49,375 bases of DNA from Rubripirellula obstinata (lineage in GTDB: Bacteria; Planctomycetota; Planctomycetia; Pirellulales; Pirellulaceae): the NCBI RefSeq assembly GCF_001642955.1, contig NZ_LWSK01000038.1:1-49375 (forward strand), in the 5' to 3' direction. The notes under the pieces were generated by a model. That model was not told where the DNA came from. It did not search any database and was given only the letters and a program-made list of their open reading frames with translations. The position numbers and the translations under genes were made by a program. Of the stretch, positions 1 to 49,375 are shown piece after piece; positions within the stretch are counted from its first letter, which is position 1, and every line of letters starts with the position of its first letter.

Positions 1-33
1 GCCGCGAAACCGAGCCAGAGAATTGATGCGGGG

Positions 34-502
34 CAGCCATCCGGGTGCTCGCGCACCCGGCAGAGAGCTACCGGCCCTCCAGGCCTAACGCCCAGTAACG
101 CAGACATCCGGGTGCTCGCGCACCCGGCAGGGGGCTGCCGGCCCTCCAGGCCTAACGCGCAGTAACGCAGCCATCCAGGTGCTCGCGCACCCGGCAGGGA
201 GCTGCCGGCCCTCCAGGCCTAACGCGCAGTAACGCAGCCATCCGGGTGCTCGCGCACCCGGCAGGGGGCTGCCGGCCCTCCAGGCCTAACGCGCAGTAAC
301 GCAGCCATCCGGGTGCTCGCGCACCCGGCAGAGAGCTACCGGCCCTCCAGGCCTAACGCGCAGTAACGCAGCCATCCGGGTGCTCGCGCACCCGGCAGAG
401 AGCTACCGGCCCTCCAGGCATAACGCGCAGTAACACAGCCATCCGGGTGCTCGCGCACCCGGCAGAGAGCTGCCGGCTCTCCGGGCCTAACGCGCAGTAA
501 CG
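34..502. repeat. 67-bp tandem repeat array, 7 units
   Basis: Seven head-to-tail copies of a 67-bp unit. The motif CCGGGTGCTCGCGCACCCGG begins at 41, 108, 175, 242, 309, 376 and 443, always 67 bp apart, with only a few point differences (for example CCAGG at 175, ACACAG near 435). Each unit holds a perfect 7-bp-arm hairpin (CCGGGTG/CACCCGG) and a second GC-rich stretch (GCCGGCCCTCCAGGCCTAACG). There are open frames through it but no plausible protein, because frame and composition follow the repeat. It lies upstream of the LRR lipoprotein gene. The unit shares ATCCGGG...CCCGGCAGAG words with the element at the far right end of the window. Confidence 0.95.
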
Positions 503-504
503 TA

Positions 505-540
505 TTTTCCGGACCCAAAACTCTTCGCGGCGTTGGACTT
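505..540. repeat. Partial copy of a dispersed repeat
   Basis: The stretch TTTTCCGGACCCAAAACTCT followed by TCGCGGCGTTGGACT is the reverse complement, with a few changes, of 42545-42577, and matches the edge of the element at 6990-7110 more loosely. It abuts the 67-bp array directly. Bases 541-693 hold no convincing gene; they serve as the leader of the LRR gene. Confidence 0.55.
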
Positions 541-693
541 AGCCCCGCAAGATCGTTACATCGAGAAGACCTCGGACACCATCCGAACGATTCAACAGGG
601 AAGATGGCACTGGACTGGTGAGCAACGAACGTCAAACAGTGTAAAAACAACGCATCTCGCAAACTTCCAAACGCTCCGTCCACGATCAACGTC

Positions 694-1641
694 ATGCCGC
701 GACCTCAGCAAATTGCACTGCTAGCGATCTGTTTAGCCACTTTCCTAGGAGGCTGTTTTTCACAATCCGATACCGGGCCGACGTCGTACAGTTTACAAAC
801 CGACGCGACTGCACCGTTACAGATCGACCAAGTGATTGGAGCGGTCAAAACCGATGACGCTGGTCAATTAATCGAAGTCGATTATCGAAACGTTGCCGCC
901 ACCAACGACGACCTGAAACTGATTGCTGGGCAGCGATCGATCAAGGTCATCAAACTGAGCGGCAAGGATGGAAACAGCAAAGTCAATGACAAGGGTGTTG
1001 CGGCGCTGAGCGGTTTGCACAATTTGAAAGTGCTTGCACTCGACTTTCTTCCCGTCAGCTCCAACGGAATCGCGGCGATGAAAGCATCGACCGATCTGCG
1101 TGAATTGTTGCTCGCCAAGACCGACATTAGCGATCAAGCTTTGGCGACGATCGCGGGGTTTGAAAAGCTGACCAAACTTCGCATTGCGGGAACGGCGATC
1201 ACGGACAATGGAATTGAAAAGCTTGCGGCGCTGTCCAACTTGAAATCGCTTGATGTCAGTGAATGCCAAGCACTCACCGATGATTCTGCCGCCACGTTTG
1301 CGAAACTTACAAACCTACAGCAATTAAACCTATGGCGAGTTCCGATCACCGACGCGGGTCTAAACGAGATTTCAAAACTCAAAAAACTTGAATCGTTGAA
1401 CTTGGACAACACCAAGGTTACTGACGCTGGCTTGGCATCGATTGGCTCGATGACGAACTTGACGTTTCTGCATCTCGGTTCAACAACGATCACCGACGAT
1501 GGACTCGTTAATTTGGAATCGCTGGTCAACTTGAAAGATCTGATCGTGACGCGAACCGGGGTGACTGAATCGGGTGTTAAGAAACTGCAATCCAAGCTGC
1601 CCGACACCAAGATTCAATTGCAATACGAAGGCGACCAATGA
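694..1641 (+). CDS. Leucine-rich-repeat lipoprotein
   Basis: A 315-aa protein. The N-terminus has a basic start, a hydrophobic run and a lipobox (FLGGC, Cys21), so it is probably a lipid-anchored envelope protein. From about residue 85 to the end it consists of roughly 24-residue leucine-rich repeats of the bacterial type, with recurring L-x-x-L-x-L-x-x-T-x-(I/V)-T-D-x-G-L. LRR domains are binding scaffolds; no enzymatic motif is visible. Its stop overlaps the start of polA (ATGA at 1638-1641), so the two are probably co-transcribed, although a functional link to DNA polymerase I is not obvious. The start at 694 is chosen because it gives the lipoprotein signal peptide; the ribosome-binding site is weak. 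Confidence 0.85.
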   Translation: MPRPQQIALLAICLATFLGGCFSQSDTGPTSYSLQTDATAPLQIDQVIGAVKTDDAGQLIEVDYRNVAATNDDLKLIAGQRSIKVIKLSGKDGNSKVNDKGVAALSGLHNLKVLALDFLPVSSNGIAAMKASTDLRELLLAKTDISDQALATIAGFEKLTKLRIAGTAITDNGIEKLAALSNLKSLDVSECQALTDDSAATFAKLTNLQQLNLWRVPITDAGLNEISKLKKLESLNLDNTKVTDAGLASIGSMTNLTFLHLGSTTITDDGLVNLESLVNLKDLIVTRTGVTESGVKKLQSKLPDTKIQLQYEGDQ

Positions 1642-4451
1642 GCACGGCTGAGTTATTTCCTGAAACGCAAAAACTGTTTCTTCTTGATGGCATGGCGTTG
1701 TTTTATCGCGCCCACTTTGCGCTGATTCGCAGCCATCGCTACACCAGCGGTGGTCTGTGTACGTCGGGCGTATTCGGCATGACCAACGCCGTGCTGGATA
1801 TCCTCGCCCGCGAAGATCCAACTCACATCGCCGTCGCCTTTGACACTCGCGAACCGACTCAGCGTCACATCGATTATCCGCAGTACAAGGCACAGCGGGA
1901 CCAGATGCCCGAGGACATGCAGGCGCAGCAGCCCTTCATCGATCGGTTATTCACCGCGATGCAGATTCCGATCATCAAGATGCCCGGTTACGAAGCCGAC
2001 GACATCATCGGAACGCTAGCGGTGCAGGCAGCCGACCAGGGATTCCGAACGCTGATGGTGACGCCGGATAAGGATTATCACCAACTGGTTCGTGACGAAG
2101 TGTTGATCTACAAACCTGGTCGCAAGGGTGGCGAAGTGGAATTGATCGGCGTTCCGGAGGTGTTGGCGAAGTGGGAAATCGAACGTGTTGATCAGGTGAT
2201 CGATATTTTGGGCTTGATGGGCGACAGCAGCGATAACATTCCTGGCATTCCCGGTATCGGGCCCAAGACGGCACAAAAACTGATTGCAAAGTACGGGACG
2301 ATCGAATCGCTGATCGAACATGCGACCGAACTGAAAGGGAAACAACGCGAGCGGGTTGAAGAGAACGTCGAACTGGCGCTGCTGTCCAAAAAACTGGTGA
2401 CGATCCAGTTGGATGTTCCTCATGATTTGCCGATCGAATCCTTCAAGCGGCAAAAAAATGAAACGAAGGAACTGAAAGAATTGTTCATGGAGTTGGAGTT
2501 TGATTCGCTGGGCAAAAAGATGTTTGGCAAATCGTTCTCGTCCGCCACCAACCGAGCTCAGGTGATTCGCGAAAAACGGGAAACCGAAATTCAGGCGACG
2601 CTGTTCGATGATCCGGTCGATGAGAAAACGATTGACGACGTCAAGCACGACTACCAAACCGTAACGACGAACGAAGAACGCCAAACGCTGATCGACTTGC
2701 TGTTGAAACAAGATTCATTCTGTTTCGATACCGAAACTACTGGGCTGGATCCTCGTGTTGCATCGCCGCTAGGAATTTCGTTCGCGATCAAACCACACGA
2801 AGCGTTCTTTGTGGTGATTCCCGAAGATGCCGAACAGTGTGCCGCGATCCTGGATCAGTTTCGTCCGATTTTTGAATCGGAATCGATCAAGAAGATCGGC
2901 CACAATTTGAAGTACGACATGTCGTTATTGAAATGGCATGGGATCGATGTGCGTGGCGAATTGTTCGACACAATGTTGGCACATTCGATGAAGGAACCCG
3001 AGATGCGGCACGGGTTGGATTATTTATCAACGCTATATTTGAATTACAAGCCGATCGCGACGTCGGACTTGATTGGCCCCAAGCCCAAGACCGCCAAGGA
3101 TCCGCCGCAGAAAAACATGCGTGATGTGCCGCTGGAAGATCTGGTCAACTACGCGTGCGAAGACGCCGACGTGACCCTGCAAGTCGCCCATGCACTGATT
3201 CCTGACATCGAAGAACGCGGCGTCAGCAAGGTTTGCTACGAAGTCGAATGCCCGCTGATTCCTGTCTTGGTCGATATGGAATTTGAAGGAATCCGCTTGG
3301 ACACTGAAGCGCTCGCGGCATACTCGACCGTTCTAGAAAAGGAGATCGCAGACCTGCAGGCTCGGATTTTTTCAGCCGCGGGCCACGAATTTAACGTCGA
3401 TTCACCAAAGCAACTTGGCATCGTGCTGTACGACGAATTGCAGCTTGAAGAGAACCCAAAGAAGACAGCGACGGGCCAGTATTCGACTCGTGAAGCCGAA
3501 TTGGAACGGCTTGCGGGCAAACATCCGGTGATCGCTGATGTTTTGGATTACCGAAACGCACGGAAACTGAAATCAACCTACGTCGATCAATTGCCCCTGG
3601 CCGTCAACGAAAAAACAAAGCACGTTCACACTCATTACAGCCAATCTTGGACCGCGACCGGCCGAATGCAGTCGGCTGATCCGAACCTGCAAACGATTCC
3701 GGTTCGCAAACAACGTGGTCGCGAAATCCGCGCCGCCTTTGTCCCGCGTGATGATGACCATTTGATCTTGAGTGCTGATTATTCGCAGATTGAATTGCGA
3801 GTGATGGCGGAACTGAGCGGTGATCCAGGAATGATGGAAGCGTTCGCCAGCGGCGAAGACATTCACACGGTAACGGCAGCCAAGGTTTACAAAGTTGACG
3901 TCGACGAAGTGACTCGCGAAATGCGTGCGAAAGCGAAGACGGTTAACTTTGGAATCATCTACGGAATTTCGGCGTTCGGACTTCAACAACGGCTCAACAT
4001 TCCGCGTGCGGAAGCGTCTGAATTAATCGCAAACTACTTTGAAAAGTATCCCGGTGTTCAGGACTACATTGACCGCACGATCGCGTTTGCCAAAGAACAT
4101 GGCTACGTCGCGACTCAAACCGGGCGTCGGCGGTATTTGCGAGACATCAATTCGCGAAGTCGTGGCAGTGTTCAGGCTGCCGAGCGTTTGGCAATGAACA
4201 GTCCGATCCAGGGAACCGCTGCTGATATGTTAAAGCTGGCGATGATCCGAGTGCATGAAGCTTTAGCCGACGGAAACTTCAAAACCAAAATGGTGCTAAC
4301 CGTTCACGATGAAATTGTCTTCGACATGTTGAAGTCCGAACAAGAAACCGTGATGCCAGTGATCGAGCAGGCAATGAAGAATACGCTGGACATGAAAGTT
4401 CCCATCGAAATCGAAATGGGCGTCGGCGAGAATTGGTTAGAAGCTCACTAG
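1638..4451 (+). CDS. polA: DNA polymerase I
   Basis: 937 aa, normal length for full three-domain Pol I. Residues 1-300 form the 5'-3' exonuclease/flap domain (LLDGMALFYRAHF near the start; GLMGDSSDNIPGIPGIGPKTA). A 3'-5' proofreading domain follows with intact ExoI (FDTETTGLD, Asp364/Glu366), ExoII (GHNLKYDMSLL) and ExoIII (YACEDADVT). The polymerase domain has motif A (SADYSQIELR, Asp714), motif B (RAKAKTVNFGIIYG) and motif C (VHDEIVF, Asp891/Glu892). It repairs DNA and removes Okazaki primers in the cytoplasm. It starts inside the stop of the LRR gene and ends 21 bp from the convergent Rrf2 gene. Proofreading residues are retained, unlike in several Pol I lineages that lost them. Confidence 0.98.
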   Translation: MSTAELFPETQKLFLLDGMALFYRAHFALIRSHRYTSGGLCTSGVFGMTNAVLDILAREDPTHIAVAFDTREPTQRHIDYPQYKAQRDQMPEDMQAQQPFIDRLFTAMQIPIIKMPGYEADDIIGTLAVQAADQGFRTLMVTPDKDYHQLVRDEVLIYKPGRKGGEVELIGVPEVLAKWEIERVDQVIDILGLMGDSSDNIPGIPGIGPKTAQKLIAKYGTIESLIEHATELKGKQRERVEENVELALLSKKLVTIQLDVPHDLPIESFKRQKNETKELKELFMELEFDSLGKKMFGKSFSSATNRAQVIREKRETEIQATLFDDPVDEKTIDDVKHDYQTVTTNEERQTLIDLLLKQDSFCFDTETTGLDPRVASPLGISFAIKPHEAFFVVIPEDAEQCAAILDQFRPIFESESIKKIGHNLKYDMSLLKWHGIDVRGELFDTMLAHSMKEPEMRHGLDYLSTLYLNYKPIATSDLIGPKPKTAKDPPQKNMRDVPLEDLVNYACEDADVTLQVAHALIPDIEERGVSKVCYEVECPLIPVLVDMEFEGIRLDTEALAAYSTVLEKEIADLQARIFSAAGHEFNVDSPKQLGIVLYDELQLEENPKKTATGQYSTREAELERLAGKHPVIADVLDYRNARKLKSTYVDQLPLAVNEKTKHVHTHYSQSWTATGRMQSADPNLQTIPVRKQRGREIRAAFVPRDDDHLILSADYSQIELRVMAELSGDPGMMEAFASGEDIHTVTAAKVYKVDVDEVTREMRAKAKTVNFGIIYGISAFGLQQRLNIPRAEASELIANYFEKYPGVQDYIDRTIAFAKEHGYVATQTGRRRYLRDINSRSRGSVQAAERLAMNSPIQGTAADMLKLAMIRVHEALADGNFKTKMVLTVHDEIVFDMLKSEQETVMPVIEQAMKNTLDMKVPIEIEMGVGENWLEAH

Positions 4452-4472
4452 GACAAGGTTGCGTCGGGCACT

Positions 4473-4895
4473 TCAATGGCTTTCGCACAGCGGTACGATT
4501 GGGCTGGCCGATTCGACCAGGTCTTGAATCGTTACACCGGCAAACGCCTTTTCCGTTGCCTCGTATGCCTTGTCGAGTTCTGCGTGCAGCGGACAAAGGC
4601 TACTGTGCGTTTTGAGTCCTAGTGGACACTTCTTAATGCGAGCGATCGGTGCAACAGTGTTGATTACATCCAGTATCGTCACTTTGCTAGTCGCGTGACT
4701 CAGCTCATAGCCGCCACCGGGCCCCGGTCGCGATTTTACCATTCCAGCAGCACAGAGATCTTGCAGCACGCGTGTCAGGTAGCGACGCGGAACCTTGGTT
4801 TGCTCGGCGAGCAAGTTCGCTGAAACCGGCCGATCAATCTGACTTCCCATGCAAGCAACCGCACGGAGAGCGTATTCAGCGGTTTTGGAAAGCAT
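4473..4895 (-). CDS. Rrf2-family transcriptional regulator
   Basis: 140 aa, typical Rrf2 length. The N-terminus [17 protein letters not shown] and the wing motif [13 protein letters not shown] are diagnostic of the Rrf2 winged helix-turn-helix. IscR, NsrR and RirA use three Cys to bind an Fe-S cluster. Here only Cys90 and Cys101 lie in that loop ([18 protein letters not shown]-x10-C) and the middle Cys is absent. The protein may bind a cluster with another ligand (His97 or His104 are candidates) or sense something else. It is divergent from the BBP7-like gene across about 310 bp and convergent with polA. No target can be assigned from sequence; the nitrate genes 2 kb away are a guess only. 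Confidence 0.88.
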
Positions 4896-5207
4896 TCGAG
4901 AAAACAGACCAGAAATTCAAGACAAGAAGCAGGACTAAATGAACACCTCACAAAATGCATGCTTGGGTGCAGAACTAAGTTTAGCCCTCAAGGCAAATTT
5001 GAGCAATTGCAAACCATTGATAGCGAATCGTAGGTGTGCACTGTGCAGATTTCCGAAATTTCTAATTGAACGTCAAAACCGATTCACCAATTCAGTTTTT
5101 CCAGAGCAGCAAATACCTCAGCTAATAATCTACATCTGTGAGTGCAGATAAAGCATTCTGTCGCCCACGATGGGCATCCATTCAGATAGATGGCCAGGGA
5201 GGGCCTT
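4896..5207. promoter_or_regulatory. Divergent intergenic region (Rrf2 / BBP7-like)
   Basis: About 310 bp of sequence richer in A+T than the surrounding genes, between two divergent genes, so it must hold both promoters. A palindromic AAAATGCATGCTT lies near 4958-4970, close to the Rrf2 start, and resembles half of an Rrf2/NsrR-type site. I see no clear -35/-10 pair, no hairpin and no gene. Confidence 0.4.
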
Positions 5208-6434
5208 ATGAACTGTTTCAGGATGATATTTGCGTTTGCTTTGGTCTCCGCGAGCCAAAACCTTTGTTTCTCACAGTCGTGCAATTGTGAATCGCCTTCC
5301 CAGTGGCACAACTGTCAGCCGAGAACTGATGTGCGATATGGCCCAACAACTTCCGTTTGGCAGGGTTACCGGGGCGGGCACACGATGCAGCCGGCAGTTC
5401 CCTATCAAGGCTACGCAAACTGTTCTGAACCGGAAGATGGCTACTCCACTTGGACGACGCCACCGACATCGGGCTCAGCCCCCATCTGTGCTGATCCAAG
5501 TGTCGTCGTCGGCGGCTACGGTTCTGTGATCGACAGTTCGCCAATCTTTACACTCGATACATTTGCCGATTCACTAGGTGGATTCTTTGGCGGAATCGAT
5601 TTCCTTTGGATGCGAGCGAACTTTGACCAAAACGTCGCGATGATCGTTGACCCGCCGGTCGGAAACACGCTTGTTCCGTTTGACTATGACTATGAACTTT
5701 CGCCGCGAGCGTGGCTCGGTTGGCAGTCGTGCAGTGGAACTGGATTTCGTGCAACGTATTTTCGATTTGATCAATCTGCAAACACCGAAGCAGTCACCGC
5801 CGTGGCCGGAGCGACTCCGGTGTATCTGTTTGTTTACGGTGCCGGTGGAAACCTGTCCCGCAACGCCAACGCCAACGTCGGCCAGACACTCGTTTCCGAT
5901 CATTCGTTAACCCTCAATTCGCTCGACTTCGAAGCGACTCAAGTTGTTCGCTGGAAACGCTCTCGCGCCCTGTTCGGACTGGGCGTTCGTATCGCCGACA
6001 TGCACCAAACTTCTCGAGGCGATGTGTTTAACCCAGACGGATCGCTCGAAGAAACCGTTCGCAATGAATTGAAGTTCCAAGGTGCCGGGCCAACCGCATC
6101 CGCACAACTGACCCGTGGAATAGGATCGAGTCCGTTTGGAATCTTTGCAACGACACGTGGATCGTTGCTGGTCAGCGACACGGAACAGCGGATCTACGAA
6201 ATGAAGGGAGCGTTCACGACTGAATTAGAAGACATCGCGATCCAGCGAGAAGTTCTTGGTAACGTCGAATTTGGAATCGGCGTTCAGTATGGCCAGTCCA
6301 TCGGCCGCTCGGCTGGAATGTTCTTCCGAGCTGGCTACGAATGCCAACTTTGGCTCGACGCCGGCGGCCCCGTCGATTCCCACAGCACCATCGGCCTGGA
6401 TGGAATCACCTTCGCAACGGGAGTTCAGTTCTGA
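5208..6434 (+). CDS. BBP7-like outer-membrane beta-barrel protein
   Basis: About 408 aa. The N-terminus MNCFRMIFAFALVSASQ is a signal peptide. I place the start at 5208, just after GGGAGGG (about 5198-5203); an in-frame ATG at 5190 would add six residues. A Cys-rich linker follows (SCNCESPSQWHNC). From about residue 115 the pattern FFGGIDFLWMRANF, LSPRAWLGW and GTGFRATYFRFDQ, then alternating strands ending in aromatic Phe (GITFATGVQF), fits the planctomycete BBP7/DUF1551 family of predicted outer-membrane barrels. Function in the family is unknown; surface exposure or a porin-like role is inference. It stands alone, with the next plus-strand gene far away. Confidence 0.7.
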   Translation: MNCFRMIFAFALVSASQNLCFSQSCNCESPSQWHNCQPRTDVRYGPTTSVWQGYRGGHTMQPAVPYQGYANCSEPEDGYSTWTTPPTSGSAPICADPSVVVGGYGSVIDSSPIFTLDTFADSLGGFFGGIDFLWMRANFDQNVAMIVDPPVGNTLVPFDYDYELSPRAWLGWQSCSGTGFRATYFRFDQSANTEAVTAVAGATPVYLFVYGAGGNLSRNANANVGQTLVSDHSLTLNSLDFEATQVVRWKRSRALFGLGVRIADMHQTSRGDVFNPDGSLEETVRNELKFQGAGPTASAQLTRGIGSSPFGIFATTRGSLLVSDTEQRIYEMKGAFTTELEDIAIQREVLGNVEFGIGVQYGQSIGRSAGMFFRAGYECQLWLDAGGPVDSHSTIGLDGITFATGVQF

Positions 6435-6516
6435 CGGACGATTTCAATCGAGAACAATCGGTCGAGCGATGATAAAAGCAATTTGTCTTGGAACGATTTG
6501 CCACGGTTTCGTTGCG

Positions 6517-6810
6517 TCATTCGTTTAGAACACTCGGTAACCGGTTGCGAATGATCTTGGTGGTGGGATCGCCGGGCATGATCGTGTCGCACCACATTTC
6601 GTTCTCGAACAGGTATCGAATTTGGATCGCGATCGCTTCTTTGGCGGCGAACGCATCGCGTGCTTCGGCGAGTGTGACGGTGGCATCGGTCCGAGTCGAT
6701 TTCAGTTGCACATGCTTCACATCGGCCCCGTCTCGCAAATCGGCAAACAATTGCAGGACCTGATCGGAAGCCCATTCAGCTTGAAGAATTTCGGGAAGTT
6801 CGTCGTTCAT
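6517..6810 (-). CDS. Conserved-looking 97-aa protein, unknown function
   Basis: A soluble acidic protein of 97 aa (starts MNDELPEILQAEWASDQ) with no signal peptide, no membrane segment and one Cys. The middle resembles a short alpha/beta protein (DVKHVQLKSTRTDATVTLAEARDAFAAKE). I do not recognise the family. It lies on the same strand as, and downstream of, napF, separated by about 290 bp of repeat sequence, so co-transcription with the nap genes is possible but unproven. It is convergent with the BBP7-like gene across 82 bp. Confidence 0.6.
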   Translation of the reverse strand: MNDELPEILQAEWASDQVLQLFADLRDGADVKHVQLKSTRTDATVTLAEARDAFAAKEAIAIQIRYLFENEMWCDTIMPGDPTTKIIRNRLPSVLNE

Positions 6811-6853
6811 GATGTTGCAAAAAAGAAGGTGACGCTGAGTCCCAAGAGGCAGG

Positions 6854-6970
6854 GGGACGCAGAGAAAAGTGACAGAGATTTCAATGCAAAGACGGATTCT
6901 TGAGATTTACTTCATGTTACCAATATCGCAAAACCTCTACGGCTTCGCGTCTATTGCGGCTCTGCGTCAA
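6854..6970. repeat. Degenerate CTCTGCGTC-type inverted repeat
   Basis: GACGCAGAG at 6854-6862 is matched in reverse orientation by CTCTGCGTC at 6960-6968, and 6937-6970 (CCTCTACGGCTTCGCGTCTA...CTCTGCGTCAA) resembles the better preserved copy at 13347-13397. It is non-coding and lies between napF and the 97-aa gene. Confidence 0.5.
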
Positions 6971-6989
6971 CTTCTCTGCCCACCCACCC

Positions 6990-7106
6990 CGGGCCGTAAA
7001 GAGTTTTCTAACTGTTTAACCGTGTGGGCATCGCCCCGCGCGTCCACGCGGGGCGAAACGCGCGGGGCGATGCCCACGCGGTTAAACGATTTTGGAACCC
7101 TTCACG
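6990..7106. repeat. Dispersed palindromic element (GTTTAACC-type), copy 1
   Basis: Arms of 29 bp at 7014-7042 and 7059-7087 (GTTTAACCGTGTGGGCATCG...) pair with a single mismatch around a 16-base loop. GTAAAGAGTTTTCTAAC on the left and TTTTGGAACCCTTCACGGCG on the right form an outer, weaker pair. A second copy lies at 42547-42664. The right edge supplies the last codons and TGA stop of napF (7102-7104). Confidence 0.85.
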
Positions 7107-7782
7107 GCGTTCCACCCACCCCGGGCCTCTCAAACGCAGGCATCAGCAGGATCGCATTTTCAGGTGCTGGGCAAACGTAGCGGCAGACGCCACATCCGGT
7201 GCAAGTGTCTTCGATGATCGTTGGCTTGCCGTTGGCAACCACAATCGCACCATCGACTGGGCAACGTTCGCTGCAAACGGTACAAGTCGTTGAGTGGTGA
7301 GCAAGGCATAGATGCTCGGTCACTTTCGCCGTGCCCATGATCGGCGGAACAGAATCAACCAGCACTCTGGGTTCGCAGGATGCGATGCAGGGAAAGTCTT
7401 CGCACATCATGCACGCGGACGTATCGGCATCGATGATGGGCGTCCCCGCGACGTTGCCGAGTCGCTCGGGTGCTTTACGGATCGCGTCGTACGGACATGC
7501 CGTGATGCAGTCACCGCACCGAGTGCAGCCAGCAAGAAATTGTGACTCGGCGATCGCACCGGGAGGCCGATGGACGGGAATGGTTCGTGATGGATTCTGG
7601 GACAGGTCCGTCGTGCGAACTGGTTCAATCGAAATTCCCTGTATCGCTTTCGCCGGAGTCGCTTTGGTCGGTTCAGGCTTTGGGTAGCGTTTGACGAGCG
7701 GAACGATCTTCGAGCCACCGATCAGCTTCCAAAACCGCCCTTGAAGTAGGTCGCGGCGATTGATGGTTGGGCGATCGTTCAC
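7102..7782 (-). CDS. napF: NapF-like ferredoxin of the nitrate reductase cluster
   Basis: 226 aa with four [4Fe-4S] motifs: CTRCGDCITACP, CMMCEDFPCIASC, CLAHHSTTCTVCSERCP and CTGCGVCRYVCP. The start NRRDLLQGRFWKL resembles the NapF N-terminus (SRRGILTGRW in E. coli), and the third motif with its upstream Cys is also NapF-like. The protein is longer than E. coli NapF because of a Pro/Thr-rich linker at residues 30-75. NapF is a cytoplasmic helper thought to act in NapA maturation. It is the last gene of napD-A-B-F, 100 bp after napB with a hairpin repeat between. The final residues (PGVGGTP) and stop lie in the adjoining repeat, so the C-terminus may have been rewritten. MauM/NapG-type is the alternative name. 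Confidence 0.8.
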   Translation of the reverse strand: MNDRPTINRRDLLQGRFWKLIGGSKIVPLVKRYPKPEPTKATPAKAIQGISIEPVRTTDLSQNPSRTIPVHRPPGAIAESQFLAGCTRCGDCITACPYDAIRKAPERLGNVAGTPIIDADTSACMMCEDFPCIASCEPRVLVDSVPPIMGTAKVTEHLCLAHHSTTCTVCSERCPVDGAIVVANGKPTIIEDTCTGCGVCRYVCPAPENAILLMPAFERPGVGGTP

Positions 7783-7801
7783 AGAACTAATTTATTTGGC
7801 A

Positions 7802-7867
7802 GAAAGATTGGAGGTAGAAAAATAGGGGACTGATTTTGAGCTGAAATGTTTCTACCTTCAATCTTTC
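7802..7867. repeat. Palindromic repeat (GGAGGTAGAAA-type), copy 1
   Basis: GAAAGATTGGAGGTAGAAA (7802-7820) pairs with TTTCTACCTTCAATCTTTC (7849-7867), 18 of 19 bases, around a 28-base loop. It sits between napB and napF and could act as an intra-operon hairpin that changes napF expression. A diverged copy with the same layout is at 12203-12267. Confidence 0.85.
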
Positions 7868-7882
7868 TACCAAAAACTCGCA

Positions 7883-8674
7883 TCAGCGACGCACCACATC
7901 CAGCGGCGGCAGCATGGGTACGATTTCGGCCTCGGGCATTTGATCGAGAGTCGCCGACGGCGCGTGGCACTGCGTGCAATTGGTTCGCCATGGATGGGTT
8001 GATTCCAAGCCAGCCCAACCGTTGGGGCCGCCGTGACAAGCGTTACAGTTTTCTCGCATCCACTGCGAATGCGGAATCGTTGGCGGAGCACCTTGAAAGG
8101 CTCGCTTGCCTTGCGTCGGTGCGGGCAGGCCGACAAAGCTAGTTTCGACACTCGCATCGACATCTTGAAACGGTACCGGTGCCATCGGAGCATGACACTG
8201 GACACAATTTCCCAGAAACTTGTGCGACATCACGCTAGCTTTCAAACCGGCCATCTGAACACCATTGGAATGGCACGCATAACAAGCCGCGTCGGTTGTG
8301 TTTTCGACCGGGTGAGGAATGATGGGTGGCGCGCCGTTGAACGAGCGGCGGGATGCTCGCAGCTTTCCCGATGCTTCCTTCTCTGCTTCGCTCGGTTCAA
8401 TCTTTGTGTAAAGATCGTAATCCCCACCGGGCAAGGCTTGCGGTTTTGCTTGCCATGACTTTGTCGGGCCCATCGGTGTGCTGGAAATCTCTGAATAACT
8501 GACCGCGGGGATCAGCTTTACGTCATTGGCTGCCGCTTGAGACAAATCGCGATCGACCAATGATGACTCGTAAAACCCATCCGGCTGTGGGACGCCATCA
8601 CCGATGCCGACGAAGTATCCGATCACGGCGACTGCGATCACCAGCGAAAGGAAAACGGTTGTCAATCGATTCAT
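7883..8674 (-). CDS. napB: Periplasmic nitrate reductase cytochrome subunit, four-heme NapB-like
   Basis: 263 aa. One N-terminal hydrophobic segment (TVFLSLVIAVAVIGYFVGIG) acts as signal or membrane anchor. There are four CxxCH heme motifs: CYACH, CVQCH, CNACH and CTQCH. The NapB signature R-x-F-x-GAPPxIPH occurs twice, as RRSFNGAPPIIPHPVE and KRAFQGAPPTIPHSQW, each followed by two heme sites. The protein therefore looks like two NapB modules in tandem, whereas classical NapB (about 150 aa) has one module and two hemes. It passes electrons to NapA in the periplasm. Its start overlaps the napA stop (8671-8674), indicating coupled translation. Confidence 0.88.
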   Translation of the reverse strand: MNRLTTVFLSLVIAVAVIGYFVGIGDGVPQPDGFYESSLVDRDLSQAAANDVKLIPAVSYSEISSTPMGPTKSWQAKPQALPGGDYDLYTKIEPSEAEKEASGKLRASRRSFNGAPPIIPHPVENTTDAACYACHSNGVQMAGLKASVMSHKFLGNCVQCHAPMAPVPFQDVDASVETSFVGLPAPTQGKRAFQGAPPTIPHSQWMRENCNACHGGPNGWAGLESTHPWRTNCTQCHAPSATLDQMPEAEIVPMLPPLDVVRR

Positions 8675-11100
8675 GACTTCACCTTAGCCGCAGCCTTCTT
8701 CACAACTCGGGCAGCACATTTTTTGTAGTCAGGCTGTTTTGAGATCGGACAATGTTCGTCCAAAGTGACGTCATTGATCAGCTTGGTTTCGTCAAAGAAG
8801 GGAACAAAGATCGAACCGCGCGGTGGACGTCCGCGACCGTCAATCCAAACGGGCAATTCACAAGAGCCACGGCGAGATTCAACGATGACCACTTCGCCCT
8901 GACGGATGTTCGCGGCCCTCGCATCTTCCATGTGCATTTCGACGTAACCAGTCGGCATCGCTCGATTGAGTGGTTCCAAGCGCCGCGTCATGGTGCCAGT
9001 GTGCCAATGCTCCAGCACTCGGCCCGTACATAGCCACATCGGATATTCATCGTCGGGAATTTCCGGTGGTGGTTCGTATTCGTGGAACCAAATCTGAGCT
9101 CGACCATCTTTGCTGGACGAGTGGTAGAAATCAAACTCTTCACCTTCCGCAACAAACGGATCGTCAAACCCTGAAAAACGAAAACGGGTTTCTCGCCATG
9201 AACCGTCTTCTTGTTCGACCACTGGCCAACGCAATCCGCGGGCTTTGACGTATTCATCATACGGAGCCAGATTCTTGTGCTTCATCGTTGTGAACTGTCG
9301 GTACTCTTCGAACAAATGTTTGTCGACATTGGTGTCGTAGTAGTTATCGAAGTTCCAAATTGGAATTTCCTTGCCCGCATCATCCTTGACCGCAAAGATA
9401 AATTCGCCGTCCTTGTCCTTCATTCCCTCGTAACCCATCTCGAACAACTTGTGCGCGATCGCGATCGTCATCCACGTGTCGTCACGAGCCTCGCCGGGTG
9501 GATCGACCATCTTGAACCATTGCTGCGTCCGACGTTCGCTGTTGCCATAGACACCGTTTTTTTCAACCCACATTGCGGCCGGCAAAATCAAATCGGCCAA
9601 TTCGGTGGTCGCCGTTGGATACACCTCGCTAACAATTAAGAACTTGTCATCAAGCGGTTCCTTGTCGTTGAACAGTTTGTTTAGGTTTGGCAGTGTTTGC
9701 CCGGGGTTGGTCACTTGAACAAACATCGTCGTGATGTCACCACCATCCGATGTTGGCTTGGTGAACTGATCAAACATTTTCACCGTGTGATATCCAGGCA
9801 CCGCGTTCACGCTGCCTTCGCGGACGTTCCAGAATTCTTCTGATTGCTTGCGGTGTTCTGGCTTGGCGACGATTCGACCACCGGGCAACGCGTGCGCCAA
9901 AGTGCCGACTTCGCGAACGGTACCGCATGCCGACGGTTGACCGGTCAAGCTGGTCGGCGCATCACCTGGTTTCCCAAAGTGACCTGACAACAAGTGGACG
10001 CCGTGGACCAGCGTGTTAACAGCCGTGCCCATCGTGTGCTGGTTCATTCCCATGCACCACAACGACGTGATGCGAATGTCAGGATTGGCGAACAGATCGG
10101 CCAGCATGCGAAGATCGTCTACCGAAATTCCGGAAAGCTCTTCTACGTGTTCCGGTGTGTACTTGGCGATTCGTTTTCGGAATTCATCTTCGCTAATCGC
10201 TTCACCAAACAAAGACTTGCCGCTTTCGGGATGAGCACGAAAGTTGCAATGCTGTTCGACGAACGATCGATCGTAATTGCCGTTTTCGATCAGCAAGTGC
10301 ATGATCCCCAACGCGATCGGAACGTCGCCGTGAGGTTTCATTTCCAGATAAACATTCGCAGCGTCGGTGGTTCGTGTTCGACGCGTTCCAATGTCGATCA
10401 AGCGAACATTTTCGCCACGCGATCGACGATCGGTCACACGAGAAAACAAAACTGGGTGCATTTCCGCTGGATTGTTGCCCCAAGTAATGACCACATCGCA
10501 CTCGTCCAAATCGTCGTAACACCCGGCCGGTTCATCGACGCCGTAGGTCCCCAAGAATCCGGTCACCGCGGATGCCATGCACAAGCGAGCGTTGGGGTCG
10601 ATATGGTTGTTGCCCAGCCCGCCCTTCATGAATTTCTGAGCCGCGTAGCCTTCAGGAATCGTCCATTGACCGCTGCCATAAATCGCAAACGTTTCCGGCG
10701 AATCGTAGATCCGCTTGGCAACGATCTCGATCGCTTCGTCCCATTCAATTTCCGTTAACTTGCCATCTTTGCGAAGCAAAGGTTTGGTCAGGCGATCTTT
10801 GCCGTAAAGAATTCCGCCGACGTGATAACCTTTGACGCACAGAAGGCCTTTGTTGACGTCCGCCGCCTTGTCGCCCGCGATTGCGACGACGCGACCATCC
10901 TCGACACCGACTTGGACATGGCAACCCGTACCGCAAAACCGGCATGGTGCTTTGTTCCAGGACAGCCCATCACCATCGGGCAAATCAGCGACACCTTGAT
11001 CGGCGTAAACGACGGGAAGCGACGCATTGCTCGCGACCATCGAACTGGCCGCTGCCATCGCGGTGGACTTCAAAAAAGTTCGACGCTTAGAGTCCATCAT
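8671..11100 (-). CDS. napA: Periplasmic nitrate reductase catalytic subunit
   Basis: 809 aa, a usual NapA length. The N-terminus MMDSKRRTFLKSTAMAAA is a Tat signal, so the folded protein is exported with its cofactor. Cys53, Cys56, Cys60 and Cys88 (CRFCGTGC...GLLCVKG) bind one [4Fe-4S] cluster, followed by the conserved Lys90. Cys174 (ARLCMASAV) is the predicted molybdenum ligand of the bis-MGD cofactor. The C-terminal cofactor-binding domain has VLEHWHTGTMTRR. It reduces nitrate to nitrite in the periplasm. It overlaps napD upstream and napB downstream by ATGA. Assimilatory and formate-dehydrogenase relatives are excluded by the napD/napB neighbours and the double-Arg signal. Confidence 0.95.
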   Translation of the reverse strand: MMDSKRRTFLKSTAMAAASSMVASNASLPVVYADQGVADLPDGDGLSWNKAPCRFCGTGCHVQVGVEDGRVVAIAGDKAADVNKGLLCVKGYHVGGILYGKDRLTKPLLRKDGKLTEIEWDEAIEIVAKRIYDSPETFAIYGSGQWTIPEGYAAQKFMKGGLGNNHIDPNARLCMASAVTGFLGTYGVDEPAGCYDDLDECDVVITWGNNPAEMHPVLFSRVTDRRSRGENVRLIDIGTRRTRTTDAANVYLEMKPHGDVPIALGIMHLLIENGNYDRSFVEQHCNFRAHPESGKSLFGEAISEDEFRKRIAKYTPEHVEELSGISVDDLRMLADLFANPDIRITSLWCMGMNQHTMGTAVNTLVHGVHLLSGHFGKPGDAPTSLTGQPSACGTVREVGTLAHALPGGRIVAKPEHRKQSEEFWNVREGSVNAVPGYHTVKMFDQFTKPTSDGGDITTMFVQVTNPGQTLPNLNKLFNDKEPLDDKFLIVSEVYPTATTELADLILPAAMWVEKNGVYGNSERRTQQWFKMVDPPGEARDDTWMTIAIAHKLFEMGYEGMKDKDGEFIFAVKDDAGKEIPIWNFDNYYDTNVDKHLFEEYRQFTTMKHKNLAPYDEYVKARGLRWPVVEQEDGSWRETRFRFSGFDDPFVAEGEEFDFYHSSSKDGRAQIWFHEYEPPPEIPDDEYPMWLCTGRVLEHWHTGTMTRRLEPLNRAMPTGYVEMHMEDARAANIRQGEVVIVESRRGSCELPVWIDGRGRPPRGSIFVPFFDETKLINDVTLDEHCPISKQPDYKKCAARVVKKAAAKVKS

Positions 11101-11462
11101 GATTGATCCCTGGTTCGATCGTTCTTGCCGTTTGTTTTTTCGTCGTCAGGGTTGCTACCTATGGGTAGTTCACCATCGAACGCGACCATGGCGACAGCCA
11201 AGTCGGTAACGCCAGGCAACTGTTGTAACGTGTTCCATATCTGTTGGTCGCGACGTTTCGTTGCTGAATCGATCATGATCGCTAACTTGCTGCCAGCAGC
11301 ATCACCCAATTCAATCTCCGGAATGTCCCCAATCGCCTTGATCGTATCCGAGTGTTCCATCACGGAAGATCGAAAAGTCACGACAAGACCGCTGATTGGC
11401 ACCGAGATACATTCCGAAAAAGAAGTTGTGTTGATCAAAACAGGTGTATCGCTAACCCGCAC
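11097..11462 (-). CDS. napD: NapD chaperone for NapA
   Basis: 121 aa. The core from ISGLVVTFRSSVMEHSDTIK to LQQLPGVTDLAVAMVAFDGE follows the ferredoxin-like NapD pattern (I-S-x-L-V-V near the start, P-G-V...L-V-x-H/F near the end). NapD binds the NapA Tat signal and delays export until the cofactor is in. The first 20 residues are extra compared with usual NapD; an in-frame GTG near 11402 (VPISGLVV) would give the usual length. The C-terminus is a charged tail (PDDEKTNGKNDRTRDQS). It is the first gene of napDABF and divergent from the tetraheme cytochrome gene. Confidence 0.8.
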   Translation of the reverse strand: MRVSDTPVLINTTSFSECISVPISGLVVTFRSSVMEHSDTIKAIGDIPEIELGDAAGSKLAIMIDSATKRRDQQIWNTLQQLPGVTDLAVAMVAFDGELPIGSNPDDEKTNGKNDRTRDQS

Positions 11463-11465
11463 CTG

Positions 11466-11477
11466 AATGTATACATT
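11466..11477. promoter_or_regulatory. Perfect palindrome in the nap divergent region
   Basis: AATGTATACATT is a perfect 12-bp palindrome between the divergent napD and tetraheme cytochrome starts. Its ATGTAT/ATACAT halves are the kind of sequence seen in Rrf2/NsrR-type operators, and a further ATACATT occurs near 11408. No FNR-type TTGAT-N4-ATCAA box is present, only the shorter TTGATCAA near 11433. A role as operator is inference. Confidence 0.35.
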
Positions 11478-11488
11478 AAACGTCGTCA

Positions 11489-12226
11489 GTGAAACCTCTC
11501 TTTGGAACAGAATTCATGCCACGGATCGCTAACCTGATTTTCGCGGGAATCTTGTGCGTGATTGCTTCCATGATTGTCGCAGCCGTCTTGCAATCAGGCT
11601 TTAGAGCGGATTCGCACACCGGGCGTGCCGATGCGTCTCAGTTTATTCAGGAGGGCATCGAGACCCAACGCAATCTTAGGCTTGCAGCGGAGGGAACGGA
11701 GTCTCAAGAAACCCCTTTTCCCGTTATCGTTCGCAAGCCGATTGGGCCGCCGCGAATTGAACTGGCCGGTACCGACCCGCAAGGCCGCACCGGCAGTGTC
11801 GCTTGTTCGACTTGCCACAGCGTCCGTAAGCCGAACCTTGAAAACAAAACTGTTGCAACGCTGGATGAATTTCACCAGGGCATGGAATTCAGCCACGGCA
11901 AAGTCGCGTGCTATGCATGTCACAATCCAAAAGATTCCGACTCGCTACGTTTAGCCGATGGAACATCCGTCGCCTATCAAGATGTGATGACGATGTGTGC
12001 CCAATGCCATAGCAAGCAAGCTGAATCCTTTGCCAATGGGGCTCATGGCGGGATGAACGGACACTGGGATTTGAGTCGCGGCCCGCAGATGAAAAACAAC
12101 TGCATCGATTGCCATGATCCGCATGCACCGAGCTATCCCAAGATGATCGTCGGCTTCAAACCCAAAGACCGCTTTAACGCACCCGTCGAAGATCACCATG
12201 ACGAAAAGTTGGAGGTAAAAAAATGA
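11489..12226 (+). CDS. Tetraheme c-type cytochrome of a putative quinol-Nap electron transfer complex
   Basis: Up to 245 aa. A GTG at 11489 opens the frame; ATG at 11516 (MPRIANLIFAGILCVIAS) is the likelier start because it directly precedes the signal/anchor helix. Four CxxCH motifs are present: CSTCH, CYACH, CAQCH and CIDCH. An additional His-rich tail (VEDHHDEKLE) may supply axial ligands or bind metal. It is the first gene of a three-gene unit with a four-cluster ferredoxin and an NrfD-type membrane protein. This trio is the layout of quinol-oxidising modules such as Act, Qrc and Nrf. I infer that it feeds NapAB, because no napC, napG or napH is seen. The TGA stop lies within the palindromic repeat at 12203-12267. 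Confidence 0.78.
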   Translation: MKPLFGTEFMPRIANLIFAGILCVIASMIVAAVLQSGFRADSHTGRADASQFIQEGIETQRNLRLAAEGTESQETPFPVIVRKPIGPPRIELAGTDPQGRTGSVACSTCHSVRKPNLENKTVATLDEFHQGMEFSHGKVACYACHNPKDSDSLRLADGTSVAYQDVMTMCAQCHSKQAESFANGAHGGMNGHWDLSRGPQMKNNCIDCHDPHAPSYPKMIVGFKPKDRFNAPVEDHHDEKLEVKK

Positions 12227-12267
12227 GGAACAACCTGGCCCTGAAAGTTTACTACCTCCGATCTTTC
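12203..12267. repeat. Palindromic repeat (GGAGGTAGAAA-type), copy 2
   Basis: Left arm GAAAAGTTGGAGGTAAAAA (12203-12221), right arm TTTACTACCTCCGATCTTTC (12248-12267), followed by TACCAAAACCTCCGC. Copy 1 is followed by the similar TACCAAAAACTCGC. The last codons and stop of the tetraheme cytochrome lie in the left arm. The element fills the gap before the ferredoxin gene. Confidence 0.8.
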
Positions 12268-12296
12268 TACCAAAACCTCCGCGAGAGTCGCCCTAC

Positions 12297-13223
12297 ATGA
12301 CCAACCATCCCTCGCTACCGATCATCGAAAACTTTTCGCGACGAGCGGCTGTCAAAGGAGCCTTTGCCACGCTTGGCGCTGGTGCATTCGTCGCGGCAAT
12401 CTCGCCACTCCGACAAGCCGCCAAGAACACGACGGCGGCGGAGTTCATGCAGCAGCATTACACCGAGCTATCGCCCGAGCAAAAGGACGAAGTGATCGCC
12501 CGTCTGGAAGCAGAAACGAAAGAGAAATACGGTGCCGATGTAACGATCGGTGACGACCGCCCGATCCCAGGCACAAAGTTTGTCTATGCGATTAATTTAA
12601 GCGTTTGCAACGGTAACGGTAAATGCGTGGAAGCCTGCCACCAGGAAAACAATCACGACCGCGCGACGAATCAGTCCTACATTCGTGTTTTGGAAATGCC
12701 CAAAGGTACGATGGATATGGAACAAGGTTCCACGACCTATTCAGGCGTGGTGCCCAAGGACGACAAATTCTATTTACCCGTTCAATGCCAACAGTGCGAC
12801 GAACCACCATGCGTTGACGTTTGCCCGGTCAAAGCGACTTGGAAAGAAGAAGATGGCATCGTGGTCGTTGATTACAACTGGTGCATCGGATGCCGATACT
12901 GCGAAGCTGCGTGTCCGTATCACGCGCGGCGTTTCAATTGGAAGGAACCAGAAGTTCCAGCCAAAGAAGTGAATCCCGACCAGAGCTATCTGAGTAATCG
13001 GATTCGTCCGGTCGGCGTTGTTGAAAAGTGTACGTACTGCCTGCATCGAACTCGTCGCGGAAAACTGCCCGCATGCTTGGAAGCCTGTCCAACCGGTGCT
13101 CGCGTCTTCGGCAATATCCTGGACAAGGATTCCAACATTCGTTGGATCCTGCAAAACAAACGTGTCTATATCCTCAAAGAAGAACTCGGGACCAAGCCAG
13201 CGTTTTTCTATTACTTCGATTAA
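12297..13223 (+). CDS. Tat-exported four-cluster ferredoxin (NrfC/HybA/ActB-like)
   Basis: 308 aa. The N-terminus ENFSRRAAVKGAFATLGAGA is a Tat signal. Cys motifs occur in four groups: SVCNGNGKCVEACHQEN, CQQCDEPPCVDVCPVKA, CIGCRYCEAACPYHARR and CTYCLHRTRRGKLPACLEACP. In the first group the usual second Cys (C-x2-C) is Asn/Gly, so that site may hold a [3Fe-4S] or an unusual cluster. The protein should sit on the periplasmic face and carry electrons between the NrfD-like membrane subunit and the multiheme cytochrome. It is the second gene of the trio, separated from its neighbours by repeats of about 70 and 190 bp. Confidence 0.85.
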   Translation: MTNHPSLPIIENFSRRAAVKGAFATLGAGAFVAAISPLRQAAKNTTAAEFMQQHYTELSPEQKDEVIARLEAETKEKYGADVTIGDDRPIPGTKFVYAINLSVCNGNGKCVEACHQENNHDRATNQSYIRVLEMPKGTMDMEQGSTTYSGVVPKDDKFYLPVQCQQCDEPPCVDVCPVKATWKEEDGIVVVDYNWCIGCRYCEAACPYHARRFNWKEPEVPAKEVNPDQSYLSNRIRPVGVVEKCTYCLHRTRRGKLPACLEACPTGARVFGNILDKDSNIRWILQNKRVYILKEELGTKPAFFYYFD

Positions 13224-13234
13224 GGGAGAGGAAG

Positions 13235-13397
13235 TTGACGCAGAGACGCTAGAGGCGGAAAGACGCAGAGGAGAAGAGCGACTGGAGCAACGCAGAGATG
13301 CCTGCCTAAGCTAGTGTCTTTTCTTTGCGATGATACCGCCCCACAACCTCTGCGTCTCCGCGTCTCCCCGCCTTTGCGTTAAATCATTCTGCGTCAA
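13235..13397. repeat. CTCTGCGTCTCC-type inverted repeat
   Basis: TTGACGCAGAGACGC at 13235 through AGACGCAGAGG near 13271 pairs with 13347-13397 (CCTCTGCGTCTCCGCGTCTC...GCGTCAA). The inner part is diverged. The words match a repeat type seen between genes in many bacteria. It occupies nearly the whole gap between the ferredoxin and NrfD-like genes. Confidence 0.7.
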
Positions 13398-13415
13398 ATA
13401 CTCCTGAAAACAACC

Positions 13416-14678
13416 ATGAGCAGCATTCCAGCATCGCCGATCGAAAACGAAACGCACATCACCAGCTATCCGAAATTCATCGGGCGTTCGCTGTGGCTTG
13501 CCACCGAAGGGTCGTTCGCGTTTTATGCGTGGATGACAGCCTTGACCGCAGTGTTCTTGGTCGGTGCAAATGCGTGGGCGAACCAAGTTGCCGGCGGAAT
13601 GATCGGCACCAACATGACCGACCAGGTTTCTTGGGGACTGTACATCGCGAACTTCACGTTCATGGTTGGCCTAGCCGCCGGTGGAGTCATGATGGTGATC
13701 CCGGCTTACTTGTATCACGATCGCAAGATGCATGACGTCGTCATCATTGGTGAACTGTTAGCGATCGCCGCAATCGCGATGTGTTTGATGTTCGTGATGG
13801 CTGACCTAGGCCGCCCTGATCGGTTTTGGCACATGGTGCCGGGCATCGGAAAGTTTAATTGGCCGATTTCGATGCTGACCTGGGACGTGATCGTCCTGAA
13901 TGGTTACCTGCTGATCAACATGCATATTTGCGGCTACCTGCTCTACATGAGATTCCTTGGTCGCAAGCCCAACCCAGTCTGGTACGTGCCGTTTGTCATG
14001 CTGTCGATTGTTTGGGCGATCTCAATTCACACCGTGACAGCGTTCTTGTATTGTGGCCTTGGTGGACGACCGTTTTGGAACACTGCCCTGCTTGCGCCGC
14101 GTTTCTTAGCGTCCGCGTTTGTTTCCGGCCCAGCGTTCATCATCGTTGCGATGATCTTTATTAAGAAACTGACAGGAGTTGGTGGACTTGATCAGCCGAT
14201 CGGGACGCTAACGAAGATCATTCGCGTAACAATCCTGATCAACTTACTAATGGTTGCATCTGAGCTTTTCACCGAATTTTACACCGGCGGTTCTCATGTC
14301 AGTGCAGCGAAGTATCTGTTCTTTGGTTTGCATGGAAAGACCGCGCTGGTGCCGTGGACTTGGACCGCGATCGCGATGAATTTGATCGCGGCGTTATTGT
14401 TTCTATGGCCAGGCGTGTTGATGTTTAAGTGGAGACCCGTATTGGTCACCGCTTGTGTGATGGCGTTCGTCGGAGCATGGATCGAAAAGGGCATGGGCCT
14501 GATTGTGCCGGGGTTTATCCCCAGCACGTTGCACGAGATTGTCGAATACGTGCCTAGCCAATTGGAATGGAAAGTCACGGTCGGAATCTGGGCATTCGGC
14601 CTGATGATTTTTACCATCGCAATCAAAACGGCCTTGCCAACGTTGAAACGCACGGACTTTATCGACAACCAGGACTGA
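13416..14678 (+). CDS. NrfD/PsrC-type integral membrane subunit
   Basis: 420 aa with about 10 membrane helices. The family pattern is visible: WGLYIANFTFMVGLAAGGVM, DLGRPDRFWHMV, FNWPISMLTWDVIVLNGYL and IHTVTAFLYCGLGGRPFW. NrfD-type subunits bind menaquinol and pass electrons to a partner ferredoxin; some conserve energy. It is the third gene of the cytochrome-ferredoxin-NrfD trio divergent from napDABF, and therefore the likely quinol oxidation site of a respiratory nitrate chain. The length and helix number fit the longer ActC/DsrP/HmeB branch rather than the 8-helix NrfD. It converges with the AztD-like gene. Confidence 0.88.
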   Translation: MSSIPASPIENETHITSYPKFIGRSLWLATEGSFAFYAWMTALTAVFLVGANAWANQVAGGMIGTNMTDQVSWGLYIANFTFMVGLAAGGVMMVIPAYLYHDRKMHDVVIIGELLAIAAIAMCLMFVMADLGRPDRFWHMVPGIGKFNWPISMLTWDVIVLNGYLLINMHICGYLLYMRFLGRKPNPVWYVPFVMLSIVWAISIHTVTAFLYCGLGGRPFWNTALLAPRFLASAFVSGPAFIIVAMIFIKKLTGVGGLDQPIGTLTKIIRVTILINLLMVASELFTEFYTGGSHVSAAKYLFFGLHGKTALVPWTWTAIAMNLIAALLFLWPGVLMFKWRPVLVTACVMAFVGAWIEKGMGLIVPGFIPSTLHEIVEYVPSQLEWKVTVGIWAFGLMIFTIAIKTALPTLKRTDFIDNQD

Positions 14679-14703
14679 TGATCCGTTTCGATATCAAGAC
14701 GTA

Positions 14704-14723
14704 GAACGGAATCCATCCCGTTC
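14704..14723. terminator. Small hairpin between convergent genes
   Basis: GAACGG and CCGTTC pair around an 8-base loop in the 54-bp gap between the convergent NrfD-like and AztD-like genes. There is no strong T-run on either strand, so a bidirectional terminator role is only suggested by position. Confidence 0.35.
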
Positions 14724-14732
14724 AATCTTGCC

Positions 14733-16073
14733 TTATCCACCGATCGCCAACAGTCGCGTTGGTGTTCCGCTTATCGACAATTTCGCTTGCACTGAAAAGT
14801 CCGCCAGCGACACAATCCAGATGCTTTGGTCACCTGGATTGGTAATCGCGATCCGGCGTCCGTCGGGTAGCAAAACCGCGTCATGATGACCCGCGTGAGG
14901 TCTAATGTCATTGCGTCCGACCGCAATGGTGGTTTTGATAACGGCGTCAGAAAAATCGCCATCGCGATTGGGATCCAAGGCGACCACGATCAACTCGTCG
15001 GTTTCCGGCTTCTCTTTGGATTCAGCAAACATGCAAGCCAGCGGGCCGTGGGATCTCGTCTGCATCGGGATCGGAGACATCACTGATTGGCCTTCGGGCA
15101 GATCCAGGCTGACTTCGATCAGAGCAGGAATCTGATCGGCCGCATTCAATACGCAAAGCTTCGCTTGATCGCCTTTGCCCGACGTAAAGATCACATGACT
15201 TTTCAGATTTGCAAACGCTCCTGTGCGAAGCGGCTTGTCATCGGCGTCTTTTCCAAGCGAAAGATGGTTAACGGTTACCGTTTCTGAATTCGCAGACATT
15301 TCACGATCGGCTTCCACCCAACACACACCCTCCGACGGAGCAAAAAATGCTTTGCCGCTGTTGATCGTTGCCCCATGCAGGCCGCCAGTCGGACAAGCAA
15401 TCGTGTATCGCTGTCCCGAATTTTCACCCAAGCCGATGACGTCGATTCGCCCAGCGTTCTCGCCGACCGGTGCGATCCAGGTCGCATAGGCGACTCGGTC
15501 TTCTTCCACCGCCAACGTAATGTGACCGCTACCGCCATCGAAGAACGCTGCAGCCTGCTCAGCCGTTTTCGCTTGGCGAATCGAATCGGCGGATGCAATC
15601 GTGAATCCGTTGTTCTTGTCGATGGCTAGCACGAACGATTTTCCGTAGCGGTAGACGTGCGCGGGATTGCCTTGCGTTTCATCGATGATCTGCTGAGCGA
15701 CCGACGGAGCCTCATTGAACTTCCAATGCGAGTGGTCGCCATGTGGTTCTTCGATTGCACCGCTTTCGATCGCGACCCAACCACTGCCGAATGTTCCTTC
15801 GTTATTGTCGTGAACGCCGACGATGATCAAACCGTCGTCGTGTCTCATTTGGACCAACGATTGTTCATCCGGATCCAGTTCTGGAAACTGATCGATGGTT
15901 GCCGGGGCCAAGTGAAAGCCTTCTGCGTTCTTCTTTAGATCGCCCCATTGAAGGCTGGCACTGGAATCGTCCTGCCAAAAAAGACGGGCTAAGGTTCTGC
16001 CTTGCGCCTCGGCGCTGGTCGCGGTGAAAAGTGCCCCAAACCAAAGGGACAACGTGACTACGGTTTTGAACAT
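14733..16073 (-). CDS. Secreted beta-propeller-like protein, AztD-like metallochaperone candidate
   Basis: 446 aa. The signal peptide ends near TSAEAQG (residue 24). The rest is beta-rich without helical domains, as in a seven-bladed propeller. Segments recall zinc metallochaperone AztD and its actinobacterial relatives: EEPHGDHSHW (His111, His114, His116), GNPAHVYRYGKSF, a Cys before GGLHGATINSGKAFFAPSEG, and RPHAGHHDAVLLPDGRRIAITN near the C-terminus. AztD carries zinc in the periplasm to an ABC-importer binding protein; no such importer is in this window. It is the last gene of a minus-strand run with a TTR-like lipoprotein and a DUF1559 protein. Assignment rests on motif resemblance only; a generic lactonase-like propeller is the alternative. 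Confidence 0.55.
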   Translation of the reverse strand: MFKTVVTLSLWFGALFTATSAEAQGRTLARLFWQDDSSASLQWGDLKKNAEGFHLAPATIDQFPELDPDEQSLVQMRHDDGLIIVGVHDNNEGTFGSGWVAIESGAIEEPHGDHSHWKFNEAPSVAQQIIDETQGNPAHVYRYGKSFVLAIDKNNGFTIASADSIRQAKTAEQAAAFFDGGSGHITLAVEEDRVAYATWIAPVGENAGRIDVIGLGENSGQRYTIACPTGGLHGATINSGKAFFAPSEGVCWVEADREMSANSETVTVNHLSLGKDADDKPLRTGAFANLKSHVIFTSGKGDQAKLCVLNAADQIPALIEVSLDLPEGQSVMSPIPMQTRSHGPLACMFAESKEKPETDELIVVALDPNRDGDFSDAVIKTTIAVGRNDIRPHAGHHDAVLLPDGRRIAITNPGDQSIWIVSLADFSVQAKLSISGTPTRLLAIGG

Positions 16074-16101
16074 GATTAAATCTTTTGTTGAATTTTTGAG
16101 A

Positions 16102-16530
16102 CTAAAGTGGCTTCACGGAGCCCGATGGAAGCTCGATTTCTTGAACGAGCTGGCTGCTAAACGGCGGCAGTTCCAACTTGGTTCTGCTGCGTTTGATGAC
16201 ACGCGAATCTAAGATCCATCCACCGTCGCTGACCGATTCCAGAGTCACGAAATACGGACTTGGTTCCGGTGACGGCAGGTCGCGAAAAACAGCTTGGCCG
16301 TTGTCATCGGTGATTGCTTGCGATAACACTGGTCCATTGCGATCGCCGTGCAAACCAACTCGAACGTCGGCAAGCGGTCTTCCCTGATAGCGAATGACGA
16401 CCCTTTCGGATTCGACGTCGCTTTCTTCAGGGATCGGTTCACAACCTGCGATCAAGCAGGGCAACAAAATTCCGATTGCCGCGACCATCATTCCATGGCT
16501 GGCTTTGCGAATGTGCGGTTGGAAGATCAT
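16102..16530 (-). CDS. Small transthyretin/carboxypeptidase-regulatory-like lipoprotein
   Basis: 142 aa with a lipoprotein signal (PCLIAGCEP). The body is one beta-sandwich domain of the carboxypeptidase-regulatory type: VVIRYQGRPLADVRVGLHGD, then DDNGQAVFRDLP. In planctomycetes such lipoproteins often lie beside DUF1559 genes, and here the start overlaps the DUF1559 stop (16527-16530). The function is unknown; it is a probable envelope adhesion or assembly partner. A functional analogue sits at 30536. Confidence 0.75.
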   Translation of the reverse strand: MIFQPHIRKASHGMMVAAIGILLPCLIAGCEPIPEESDVESERVVIRYQGRPLADVRVGLHGDRNGPVLSQAITDDNGQAVFRDLPSPEPSPYFVTLESVSDGGWILDSRVIKRSRTKLELPPFSSQLVQEIELPSGSVKPL

Positions 16531-17588
16531 GGCAGCGTCACAACCTCGCGTCCGTCTCGTGAAAAGATTGCGTGATACAGGTCACGATCAATCGAATCAG
16601 TTAAGAAATGAACGCTGCCGTCGAGCATCGCATGGTGGCTTCCGCCGTTGTGATACGAGCGTGACGAATAGAAACCGCGTCCATGGATTCCGATATCCGG
16701 GATTCGCGAGTTCGGTGTCATGTATCCGTTGATGACGGTCGCATACGGGACGCCGCGAATCCAAGATTCGCCTCGGTTACCTCGATAGGATGTAATTCTT
16801 GCTGGAAAGATGGTGTCCAGGTCAGGATTCTCGATCAGTGTTCCGCCGTCCAGAAAACCTGGGTTTGGCGCGACGTTTCCTGACGTGCCGCCCCAATTAG
16901 CGACGCGGCGATGCGGCCCGGAAGGTGATGGTTCGTTCAATCCACTGGTTTGATCGCCGAGCACTGTTTCGGCCAGCAACACGGTATGGCTAGTTCCATC
17001 GAGACAATCCTCGAATCCGGCCCACGAGTCCGTCCACACCATTCCGTCGGTGCGATACCGATCGTCGTAGTGCGTGTCAGTACCGCTGCCGTAGCTGAAC
17101 ATGTAACTGAGCCCGCCCGAGGTTCCCGGTGTACCATCGTTGAAGGTGGTGGAGAAGTTTGGATCCCCGACATCGCTGGGACAAAGGAACGTCGGCACGA
17201 CCGATTCGACAGCGTTGCGAAGGTCCGGGTTAAAGCGTGCCATCCAGGCCGGGCCAAGCAAAAGCGGTGCATCGTAGTCAATCAAATCGTTCAATCCGGC
17301 TTGTTCGATGAACGGCAAAATTCGGGCCTGCACCGAATAGCTGCTCGATCCCGTCATCGCGGGAATCTTCTTGAATGCACTTTCGTAGTTGTGCGTTGCC
17401 AAAGCGATTTGCTTCAAGTTATTGCCGCACGACATTCGTCGCGCGGCCTCGCGGGCTGCCTGGACGGCCGGCAGCAGCAGTCCAACCAGAATGCCGATGA
17501 TGGCAATTACGACCAGCAATTCGACGAGGGTAAAGCCGTCACGGCGTGTTCGATACTTTGTTTTAAGTGTCATGAATTTAAGTGTCAT
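16527..17588 (-). CDS. DUF1559 prepilin-type secreted protein
   Basis: About 353 aa when started at 17588. The N-terminus carries the type IV prepilin/pseudopilin signal RRDGFTLVELLVVIAIIGIL followed by LLPAVQAAREAARRMSC, the hallmark of the planctomycete DUF1559 family. The C-terminal motif HHAMLDGSVHFLTDSID is the family's H-x-DG box. It is processed by prepilin peptidase and exposed in the envelope; the exact role is not known. The frame stays open to 17717, but the extension is Arg-rich and implausible. A 13-bp tandem duplication (TTTAAGTGTCATG) places two starts at 17588 and 17573, giving MTLKFMTLK. It is translationally coupled to the TTR-like lipoprotein. Confidence 0.9.
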   Translation of the reverse strand: MTLKFMTLKTKYRTRRDGFTLVELLVVIAIIGILVGLLLPAVQAAREAARRMSCGNNLKQIALATHNYESAFKKIPAMTGSSSYSVQARILPFIEQAGLNDLIDYDAPLLLGPAWMARFNPDLRNAVESVVPTFLCPSDVGDPNFSTTFNDGTPGTSGGLSYMFSYGSGTDTHYDDRYRTDGMVWTDSWAGFEDCLDGTSHTVLLAETVLGDQTSGLNEPSPSGPHRRVANWGGTSGNVAPNPGFLDGGTLIENPDLDTIFPARITSYRGNRGESWIRGVPYATVINGYMTPNSRIPDIGIHGRGFYSSRSYHNGGSHHAMLDGSVHFLTDSIDRDLYHAIFSRDGREVVTLP

Positions 17589-17736
17589 GGGTTTGATAAT
17601 TCTTAAAGGTGCTTGAGCGCGGAGTGGTAGAAGAGCCCCGCGCATGACGTACGAATCGCTTGACACGGCTTTGGTCGGACCGGTTGTCGAACGACCGCGC
17701 ACGCACACGCGGGGCAAAGGATGCAGATCGCCATAG

Positions 17737-17754
17737 AACGGAATGAATTCCGTT
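17737..17754. terminator. Palindrome downstream of the Cys/His-rich gene
   Basis: AACGGAATGAATTCCGTT is an 18-bp palindrome (8-bp arms, 2-base centre) between the stop of the 147-aa gene and the DUF1559 gene. The core AACGGAAT also occurs in the hairpin at 14704. It may be a terminator or a small repeat. Confidence 0.3.
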
Positions 17755-17792
17755 TTAAGTTGGGAGTCTGCTACCGAGAAAACTACAGCGGA

Positions 17793-18236
17793 TTAGGCAA
17801 CAACTGCTGGCGGCCCACGAGAAGGCGGCAATGAAAGAAGGCTTGCGATACCATCCAGACGAGTCGCCAGCACGATACGCTGGCAAGCAGGTTCAGAAAT
17901 CGGCAGCGTGAAAGAAGCATCGCCGAAAGCACATGGCGTCGCGAGCGACAAACAGATCGAGCAGGAATCTGAATCGTGTGGCGGGCCCGGTTGTTGGGAC
18001 TGATCGCCTTCGATTGGATTCGCTTCAGCGTTGTCATCCGCTGGTCCACCGTGATGGTGCGAGTGACCGCAACACGCGTGATCGCTAACGACAGTCCGGC
18101 AAGCCGTCGCCTTGCATGCGATATCACCGCACGCACCATCTTTGCAAGTTGCAACGTGCAGCCAAGCAAACGCGTGCCCAAGTACCAGCAAGGCACATAG
18201 CGACGAAACGAGAAGCTTTTGGCGTAATGAAGCCAC
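17793..18236 (-). CDS. Secreted Cys/His-rich protein, DUF2946-like (copy A)
   Basis: 147 aa. The signal peptide (LLVSSLCALLVLGHAFAW) is followed by a Cys-rich segment with CKDGACGDIACKATAC and HACCGHSHHHGG. A second motif, DSDSCSICLSLATPC, follows an acidic linker, and the protein ends in SRGPPAVVA. The C-x2-C box and terminal R-(A/G)-P-P resemble DUF2946, a family found near metal uptake or copper genes. A clear paralog is at 23309 on the other strand. Metal binding is strongly suggested by the clustered Cys and His; the metal is unknown. It lies upstream of the DUF1559, TTR-like and AztD-like genes on the same strand. Confidence 0.68.
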   Translation of the reverse strand: MASLRQKLLVSSLCALLVLGHAFAWLHVATCKDGACGDIACKATACRTVVSDHACCGHSHHHGGPADDNAEANPIEGDQSQQPGPPHDSDSCSICLSLATPCAFGDASFTLPISEPACQRIVLATRLDGIASLLSLPPSRGPPAVVA

Positions 18237-18486
18237 GAATCACACAAACGGGAAAAGTTTTCAAACGTTAAAATTGTCCGACCAAAGACTCGCAAATGCA
18301 ATACGTTTGCAAATGGAACTCAGTTCGTCAATCGCATGACATTCCAAAAAATTTACAAGCGATCAGCGACGAAATGCCATTCACGGTCGAACGTCCCCAA
18401 AAAGCTCCCCAAAAGCGAAGTTCACTCGGTCGCGTTTCATGCTTGTATAGAAATTGCACCTTCAAAACTTACGTTTCGGAATGCGA
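18237..18486. other. Intergenic, nothing recognised
   Basis: About 250 bp between the stop of the RIO kinase gene and the start of the Cys/His-rich gene (both minus). It is relatively A+T-rich and contains no hairpin, repeat copy or convincing ORF. It should contain the promoter of the 147-aa gene. Confidence 0.4.
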
Positions 18487-19332
18487 TTAACCGTTTTCCA
18501 TTCGGTCTTGTCTCGCCAACTCTTCTTCGTAGGCGAAATCGATCATGTCCAAGACGGAATCGACGTCGGCGGCTTTGGTTGAGAATTTGAATTTTCCGGT
18601 CAGTTTTAAGTCCGGTGTCAGTTCGCTTTTTTCGTGGAGCTCCCACATTTCATCGGCGTAGTGAGTGTTCGCTAAATGCGGTGCAAACTGCGCGTAGTAT
18701 TGCGTGATGTTGCGAACGTCGCGTTGCAACATTGCTTTCGCATTATTGTTGCCCGATGCATTGACGACCTGCGGAAAGTCGATGATCACTGGACCGGATT
18801 CGTCTTGCAGAACATTGAATTCCGACAAGTCGCCGTGAACCAAACCGACACACAGCATCCGCAGCACATAATTCATGACGGTCGCGTGATCCCTGACGGC
18901 CTGCTCGGCTGACATGGAAATATCATTCAGCCGTGGTGCCACGTCGCCGTCCCCGTCGGTGATCAGTTCCATCAGCAACACGCCATCAAAGAAACCGTAC
19001 GCCTTTGGCACTCGCACACCGGAATCGGCTAACTTGTACAACGCATCGACTTCGGCTCGTTGCCACACATCTTCTTGTTGATCGCGACCAAACTTAGAAC
19101 GCTTATCGATCGCCCTCTGGCGGCGACTGTTTCGGATCTTCCGACCTTCCTGATACTGAACCGCGTTTTTGAAGCTTCGCTTGACCACATCCTTGTAAAC
19201 CTTGGCGCAGCGAATTTCTTCGCCGCAACGGACCAAAAAGACTTGCGCCTCTTTGCCGCTCATCAACGAGCCCAAAACCTTATCGACAAGGCCATCTTCG
19301 ATAAGAGGTTTAATGCGCTGAGGGACTTTCAA
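18487..19332 (-). CDS. RIO-type serine/threonine protein kinase
   Basis: 281 aa. RIO signatures are complete: the phosphate-loop region MSGKEAQVFLV, the ATP Lys in RCAKVYK (Lys44), catalytic loop VHGDLSEFNVL (Asp168, Asn173) and the metal-binding IIDFPQ (Asp185). A basic segment at residues 60-85 (RKIRNSRRQRAIDKRSKFGR) is typical of the RIO1/bacterial RIO group. RIO kinases in archaea and eukaryotes act in ribosome maturation; bacterial ones are poorly studied. There is no signal peptide, so it is cytoplasmic. It lies downstream of the GH10-like gene with a 130-bp gap and is not obviously linked to it. Confidence 0.9.
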   Translation of the reverse strand: MKVPQRIKPLIEDGLVDKVLGSLMSGKEAQVFLVRCGEEIRCAKVYKDVVKRSFKNAVQYQEGRKIRNSRRQRAIDKRSKFGRDQQEDVWQRAEVDALYKLADSGVRVPKAYGFFDGVLLMELITDGDGDVAPRLNDISMSAEQAVRDHATVMNYVLRMLCVGLVHGDLSEFNVLQDESGPVIIDFPQVVNASGNNNAKAMLQRDVRNITQYYAQFAPHLANTHYADEMWELHEKSELTPDLKLTGKFKFSTKAADVDSVLDMIDFAYEEELARQDRMENG

Positions 19333-19462
19333 AATGCTACCGATTCAAGAAGGATCAAAGCTTCTGTAGGAAGGTGAAAAAGATCGTTGCAAAACAACAA
19401 GAGAACGCAAGCGGTTGATCGGGGTTTCGTTCTCGGCATCAGACCGGGCGTTGTTTTGAGCT

Positions 19463-20962
19463 CTATGTCAGAAACTCTTTTCGGACACGAGTCAGGTAGT
19501 CGAGCAGTGGTCGCGTGTTGCCTTGTTGGTCGATCAAACCACCATGAGTCATAACATGCGGTTCGGCGTCGCTCCAACTATCCCAAACGATTCCGTGAAC
19601 GATGTGCTTCGCCAACAAGGTGCGTATCATCGCGCTGGCGACACGTAGTTGTTGAGCCGATGGATCTTCGCTGCTATCCAGATAATTCAATACTTCTGTT
19701 GGCGCTGTCGCTTCGCTGTCCGGGCCAATCGCTGCGGGGGCAACCAATTGGACCAACAACGGCATCCCCAATGTCGCCCAGCGGTCGATCATGTGGCCAA
19801 AATCGACCGGCGACCGCGGCTGAGTCGCGTTTTCGGCGTAATGCACTCGGCATTCAAGCCCAATACCCGCCATCCCCAATCCGCTGCGGACCATCGCGTC
19901 GGCAAATTGCAGTGGCGAAATCCCGTCGCGATCCTTCGCAAGGTATTCACCGAACGGTTGATCGAACGACATGATCGCCGGAGTATTCGGATCCGTTCGC
20001 CTGACTGCTTGTAAAATCCCAATCGCCAAACGCATCGCTTGTTCATCATCAAGCGGAAGTGGGCCAGGAGTGTTCAATCCTGTCGCGCAGTTCCAAAGCT
20101 GGACCTTGCCACGGAACTTAGCAACCGTCGTTTCGACAAAGTGGACCGCGGCTTTCAACAACGATTCAAAGTCTTCATCAAACAAATACAACCAATGCGG
20201 CATCATCCGGGTGCGGAAATCGATCAGCGGGCCACCAACGACGCGCATCCCTTGATTGGTGAAGTACTGGATCGTTTGTTCCGCGTCATCGAAATGAAAA
20301 CTGCCCGAGTCGGTTTCAATCTCAGACCAACTCAACCGCACCGCAGCGGTGTTGAACGCGGATACGAATGCGTCGGCGTGAGGCGAATCGATGGGCGACG
20401 GCGGAATCACTGTGGCCGCCATCAAGGTTCCAATTTGTGGTTCACGTTGTTTGCGATAGGCAATCGACTGCACGCTGTAAGATTCACCAAGATCATTGAT
20501 CGCGGATTCCAACAACGTGATCGCCCGGATCGCGGCAATCGCACTTCGGTTGGGATCGCCGCGTAATCCGGCAGCCTCCAAAAAGGCGCTGGTGCCCCGT
20601 TCAACCAGATCGTCAAATTGGTCAGAAATCGTCAGCCCGGCACGTTGCCATGTGTCCGCCTGGATCCGAGCTCGGTAACACGATCCGCGAGCAAATTCTA
20701 GCGGCAATTGGTGCGGTTCATCTGGCAAACATCGCAAGCTGCAGGTGCTGAGCACTCGATTGCCGATCCCTGGAACCGGGCAAGTCATGTGCAGTTTTCC
20801 CGAGTTTGAAATCTCGCGAGAAATCGTCAACTGCGATCCGTCGAACTGGTTGCGAGACTGAAAGGGCACCCCTTCGATTCCACAAATGTACGCATCTTTC
20901 CACAGCGACCGTTCCACAAAGTCGCGTGCTTCTTCGGGGACATCGAACTTAAACTGCCCCAT
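19463..20962 (-). CDS. GH10-fold protein without catalytic glutamates
   Basis: 499 aa, with no signal peptide. Residues 1-170 form a beta-rich N-terminal region. Residues 175-495 follow the glycoside hydrolase 10 barrel: FNTAAVRLSWSEIETDSGSF, GMRVVGGPLIDF, the beta4 strand VQLWNCATGLN, beta6 AGIGLECRVHY, beta7 LGMPLLVQLVAP and the ending VHGIVWDSWSD...GGLIDQQGNTRP. In active xylanases beta4 reads WDVVNE and beta7 reads TELD. Here the acid/base position is Gly295 and the nucleophile position is Leu406. It therefore cannot be a normal retaining glycosidase and may be a cytoplasmic carbohydrate-binding or scaffold protein. The fold is confident; the function is unknown. Confidence 0.75.
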   Translation of the reverse strand: MGQFKFDVPEEARDFVERSLWKDAYICGIEGVPFQSRNQFDGSQLTISREISNSGKLHMTCPVPGIGNRVLSTCSLRCLPDEPHQLPLEFARGSCYRARIQADTWQRAGLTISDQFDDLVERGTSAFLEAAGLRGDPNRSAIAAIRAITLLESAINDLGESYSVQSIAYRKQREPQIGTLMAATVIPPSPIDSPHADAFVSAFNTAAVRLSWSEIETDSGSFHFDDAEQTIQYFTNQGMRVVGGPLIDFRTRMMPHWLYLFDEDFESLLKAAVHFVETTVAKFRGKVQLWNCATGLNTPGPLPLDDEQAMRLAIGILQAVRRTDPNTPAIMSFDQPFGEYLAKDRDGISPLQFADAMVRSGLGMAGIGLECRVHYAENATQPRSPVDFGHMIDRWATLGMPLLVQLVAPAAIGPDSEATAPTEVLNYLDSSEDPSAQQLRVASAMIRTLLAKHIVHGIVWDSWSDAEPHVMTHGGLIDQQGNTRPLLDYLTRVRKEFLT

Positions 20963-21055
20963 AGGTCGGTGGCTTGGGTGGATAGCGTGTTGCGTGGCGA
21001 AAATGAACGAATTTCGGTCTCTTCAGGTTCCCCTTAGAATAATCGCTGAACCTGT

Positions 21056-21462
21056 TGGACGCGACCGGTCAGAATACTCGGAGGCTGTCGGCCCTCCGGG
21101 CCTATTCGTTTTTCGTTGTACTAACCGGTGGCTTCGCCACCGGCAAAGGGCTGCCGCCACTCCGTGGCTTGGGGCGCCGACCAGGCCCAGAGGGCCGACA
21201 GCACGGTGCCGGTGGCGCAGCCACCGGTGTCCTGATACTGGTTGTCGACCAGGCCCAGAGGGCCGAAAGCCCTTTGCCGGTGGCGCAGCCACCGGTATCC
21301 TGCTACTCTTTGCCCATAGTCCCGGGAGGGACGACAGCTCGGTGCGCATGCTCAGTACAGCCGGTGTTGAGTACGACGCGCGACATTTGTGGGATGGATG
21401 CTCGGATGCTGTCGGCCCTCCGGGCCTATTCGTTTTTCGTTGTACTAACCGGTGGCTTCGCC
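21056..21462. repeat. Cluster of REP-like hairpins (left of the IS)
   Basis: A mosaic of short GC-rich palindromes: ACCGGTGGCTTCGCCACCGG at 21124-21143, GCCGGTGGCGCAGCCACCGG near 21209 and again near 21277, and CCAGGCCCAGAGGGCCGA twice. A block of about 55 bp (CTGTCGGCCCTCCGGGCCTA...) at 21073-21129 is repeated directly at 21409-21462. No gene is present. The nearby ORFs are shadows of the repeats. Confidence 0.8.
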
Positions 21463-23033
21463 CTCGTTGTTATACACAAATCTTATGTCACCAACGGCTG
21501 GGATTTTGGGCCGAAACTAATCCAGCACGCACTGATATCATGTAGGCGTTCCATTCCTCGCATGGTTGTGTCGGGACCTGGTTCATCATCACGAGCTCGA
21601 TCGATGTAGCCACCAAGCCGGGCGATCAAGCGAATCATGATCCGCAGCTTCGGTGGTTCGGCAGGTGGATCTTCCTTCATCACCAATTGGTAGACGGGTT
21701 GCCATTCATTTGCGCTGAAAACGCTTTCGCAACTAACATCAGGAAACTCTCGACCGATTCGCGTCGTGTACAGCGTCCGCCATGCGACAATCATCGATAC
21801 CGCCAAGCATCGCTCAAATCTTTCCAGAGTTTCAAATCGACGTGCTTCAATCCGAGCACCTGACTTTAGGGTTCTGAAAAATATCTCAATCATCCAGCGG
21901 ATGCAGTAATATGACAGGATCAATTCAATTTCTTCTTTCGTTGACACCGGCATGTTGGTCAGCAACATCCAATCGACCGGAACGTCGCCATCGGGGGCGT
22001 TGATTTCGTGCGCCCAAACGACGTTGACGGTTGTATCGCTCAGCTTTCGGTCGGGGCGGTGTGGGCTGCGAAGAGTCACGCTTTGAGCGCGAACTTCCAC
22101 TTCACACTGCCGAGACTCTCGCGGTTGATTTCGTGCTCGCTTATCGCAGTCGAGTTTCTTTTCACGACCGCGAATCGCAATCGTTTTAGTGTACCGGACG
22201 TCGCTTTGGCTTAGTTTTTCTCGCAACAGAATCGACTCAGGGTCGTCATCTTCTATCGTCGCGCGGTCGTAACAACCGCGAATGATCCACTGGAAGTTCT
22301 CCGGTGAATCCTTATCAGCGTCGATCACTTCAAAAATGTCCGCCTCACTATCGGCGACCGCGACGATCTTGGTTTCGGGATACTGTTCTGCTATCTCTTG
22401 AGCGTGCCGGTGGGTTTCGAGCCAACGCAGAGACTCCTTCTCTTCGATGGGAAGTTGCTTGCGGTCTTTGGCTTTAGACGGGCCGCTTTCTCGTGTCCAA
22501 AGCTCCGCACAGAGGGTGCCCAGTGGCGTCCCGTTGGGTGTGAAGGCGACCAACGGGTGAAGCAACTCTCCGAAGCGAGCGTTTCCATCGAGTGGCCCGG
22601 CTCCTTCGACCTGAACCTTTGGACGTGTCAGGTCGAGTTCGGACGTGTCATGGCCGAGGATCGCTACTTCTTCTTGGCTCAGCCGCTTGTAGGTGGAATC
22701 AATATGCGGCTCAAGAATGTTCTCGAATCCCATTCGGTCGTTATCGAACAGACGGTAAGCGGCAGTCGTTTCGTTGTGCCCACCATTGGCCGATGCTGGG
22801 ATGCTCTTGCTTGGCGTTGCGGCCATCATCGAGAGTACTTCTCGAAGTCGATCATTCAACCGCTTGTCTCCCACATCAGTAGACTCCAATTCCTCGACCA
22901 CCCAATCGCTGACCATCGCATCGCTCCATCGCGCGTTCTCTGTTGGTAACTTTCACGTCAGCAACAGCTTAGGTGATCGCAGGCCAAACCACAGCCGCAA
23001 TTCCCGCACGCCAGATTTGTGTATAACAACGAG
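21463..23033. mobile_element. Insertion sequence, IS4 family (IS50/Tn5-like)
   Basis: A 1571-bp element with perfect 21-bp terminal inverted repeats, CTCGTTGTTATACACAAATC plus T at 21463-21483 and its complement at 23013-23033. The core TTATACACAA is shared with Tn5 ends. It encodes one transposase. The flanking 9-mers are GGCTTCGCC (21454-21462) and GGCGTCAGC (23034-23042), 7 of 9 identical, compatible with an aged 9-bp target duplication. The target was the loop of an ACCGGTGGCTTCGCCACCGG hairpin. Confidence 0.9.
21483..22916 (-). CDS. IS4-family (Tn5-like) DDE transposase
   Basis: 477 aa. The N-terminus WVVEELESTDVGDKRLNDRL followed by HNETTAAYRLFDNDRMGFEN is the Tn5-type DNA-binding region. 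The DDE catalytic core has the first Asp in GHDTSELDLTRP, the second in VAVADSEADIFEV, and the Glu in the Y-(2)-R-(3)-E-(6)-K signature YCIRWMIEIFFRTLK. The frame is intact, so the element may be active. The stop codon lies at the inner edge of the left inverted repeat and the promoter end is near 23013. Confidence 0.95.
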   Translation of the reverse strand: MVSDWVVEELESTDVGDKRLNDRLREVLSMMAATPSKSIPASANGGHNETTAAYRLFDNDRMGFENILEPHIDSTYKRLSQEEVAILGHDTSELDLTRPKVQVEGAGPLDGNARFGELLHPLVAFTPNGTPLGTLCAELWTRESGPSKAKDRKQLPIEEKESLRWLETHRHAQEIAEQYPETKIVAVADSEADIFEVIDADKDSPENFQWIIRGCYDRATIEDDDPESILLREKLSQSDVRYTKTIAIRGREKKLDCDKRARNQPRESRQCEVEVRAQSVTLRSPHRPDRKLSDTTVNVVWAHEINAPDGDVPVDWMLLTNMPVSTKEEIELILSYYCIRWMIEIFFRTLKSGARIEARRFETLERFERCLAVSMIVAWRTLYTTRIGREFPDVSCESVFSANEWQPVYQLVMKEDPPAEPPKLRIMIRLIARLGGYIDRARDDEPGPDTTMRGMERLHDISACWISFGPKSQPLVT

Positions 23034-23160
23034 GGCGTCAGCCACCGGTCCACGGAAAAAGCGAATCCAATAGCCCAGAGGGCGGCAGATTGCCTTCGTT
23101 GTGTCGCCCTCTGGGCTAGCGGTTCTTGTCTCAATCATTCCGGTGGCTGATCCCGCCAAC
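23034..23160. repeat. REP-like hairpins (right of the IS)
   Basis: GGCGTCAGCCACCGG continues the hairpin broken by the IS. AGCCCAGAGGGCGGCAG near 23067 pairs with GTCGCCCTCTGGGCT near 23102 around a short loop. Same word set as in 21056-21462. No gene from here to 23308. Confidence 0.65.
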
Positions 23161-23308
23161 CTGTGCTAAAGCCGCATTTCGCTCCACTCAATGCAGCACA
23201 ACGATTCGCGTTCGTTCCGGTGGCGAACAAAAACAATTGACACGGCGTAAGCAAGCATGGACAATCAGTTTATCCCTGGTCGGACCGCTAAACCTTAACT
23301 TGCACGTC

Positions 23309-23794
23309 ATGCGTGAGCGGGATCCGTTCAATAACGCTGGAAACCGACCGTTGAAGTCGTCTCGAATCCTAACCGTTTACATCATTCTGGCTGCGTTGTT
23401 ATTTGGCAATGTCGCGGGCTGGGTTCACGTCGGATGCTCGGGACATCACTCTGGATGCTGTGCAACCAAGCTGGACAATGCTTGCGCGGAAACTTCCAGC
23501 AGTCGTTCTTGCTGCAAGCACGATCATCGTGATGCTTGCTGTTCAAAAGAATCGGAACAGGCCGAAAATCAGGCCAATGATCCGGCCTCGGAACTGCCCG
23601 CCCCGCAGCACGATGCTGACCGGTGTGCGATCTGCCAAAACTTCTTTGCTTCGCGCGAAGCGATCATGCTCGAGTACGTTATTACTCAGATCGAGCCGCT
23701 GACGATTTGCGATGAAGTGGCTTTCGCAGACGACGTTTTCACGTCGAACCATCTTTCCAGCAGCCAAACGGTACGGGGACCGCCGCGAGTTTGA
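23309..23794 (+). CDS. Secreted Cys/His-rich protein, DUF2946-like (copy B)
   Basis: About 161 aa from ATG 23309 (MRERDPFNNAG); the frame opens earlier, but that part overlaps repeat-derived sequence. The signal peptide (ILTVYIILAALLFGNVAGW) is followed by HVGCSGHHSGCC, SCCKHDHRDACC, an acidic linker, HDADRCAICQNFF and the ending TVRGPPRV. The order of motifs matches copy A at 17793: W-(L/V)-H-V, Cys/His cluster, D-(S/A)-D-x-C-x-I-C, R-G-P-P. It lies upstream of the DUF58 operon and may bind a transition metal. Confidence 0.65.
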   Translation: MRERDPFNNAGNRPLKSSRILTVYIILAALLFGNVAGWVHVGCSGHHSGCCATKLDNACAETSSSRSCCKHDHRDACCSKESEQAENQANDPASELPAPQHDADRCAICQNFFASREAIMLEYVITQIEPLTICDEVAFADDVFTSNHLSSSQTVRGPPRV

Positions 23795-23826
23795 GCCGAG
23801 TGGCCGATCAGTTCTTCCTTTGTAGT

Positions 23827-23871
23827 GGATCTTGCTAAAGACCTCTGCTGCCGTGGTCTTTTTCAAGATCC
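23827..23871. repeat. Inverted repeat (GGATCTTG...AAGATCC)
   Basis: GGATCTTGCTAAAGACC (23827-23843) pairs with GGTCTTTTTCAAGATCC (23855-23871), 15 of 17 bases, around an 11-base loop. It lies just after copy B and before the DUF58 gene, so it may act as a terminator between them. Only one copy is seen in this window. Confidence 0.7.
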
Positions 23872-23957
23872 AACGTGGATTTTTCTGAGCGGCCAATCGC
23901 CCAACTCTCGCGATGTTTCTGACCCCTGTTTTGTTCTCGTACCTAAGGTGCGCTATC

Positions 23958-25163
23958 ATGGCGACAGCCCATGAAGTGCCCAGTTCGGCAAGTTGGTTGT
24001 CTCGTTTGATGACGACCGACTTTTGCCCCTGGGCGAATCGTTTTGTGTATTGGTTGAAAGAACCGATTGGTTGGTTCGTTCTTGCGACGGCAGTCAGCGT
24101 TCTGATTGGTTTGTACTTTAGCCCGATTGGTTGGACGTTGGCCGCATCGCTGACCGCGATCATGGTTGTGGGCATGGCGTGGCCATTGATCGCGATTCAC
24201 GTCACGACTTGCCAACTGCATCCCGAAATCGATTGCGTTCACGAAGATGACGCGTGTCGGATGTTGGTGTCGGTTCGCAATCGTGTTCCCGTTCCCGTTT
24301 GGGGTTTGGCTGTCGAAGGCTATCTCGATTGCGACAACGACGACGCGATACCGACCGTCGGTTTAGCGTGCGTGCCACCGCTTTGCACCAGCGATTTTGG
24401 AATCACGGTCAATCCTTCGCTTCGAGGTCGTTACCCGATTCAAACGCCCCACGTTTCTTGTTCATTCCCGTTTGGAATCTGGACGGCGCGGCGAAACCTA
24501 ACCACGACCAAGTCGCTAACGGTTTGGCCGAAGGTGTTTCCGATCAGTGGAACTTGCCCGATCGTTGGCGTTGCCAATGCTGAACAGGGCGAAGGAAGCC
24601 GCGGTGGCCGGAGCGGCGATTTCGTTGGCGTGCGAGCGTACCGACGCGGCGATTCGGCCAAGCACATCAACTGGGTCGCCTCGGCACGAGTCGATTCGTT
24701 GGTGGTCACCGAACGCGGCGGTCCGCAATGCGTCGAATTGGATGTCTTGGTCGATACGTTTTGCCGAGGCACACGAGATCAATTGGCCGACCGAATTCGT
24801 GTCGCCGCCAGTGTGCTGGTCAATCTGCATCAGTCGAACGTTCCCATGCGAGTGACGATTGGTTCGCAGCGGTTGCGATTGTCATCCGGCAGCAAAGGCC
24901 GCCGGCAGATCCTGGATGCGTTGGCGGACGTTCCGGCCGATGGAAGTGAAAAACCGATCGAGCGGGCCGCGATCGGCCGCCATGCAGTGATCGAGTTTTC
25001 GTCGAACGATTCAGGCCAGGAAATCGTACGCATGATCGACCCGCGTGGAGGTCGTCGAGCCGGTGGCCGTTTGCTGACGAAGCAAATTCGTTCAGGCGAA
25101 ACGTTGGGAACCCAAGTGCGAGAATTCTGGACGGAGGTGCGAGATGCCGATGTCGCCGCGTAA
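23958..25163 (+). CDS. DUF58-domain membrane protein
   Basis: About 401 aa from ATG 23958, which has AAGG 10 bases upstream. Two adjacent helices (WFVLATAVSVLIGLYFSPIG and TLAASLTAIMVVGMAWPLIA) precede a beta-rich region. The DUF58 signature follows: DFVGVRAYRRGDSAKHINWVASARVDSLVVTERGGPQCVELDVLVDTF. DUF58 proteins are vWA-like and almost always sit with MoxR ATPases and transglutaminase-like proteins, as here. The set is thought to assist maturation or stress handling of envelope proteins. It overlaps the next gene by 20 bp. This is the first gene of a five-gene overlapping operon ending at 30405. Confidence 0.9.
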   Translation: MATAHEVPSSASWLSRLMTTDFCPWANRFVYWLKEPIGWFVLATAVSVLIGLYFSPIGWTLAASLTAIMVVGMAWPLIAIHVTTCQLHPEIDCVHEDDACRMLVSVRNRVPVPVWGLAVEGYLDCDNDDAIPTVGLACVPPLCTSDFGITVNPSLRGRYPIQTPHVSCSFPFGIWTARRNLTTTKSLTVWPKVFPISGTCPIVGVANAEQGEGSRGGRSGDFVGVRAYRRGDSAKHINWVASARVDSLVVTERGGPQCVELDVLVDTFCRGTRDQLADRIRVAASVLVNLHQSNVPMRVTIGSQRLRLSSGSKGRRQILDALADVPADGSEKPIERAAIGRHAVIEFSSNDSGQEIVRMIDPRGGRRAGGRLLTKQIRSGETLGTQVREFWTEVRDADVAA

Positions 25164-27306
25164 ACGAAACGAAACAATTCTGATGGCCATCCTGGCAATC
25201 GTCTCGGTCGTTCCGCTGCGGTTCTTCGTTGAATCGCGAAGTTGGTTTTTGGCGGAAATGGGAATGCTGATTGCGTTACTTGCCGTTGCGGAAGTCGTCA
25301 AGACTTTCGGCTCACCCGGTAACGCAAAACCGAAACTCCTGACGAGTTCCGCGATAACACTACTCGCCCTCACCCCCGTCCTATTCGCCGTTCTCGCTCG
25401 TGCATTTGGATCGCCAATTGCCTTTGAGATGTCAGCATTGACCACGTTCGGATCGACCTCGCTAGCCATCGCATTGTCCGCGACTAGCGATCGCACCCGA
25501 GCGATGTCACTGGTGATCAGCGGATTTCTGGTTCTATTCACGACTTCGATTTCTGACGATCCCCGCGCGGTTTGGTTGGCCATTGCGTGGATGACCGTTT
25601 GCGTTTGGCACCTGGTGGCAAATCACTGGGAAAGACTCGACCTCTGCTTGCCCGATTCGGTTCGACCCACCATCGGTGTGCGACCGGCCAGCGTCATGTT
25701 TGCAGTCGTCTTGTGCATCGTTGGCGGCTTGGTCGTTCGCGATCGTTTTAGCCAATCTAATCGTCTTGCCTTCGGATTCATGCCCAGTAGTGGCGGATCA
25801 AAATGGTCCGACCCAGCGGCTCGATCGGGCATCGGAACCGGCGATGCGGCGATCGCAGCGAAAGACCATGCGGAATCGTTTGGCGCGGTCGAATCAGAGA
25901 TCTTTCTCGAATCCACCGAGTCAACATTATTCGACATGTTTAACGACACGATCGGCGAACCCAAAAAGAAGAACAAATGGGAACGTCGACAAGCGATGAA
26001 CAACGACAACTTCATTCCGTCGCACGAACAGGCGTCGAAAAGCGAGAAGGGCGGATCGTCGTTTAGCACCGATCGAATGCCGCCAAAGAAGCATCACCAT
26101 TTTGACGATGCCGTCGAAGCCGCGGTCGTTCAGTGGGACGGTCCAACAGGAATTCGGTTGGCGATGGAACGTTTTGATACGTTCGATGGCGTGGACTGGA
26201 CGAACACGGCGAACCTAGCCGATGCAACCTTGCAGCGAACCGAAATCGACGACGCGGTTTGGTTCTTTGATCGAAGACTGCAGTCCGCGGTGTTTGAAAA
26301 CAGCGATGCAGTGCAAGTCAATCTGCTGAAGGTTCTGCGTCTTGATACGACTCGCCTGCCAGCGCCGATGATGACTGCCGGTCTGCACATCAAAGACGTC
26401 GATCGTCAAGACTTCTTTGGAATCGATGACGACGGTTCGCTGTTCATGCCCGGTCGCGAAAAAGTGCCTCCGCTGACGGTGGCACACTTGGCTTCGCTTT
26501 GCGTGATGGAAGATGAACTGATCGACGGCGCGGCAGACTACGAAGGCTTGAAATCAATCATTCAAGATCTTCGCACCAACTTTACGCTCGACCGAAACAG
26601 TTCTACGAACACCGACGATCCTGTCGCCGAGTTTCTTCGCACTCGTCGTGGCGGCGATCATTTGTTTGCGACCGTCGCGGCATTGAAGGCTCGCGAGATC
26701 GGGTTCCAGTCACGAATCGTGACTGGTTTCTACGTGCGGCCAAATTCGTTTGACATTGCTGCGGGGCACTCCAACGTGACGCCGGACGACGTTCATGTTT
26801 GGGCCGAAATCCGGCTCGAAGATGGTCGTTGGTTCGAGGTTGAACCGACGCCGGGATATCGCGAACCGGTCTACACGCCGTCGATGTGGTTGGTCGCTAA
26901 ACGCTTTGCTGCCGAGCATTGGACGCACGGCTTAGCGATCGCCGGCGTGTTTGCATTTCTGTTCTTTACCCGCTTGATTTGGATCGAATGGTTGCTGTCA
27001 CTGGGTTGGTCGTTGTCATGGCCGCTCGGTCGTCAGCGCCAGCTTCGTATCGCGATGGGGATCGTGGAAACGCGAGCGAAACTGATCGGCCAGCAGCGTC
27101 CCGCCGGTACTCCCCAACGAGACTGGATGGAGTCATTGGTCGCTTCGGACATTCACCTTCGCGATCGTGTGCGAGAGTTCTGTAATGACGCCGACAAAAG
27201 CATTTTCGGTGGCAGTGGTACGATCGACCGCGATCGTTTGAGCGGTGTGGTTCGAGGTTTGAATTCGCGACAGATGAAACAAGTAGTGAATGGTGCAAAG
27301 GCATGA
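25144..27306 (+). CDS. DUF3488/transglutaminase-like membrane protein with altered active site
   Basis: 720 aa. About six N-terminal membrane helices lead into a periplasmic transglutaminase-like domain and a late helix (GLAIAGVFAFLFFTRLIWIEW). The core reads RRGGDHLFATVAALKAREIG, FQSRIVTGFYVRP, DDVHVWAEIRLEDGRWFEVEPTPGY. In active members the first block is G-x-C-x-x-F-A; here the Cys position is Asp505. His551 is kept and the Asp of DPTP is Glu567. Acyl transfer by the usual Cys mechanism is therefore unlikely. An imperfect palindromic repeat (25285-25355) encodes residues about 48-70, including KTFGSPGNAKPKLLTSSA. GGAGGTG precedes ATG 25144; ATG 25150 is an alternative. Confidence 0.88.
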   Translation: MPMSPRKRNETILMAILAIVSVVPLRFFVESRSWFLAEMGMLIALLAVAEVVKTFGSPGNAKPKLLTSSAITLLALTPVLFAVLARAFGSPIAFEMSALTTFGSTSLAIALSATSDRTRAMSLVISGFLVLFTTSISDDPRAVWLAIAWMTVCVWHLVANHWERLDLCLPDSVRPTIGVRPASVMFAVVLCIVGGLVVRDRFSQSNRLAFGFMPSSGGSKWSDPAARSGIGTGDAAIAAKDHAESFGAVESEIFLESTESTLFDMFNDTIGEPKKKNKWERRQAMNNDNFIPSHEQASKSEKGGSSFSTDRMPPKKHHHFDDAVEAAVVQWDGPTGIRLAMERFDTFDGVDWTNTANLADATLQRTEIDDAVWFFDRRLQSAVFENSDAVQVNLLKVLRLDTTRLPAPMMTAGLHIKDVDRQDFFGIDDDGSLFMPGREKVPPLTVAHLASLCVMEDELIDGAADYEGLKSIIQDLRTNFTLDRNSSTNTDDPVAEFLRTRRGGDHLFATVAALKAREIGFQSRIVTGFYVRPNSFDIAAGHSNVTPDDVHVWAEIRLEDGRWFEVEPTPGYREPVYTPSMWLVAKRFAAEHWTHGLAIAGVFAFLFFTRLIWIEWLLSLGWSLSWPLGRQRQLRIAMGIVETRAKLIGQQRPAGTPQRDWMESLVASDIHLRDRVREFCNDADKSIFGGSGTIDRDRLSGVVRGLNSRQMKQVVNGAKA
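25285..25355. repeat. Imperfect palindromic element H, copy 1 (inside a CDS)
   Basis: Left arm 25285-25310 (GTTGCGGAAGTCGTCAAGAC then TTTCGG) and right arm 25330-25355 (CCGAAACTCCTGACGAGTTC then CGCGAT) match the other copies at roughly 21-22 of 26 bases per arm. It is read in frame through the transglutaminase-like gene. It is the most diverged of the four copies, suggesting an old insertion, or chance convergence if a homology search disagrees. Confidence 0.7.
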
Positions 27307-28244
27307 GTGTAGTAATGGAAAACGAAACGCAAGCAGCACTGACAACCTTGCGTGAGCAACTTGGTCGTGTCTTGCTAGGTAAGGCCGAACCAATCGAGTT
27401 GGTGATCGCGTGTTTGCTGGCCCAAGGACACTTGTTGCTGGACGATCTGCCGGGAACCGGGAAGACGACACTGGCAAAGGCACTGGCCGAATGTTTGGGC
27501 GGTCGTTTGTCGCGTGTCCAATGTACGCCGGACTTACTGCCCACTGATGTGACAGGCTTCAACCTATTCAACCAGAAGACTCGCGAGTTCGAGTTCCATG
27601 CCGGCCCTGTATTCGCCGACGTTTTGTTGGCTGACGAATTGAACCGCACGACGCCGCGGACGCAGAGTGCGCTTCTGGAAGCGATGGCGGAACGACAGGT
27701 GACGATCGATGCCGTTCCGCACCGTTTGTCAGAAACCTTTTTTGTCATTGCGACTCAAAACCCAATCGATTCGCACGGAGCGTATCCGTTGCCTGAGGCT
27801 CAATTGGATCGGTTCACGATCAAGCTGCAACTCGGTTACCCCGATCGTGACGCGCAGCTTGGGATTTTGGAAAACGCTTCGCAACCGGACCGAAACAGCG
27901 ATGAACCGCACAACATTTTGTCGCTTCCGGATTTGCGAAAGATCCAACAACAAGTGCAGTCGATCACGGTTCATCCGCGAGTCCGCGAGTACCTTGTCGA
28001 TCTGGTCGAGGCGACGCGGAATGACGCATCAATCCAATTGGGCGTCAGTCCACGTGGCATGTTGCATTGGCAACGAATCGCTCAAGCGTGGGCGGTGCTG
28101 CAAGGTCGCGACTTTGTCACACCAAGCGACGTGGCCAAAGTCGCCCACCCAGTGTTGTCGGTCCGTTTGCTGACCACGACCGATGACGTTGATTCGGTGA
28201 TTGATCGAATCATGCAACAGATCCCTGCACCGGAGTACAAGTGA
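27303..28244 (+). CDS. MoxR-family AAA+ ATPase
   Basis: 313 aa. Walker A is DDLPGTGKTTLAKAL (Lys54), Walker B VLLADELNRTTPRTQSALLEAM, sensor 1 FFVIATQNPIDSHGAYPLPE, and arginine-finger/sensor 2 are in the later SPRGMLHWQRIAQAWA. MoxR ATPases act as chaperone-like partners of vWA/DUF58 proteins in the cytoplasm. It overlaps the transglutaminase-like gene by ATGA (27303-27306) and the following lipoprotein gene by ATGA (28241-28244). Confidence 0.95.
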   Translation: MSVVMENETQAALTTLREQLGRVLLGKAEPIELVIACLLAQGHLLLDDLPGTGKTTLAKALAECLGGRLSRVQCTPDLLPTDVTGFNLFNQKTREFEFHAGPVFADVLLADELNRTTPRTQSALLEAMAERQVTIDAVPHRLSETFFVIATQNPIDSHGAYPLPEAQLDRFTIKLQLGYPDRDAQLGILENASQPDRNSDEPHNILSLPDLRKIQQQVQSITVHPRVREYLVDLVEATRNDASIQLGVSPRGMLHWQRIAQAWAVLQGRDFVTPSDVAKVAHPVLSVRLLTTTDDVDSVIDRIMQQIPAPEYK

Positions 28245-28810
28245 TGAAATCTTCTCGTAGCGTAAGTCGCCAAGACTTTCGGATATCAGCCGCGCACTCG
28301 ATGCCGAAACTCTTGGCGAGTTCCGCTACGTTGTTGGTGGGGCTTATTTTCGGCTGCGGGCCGCAAGACGACGCCCCCAAAGCATCGCACTTCGAGCACG
28401 ACCATATCGTCGCGTCACACTGGCCGAGCGACCTAGCCGACGCGGCAGTGAAGATTCGCGAGCGTCTCGTTTGGATCGACACTGGCGAGGTGCCTGAACA
28501 TCATGCAGAAGATGACGACGATCACCATGACCATGACGAACATGATCATGATGAAAAACATGATCCAGAAACCGAGATCTTCGATCTAGTTTCTTGGGTT
28601 CCAGAAGTCGCCGCCGATACGAACCTTTCTGAAGCGGATTGGTTGCCGCTGTATCACGCTGCGGAATCGTTGATGGTCAATCTGCGTGCGGCCAATGAGG
28701 GCCTGAGCAGCGAGAATCGATCACAACTCGAATCGTTCTGCCAATTGATTGATGAGACCTCGAAGAAAATTCCCGAACGTATCGCTAGCTTGCAGGTGAC
28801 GTCGCCATGA
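28241..28810 (+). CDS. His/Asp-rich lipoprotein with a repeat-encoded signal region
   Basis: 189 aa. Lipobox VGLIFGC, Cys39. Residues about 87-115 form a stretch of alternating His, Asp and Glu (EHHAEDDDDHHDHDEHDHDE), a probable divalent-metal buffer or sensor. The remainder is helical (LPLYHAAESLMVNLRAANEG) and unassigned. Bases 28257-28329 are copy 2 of the palindromic element; they encode residues 6-30, including the n-region and the first part (PKLLASSAT) of the hydrophobic signal. It overlaps moxR and the permease gene by 4 bp each, so it is made with them. It may deliver or sense a metal for the permease (inference). Confidence 0.75.
   Translation: MMKSSRSVSRQDFRISAAHSMPKLLASSATLLVGLIFGCGPQDDAPKASHFEHDHIVASHWPSDLADAAVKIRERLVWIDTGEVPEHHAEDDDDHHDHDEHDHDEKHDPETEIFDLVSWVPEVAADTNLSEADWLPLYHAAESLMVNLRAANEGLSSENRSQLESFCQLIDETSKKIPERIASLQVTSP
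28257..28329. repeat. Imperfect palindromic element H, copy 2 (inside a CDS)
   Basis: Left arm 28257-28282 (GTAGCGTAAGTCGCCAAGAC then TTTCGG), right arm 28304-28329 (CCGAAACTCTTGGCGAGTTC then CGCTAC), loop of 21 bases. The arms pair at about 22 of 26 positions. It is close to identical in the arms to the intergenic copies at 34565 and 49036. It lies five codons after the start of the lipoprotein gene, in frame. Confidence 0.9.
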
Positions 28811-30405
28811 GTCAATCAATTTCAGTGATGTTGCTTGGTGGCTTGATTCGCATGCTGCAAGGCTTCGCTGCAGCCGCGCCGACGTTGCTGGTCGGTTTGC
28901 TGATCGCGTCGATCCTTCGCTATTATCTTGGCAGCACCGGGACGCGGCGGTTGTTTGGTGGCGAGAGTTTGCGTTCGCTGCCGCAGTCATGGTTGGTCGG
29001 CATGTTGTTGCCCGTTTGCTCGATCGGCGTGTTGCCGATCCTGTTTGAAATGCGACGGGCCAAGGTCAAACCTGGTGCCATGTCGGCGTTCGCATTATCG
29101 GCACCCTTGTTCAATCCGCTGTCGCTGTTGTACGGCCTGACACTCAGCCGTCCGCTAGTGATCATCCTGTTTGCACTGGGGTCATTGGTGGTGGTGACGA
29201 CGCTGGGTCTGATTTGGGATGCGTTGTCAAAAATGGCCGAGCAAAAAACGCTGGTCACGGACGAGGAAGAAACAAATCCAGATCATCTGATCGGGCTGCG
29301 TCGTGTCTTTGCAACGGTCGTCCATTTCGCTCGCGAAACCACGGGCACCACGATGCTAATCACGGTGGCTGCGTTGTCGGGACTGGCATTGCTGGCTGCC
29401 GTATTGCCCTACGGTGCGATGCAACATGAAGTCGAACGTGACGATTGGTGGGCACCGCTGAAGATGTTGTTCGTTGCGGTACCGGTCTATGCCACGCCGA
29501 TGTTGGCGATGAGCCAAATGGGCATGATGTTTCAACACGCCAATTCGCCTGGAGCGTCGTTCACGCTATTGATTTTGGGTGCGGGGATGAACTTCGCTAC
29601 GCCGGTTTGGTTCGGACGGAATTACGGATGGAAAGCCGCATCGTTGTGGTTGGCATCGCTATTGGTGATCGTGTTGGGTTTGTCCTACGCGATCAATAAA
29701 CCGCTAGTCCCGCCGGGCGTCGAACCGGCTGGGCACACGCATGCGTTTGATATCTATGCGAATCCATTGTCGGACTATCATTCGCTGAATCTGCAAACCG
29801 TTCGGGACACGGTTAGCAAAGAATTGGACGTCAGCGTCGTCGCGTCGCTGGTTGTGTTGGGGATCGTTGTCGCCGCAGGCCTGGTGTTTCGGCTGTTGAA
29901 GATCAACGAAACGTCACTGATACAAAATGCGAAAGCGGGCTCGTTCGCGTCTTCGCTGCAAAACGAAGATGCGAAGCCTCGTAGCGGTTTGGATGTCGTC
30001 GTTCCACCGGGTGTGATCGGTGCGACGATGCTGGCGGGACTGGTCGCGCTTAGTGTCGTTGCGTGCTACGCGTACTATCCTTCGCCGAGTGAATGCCTGG
30101 AAGAAATTGGCGCGGCACGGGCGGAATGTCTGTCAGCCGCCAATAGCGGGCAGGTTGAACATGCTTTGTTTTGGCTGCCGATTTGGGAGGATTGGAGCCG
30201 GCGGTTGGAAGTCGGCACGTTCCTGCGGACCGGTCAGGTTCGTCCGTACCAGCGAATGCAGGGCTACCTGATTCGGAAGAAATTAGAAAATCTGGAGCAC
30301 GAACTTGAGCATGATCCGTTCGAACCGGACGAAACCAAGCGGGTTGTGCGGGATATTCTGGCGACAAATTCCCGTTGGGTCAGCTCATTTCGGGCTTCAA
30401 AGTGA
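28807..30405 (+). CDS. ArsP/YraQ-type permease (PF03773-like)
   Basis: 532 aa with two blocks of membrane helices. The family signature is present: LLPVCSIGVLPILFEMRRAKVKPGAMSAFALSAPLFNPLSLLYG. Related permeases carry P-x-C-S-C-G; here the second Cys is Ile (CSIG). A second block near GMMFQHANSPGASFTLLILGAGMNF repeats the pattern. A periplasmic-looking C-terminal extension (about residues 415-532, acidic, with EHELEHDPFEPDE) is unusual. ArsP-type members export organoarsenicals; most others have unknown substrates. It is coupled by ATGA to the His-rich lipoprotein, so a metal ion is a reasonable guess. Confidence 0.8.
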   Translation: MSQSISVMLLGGLIRMLQGFAAAAPTLLVGLLIASILRYYLGSTGTRRLFGGESLRSLPQSWLVGMLLPVCSIGVLPILFEMRRAKVKPGAMSAFALSAPLFNPLSLLYGLTLSRPLVIILFALGSLVVVTTLGLIWDALSKMAEQKTLVTDEEETNPDHLIGLRRVFATVVHFARETTGTTMLITVAALSGLALLAAVLPYGAMQHEVERDDWWAPLKMLFVAVPVYATPMLAMSQMGMMFQHANSPGASFTLLILGAGMNFATPVWFGRNYGWKAASLWLASLLVIVLGLSYAINKPLVPPGVEPAGHTHAFDIYANPLSDYHSLNLQTVRDTVSKELDVSVVASLVVLGIVVAAGLVFRLLKINETSLIQNAKAGSFASSLQNEDAKPRSGLDVVVPPGVIGATMLAGLVALSVVACYAYYPSPSECLEEIGAARAECLSAANSGQVEHALFWLPIWEDWSRRLEVGTFLRTGQVRPYQRMQGYLIRKKLENLEHELEHDPFEPDETKRVVRDILATNSRWVSSFRASK

Positions 30406-30535
30406 CCGACGATCCTGAGGCAACTAGAATCGTGATTGGTTGCACTCCTTCGTAGAATACTCGGTTTATGTTGAATCTAAAAAAACGTCATTCACGCAGT
30501 TGCAGGTTGATTGAATTTCTGGTGGAGCGAGTGCA

Positions 30536-30964
30536 TTGAAAGATTGCCTTCCTCTAAAGACGATCTTCGGAATCGCCATTGCGCTGACCATTCTGGTTAG
30601 CGGTTGCGGAAGTCCCGTCGGTACCTACGAAGGCCGCGTTCTCTTTGACGACGGCAGTCCAGTGCAATCGGGAAGCGTTGAATTCAGATCGCTCGCCGAC
30701 GGTTCGCGTTACGCCAGTCGCATCGCGGCCGATGGCAAATTTGCGTTGACCGACCAAGACGGTGATGTCGGTTGCCCACCGGGCGACTATGAAGTCGTGG
30801 TGGTCCAGATCGTTCTCACCGAAGACTTGGCCGCCGAAGCCCACGATCACGGCCACACCGTCCCACGCCGCTACGCCGACTACTACACCAGCGGCCTGCG
30901 AGTCACCAATGCCAAAGATTCCGAGTTGCCTTTATCGATCACGTTGGAAACAAGCGACGGCTGA
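30536..30964 (+). CDS. TTR/carboxypeptidase-regulatory-like lipoprotein with TTG start
   Basis: 142 aa. No ATG fits. TTG at 30536 follows GGAG at 30524-30527 with good spacing, and gives MKDCLPLKTIFGIAIALTIL and lipobox VSGCG. The domain GTYEGRVLFDDGSPVQSGSV, DGKFALTDQDGDVGCPPGDYEVVVVQ is a single carboxypeptidase-regulatory beta-sandwich. HDHGHTVPRRYADYYTSGLRV near the end is a common ending in planctomycete lipoproteins of this type. It lies 130 bp after the permease and may share its transcript. Function unknown. Confidence 0.75.
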   Translation: MKDCLPLKTIFGIAIALTILVSGCGSPVGTYEGRVLFDDGSPVQSGSVEFRSLADGSRYASRIAADGKFALTDQDGDVGCPPGDYEVVVVQIVLTEDLAAEAHDHGHTVPRRYADYYTSGLRVTNAKDSELPLSITLETSDG

Positions 30965-31023
30965 TTGCCTAACAAGCAGAGCGAGGACAAAGGAGCGTGG
31001 ATAAAGGTTAGGGGGTAGTTTTC

Positions 31024-31315
31024 AGGATTGAAACTCACAACGGCTAACAAAACCGATGCATCGCCCCCTTCTCTTTTTCCTAGCCCAAGAATTGAAGGTG
31101 AATACTCTAATGAATCGTCGCTGGAAACGGTGAGGGGAAATTGGGCAAAACGATGGAGGGGCAAAACGATGGTGCGCGTTCATCAAACTCAGTTGAGCTA
31201 GCAGGCCGCGCACCATCGTTTTGCCCCTCCATCGTTTTGCCCAAATGACAAGAGGCACGGAAAAAGGGAAGAGAGTTCAGAATTGAAACTCACATCGGCT
31301 TACAGAACCGATGAT
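31024..31315. repeat. 38-bp-arm perfect palindrome flanked by direct repeats
   Basis: Bases 31141-31178 (TTGGGCAAAACGATGGAGGG...) and 31207-31244 are perfect inverse complements over 38 bp, with a 28-base loop. Within each arm GGGCAAAACGATGG occurs twice. The palindrome is bracketed by direct repeats with a few differences: TTGAAACTCACAACGGCTAA at 31027 and TTGAAACTCACATCGGCTTA at 31283, each followed by CA(A/G)AACCGATG. No gene is present between 30965 and 31355. Confidence 0.9.
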
Positions 31316-31355
31316 TTTCCCGTTCACTTATTTATCGCTTAAGCTCGACGAAGTT

Positions 31356-34300
31356 CTATTCCAAAGCTTCGGCGTACGGTCTTGTCAGTAAAATGTACAT
31401 CGCCGGAATGATGGCGAGCGATAGGATGGTTGAGGCAATCAGGCCGAAGATGATTGCGAAGCAAAGCGGTTCCCACATTGCGTCGCTAAGCGCGAGTGGG
31501 ATCAGGCCGATGATCGTTGTGATGCTGGTGCTCAAAATCGGTCGCACTCGATCGGATCCGCCTCGCGCCGCTGCGTCGATGACTTCGTAGCCGCGACGAA
31601 GGTAACCGTTCATCGTTTCCACCATCACGATCGCATCGTTAACGACAATGCCAATCAACGAGACGACGCCGATCACGGCGGTGAACGAGAACGGCATCTT
31701 CAGCAGATAAAAACCGACGAAGGTTCCGGTAAGTGCCAGCGGGATCGTTAACAGGATGATAAACGGCTGAGCGAACGAGCCGAACAGCATGACGAGCAGT
31801 GCGAACACAAGAAATAACGCGATCACCATCGCGTATCCCGCGCTGCCAAATGCTTCGGCAGACTCTTCCGCTTCACCACCAAATTTGTATCGGTATCCGC
31901 TTGGCCAATTCGCGGCAAGCGAATCGAGTTTGGGGGTCACGTCGCCGATAATTTCCGATGGCAACCGAATTTGATTCTTCGCCGAAACGATAATGCTGCG
32001 TTGGCCGTCTTGCCGGGTGATGGAAATCGGACTGGTGCCGACGTTGGAATCCAGTACCGCCATCGCGGGCACGGTGTTGCCGTCTTTCTGAAAAACGCGA
32101 ACCGACACAAGCTCACTTAGTCGAGTTGGTCCGCCGAGCGATCCGTCGCGACTTGGCCAAGCCAATCCCATTCTGATTTCTAAGTCATCATCGTTGTTGC
32201 CAACGACAAACTTGCCGATTTCTTGATCGCCCATCGCGTAACGCACTTGAGAAGCAAGTTCATCATGTGAGATGTCGTAGAAGTCGAGTGCTTCGCGTTT
32301 GGGTTTCAATTGAATGTCCACTTGGACGTTGCCAAGATTGTCGCGAACGTCGACCGCACCGGGTGTTTCGCGAAGTACGTTTTGTGCCTGTTTGGAAAGC
32401 TCACGCAACGTCTCCATTGAATCACCGATGATCTCAATTTGAATCGGGTCGCCTGCCGACGGTTCCCCAGTTTCGGCTTGCAGGATGACATTCGCACCAG
32501 CAAACTTGGCATTGATGGCTTCGACCAGTTCAGCACGCAGACCGTCCACGTAGTCGTACGCGGGAAAGTCTCGCTGATCGCGTGGCAGAAATCGGCAAGA
32601 GAACCCGATCAAGTAATCAGCCGTTGTTGGTGCGAGTGCATCACCGAGTGAACCCTGGACCATCGGGCTTTTGCTGCCGACTAGTTTGACAACGTTTTCG
32701 AGATACGGTTTTCCTCGAAGTACTTCGCCGACCAGATCGGCGGCTCGTTGGGATTTGTCCAGCGTGGTGCCGGCCGGTAGTTCGACGGTGACGCCAAGAT
32801 TACGCCCGTCGCGTTTGGAGTACATGGTCGATGGCAGTGTCGAGAAAGCGATGCCGCCGATGACGAACAATCCGAGAGCGAGCACGGTGCTGAGCCCCGC
32901 CGTCCAGCGATTCCGCAGAGTCCATCGCTTGCTCCATTGAGCCAACCAGCTTGAAACGTGCATCGACAACCGATCGACCAAGCTATGTTCGTCGCCTTGG
33001 TTTTTACTTCGACGCAGCAAGTATCGTGACAATGGCAAGTCAATCGCGATGGCGACGATGAAGCTGCAAATCAAGCACGCGATGGTGGTGATCGGCAAGA
33101 TACGAATGAACTTTCCCGACGTTCCCGAAATCATGATCAGCGGTGCCAGCGCCAGGATCGTTGTCATCTGGCCGGCGAAAGCGGGCAATGCAAACCGGCG
33201 GACCGTCCACATCGCCGATCGCGAAAACGACAGTTTTTCAACATAGACGCCTTCGTGCATGCCTTCCATCATCAAGATAAACACATCGACTAACAACCCA
33301 AGTGCCAACACCATCCCGATCAAAACCATTTCATTGAGCGTGTAGCCGAACATCCAAATGAGTGTTAGTGCGCCCATGAAAGCTACGGGAATCGACAGCC
33401 CGGCAATCAGTGCTTCTCGCCACGAAAGCATCAGCAGCAGGACGAAGAACACGCACAGCATCGCTTGCCAACCATTGTTGAACACTCGCAACAACGATTC
33501 CCAAATCTGTTCGGACTGGTCGGTGGTGAAGCGTACTTCCAAACCAAACGGCCAGTCAGTCGCTGTTTGTGCATCGGCGATGGCGGCCTTGGCATTTTCG
33601 ATGGCAATCAATGCGTCAGCGGCGGGAACTTTGGTGAGCGAAATCTCGATGCTCCGGCGAAACGGTTCGCCTTGGTCGCTGAGGAATGCCCGCGTTTGTT
33701 CACGTTCCAAATCGCGGCGAACATCCGCGACTTCGGCCAGTCGAATGACACGGCCGGATTGCCCAAGTCGATCGACTGGCAGCCTTCGAAGCTCTTCAAT
33801 ATCGCGAAAACGCCCGACCATGCGAAGCGCTCCACCGAGCTGATCGCTTTCAATTTCACCCCAAGGCATATCGCGGTTGGCGGACTGGATTCGATCGCGG
33901 ACCTGAGTCGGCGAGATGCCCAGGGCAATCAAACGTTCGGGCAGCAACTGAACTCGGATTGCTTCTTTGCGAAGTCCGCCAATTTTGACTTCGTTGACGC
34001 CCGCAACCTTTTCCAAGCGGTCTTCCAGGTCAGTGGCGGTGCGACTGAGGATTGCGGAATCGACGTCGCCATACAGAACCAACGTCAACATGGGACGATC
34101 GTCAACCGAGATTTGATTGACGGTCGGTTTTTCTGCGTCACGAGGAAGTTCCGCCTCGGCGTCGTTGATCTTGGATCGCAGTCGTTGCATCGAGTCATTG
34201 ATATCGGCCGTAGCAACGAACTCAACGGCAATCAACGAATAAGAATCGAACGAGGCGCTACTGTACTTTTTAAGTCCCTTCAAGCTGGAGAGCTCATTCT

Positions 34301-34541
34301 CGATCTTCTCCGTGACCTCCTGTTCAATCGTCTGCGGATCCGCTCCTGGCCAAAATGTCGAAATGGTGGCTTGAGGAATTGCAAGGTCAGGCAACGACTC
34401 TTTGACTAGCGACATGTAAGCAAACACACCACCGACCACAAACAAGACCAGCAGCAATAGTCCAACGACCGGACGCAGGATAAAGAATCGTTCCAGGCCA
34501 GTCGCTTCGCTGACGGTGGGAATGTGTTGTTGAGTTGTCAT
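31356..34541 (-). CDS. RND efflux permease (HAE/AcrB-like)
   Basis: About 1061 aa when started at 34541 (MTTQQHIPTVSEATGLERFF). Typical RND layout: helix 1 (VVGLLLLVLFVVGGVFAY), the first periplasmic porter domain, helices 2-6, a cytoplasmic loop, helix 7 (TVLALGLFVIGGIAFSTL), the second porter domain and helices 8-12 with SLIGIVVNDAIVMVETMNGY. It exports substrates using proton-motive force, together with the HlyD-like adaptor just upstream. No TolC-like gene is adjacent. The frame remains open upstream through the palindromic repeat at 34565-34634 to 34664, but that extension is repeat-derived. Substrate unknown; TetR at 35989 is the likely regulator. Confidence 0.92.
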   Translation of the reverse strand: MTTQQHIPTVSEATGLERFFILRPVVGLLLLVLFVVGGVFAYMSLVKESLPDLAIPQATISTFWPGADPQTIEQEVTEKIENELSSLKGLKKYSSASFDSYSLIAVEFVATADINDSMQRLRSKINDAEAELPRDAEKPTVNQISVDDRPMLTLVLYGDVDSAILSRTATDLEDRLEKVAGVNEVKIGGLRKEAIRVQLLPERLIALGISPTQVRDRIQSANRDMPWGEIESDQLGGALRMVGRFRDIEELRRLPVDRLGQSGRVIRLAEVADVRRDLEREQTRAFLSDQGEPFRRSIEISLTKVPAADALIAIENAKAAIADAQTATDWPFGLEVRFTTDQSEQIWESLLRVFNNGWQAMLCVFFVLLLMLSWREALIAGLSIPVAFMGALTLIWMFGYTLNEMVLIGMVLALGLLVDVFILMMEGMHEGVYVEKLSFSRSAMWTVRRFALPAFAGQMTTILALAPLIMISGTSGKFIRILPITTIACLICSFIVAIAIDLPLSRYLLRRSKNQGDEHSLVDRLSMHVSSWLAQWSKRWTLRNRWTAGLSTVLALGLFVIGGIAFSTLPSTMYSKRDGRNLGVTVELPAGTTLDKSQRAADLVGEVLRGKPYLENVVKLVGSKSPMVQGSLGDALAPTTADYLIGFSCRFLPRDQRDFPAYDYVDGLRAELVEAINAKFAGANVILQAETGEPSAGDPIQIEIIGDSMETLRELSKQAQNVLRETPGAVDVRDNLGNVQVDIQLKPKREALDFYDISHDELASQVRYAMGDQEIGKFVVGNNDDDLEIRMGLAWPSRDGSLGGPTRLSELVSVRVFQKDGNTVPAMAVLDSNVGTSPISITRQDGQRSIIVSAKNQIRLPSEIIGDVTPKLDSLAANWPSGYRYKFGGEAEESAEAFGSAGYAMVIALFLVFALLVMLFGSFAQPFIILLTIPLALTGTFVGFYLLKMPFSFTAVIGVVSLIGIVVNDAIVMVETMNGYLRRGYEVIDAAARGGSDRVRPILSTSITTIIGLIPLALSDAMWEPLCFAIIFGLIASTILSLAIIPAMYILLTRPYAEALE

Positions 34542-34564
34542 CGACTGATCCAGTGATCTCGAAG

Positions 34565-34634
34565 GTAGCGAAAGTCGCCAAGACTTTCGGCCACGGCAAT
34601 GGGCGAAACCGAAACGCTTGACGCGTTCCGCTAC
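34565..34634. repeat. Imperfect palindromic element H, copy 3 (intergenic)
   Basis: Left arm 34565-34590 (GTAGCGAAAGTCGCCAAGAC then TTTCGG) and right arm 34609-34634 (CCGAAACGCTTGACGCGTTC then CGCTAC) with an 18-base loop. It fills the gap between the HlyD-like stop and the RND start. In an efflux operon such a hairpin could tune the adaptor-to-pump ratio (inference). Confidence 0.9.
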
Positions 34635-34650
34635 GGGACAAAATCTGCGG

Positions 34651-35958
34651 TTAATCTGCCCCACTGATCACAGAAACGGGAGTTCCATCGACCAACTTGT
34701 AGCGACCGTCTGTGACGATCATTTCATCCGCCTTTACACCACTGGCGACTTCATAGCGAGACAGACCGCGTATGCCGAACGTCACGCTGCGTCGCTCAAC
34801 CGATTGCAAACTGGGTTGATACACAAACACATACGGACGATTTTCTTCGTACAAGAACGCATCAAGCGGAGCGATGATCGCGTCGTCCGATTCCTCCGTC
34901 GCGATCCAGCAGGTAACGAACATGCCATCACGCAGGCTTTCCACGTTCCCCGTGGTGCGGATCTTTACTTGCACACTGCGGCCGCCTGGATTGATGGCCG
35001 GATTGACCGAATAGACTTCCGCGGACGCCTGCCACGCCGCTTCGGTATTGGTCGCCCCGTTCGTCTTGCCTTCCAGCGTTCCCAGGATCGTTTGGTCGGC
35101 GGTTCCACCGGGAAGCACGATCACCTTTTGACCGACTTTGATTCTCTCGGCGTCAAACGAGGGTACATCAACGATCACCTCGTACTGCGACGGGTCGATG
35201 ACAACAAACGGAATCGTTGACAACGCTTCAGATTCGCTTGAAGTCTTGACAAAGTTCTGCGTGAAATAGAATCCTTCCTCGATGTTCATGTAGGCCACGA
35301 TGCCGTCGATCGGGGAAACGATTTGAGCGTTTTCAAGATAGATTTGAGCCTGTTTTAATTTGGCTTCCGCGACAGCGATGTTGGCACTGAGCGAACGAGC
35401 ACGGGCTTTGGCCGATTGCACTGCCGACTCGGCATTTTCCATCGCTGCTTTGGCTTCTTCGAGTTCTTGTTTTGACGATGCGTTTTGCCGATAGAGTTGT
35501 TGAGCACGTTCGTATTGCCGACGCTGCAAGGTTGATGATGTCTTCGCTTGATCAGCATCGGCCAAAGAGGCTTCGACTTGGGTTTTCGCGTCTTGGATCG
35601 TCGCCATCGCGGCGTCCACATCGGCTGCAAAAGTTCGTTTGTCGAGTTCCGCAAGAATGTCGCCCTTCTTGACTGGGGTGCCCGGTTTTTCAGGCGTGAC
35701 TTTTGTAACCCGGCCAGTTGCCTCGAAGGTCAGGTATTCGCGTTGGGCGCTTCGCGCGGTGCCTTCGGCAAACACCCAAGCTTGGATAGGCCCGCGAGTG
35801 GCGGGAACAACTTTGACGGATAATCGCGAAGGCGAAACGTCAACTGCAACCGGTGAAGGATCACTGGCGGATTCGCTCTGCTGTGAATACCAGAAAACGA
35901 CACCGCCGGTTGCTGCGACGAACGCGAGGATGGTGATCGATTTAAGGATGCGTTTCAA
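34651..35958 (-). CDS. RND periplasmic adaptor subunit (HlyD/AcrA family)
   Basis: 435 aa. The N-terminal helix (ILKSITILAFVAATGGVVFWY) is a signal anchor. A lipoyl-like half motif is seen in GRVTKVTPEKPGTPVKKGDILAELD. Residues 105-215 are a long coiled coil rich in Ala, Gln and Glu, then IVSPIDGIVAYMNIEEG closes the lipoyl domain, followed by beta-barrel and membrane-proximal domains. It links the RND pump at 31356 to an outer-membrane channel. It lies 110 bp before the pump gene, with copy 3 of the palindromic element in between. Confidence 0.92.
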   Translation of the reverse strand: MKRILKSITILAFVAATGGVVFWYSQQSESASDPSPVAVDVSPSRLSVKVVPATRGPIQAWVFAEGTARSAQREYLTFEATGRVTKVTPEKPGTPVKKGDILAELDKRTFAADVDAAMATIQDAKTQVEASLADADQAKTSSTLQRRQYERAQQLYRQNASSKQELEEAKAAMENAESAVQSAKARARSLSANIAVAEAKLKQAQIYLENAQIVSPIDGIVAYMNIEEGFYFTQNFVKTSSESEALSTIPFVVIDPSQYEVIVDVPSFDAERIKVGQKVIVLPGGTADQTILGTLEGKTNGATNTEAAWQASAEVYSVNPAINPGGRSVQVKIRTTGNVESLRDGMFVTCWIATEESDDAIIAPLDAFLYEENRPYVFVYQPSLQSVERRSVTFGIRGLSRYEVASGVKADEMIVTDGRYKLVDGTPVSVISGAD

Positions 35959-35988
35959 GGATTTTGTCCGGTGATGAGACTCTGTGAT

Positions 35989-36669
35989 TTAACTGTTTCG
36001 TGGCTTTCGTTTTGACTTCGAATTTTCCGGCGTTAGCCCTGCCAAAAAAATCTCCATCGCCGCATCCACGCGCGCGACCAACTTTGATTTGCCACCTTCC
36101 AGGCATCCGCTGATGACACTGCCGTAGATCAAGTCGGAGTAAGCGTTGGTTGCAATGGTCGGATCAACGACTCGGATTTCACCACCGTCGATCGCGGCTT
36201 TGATCAGTTCGTCGACGCCCGCCCGGTTCTCGGCGCGGTGCATCAGGTGCGATGGGAAAACGGTCTCACGAAACTCGGCCCGCTCTTGGATCATGATTTC
36301 AACGGCTTGCGGTGTGCGTTGATAGAACAGCGCGACCGCCGAGGCGATTTGGCGAAGCGTTTCAATCGCACCATGCTGCTGCACCAGTTGCTGAGACGCC
36401 TGTTCGCCCCCCAGTTCCTTCAAAACAAATTGCCCCAGCATTTCGAGACAGTGCTTGGCCGTTGCTAAAAACAATTGCTCTTTGTTGCCAAAATGCCGAT
36501 AAACGGTGCCTTTGCCGACACCCGCCAAGTCCGCGATCACCTGAACGTCGGTGCCCCCAAAACCCTCCTTGGCAAAGACCCTCATCGAATTGCCCAATAT
36601 ATTGTTCCTCTTCTTTTGGGCCTTCGCAGACAGTGCTTTCAATTCGTTTTCGGTCTTCTTCACGCTCAT
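35989..36669 (-). CDS. TetR-family repressor, likely of the RND operon
   Basis: About 226 aa from ATG 36669 (MSVKKTENELKALSAKAQKK); a GTG at 36684 would add five residues. The TetR helix-turn-helix is clear: RNNILGNSMRVFAKEGFGGTDVQVIADLAGVGKGTVYRHFGNKEQLFLA. The C-terminal ligand domain is generic. It lies 30 bp upstream of the adaptor gene on the same strand and has a good palindromic operator 29 bp upstream of its start, so autorepression with control of the pump operon is likely. Confidence 0.9.
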   Translation of the reverse strand: MSVKKTENELKALSAKAQKKRNNILGNSMRVFAKEGFGGTDVQVIADLAGVGKGTVYRHFGNKEQLFLATAKHCLEMLGQFVLKELGGEQASQQLVQQHGAIETLRQIASAVALFYQRTPQAVEIMIQERAEFRETVFPSHLMHRAENRAGVDELIKAAIDGGEIRVVDPTIATNAYSDLIYGSVISGCLEGGKSKLVARVDAAMEIFLAGLTPENSKSKRKPRNS

Positions 36670-36697
36670 TTTCCAAATCAACACGACACAACAAACA

Positions 36698-36719
36698 AAA
36701 CGGACTTGTCCGTCCGTTT
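36698..36719. promoter_or_regulatory. Likely TetR operator palindrome
   Basis: AAACGGAC-TTGTCC-GTCCGTTT is a 22-bp inverted repeat with perfect 8-bp arms, located just upstream of the TetR gene. The ACGGAC/GTCCGT halves are typical of operators of TetR repressors of efflux pumps. No other copy was seen in the window. Confidence 0.7.
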
Positions 36720-36820
36720 ACCCAGCTTAGCATCGGCGAAGATCGAGTCAATGCTGAACCCCTTTTTTCGAAAGACGCTTTGCCAGCACAGAGATTGCCG
36801 CCCTGGATTTCGGTAGCCAC

Positions 36821-36863
36821 TGTGTTCCCCATGTCGCTGTGTTCCCCAGGTCGCTGTGTTCTA
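36821..36863. repeat. Short 17-bp tandem repeat
   Basis: GTGTTCCCCATGTCGCT, GTGTTCCCCAGGTCGCT and a partial GTGTTCTAGG follow one another. They lie in the 870-bp gene-poor stretch between the TetR and LptD-like genes. Confidence 0.6.
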
Positions 36864-36984
36864 GGCACTGCGATCGATCACCAAGCAACTTTCACTCAAG
36901 CGCAACTTAGTTTCGTACCTTAACTTCTTACGACGCATTTGCCGTTTGGGAACTATCCCGAAATGACTTCCCGATTTTCCCGTA

Positions 36985-37112
36985 GCTAGCAGGCTGTCGA
37001 TATAATCAGTTTGAGGCCACGTTTCGTTTAACAGTCAGCCGAAGGCGTACTCGAAGGGTGGATAGTACGCCTTCGGCTGACTGTTAAACGATTAAATCGA
37101 CAGCCTGCTAGC
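36985..37112. repeat. Nested perfect palindrome
   Basis: Outer arms GCTAGCAGGCTGTCGAT (36985-37001) and ATCGACAGCCTGCTAGC (37096-37112) are perfect. Inner arms of 26 bp, CGTTTAACAGTCAGCCGAAG... (37025-37050) and its complement (37065-37090), are also perfect, with a 14-base loop. The right outer arm runs directly into a family-K palindrome at 37109. Non-coding. Confidence 0.92.
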
Positions 37113-37172
37113 CCGCCAGGGTTCAGTCCATCAGGAGCTGTAACCGACTGAACCCTGGCGGGCCCAGCTACG
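37109..37172. repeat. Palindromic element K (GGGTTCAGTC-type), copy 1
   Basis: CCCGCCAGGGTTCAGTC (left) and GACTGAACCCTGGCGGG (right, continuing CCAGCTACG) form 17-19-bp arms around a 17-base loop. The outer CGTAGCTG part of the left arm is missing; the nested palindrome at 36985 abuts at this point, so one element may have inserted into the other. Full copies are at 43594 and 48897, and a half copy at 42520. Confidence 0.9.
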
Positions 37173-37540
37173 AAAGATTTCGACAAACCGAAAAGTTGTT
37201 TCGTGGCAGTTCCTAAATGGATACCCACTCTTGGGACCGACTCAAACAAACTAACTGACAGCAATTGTGTGCTTACCCTTCTTCCTTTGCTGCTTCGCTC
37301 GGCATGAAGGGTTGTTTGTTCTTGTGAAGTTTGGCAAGGGCGTGAAACTCGGCGAGCTAGACTTCCTAGAGTGCCTCGTCTTCCTTGGCTTTGGAATTTA
37401 TTGCAGGCATCCGCTTGAGAATCAGGGTTGCGGCTGTTTTCGACGTTGTGAGCAGGGGAATCCAATCCGTACACTCCGGCGGAATCTACTGCGTGGGTAC
37501 GCAGTCACCAAATCCCCGAAACAGGAGGAAATGTCGAGGC

Positions 37541-40500
37541 TTGGTGAATTGGCTCAGCACGATCGCTCTCTTTCGCAACCGCTTGAAACGTTCACAATGT
37601 GTTCAAGCGTTCGCTGCTGCGCGGTTTGTTAAAGTCGTCTTTCGCTCCGCGAAAGTAACGGTCCACGCAACTTTCGCGGAGCGAAAGGCGACATTCGTTT
37701 GCCGCTCCAGCCCAGTTCAAACGCTGATCGCTTTCGCGTTGCTGTTTGCCATGATGAACAGCTTCAATTCTTCTGTGGCGTTGTCGCAGAATCCAGAAAT
37801 TGCAGAAGCCGAAGTTAGTGCGCAACCCATTCAGGTTAGTGGTAACACTGTCTGGCGTTGGCAGGTTGATGGTGCTGATGCATCGATGCTGCAAGGCGAT
37901 TGTTATTTACAGCACGAAGGCCGATCCATTTCTGCGGAACGGATTTTGATCTTGGTGGATGGGCCGATTGGAAATGTGCGACATCGAATCGCGGCCGAAG
38001 GTGTCGAGGGATCCGAAGAATCGCCGGTCATTTGGACGACCACGACCATGGCCGACCCATTGGTCCAGGCCCCGCATTTTCGCGGCTCGCCCGATTCAGC
38101 CCCGGCACTCTTGCAGACATTGATCGCTTCGACAGCAGCCACAACTGCGAACGCCGCGACAGATCAAATTCAACAGGTTCAGTTCTCTGAGCCAATTCAA
38201 AACGGATTCCCCGATTCCTCTTTGCAGCCACCAGCCGAGAACGTTCCCGAGAGTCCACGTTTCTACGTCGGTGGCGGGACACAGTCGATTGAAATTCGCG
38301 GACGCAGTGCTTCGTCGGCAATCACATCGCGAACCATTGATCGACCTGAAACCGGCGAGACGATCATTGCGGCACAGGGCGGCGTTACCGTCTTGGTCAG
38401 AGATGTGAGCGCGACGCTGACCGATGGACAGATGATCGAATTGGGCACCATCTCGCTGTCCGCCGATCGCATCATCTTCTGGTCTCCAAGATTCGTTGAC
38501 GTTTTCAACGGGTCACAAGACTTGTCGTCGGGCGATGGCGAACTTTACTTGGAAGGCGATATCGTTTTTCGGCAAGGCGAACGAATCATCTACGCTCAAT
38601 CGATGTACTACAACGTGGCGCAGCAGCGTGGCATGGTGTTGGACGCTGAAGCGATCACGACTGTTCCCGATTATCAGGGCATCGTGCGATTAAAAGCAAA
38701 GGTGTTGCAACAAGTCAGCGCGGGCAACTTCCAAGCGTTCGATGCAGCCGTCACGACTAGTCGCATGGGCGTGCCGAGGTATTGGCTACAGAGTCAACGA
38801 TTGCAGTTGACCGATCGGCAAAACTTGACCACCGATCCGACCACGGGCGTGCAGCGTTTGGATCGCGACCCGTTCATCGAAAGCAACAATAACTTTGTCT
38901 ACGTTGCCGGCGTTCCGGTTTTCTATTGGCCAACGCTGGCAACCAGTTTGCAGGAACCGTCGTACTTTGTTTCCGGAGTGGATGTCGGCAGCGACAGCAT
39001 TTTCGGAACTCAGGTCATGCTTGATTTCAATCTGTTTCAACTTTTTGGAATCGCGAACGCTCCGCCGGGCGTCCAATGGGAATTATCGACCGACTACTTC
39101 AGCGACCGTGGTCCGGCGCTGGGCACCTCGCTTCGATACGACCTGCCAGGACTGTTTGGTGTTCCCGGTAACGCACGCGGCAATTTCGATGCGTGGGGAA
39201 TCTACGACACGGGCTTGGATAACCTTGGTTCCGACCGACGCGACCTTGACCCTGAATCGACACTGCGAGGACGCGGTTTGCTGAGGCATCGACAATTCTT
39301 GTCCAACGACTACGAATTGATCGCCGAAGTTGGGTACCTGAGTGATCGCAACTTCTTGGAACAGTACCTGGAAAACGAGTGGGACCAAGACGTTGATCAT
39401 CAAACAGGTCTGCGGCTGCGGAAGTATCTGGGCAGTAATCTGATTGACCTGTCCGCTCAGGTGCAAACCAATGATTTCTACACTCAAACCGAACGGCTTC
39501 CTCAGTTAGACCATTACCTGCTTGGCGGATCGCTGTTCGCCGACCGGTTTACCTATTCAGCTCATAACCAGGTTGGTTACAGTCGTTTAAATGCAGCAGA
39601 ATTACCGACCAATGCGGCTGAGGCTGCCGAATACTCTCCTGTTCCCGGCGATATCGATGCGCAGGGAATCATCGCGTCAACGAAACACGAAATCGCATTG
39701 CCGTTCGAGTTGGGGGCATTAAAACTGGTTCCCAACGTCGCGGGCGAGGCAACCCATTACGGCGAGGCGGTCGATGGCGACTCATTGACACGACTGGTCG
39801 GGCAAGCCGGCATCCGAGCTAATTTGCCGATGTGGCGAGTCGATCCGACCATTCAAAGCAGCCTGTTGAATGTTCGCGGTCTGGCCCACAAGGTGGATTG
39901 GACGGCGGAGTATTTCTTTGCCGACAGCGATACCGGTCGCGACGAAGTTCCGTACTACGATCCGTTGGATGACAACGCGCAAGAACAGTTTCGCCGTCGT
40001 TTTATCGGCGATGTTTTCGGCGGAGTTCTACCCGATCGATTTGACCCACGAACTTACGCTTTCCGAAACGGAATTCAGCGAGGTGTAACCAGTCCCAGCG
40101 ACGTGATCGTGGATGACCTGCAACAAATTCGTCTGGGAGTCCATCAGCGTTTCCAAACTAAGCGAGGTTTGCCAGGCCGCGAACGGATCACGGATCTGTT
40201 TCAGTTTGATGTCGATACGATCTTGTTCCCCGAAGCGGATCGCGACAACTTTGGTGAAAACGTGGGGCCGACAACTTATGACATGCGTTACCACGTTGGC
40301 GATCGCGTCACGTTGCTGAGCGATGGGTACATCGACTTCTTTGACGACGGCCTGCGTTCGATCAGTGCAGGGATTCGCAGCAGCCGACCGGGTGTTGGCG
40401 ACGTTTACGTTGGGTTGTTGTCCATCGAAGGACCGGTCAGCAGTACCGTTTTGCGAAGCACGTTGGATTATCGACTCAATGAAAAATGGATCGCTTCGGC

Positions 40501-40723
40501 TGGCAACACTTATGACTTTGGTGAGATCGGAAACGTCGGTCAATCGCTTGCGTTGACTCGCATCGGCGAATCGTTCTTGGTACGTTTGGGAGTCAACGTG
40601 GACTCGGGGCGTGACAATGTTGGGTTTGGTTTTTCGATCGAGCCACGGTTCTTTCCACGTCCGAAACTTGGCCGCGTTGGCGGTCAGCTCATTCCACCAC
40701 CAGGAGTCGAAGGTCTTGAGTGA
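37541..40723 (+). CDS. lptD: LptD-like LPS-assembly outer-membrane protein
   Basis: About 1060 aa. The signal peptide is TLIAFALLFAMMNSFNSSVALS. An LptA/OstA-like periplasmic part follows (LQGDCYLQHEGRSISAERIL; ELYLEGDIVFRQGERIIYAQSMYYNVAQQRGMVLDAE), then a long barrel part with GNFQAFDAAVTTSRMGVPRYWL and VAGVPVFYWPTL. LptD inserts lipopolysaccharide into the outer leaflet. The start is uncertain: no ATG precedes the signal peptide. TTG 37541 and GTG 37544 follow an AGGAGG at 37523-37528, and the frame is open to 37385. A perfect 18-bp-arm palindrome (37634-37692) is translated as part of the N-region (FRSAKVTVHATFAERKATF). The stop overlaps the TTG start of dgkA. Confidence 0.8.
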   Translation: MVNWLSTIALFRNRLKRSQCVQAFAAARFVKVVFRSAKVTVHATFAERKATFVCRSSPVQTLIAFALLFAMMNSFNSSVALSQNPEIAEAEVSAQPIQVSGNTVWRWQVDGADASMLQGDCYLQHEGRSISAERILILVDGPIGNVRHRIAAEGVEGSEESPVIWTTTTMADPLVQAPHFRGSPDSAPALLQTLIASTAATTANAATDQIQQVQFSEPIQNGFPDSSLQPPAENVPESPRFYVGGGTQSIEIRGRSASSAITSRTIDRPETGETIIAAQGGVTVLVRDVSATLTDGQMIELGTISLSADRIIFWSPRFVDVFNGSQDLSSGDGELYLEGDIVFRQGERIIYAQSMYYNVAQQRGMVLDAEAITTVPDYQGIVRLKAKVLQQVSAGNFQAFDAAVTTSRMGVPRYWLQSQRLQLTDRQNLTTDPTTGVQRLDRDPFIESNNNFVYVAGVPVFYWPTLATSLQEPSYFVSGVDVGSDSIFGTQVMLDFNLFQLFGIANAPPGVQWELSTDYFSDRGPALGTSLRYDLPGLFGVPGNARGNFDAWGIYDTGLDNLGSDRRDLDPESTLRGRGLLRHRQFLSNDYELIAEVGYLSDRNFLEQYLENEWDQDVDHQTGLRLRKYLGSNLIDLSAQVQTNDFYTQTERLPQLDHYLLGGSLFADRFTYSAHNQVGYSRLNAAELPTNAAEAAEYSPVPGDIDAQGIIASTKHEIALPFELGALKLVPNVAGEATHYGEAVDGDSLTRLVGQAGIRANLPMWRVDPTIQSSLLNVRGLAHKVDWTAEYFFADSDTGRDEVPYYDPLDDNAQEQFRRRFIGDVFGGVLPDRFDPRTYAFRNGIQRGVTSPSDVIVDDLQQIRLGVHQRFQTKRGLPGRERITDLFQFDVDTILFPEADRDNFGENVGPTTYDMRYHVGDRVTLLSDGYIDFFDDGLRSISAGIRSSRPGVGDVYVGLLSIEGPVSSTVLRSTLDYRLNEKWIASAGNTYDFGEIGNVGQSLALTRIGESFLVRLGVNVDSGRDNVGFGFSIEPRFFPRPKLGRVGGQLIPPPGVEGLE
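37634..37692. repeat. Palindrome within the 5' part of the LptD-like gene
   Basis: CTTTCGCTCCGCGAAAGT (37639-37656) is perfectly complementary to ACTTTCGCGGAGCGAAAG (37670-37687). With GTCG/CGAC ends the arms reach 23 bp with one mismatch; the loop is 13 bases. It lies in frame just before the signal peptide, or in the leader if the true start is later. In mRNA this hairpin would hinder initiation at a downstream start and may be regulatory. Confidence 0.85.
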
Positions 40724-41135
40724 TCCGCTTGACCCCAATCATCGCGTCACGGGAGTCCAGTGGCGAAACAAATTCGGTTACGCCTTCGCCGGCATTCGCG
40801 ATAGTTTTCTAACTCAAGCCAGCTTTTGGGTTCACCTGCCGGCTGCGGTGGTTGTGATCGCGTTGGCTGCTTTCTTACAACTTGAATCTTGGCGCTGGGC
40901 GGTTTTGATCCTGTGCATCGCGATCGTCATCGCTGCAGAATTGTTTAACACGGCGATGGAACAAGTCGTTGTCGTTCTGCACCCGGTTCGCGACCCAAGA
41001 ATTGCCAGGGCGCTGGATGCCGCGGCTGCGTCGGTATTAGTGGTGGCTGTCGCGTCGGTCGCCGTGGGATTGATCGTGCTTGGTCCACCGCTTCTGGAAT
41101 GGCTCGGTGTGCTTGGAAACGATGGTGATCTTTAA
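40716..41135 (+). CDS. dgkA: Diacylglycerol/undecaprenol kinase
   Basis: About 139 aa from TTG 40716, preceded by AGGAG (40702-40706); the frame is open to 40611 inside the LptD-like gene, but the DgkA fold begins here. Family motifs are RNKFGYAFAGIRDSF and the catalytic AAELFNTAMEQVVV, with three membrane helices. It phosphorylates diacylglycerol or undecaprenol at the inner membrane, recycling lipid by-products of envelope synthesis. That fits its coupling to the LptD-like gene (TTG start 5 bases before the TGA). The last 4 bp overlap the convergent cutA stop. Confidence 0.85.
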   Translation: MSDPLDPNHRVTGVQWRNKFGYAFAGIRDSFLTQASFWVHLPAAVVVIALAAFLQLESWRWAVLILCIAIVIAAELFNTAMEQVVVVLHPVRDPRIARALDAAAASVLVVAVASVAVGLIVLGPPLLEWLGVLGNDGDL

Positions 41136-41458
41136 GTGGTTTGATCCACGACCCAAGTACGGTAACCGTCGCTTGCATCGTCGATTGCGACATAGATGAT
41201 TTCCGGTTCGTCGTAGGGGTGTAGTTTGGCAAGCTTTGCTTTCAGGCCTGGCCAAGCTTTGCAGGACGTTTTGATCATCAAGCGGAACTCGGTGGACTTC
41301 TGCACTTCGCCGGCCCAGCGGTAATAACTGGTGACCGGACCCGCGATTTGCACGCACGCTGCCAAGCATTGATCAACGAGACTTTGCGCCAGTCGATCTG
41401 CGTCTTTCTCGTTAGCGACCGTGGTCATTACCATCGCAAGCTGACCTGAATCGTCCAT
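41132..41458 (-). CDS. cutA: CutA1 divalent-cation tolerance protein
   Basis: 108 aa, the usual length. Signature strands are MVMTTVANEKDADRLAQSLV, LAACVQIAGPVTSYYRWAG, EVQKSTEFRLMIKT and LHPYDEPEIIYVAIDDASDGYRTWV. CutA1 forms a very stable ferredoxin-fold trimer; E. coli cutA mutants are copper-sensitive, but its molecular role is unsettled. It is convergent with dgkA (4-bp overlap) and divergent from the adaptor gene at 41588. Together with the Cys/His-rich and AztD-like proteins it adds to the metal theme of this region. Confidence 0.95.
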   Translation of the reverse strand: MDDSGQLAMVMTTVANEKDADRLAQSLVDQCLAACVQIAGPVTSYYRWAGEVQKSTEFRLMIKTSCKAWPGLKAKLAKLHPYDEPEIIYVAIDDASDGYRTWVVDQTT

Positions 41459-41587
41459 CGCAGTGAACCCTCAAACATGTTGATTGAAAATTTGGAAACC
41501 GGCGTCTTGGCATTAGTATCGACACCCGCTTTCAAAACGAGTTTACTTAGTTCAAACGACACTCCCCACTGTTTTGGCCGAATCAAC

Positions 41588-42505
41588 ATGCTCAAAACCC
41601 GAAAAAAGCTACCTTTCCGTCAGAAAGCCGGGCACTTTCGCTTCGCTGGAATCGCGATCGTCGCCTTGGCACCGATCGTGGCATTGGCCGCCGACGGCGA
41701 CACCGTCATCACGATCCCGGAGGCTCAGCTTTCCCTGATTCAGAACACCTTGATCGCGGCACCCATGGCGGGCGTCGTCGATGAGGTGATGGTAACCGAA
41801 GGTGATCGCGTCACGCCGGGGCAGAACATGGTTCAGCTAAATGCCGATCAGGTCACCACCGAACTGCGAGCCGCGGAAGCCGCATCCCAGGCGGCGCAAC
41901 TGGAAGCCGGCAACGATGTTGATGCTCGTTATGCGGCGCGAACGTTGGAAGTTCGTCAGAGAGAACTTCAACAGAACATCGAAGCCAACGAAGGGTTTGC
42001 CGGTGCGATCAGTGACACTGAAATTGAAAAATTGAAGTTGGTGGTCGATCAATCGCAACTCGCGATCGAGCAAGCCAAACATGATCTGCAAGTCGCCGCG
42101 GCCGCTGCGAGAGAAAAATCCGCCGCTGCTGAAATCGTGAAAGCTCGCTTAGAAAAACACTCGATCAAGGCACCCATCGAATCACAAGTGGTCGAAATTG
42201 ATGTGCAACCCGGACAATGGGTGGAAGCTGGCAAACCGGTGGTGCGACTGATTTCATTGGACCCGATCCGCGCCGAGTGTTTCGTCGATGGTCGCAAGCA
42301 TGGGGACGATCTAGTCGGTCGCCAAGTCGAGTTCACGATGGCAGAAACAGTTGGAACATCACCGACGCAAACGCTGGTTGGCGAAGTTGTCTTTGTATCA
42401 CCCGAAGTTCATCCGGTGACCGGTCAGGCACGGTTGTGGGCAACGCTGAAGAACCCAAGTAACAAAGGCCGCGCGGGAATGCGCGGTGCGCTAACGATCA
42501 AGTGA
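41588..42505 (+). CDS. HlyD-family periplasmic adaptor
   Basis: About 305 aa from ATG 41588 (MLKTRKKLPFRQKAGHFRFA); an ATG at 41477 is open but gives an odd extension. The signal (FAGIAIVALAPIVALAADG) is followed by a lipoyl half (LIAAPMAGVVDEVMVTEGDR), a coiled coil at residues 80-185 rich in Ala/Gln/Glu, the second lipoyl half (SIKAPIESQVVEIDVQPGQW) and a beta-barrel (FVDGRKHGDDLVGRQVEF). It is shorter than RND adaptors and has no pump gene next to it. Partners may be encoded elsewhere; downstream is only repeat DNA. Confidence 0.85.
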   Translation: MLKTRKKLPFRQKAGHFRFAGIAIVALAPIVALAADGDTVITIPEAQLSLIQNTLIAAPMAGVVDEVMVTEGDRVTPGQNMVQLNADQVTTELRAAEAASQAAQLEAGNDVDARYAARTLEVRQRELQQNIEANEGFAGAISDTEIEKLKLVVDQSQLAIEQAKHDLQVAAAAAREKSAAAEIVKARLEKHSIKAPIESQVVEIDVQPGQWVEAGKPVVRLISLDPIRAECFVDGRKHGDDLVGRQVEFTMAETVGTSPTQTLVGEVVFVSPEVHPVTGQARLWATLKNPSNKGRAGMRGALTIK

Positions 42506-42519
42506 CTTCACTTTTTCCG

Positions 42520-42546
42520 CGTAGCTGGTACCGCCAGTGTTCAGTC
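42520..42546. repeat. Palindromic element K, half copy
   Basis: CGTAGCTGGTACCGCCAGTG then TTCAGTC is the left arm of element K with three differences. Instead of a right arm it runs directly into the GTTTAACC-type element at 42547. This looks like a junction between two repeat families. Confidence 0.75.
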
Positions 42547-42664
42547 CAACGCCGTGAAGAGTTTTTGTCCCGGAAAAATCGTGTTAGTTCGTTTAGCCGC
42601 GTGGGCATCGCCCCGCGCGTTTGGGCCAGCACAGCGCGCGGAGCGATGCCTGGACCGCTAAATC
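42547..42664. repeat. Dispersed palindromic element (GTTTAACC-type), copy 2
   Basis: CAACGCCGTGAAGAGTTTTT (42547) matches the inverse of 7093-7110 and of 510-540. GTTTAGCCGCGTGGGCATCG (42591) is 27 of 29 identical to the left arm of copy 1. The right arm (42635-42662) is more diverged than in copy 1. Confidence 0.82.
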
Positions 42665-42755
42665 TTTTGTATTGACATAGTATTTTGAAATTCAGAATTT
42701 GTTCTGCTTTCAGTCCAATGCGGCCATTCGAATCGTCGGAGGCAACTCGATCAAT

Positions 42756-43065
42756 TTCCGTCCGGGCTTGTCCCGAATGGCGTGGACTTAAGGAAAATAG
42801 AGTTGGTTTCACAGAGCCCGCTTTCCTGCTTCCGTCCCGGCTTGTCCGGGCGGGGCGTGCAAGTGGCAGCTACCTCTAGCGACCACGCGCTCGTTCACCC
42901 CACTCCCACGAATCGCCAGAGGCGATTCGTGGGAGTGGGGTGAAATTTGTTTTGGAATTCCGTTGTAGCTTCCAGTTGTTATCCCCGCCGAGACAAGCTC
43001 GACGGAAGAAGGTTTCACGCATTGAATTCCTTAAGTCCACGCCATTCGGGGCAAGCCCGGCGGAA
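42756..43065. repeat. Nested inverted repeat with a 24-bp stem at its centre
   Basis: Outer arms: TTCCGTCCGGGCTTGTCCCG... (42756-42795) against 43027-43065. Middle arms: CTTCCGTCCCGGCTTGTCCG (about 42830) against CGAGACAAGCTCGACGGAAG (about 42994). Centre: TTCACCCCACTCCCACGAAT... at 42894-42917 is perfectly complementary over 24 bp to 42921-42944 with a loop of only 3 bases (AGA). No gene is present from 42506 to about 43070. Confidence 0.88.
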
Positions 43066-43069
43066 GCAG

Positions 43070-43399
43070 TCACCATCGCGATGAGAATAAAACCTGCGCA
43101 AACGAGAACTGCTGCAACCCCAAACTTTGAGCGGACCAGGCTAAGCTCGCTTGCACGGATTTCTCATCCGGCTCACTAACCTCAGTGGATTGCTCTTTCG
43201 CGATCTCGTACAACCGTCTCGCGGATTCCAATTGCTGTTCTCGTAAAACTTGAAGCATGGATGCCTTCTTCTTCTCAATCTCCAGATCCGCAGCGGTTGG
43301 GTCGGGTTCTAGTTGTTTCGATAGAACATGGGATTGCCTGATTGGGTTGGGTGTAAAAGTAGGCCGTAGCGAGCGGAGCGAGTTACGGCGTTGCGTCAT
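43070..43399 (-). CDS. Doubtful 109-aa ORF, possible gene remnant
   Basis: The first ~15 residues (MTQRRNSLRSLRPTF) are encoded by the palindrome at 43358-43431, with the ATG in its loop. The middle is hydrophilic and helical (EIEKKKASMLQVLREQQLESARRLYEIAKEQS), which looks like real protein sequence, so a truncated gene whose front was replaced by the repeat is possible. I do not recognise the family. Confidence 0.35.
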   Translation of the reverse strand: MTQRRNSLRSLRPTFTPNPIRQSHVLSKQLEPDPTAADLEIEKKKASMLQVLREQQLESARRLYEIAKEQSTEVSEPDEKSVQASLAWSAQSLGLQQFSFAQVLFSSRW

Positions 43400-43431
43400 G
43401 CCGTAACTCGCTCCGCTCGCTACGGCCTACT
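43358..43431. repeat. 32-bp-arm perfect palindrome
   Basis: AGTAGGCCGTAGCGAGCGGA... (43358-43389) is fully complementary to 43400-43431, with a 10-base loop GTTGCGTCAT. It is bounded by two doubtful minus-strand ORFs, supplying the start of one (43399) and the stop of the other (43427-43429). Confidence 0.93.
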
Positions 43432-43555
43432 GAAGCAAATCTTCGATTTCAATTTCAACATCTTTCAACATTGACTCGATTTCGCTTTCAGTCGGCACGC
43501 CAACGGCACGCGAATTCTGATCCGACACAAACCAAACCAAACCGGCGATCAACAT
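43427..43555 (-). CDS. Possible 42-aa ORF or gene fragment
   Basis: Reading from ATG 43555 (or GTG 43594) gives MLIAGLVWFVSDQNSRAVGV then an acidic tail (SEIESMLKDVEIEIEDLLQ). One hydrophobic segment is present. Upstream it runs straight into element K (43594-43665) and its TAG stop lies in the palindrome at 43358-43431. It may be a leftover C-terminus of a gene cut up by repeats, or a small membrane peptide. Confidence 0.35.
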   Translation of the reverse strand: MLIAGLVWFVSDQNSRAVGVPTESEIESMLKDVEIEIEDLLQ

Positions 43556-43593
43556 CGTCTTAAGCTGACCGCGGAGGTTGCCAGCGACCTGCA

Positions 43594-43665
43594 CGTAGCT
43601 GATCCCGCCAGGGTTCAGTCGAGCTTGATCCGATCGTGGACTGAACCCTGGTGGGATCAGCTACG
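43594..43665. repeat. Palindromic element K, copy 2
   Basis: Arms CGTAGCTGATCCCGCCAGGG then TTCAGTC (43594-43620) and GACTGAACCCTGGTGGGATC then AGCTACG (43639-43665), 26 of 27 paired, 18-base loop. The core base change GGGCCC to GATCCC on one side is compensated by GGGATC on the other, so pairing is kept. Confidence 0.92.
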
Positions 43666-43709
43666 GAAATTAGCGGTGAATCCGCTCCGCGGGTGACGGC
43701 CTGCGTTTT

Positions 43710-46277
43710 TCAGTCAGCGCTGCGCATCACAGACACGGTCAGGTCGCCGGTCGATGCGGCATCGGCTTGTTTAGGCGATGTGATGAGCATCAATCGTTGG
43801 CCTGTGCGTGCATCTCTCAAAGAACAAGCCAATGCTGTTTCGACGTCCGTTAGTAGAATTTGCCAACGCAACGAATGTTTGCCTGCGCGAATCAGCAAGC
43901 GAGTTGAATTGCTGATCTGATCCAGTTCAAGCGGTTCCCCATCGAGTAGCGCCGCTTCACGAATTGTTTCAGACGGTGGCGATAAGGCCAGAACCACCCA
44001 TTGATCGTCGTCGCAGCTAAATTCGCCTTCAAATTCGATCAAGGCATCTTTCAACGGTCGTCGAAGCTGCTTTGCGATCGAATGGAGCATCGCTGGTGTG
44101 ATGCCAACGTCAAGTTGATAACGAATGCGAACGCCTAAATCTTCGCCATCAACTTTGATCCGTCCGACCAACCAATCGTTGGTTGTTTCGGTGCTGGTTG
44201 TTTCGGTGCTGGCTGCAGAATCGGGAGCCTGCTTTGGCATCTCGCTTGATGGCGGCTTGGTTTCTGCGATTGCAGAGACCGATACCACGTTGCTTGGATT
44301 GGCGCGTTGCTGGTTCAGCTTCAAATGCAACGGTAGTTCCTGCAAGATCGTTTCGGTTCTCTGCTTTGCGTCTGACTGGGCGACCGCCGCGGCCCGAACA
44401 GATGATTGTTCCAGCAATTCGATGGCGTGCAGTCGTAGCTGATTGGCTGAGCGACCCGACAAACGATTGGCTGCGTCGTTCCAGCGGTCAGCTAGATCCG
44501 CCCAAGCGATCGGATCCGAAAGAAAGGCATCGCTTGTGTGCATTTCCAATTCCGACTTGGCTAGAGCAGCCAATCGCGGGTCCGAAGTTTCTGCGAGGAA
44601 GCGTAGCCCTTGGCACCAATCGCCGAGCACCAAACAGTAGTATCGGCCCAGCGAACTGCCGCCGCTGACATCGGTTGGAATGGATTCGACTTGTCCGTGA
44701 AGTCGCATCACTCTTTGGGCAGTCGTCGAGAGACGTTCAGCGTACTTGAGCGATTTTTGGTAGCTGGCAATCAGCGATACGATATCGTTCACGTCGGAAT
44801 CATTGCCTTCGACTTGGTCAATAGCAAACAAATCAGATCGCTGCTGGATCGATGCTAGTACTTCGCCGGCCTGGTCGAGTGCTTCGCGTTTGATCAGGGA
44901 TTCGATCAAACCGAACCCGGCAAAAAAGAACTGGTTCAAGTCTTCCGGCAAAGTCACGTGCTCAGAAGCATCGATGTAGGACTGTTTCCAGACGTCAGCT
45001 TCGTCAATCTTGTAAGCAGCCAATCGCGACGTGACGCTGGCTAGTGATACAGGGTTTGAACCTGATTCCAACCATTCAAAACTACCCAACATTGATGCAG
45101 CGGTGAAATGATCGACTGATCCCGGTGAAAAATCGGCTTGAGCGTCAATGATCCAATCGCGAATCGTTTTGAAGTTGACGCTACTGATGCTTGCGCCGCC
45201 AGCGTTGATCGATTGCAGGATCCTTCGCCGAGCGATTGCAATGTCCTCGGGATGCGGAACAGGAAACAGTTCCTGCGATACGCTTGGCGATGGTTCGACA
45301 ACTTCATCGGAGGCGATTGCCGTCACTTCGGGTGATGCTGAATCCGTCGATTCCAAGTCCATTGCTTCGGCGTCGTTCGATTCCAATGCAACCGCTTCTG
45401 GATCGATGGCAAGGTGTTCGGCGACTTTGGGGATCGAAGCGATTGCAAATTCGGGTTCGACGATTGTGTCTTCGATGACCTCCACTGGGACCTCCACTGG
45501 ATTGGGAAGTGGAGACGCTGGAATGCTCGATTGCGTTTGTACTGGTGGGCTGCGGTCTTGCTTGATCGATGCGACTGCGGTCGTTGTCTGGGGCAAAGTT
45601 TTTGGCAAAGTGCTGGGCAAAGTGCTCGGCAGGGACTTCCATCCCAACACCGAACCCACCAGGATTCCCATCGCGGCCATGGACGACCCAATCCAGACGC
45701 TTCGGTTTGAGTTGTTCCGTTGTCGTCGAATTCGAGTGCCCGATGCTAAGTCGCGATCATCGAGACTTAGTTGCCAGATTTCGGCGTCATTGAGTTGCGT
45801 TGTCGGTGTCTCAAAAGCGTCATTGCTGATGTTCGGATTGCTGAAAGCACTTGAAACTGGCGGTGGAACAGGCTCGGCAGCCTCCAATCGTTGTGTCGAT
45901 AGCTCTGGTTTGGTGGCATCGAAACGGGTTGCCCCCGCCGCGGTCAAAGCGAGCGGAAGGATTCGCCCGATGTAGGCTCGCTGGTGAGCGTTGGGTCGCA
46001 ACCTTGGATCCAACAGCCGATAAGTCGACGTCACCACTCGCGAGAGCTGCAACCAAGAATCGTTCCAATTTGCATCTTCACCGAATGCCCGGATTTCGTT
46101 TTCTTCGCTGTCGCTTAGCTCGTTAAACGACGACGCCAACAATTCATTCGCCAAGGGCAATGCGTTACGAGATGCCGCGCCACGAATGACGCTCAAGCGA
46201 ACCTCGTTTGGACGCACTCCTAAACGCCGAAAATCTTCGACATTCAAATCTCTCGATATTGCGGTTTGACGTGACAT
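43710..46277 (-). CDS. 855-aa single-helix membrane protein, unknown function
   Basis: A large protein with no N-terminal signal. Residues 1-190 are a cytoplasmic part (MSRQTAISRDLNVEDFRRLG, with TAAGATRFDAT). One membrane helix follows at about 194-212 (VWIGSSMAAMGILVGSVLG). Then comes a long Pro/Ser/Glu-rich linker to about residue 340, and an extracytoplasmic helical-repeat-like region containing LGDWCQGLRFLAETSDPRLAALAKSELE. The C-terminal 160 residues are beta-rich (WLVGRIKVDGEDLGVRIRYQLD; DDDQWVVLALSPPSE). A similar topology is used by planctomycete signalling proteins, but no kinase or sigma domain is seen. It lies downstream of the esterase-fold gene on the same strand with a 233-bp gap. 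Confidence 0.7.
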   Translation of the reverse strand: MSRQTAISRDLNVEDFRRLGVRPNEVRLSVIRGAASRNALPLANELLASSFNELSDSEENEIRAFGEDANWNDSWLQLSRVVTSTYRLLDPRLRPNAHQRAYIGRILPLALTAAGATRFDATKPELSTQRLEAAEPVPPPVSSAFSNPNISNDAFETPTTQLNDAEIWQLSLDDRDLASGTRIRRQRNNSNRSVWIGSSMAAMGILVGSVLGWKSLPSTLPSTLPKTLPQTTTAVASIKQDRSPPVQTQSSIPASPLPNPVEVPVEVIEDTIVEPEFAIASIPKVAEHLAIDPEAVALESNDAEAMDLESTDSASPEVTAIASDEVVEPSPSVSQELFPVPHPEDIAIARRRILQSINAGGASISSVNFKTIRDWIIDAQADFSPGSVDHFTAASMLGSFEWLESGSNPVSLASVTSRLAAYKIDEADVWKQSYIDASEHVTLPEDLNQFFFAGFGLIESLIKREALDQAGEVLASIQQRSDLFAIDQVEGNDSDVNDIVSLIASYQKSLKYAERLSTTAQRVMRLHGQVESIPTDVSGGSSLGRYYCLVLGDWCQGLRFLAETSDPRLAALAKSELEMHTSDAFLSDPIAWADLADRWNDAANRLSGRSANQLRLHAIELLEQSSVRAAAVAQSDAKQRTETILQELPLHLKLNQQRANPSNVVSVSAIAETKPPSSEMPKQAPDSAASTETTSTETTNDWLVGRIKVDGEDLGVRIRYQLDVGITPAMLHSIAKQLRRPLKDALIEFEGEFSCDDDQWVVLALSPPSETIREAALLDGEPLELDQISNSTRLLIRAGKHSLRWQILLTDVETALACSLRDARTGQRLMLITSPKQADAASTGDLTVSVMRSAD

Positions 46278-46510
46278 GGTTTGCGAATCGAATCGCGGCT
46301 TTACTCAACACTTTCAATAGGAACTGGAATACCGGTTCGGCAATCCGAACCCCGATATTATCGCATGGTCGAGCTACCTAAACTGATTTTGTTTGGCGTG
46401 AAAATGGAGATTGATCGGGATAATGGACTCGGTTCGCTAGGATGCCCCTAAATCGCGTCTAAGGGGACTGAAATTGAACCAAGTCACCGCCTGGAATGCC
46501 GGGAAACTGG
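46278..46510. other. Intergenic with two small hairpins
   Basis: A 233-bp gap between two minus-strand genes. GGTTCGG/CCGAACC with a 4-base loop lies near 46338-46355, and CCCCTAA...TAAGGGG near 46445-46466. Either may be the terminator of the 46511 gene or part of the leader of the 855-aa gene. No ORF is seen. Confidence 0.35.
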
Positions 46511-49132
46511 CTAAGGGAGGTCGATTTGCATCCAAAACGCTCGTTTTCGGTCGGCTCGACGGCGAGCGTCCTCCAGCATCGTCTTTAGATCGCCGTCAAA
46601 GTCATGGTAGGACGGTCGGGTGCCGTATCGGACGACAATTTGCTGCGACATGTCGATGATCCCTTTCATCGGCCTCAGTCCCAAGCGAATTCGGTCGCTG
46701 GGTGCTTTGCTGACTCGAACCTGGTTTCCCGTTCCAATCGATCCAGCGACGGTGCCCGAGCGGATTCGCGATGCCTGATCCCACAGGATCGGATTTATGT
46801 CGACGCCAGGCTTCAGTTCGCCAAGTTCCAGCCACCAAAAAAACTGATCGCCGCGTCGCATCGTGTTGACTTCAAATTCTTGCGGCATCGGTCGACGCTG
46901 GTGCTGCTTCGTTTTCATCCACTCGAAGAGCCGCGGGATTTCATCGTAGAAAAATTCGCGTCCGCGGCCTCGGTACATGATCACCAACGCATCGTGATGG
47001 AACGACATGTAATCGTCCAAAATCGCACTCGCGCCCGCGTCAACGTTGCCATCCAATTCACCCATCAACAAGTACATCGGAACGAACCGAGCATTGGGTT
47101 CGTAATGATGAATGGTTTTGTCAGGATTCGCGCTGATCGAAATCATGCCAGCCCAAAGGTCAGGGTGCGCTAACGCGATGTCCCATGCCGCGGTCGCTCC
47201 CTCGCCGTGACCGGCAATAAAGATCCGGTCCGAATCGATGCTGCACCGCCGCATCGCGTCTCGCATTGCCACCAAGACGCGTTCGTGTTCGGCGGGTGTG
47301 TATTCATAAGTCCGCTGAGTATCGCGGCTCCACAACGGCGCGACCACTACGAAACCATTTCTGGCCGCGTGCCCCAACCGAGCTTTGGATTCGCTGTTGT
47401 AGATTCCTGACCACCAATCAATCTGGTCTTTGGGGTCGCCGCCGGCCGCGTGAAGAGCGACGACGCACGGATAGGATCGCAGCGGGTTGTATTCGGGCGG
47501 AAGTTGCACCAGGTATCGGGCTCGTTCGGTCTCGACGCGAAAGTAGCCTTCGATTTCTTCGCTCTTGGATTCATCCGGCCAGGGAAGTGTTGGTTTTAAC
47601 AGTGGCAACATTCGGTCAACGTATTCCGGTAACGCGCCTTCCAGGTTTTTTAAAGCAACCAAGATTGATTCCCGACGCGCCGCATCGACACAACTTAAAT
47701 ACTCAGCAACCAGATCACGAACTTGGCCGAGCGAAGCGGCGATGGCTAGGTTTTGAACACCGGAACCTGAACCGAGCAACCAGCCGCTGATGGCAAGTGC
47801 CACGCGATCTTCGATTGCAATCGTTTCGGCATCTTTTAGCCGCGTGTAGTCGCTAAGCCTGACAAGCGTATCGGCCGACAGTTCCTTTTCGATTTCATCG
47901 ACGATGCTGGCAATCTTGGCGGCTTGGCCATCGGGCAATTGCTTGACCTGCTTGCGAAGCTGGACGACAAGATCTTTGCAGTCTTGTTCTTTTTGATTCA
48001 AGTCAGCAATCGCGTCTTGAACCTTTAGCCGAGTGATACGGCCAACATCATCGGTGGGGAAGTTCTTTAGAATTCCCTTGGCGAGTTGATATTGCCCCGC
48101 CTCGGCTCGCAGCTCCGCTTCATCGAGTAGTTGTGATGCTTGTCGCTGCGTTAAACCAATCAATTGTTTTTCGAGAGACTCTTCTTCGGGGAAGTCGCGG
48201 ATTGTTTCTTTGAGTGCATCCTTTGCGTCGCTAAAACGACCGGCGGCGATGTAGAAACGAACGACTTCAAGTCGCCCATTCAAGTCCGTTCGGTCGATTC
48301 GGTTGGCAAAGACTTGGTTCAGTGACGATGACGGCAATGAACTGGTTGCAACACGCATGTCCCACAGCAACGTGGGTTGTCCCTGTGCTGGTTTGAGTGC
48401 GATCAGTCGTGCGTATCGAGGATTGATTTCTCGGATTCCTTGAATCACATGAACCGGCCCCTTGGGGCCACTCATTCGCAATTCGCGTCGGCCAAATTCA
48501 TTGAATGGGGAAATCGCCAGAATGTTGCCCAGACCCGCGACCAACTTTCCGCCCAGCGGTTTGGGTTGCCAGATTTCAATCGACTGGGCGAGGTTGGGTT
48601 GTTGGACCGGCGGCGCGATGACCATCGATTTGCCGTGGATGTATTGGCGTCGCAGTCCATCGTCGATCAACCAGATCGGTCGCACGTTGACTTGGTTGGC
48701 CGCGGCGGCACCAAAGCCCTCTTTGAGAGACGCAATTTCCGCCTTGGATCCACGCAAAACCATGCCGTTGCGAAGCTGAAAGACTTGTTCGGCAAAAGCG
48801 GTTTGTGTGATCAGGCAGATTGCAAAGATGGCTAGCAGGAAAGCCCGCTGGGCTAGGGAGAACGTCCGGCTTAGGACCGTGTTTTGCGAACTCTCTCGTA
48901 GCTGGGCCCGCCAGGGTTCAGTCGGGTAGAGCTGCTGATGGACTGAACCCTGGCGGGCCCAGCTACGGGAAAACTGGGAAGTTATTTCGGAACAGTTCCT
49001 TAGGACCGTCGGAACAAGAAGTGACGGGACACTTGGTAGCGAAAGTCGCCAAGACTTTTGGTTTGTGGAGTTGCCGAAACTCTTGGCGAGTTTCGTTAGG
49101 CCATTTATTGTTCCGACGATCCTTAGGATCAA
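46511..49132 (-). CDS. Secreted alpha/beta-hydrolase-fold protein lacking catalytic Ser and His
   Basis: About 870 aa if read from TTG 49132. The signal peptide is SLAQRAFLLAIFAICLITQTAFA. Next is a beta-rich region, then a helical TPR-like part (AKDALKETIRDFPEEESLEKQ). A C-terminal esterase/peptidase fold has YPCVVALHAAGGDPKDQ, a nucleophile elbow IFIAGHGEGATAAWDIALAHPDLWAG, YLLMGELDGNVDAG and MYRGRGREFFYDEIPRLFEWM. The usual G-H-S-x-G is G-H-G-E-G (Gly codon 47204-47206), and the expected His of GRGHE is Arg, so hydrolysis by a normal triad is unlikely. No ATG, GTG or TTG lies between 49132 and the signal peptide. Intervening codons come from repeats, so the true start is unresolved. Confidence 0.7.
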   Translation of the reverse strand: MILRIVGTINGLTKLAKSFGNSTNQKSWRLSLPSVPSLLVPTVLRNCSEITSQFSRSWARQGSVHQQLYPTEPWRAQLRESSQNTVLSRTFSLAQRAFLLAIFAICLITQTAFAEQVFQLRNGMVLRGSKAEIASLKEGFGAAAANQVNVRPIWLIDDGLRRQYIHGKSMVIAPPVQQPNLAQSIEIWQPKPLGGKLVAGLGNILAISPFNEFGRRELRMSGPKGPVHVIQGIREINPRYARLIALKPAQGQPTLLWDMRVATSSLPSSSLNQVFANRIDRTDLNGRLEVVRFYIAAGRFSDAKDALKETIRDFPEEESLEKQLIGLTQRQASQLLDEAELRAEAGQYQLAKGILKNFPTDDVGRITRLKVQDAIADLNQKEQDCKDLVVQLRKQVKQLPDGQAAKIASIVDEIEKELSADTLVRLSDYTRLKDAETIAIEDRVALAISGWLLGSGSGVQNLAIAASLGQVRDLVAEYLSCVDAARRESILVALKNLEGALPEYVDRMLPLLKPTLPWPDESKSEEIEGYFRVETERARYLVQLPPEYNPLRSYPCVVALHAAGGDPKDQIDWWSGIYNSESKARLGHAARNGFVVVAPLWSRDTQRTYEYTPAEHERVLVAMRDAMRRCSIDSDRIFIAGHGEGATAAWDIALAHPDLWAGMISISANPDKTIHHYEPNARFVPMYLLMGELDGNVDAGASAILDDYMSFHHDALVIMYRGRGREFFYDEIPRLFEWMKTKQHQRRPMPQEFEVNTMRRGDQFFWWLELGELKPGVDINPILWDQASRIRSGTVAGSIGTGNQVRVSKAPSDRIRLGLRPMKGIIDMSQQIVVRYGTRPSYHDFDGDLKTMLEDARRRADRKRAFWMQIDLP
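48897..48967. repeat. Palindromic element K, copy 3
   Basis: CGTAGCTGGGCCCGCCAGGG then TTCAGTC (48897-48923) pairs perfectly over 27 bp with GACTGAACCCTGGCGGGCCC then AGCTACG (48941-48967), loop of 17 bases. It lies about 15 codons upstream of the signal-peptide helix of the hydrolase-fold gene, open in its frame. Confidence 0.95.
49036..49099. repeat. Imperfect palindromic element H, copy 4
   Basis: Left arm 49036-49061 (GTAGCGAAAGTCGCCAAGAC then TTTTGG), right arm 49074-49099 (CCGAAACTCTTGGCGAGTTT then CGTTAG), 12-base loop. It is upstream of the hydrolase-fold signal peptide and open in its frame (minus strand). Confidence 0.9.
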
Positions 49133-49145
49133 GTACGACGACAGG

Positions 49146-49220
49146 CCAGTATCTTCAGGTCCAGTATCTTCAGGTCCGGTATCTTCAGGTCCGGTATCTT
49201 CAGGTCCGGTATCTTCAGTT
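49146..49220. repeat. 15-bp tandem repeat, about five units
   Basis: ATCTTCAGGTCCGGT is repeated about five times from 49151 (first unit CCAGT, last unit decaying to TTCTGG). On the minus strand it reads as repeated EDTGP, which keeps the frame toward the hydrolase-fold gene open but does not look like functional protein. Confidence 0.9.
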
Positions 49221-49229
49221 CTGGAGGGC

Positions 49230-49375
49230 AGAAAGCTGGGTGCCGGTGGTGTTCGCCACCGGAAACATGGCGATCGGAACGGTTGTGAATAGTCCCGGCG
49301 GGACGGAAGCCCTCTGCCGGGGATGCAAATCCCCGGATGGCGGCGCTGAATCTCCCCCATTCTCTGGCTCGGTTA
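49230..49375. repeat. Terminal repeat element related to the left window end
   Basis: GGTGCCGGTGGTGTTCGCCACC (about 49239) resembles the ACCGGTGGC hairpins at 21124. CTGCCGGGGATGCAAATCCC then CGG near 49316 is a hairpin with arms CCGGGGAT/ATCCCCGG. The last bases, ATTCTCTGGCTCGGTT, are the inverse of AACCGAGCCAGAGAAT at 8-23. Both window ends therefore carry the same repeat in opposite orientation. Confidence 0.75.

Follow-up and report, generated by a model that had tools for sequence, protein, structure and literature searches.

The window, a 49,375-nucleotide stretch of Rubripirellula obstinata DNA, contains four copies of a palindromic element with 26-bp arms that is very probably a head-to-head pair of GTAG REPs (REPIN). 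The element belongs to a large family with covarying stems, and open frames run through it in eight genes, one of which, tsaB, carries it as a clean in-frame insertion. The first-pass annotation had described an unrelated, new type of element. It is instead of a kind known since 2013, when Di Nocera, De Gregorio and Rocco described families of GTAG REPs and the head-to-head dimers they form, listing R. baltica as one of the hosts (PMC3733652, cited throughout from excerpts).

Architecture and distribution of the element

The REPIN consists of two hairpins that face each other, one per arm; each is a 26-nt unit with a GTAG head, an 8-bp stem and a 5-nt loop. The head is present in 194/205 sampled REPs, and stem pair 10-20 covaries in a compensatory manner (G-C in 104/205, C-G in 93/205). 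Single window arms (n = 4) fold into the 8-bp hairpin in three cases and into seven pairs plus a mismatch in the fourth. All four whole window pairs fold better than shuffles, with z ranging from -2.3 to -6.5, and copy 3 adopts a branched form rather than a single long hairpin. Head-to-head pairs number 77 among the 172 REPs in the sampled DNA, and their spacers span 9-61 nt, mostly 12 and 14 nt. The element therefore displays an unpaired GTAG ending a 20-40 bp stem-loop and dispersal at high copy number, both traits of the GTAG REP superfamily, and its common unit of two inverted REPs with a short spacer is that of REPINs.

The family extends far beyond the four copies first annotated, with 253 REP matches at ≤3 mismatches in the 6.58-Mb genome (127 forward, 126 reverse); a backward control pattern gives 0 forward and 0 reverse matches genome-wide at the same threshold. 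Its spread is patchy, as the element occurs in 11/22 genus genomes, one of which holds 672 copies.

Pattern matching confirms the four window sites, two of them within genes, with 0-3 mismatches per arm to the family pattern; all are given on the plus strand. Copies 1 (25285..25355; arms 25285-25310 and 25330-25355) and 2 (28257..28329; arms 28257-28282 and 28304-28329) lie in frame within a transglutaminase-like gene and a His-rich lipoprotein ORF, respectively. Copy 3 (34565..34634; arms 34565-34590 and 34609-34634) sits immediately upstream of a minus-strand, transporter-like ORF (probable start ATG 34541) that appears RND-like by eye. Copy 4 (49036..49099; arms 49036-49061 and 49074-49099; 12-nt spacer) precedes the probable start, also placed by eye, of a minus-strand ORF at 46511-49360. 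Copies 3 and 4 fall inside long ORFs, but because they lie upstream of the probable true starts as judged by eye, their original description as intergenic is the better reading. Copy 4 is nested within a larger palindrome, TTAGGACCGTCGGAACAA ... TTGTTCCGACGATCCTTAG (49000..49126, plus strand), and the same nesting is seen at 18/79 sampled REPINs.

A RAYT of this element would be expected to be flanked by the REP sequence GTAGCGRAASTC. At ≤6 mismatches, the element's REP was found within ~1.5 kb of none of 33 scanned Y1 transposase loci. These comprised 10 of the 11 matches in this genome, whose draft assembly has 307 contigs, plus 23 loci in five relatives. RAYT gene units flanked by the REP can be missing, according to the excerpts of PMC3733652. 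NF047646 identifies two RAYT genes in the genome, at 177.1 and 164.5 bits against a cut-off of 80. Several Y1 genes in the genome adjoin other repeated motifs.

The transglutaminase-like and lipoprotein genes

As first annotated, the right arms are read in the same frame in both genes, yielding PKLLTSSA in the transglutaminase-like protein and PKLLASSA in the lipoprotein, and the left arms follow different frames (VAEVVKTFG versus SVSRQDFR). The best matches of the searched proteins share ~60-77% identity, with no close strain among them.

The transglutaminase-like membrane protein gene (25144..27306, plus strand) encodes 720 residues with a Transglut_core match of 70.7 bits; a TgpA_N match of 17.5 bits is below the cut-off of 30. 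Copy 1, whose GTAG heads are altered to GTTG and ATCG, covers residues 48-71 (VAEVVKTFGSPGNAKPKLLTSSAI), with PKLLTSSA at 63-70. The annotation named orthologues without these ~24 residues as what would prove insertion. Instead, the 14 REP-free orthologues contain other residues in similar number (50-64 at the site versus 60 here), which argues against a simple insertion. The R. maiorica orthologue was set aside as a candidate empty site, since its reading frame shifts exactly there. Because the element adds no length relative to the orthologues, either a host segment may have been exchanged or an insertion may have been offset by a deletion.

It is conceivable, if on balance doubtful, that copy 1 entered by templated exchange, the REPIN overwriting a loop in which similar residues were already encoded. 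The segment length agrees with the REP-free orthologues, 10/14 of which have 59 or 60 residues between anchors, but three of the four readable members of the nearest clade are shorter (52, 54 and 55; the fourth has 64). The same residues with unrelated codons in distant genera, which the annotation regarded as evidence against its own proposal, are found in part and at the left arm: G027, which belongs to another genus, has VAEGVRAFG opposite VAEVVKTFG (6/9 identical), specified by different codons. G017 encodes VAESAKAFA there (5/9 identical). The element residues also reach 259.3 bits with the orthologue profile, higher than any of 200 shuffles (top 255.7). However, two of the REPIN peptides substituted at this position surpass all shuffles as well (257.1, shortened by hand, and 256.1), although three further ones do not (254.6, 251.5 and 250.6), so the fit may reflect no more than the suitability of this reading for a helix-loop-helix turn. 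Moreover, insertion followed by a similar-sized deletion in a variable loop would leave the same picture.

The MoxR-type AAA ATPase gene (27303..28244, plus strand), between the two element-bearing genes, carries no copy. Its stop overlaps ATG 28244, the preferred start of the putative lipoprotein gene (28244..28810, plus strand; 188 residues), to which no Pfam or NCBIfam family could be matched. From this start, copy 2 would cover residues 5-29 (RSVSRQDFRISAAHSMPKLLASSAT). If translation began instead at ATG 28301, which lies within the element and in the same frame, the left arm would not be translated. We favor 28244 because the frames of relatives share a GV-x-[VMI]-M context just before their signal peptides. 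The proposed insertion is equivocal in this gene: the stretch up to the lipobox Cys measures 16-18 residues in four of eight relatives but 35 in two of the nearest, versus 38 here. The copy is lineage-specific, though the N-terminus is only three residues longer than in those two.

In-frame copies elsewhere and their interpretation

Six more genes contain the element in frame: uvrA, tsaB, a hybrid kinase gene, a GDSL-like gene and, less surely, the genes of the secreted proteins C267 and C257; in C267, a TTG inside the element is a possible start. The search covered sampled DNA, and tsaB came from a targeted stretch. TsaB, identified by TIGR03725 (132.7 bits; cut-off 69.3), provides the clean case. 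The 33-column block that holds the element is absent in 17/17 aligned orthologues, and both flanks are kept. One clear insertion thereby supports the annotated idea that genes can accommodate a dispersed palindromic element in frame. Although REPs are named extragenic, 5/28 sampled clusters were judged in frame inside genes by count plus inspection (3/24 without the window). Ambiguous cases were excluded from this count, namely N-terminal ORF extensions at L291, L276, L267 (two) and C222, and low-scoring ORFs in the G003 tandem arrays and elsewhere.

The PKLL frame is used by seven of the eight genes. It is not universal, since the right arm of the C257 copy encodes RKSWRLSLP. Neither is frame choice strong evidence of selection, since the right frame is set by spacer length and the left frame; arithmetic on the sequence dictates that 14-nt spacers can never yield PKLL. 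All three frames are open through the right arm, and two through the left, where the TAG of GTAG closes the third.

These observations are consistent with a model in which the REPIN spreads as single-stranded DNA, most likely mobilized in trans by a RAYT (REP-associated tyrosine transposase). Most copies would settle between genes, and a minority could persist within genes because the arms are open in most frames. A frame-fitting copy would encode a short peptide, SxSRQDFR or VAxVAKTFG followed mostly by PKLLASSAT. Such copies would last at sites tolerant of added or changed residues, as in interdomain linkers, the loop between two membrane helices, and signal peptides. The window lipoprotein, the transglutaminase loop and the C267 and C257 proteins are suggestive of the element building signal or membrane segments.

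We consider it unlikely that the encoded peptides are retained through protein-level selection. The kinase linker is one example, with NVLTSSAT in G019 and NVLTTSAT here separated by six nucleotide differences, five of them silent by hand count, and a G012 paralogue bearing a clear REPIN (5 + 5 mismatches) in the same linker and frame. However, this peptide spans eight codons only, five of seven related kinases lack the element (three genomes in all), and the G019 DNA differs from the REP by 10 and 11 mismatches, barely above chance (shuffles median 13, lowest 10). Similarly improbable is the bolder reading that REPINs are portable coding modules here, supplying a turn- or signal-anchor-like peptide in a preferred frame, overwriting segments without change in length, and contributing some peptides under selection.

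There is even less to recommend the view that intragenic copies are untranslated, with ORFs open by luck, true starts downstream, or dead genes. It holds for copies 3 and 4 in the preferred reading and could apply to the lipoprotein through ATG 28301, and excerpts of PMC3733652 likewise urge caution over REPs at N-termini. The uvrA, tsaB, kinase and GDSL-like copies, however, sit between conserved parts of one open frame, and relatives share the context of the 28244 start. Chance palindromes in coding DNA, favored by nothing beyond arms that are open in most frames, are ruled out for practical purposes by the 253 matches versus 0 for the control.

The genes described here make up a naturally occurring collection of in-frame insertions, useful for learning under what conditions a mobile repeat is tolerated, is purged or finds a use. 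The length-neutral transglutaminase copy further poses the testable question of whether a REPIN enters by insertion or by templated exchange.

Comparison with known systems

A literature search returned no paper combining REPIN, signal peptide and RAYT, and none on Rhodopirellula with "repetitive extragenic palindromic". The element shares with the GTAG REPs of PMC3733652, as excerpted, the GTAG head, a short stem-loop, head-to-head dimers, high copy number, and a mostly intergenic location with some copies within ORFs, uvrA being among the decorated genes. It was likened to the 24 families of that study by description rather than by the R. baltica consensus sequences. Intragenic GTAG REP dimers and groups encode 20-30 residues in that work, whose excerpts make no mention of a length-neutral in-gene copy as seen here. 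They do report dimers nested in longer palindromes, for other species and other sequences.

The REPIN/RAYT system of P. fluorescens SBW25 (Bertels and Rainey 2011, PMC3116915, also from excerpts) likewise has as its usual unit two inverted REPs that can fold into one hairpin. There, 14/1,067 core 16-mers overlap genes, compared with the 5/28 sampled clusters judged in frame here, and no RAYT flanked by the element's REP was found at our 33 Y1 loci. The intragenic Rickettsia palindromic elements RPE-4 and RPE-6, compared by description, are CGTC repeats (PMC3733652, excerpts) whereas our element is GTAG-headed. What it has in common with the Rickettsia palindromic elements is a palindromic repeat that lies in frame in many unrelated proteins.

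Structure and abundance of the element

The four palindrome copies are positioned as given in the first-pass annotation: 25285-25355 in the transglutaminase-like gene, 28257-28329 in the His-rich lipoprotein gene, 34565-34634 and 49036-49099. Each arm is a 26-nt REP with the pattern GTAG + CGRAASTC + loop + GASTTYCG + G, and folding indicates that a single arm can form a hairpin alone. The right arm is the inverted unit of the left, so each palindrome in the window is a facing pair of GTAG-headed hairpins, or REPIN. The GTAG head is present in 194 of 205 sampled REPs, and stem pair 10-20 is compensatory across the same set (G-C in 104, C-G in 93). Spacers of 77 head-to-head pairs are mostly 12 nt (23 pairs) or 14 nt (23 pairs). 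Among 79 sampled REPINs, 18, all with 12-nt spacers, are nested in a larger palindrome, TTAGGACCGTCGGAACAATAAGTGGC...GCCACTTATTGTTCCGACGGTCCTAA, forming a unit that resembles a MITE and spans about 130-150 bp; only exact motif matches were sought, and decayed cases escape this count. Such units are found at 49000-49126 in the window, at C13:61135 and C5:16948 on other contigs, and at loci L258, L291, L369, L370 and others. Another palindrome, made of AGCTGGGCCCGCCAGGGTTCAGTC and its inverted copy, lies at 48900-48964 and also around C13:61135, where the REPIN is enclosed by a related GTAGCTGATCCCGCCAGGGTTCAGTC palindrome. Tandem TATCTTCAGGTCCGG-like units adjoin the copy at 49036 (49150-49215).

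The whole genome (6,578,705 bases, 307 contigs) contains 127 REPs in forward and 126 in reverse orientation at ≤3 mismatches and no match to a backward control pattern. At ≤2 mismatches, the REP is matched in 11 of 22 genus genomes, with 672 copies in G003 and 247 in R. obstinata; four further genomes have 44, 25, 21 and 15, and five have one each. The R. obstinata DNA sampled (1,138,111 bases of contigs including the window, plus 40 REP-targeted stretches) yielded 172 REPs at ≤5 mismatches and 77 head-to-head pairs; the contigs were all drawn from REP or Y1 transposase match lists, and 15 more stretches were added after this count. A 400-kb sample of G003 holds 57 REPs, with 21 pairs among them, and none of these copies is convincingly intragenic. 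Tandem REPIN/REP arrays repeating about every 83-100 bp occur in G003 at about 6400-9900 of L303 (G003:3400001-3420000) and at G003:849321-852884.

The two in-frame copies in the window

Both window genes had been proposed to carry in-frame insertions, to be proven by relatives that lack the ~24 residues and keep the flanks. This test fails for the transglutaminase gene. A 24-residue insertion would need an empty site of about 36 residues, which is found in none of the 14 closest orthologues (one fragment and distant sequences excluded). The span from WFLAEM to SPIA is 60 residues in the window protein and 50-64 in the orthologues, with 59 or 60 in ten of them. All 14 lack a REP (best at least 9 mismatches). 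In a tree computed without this segment, the clade closest to the window protein comprises G001, G019, G034, R. rubra and R. maiorica; its readable members have spans of 52, 55, 64 and 54 residues. The R. maiorica SM1 gene (L104) shows a frame change in the same variable loop, either a sequencing error or a real break. The left-arm residues VAEVVKTFG are matched in place by VAEGVRAFG (G027) and VAESAKAFA (G017). Against the orthologue profile, the protein scores 259.3 bits with the element residues, above all 200 shuffles (maximum 255.7), and 235.2 bits without them; of five other REPIN peptides, two likewise score above all of these shuffles. This points to either a loop exchange or an insertion offset by a deletion.

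For the lipoprotein gene, the outcome is equivocal. None of eight relatives has a REP (9-13 mismatches; shuffle mean 11.7), so the copy is, as judged from these sequences, specific to the R. obstinata lineage. Hand-counted distances from Met to the lipobox Cys are 38 residues here and 16, 17, 17, 18, 35, 35, 43 and 55 in the relatives (L081, L100 and L104 gave no value). The net gain is thus only 3 residues over two of the nearest relatives (35 each), and another of these has 55. Exact loss of the 73 nt would put the gene out of frame; the ancestral site therefore differed by at least one base.

Copies in other genes

Rough gene calling places 6 of 28 REP clusters in the contig sample wholly within ORFs. 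The tally was adjusted by judgement: 34565 and 49036 were dropped as upstream of the judged true starts, and the lipoprotein, missed by the gene caller, was added, giving 5 of 28 (3 of 24 if the window is left out). In P. fluorescens SBW25, just 14 of 1,067 core REP 16-mers are reported to overlap genes (PMC3116915). In-frame copies are carried by eight genes: the two window genes, a UvrA of double length (C13:58350), a hybrid kinase (C1:245830; by eye of CheB/CheR type, with a PAS domain by Pfam), a GDSL-like protein (C253:39548; its Pfam match is under the cut-off), TsaB (C34:2416) and, with less certainty, two proteins that are probably secreted and have no Pfam match, on C267 (two tandem copies) and C257. 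The last three genes come from targeted stretches outside the contig sample. The right arm is read as PK[LIV]L... in seven genes, including the decayed NVLTTSAT of the kinase, and as RKSWRLSLP in C257; left-arm readings are of SxSRQDFR type in five and VAxxxKxFG type in three. Because the right frame is set by spacer length and the left frame, its constancy is weak evidence of preference.

The tsaB search gave matches in all 37 genomes, some only to the related TsaD. All 17 aligned TsaB orthologues have a 33-column gap at the element with both flanks kept; this alignment shows the element, with the larger palindrome around it, to be cleanly inserted in frame. At the GDSL-like site, five relatives (G019, G003, G012, G013, G001) have 2-16 residues versus 34-42 in R. 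obstinata; at least 3 of 16 aligned orthologues have long unrelated linkers, so the site is a variable linker. The UvrA copy lies in a linker hypervariable among 16 orthologues, which makes net gain unreadable. The kinase element is absent from five of seven related sequences (three genomes). A paralogue in G012 has a REPIN at the same linker (5 and 5 mismatches), and the G019 kinase has the peptide NVLTSSAT with hardly recognisable REP DNA. The C267 elements occupy the place of a plain signal peptide in 18 related sequences, and translation may start at a TTG inside the element. PMC3733652 warns that N-terminal REP copies are possibly misannotated.

Transposases and known REP families

Y1 transposase matches number 11 in the R. 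obstinata genome and 23 in five relatives, and the present REP (≤6 mismatches) occurs at none of 33 scanned Y1 loci. The two R. obstinata Y1 genes that were compared with NCBIfam are both REP-associated tyrosine transposases (RAYTs). Other repeated motifs, including GTAGGCCGGAACAA, GTAGCATGGCCCCC and TGCCGTAACTCGCT, lie near six of the nine own Y1 loci examined (L006, L007, L009, L011, L013, L015), so several REP families probably coexist in the genome. At L012 (G000 C177:22930), the Y1 frame contains an internal TGA and is apparently dead.

In the open-access papers searched, we found no paper that brings REPINs, signal peptides and RAYTs together. The element's kind is already known, since GTAG REP families have been described, several of them in R. 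baltica (PMC3733652), as have Y1 transposase classes, one mainly planctomycete (PMC6006769). The former study also reports intragenic REPs encoding 20-30 residues and lists uvrA among target genes; intragenic copies and a uvrA target are likewise features of R. obstinata.
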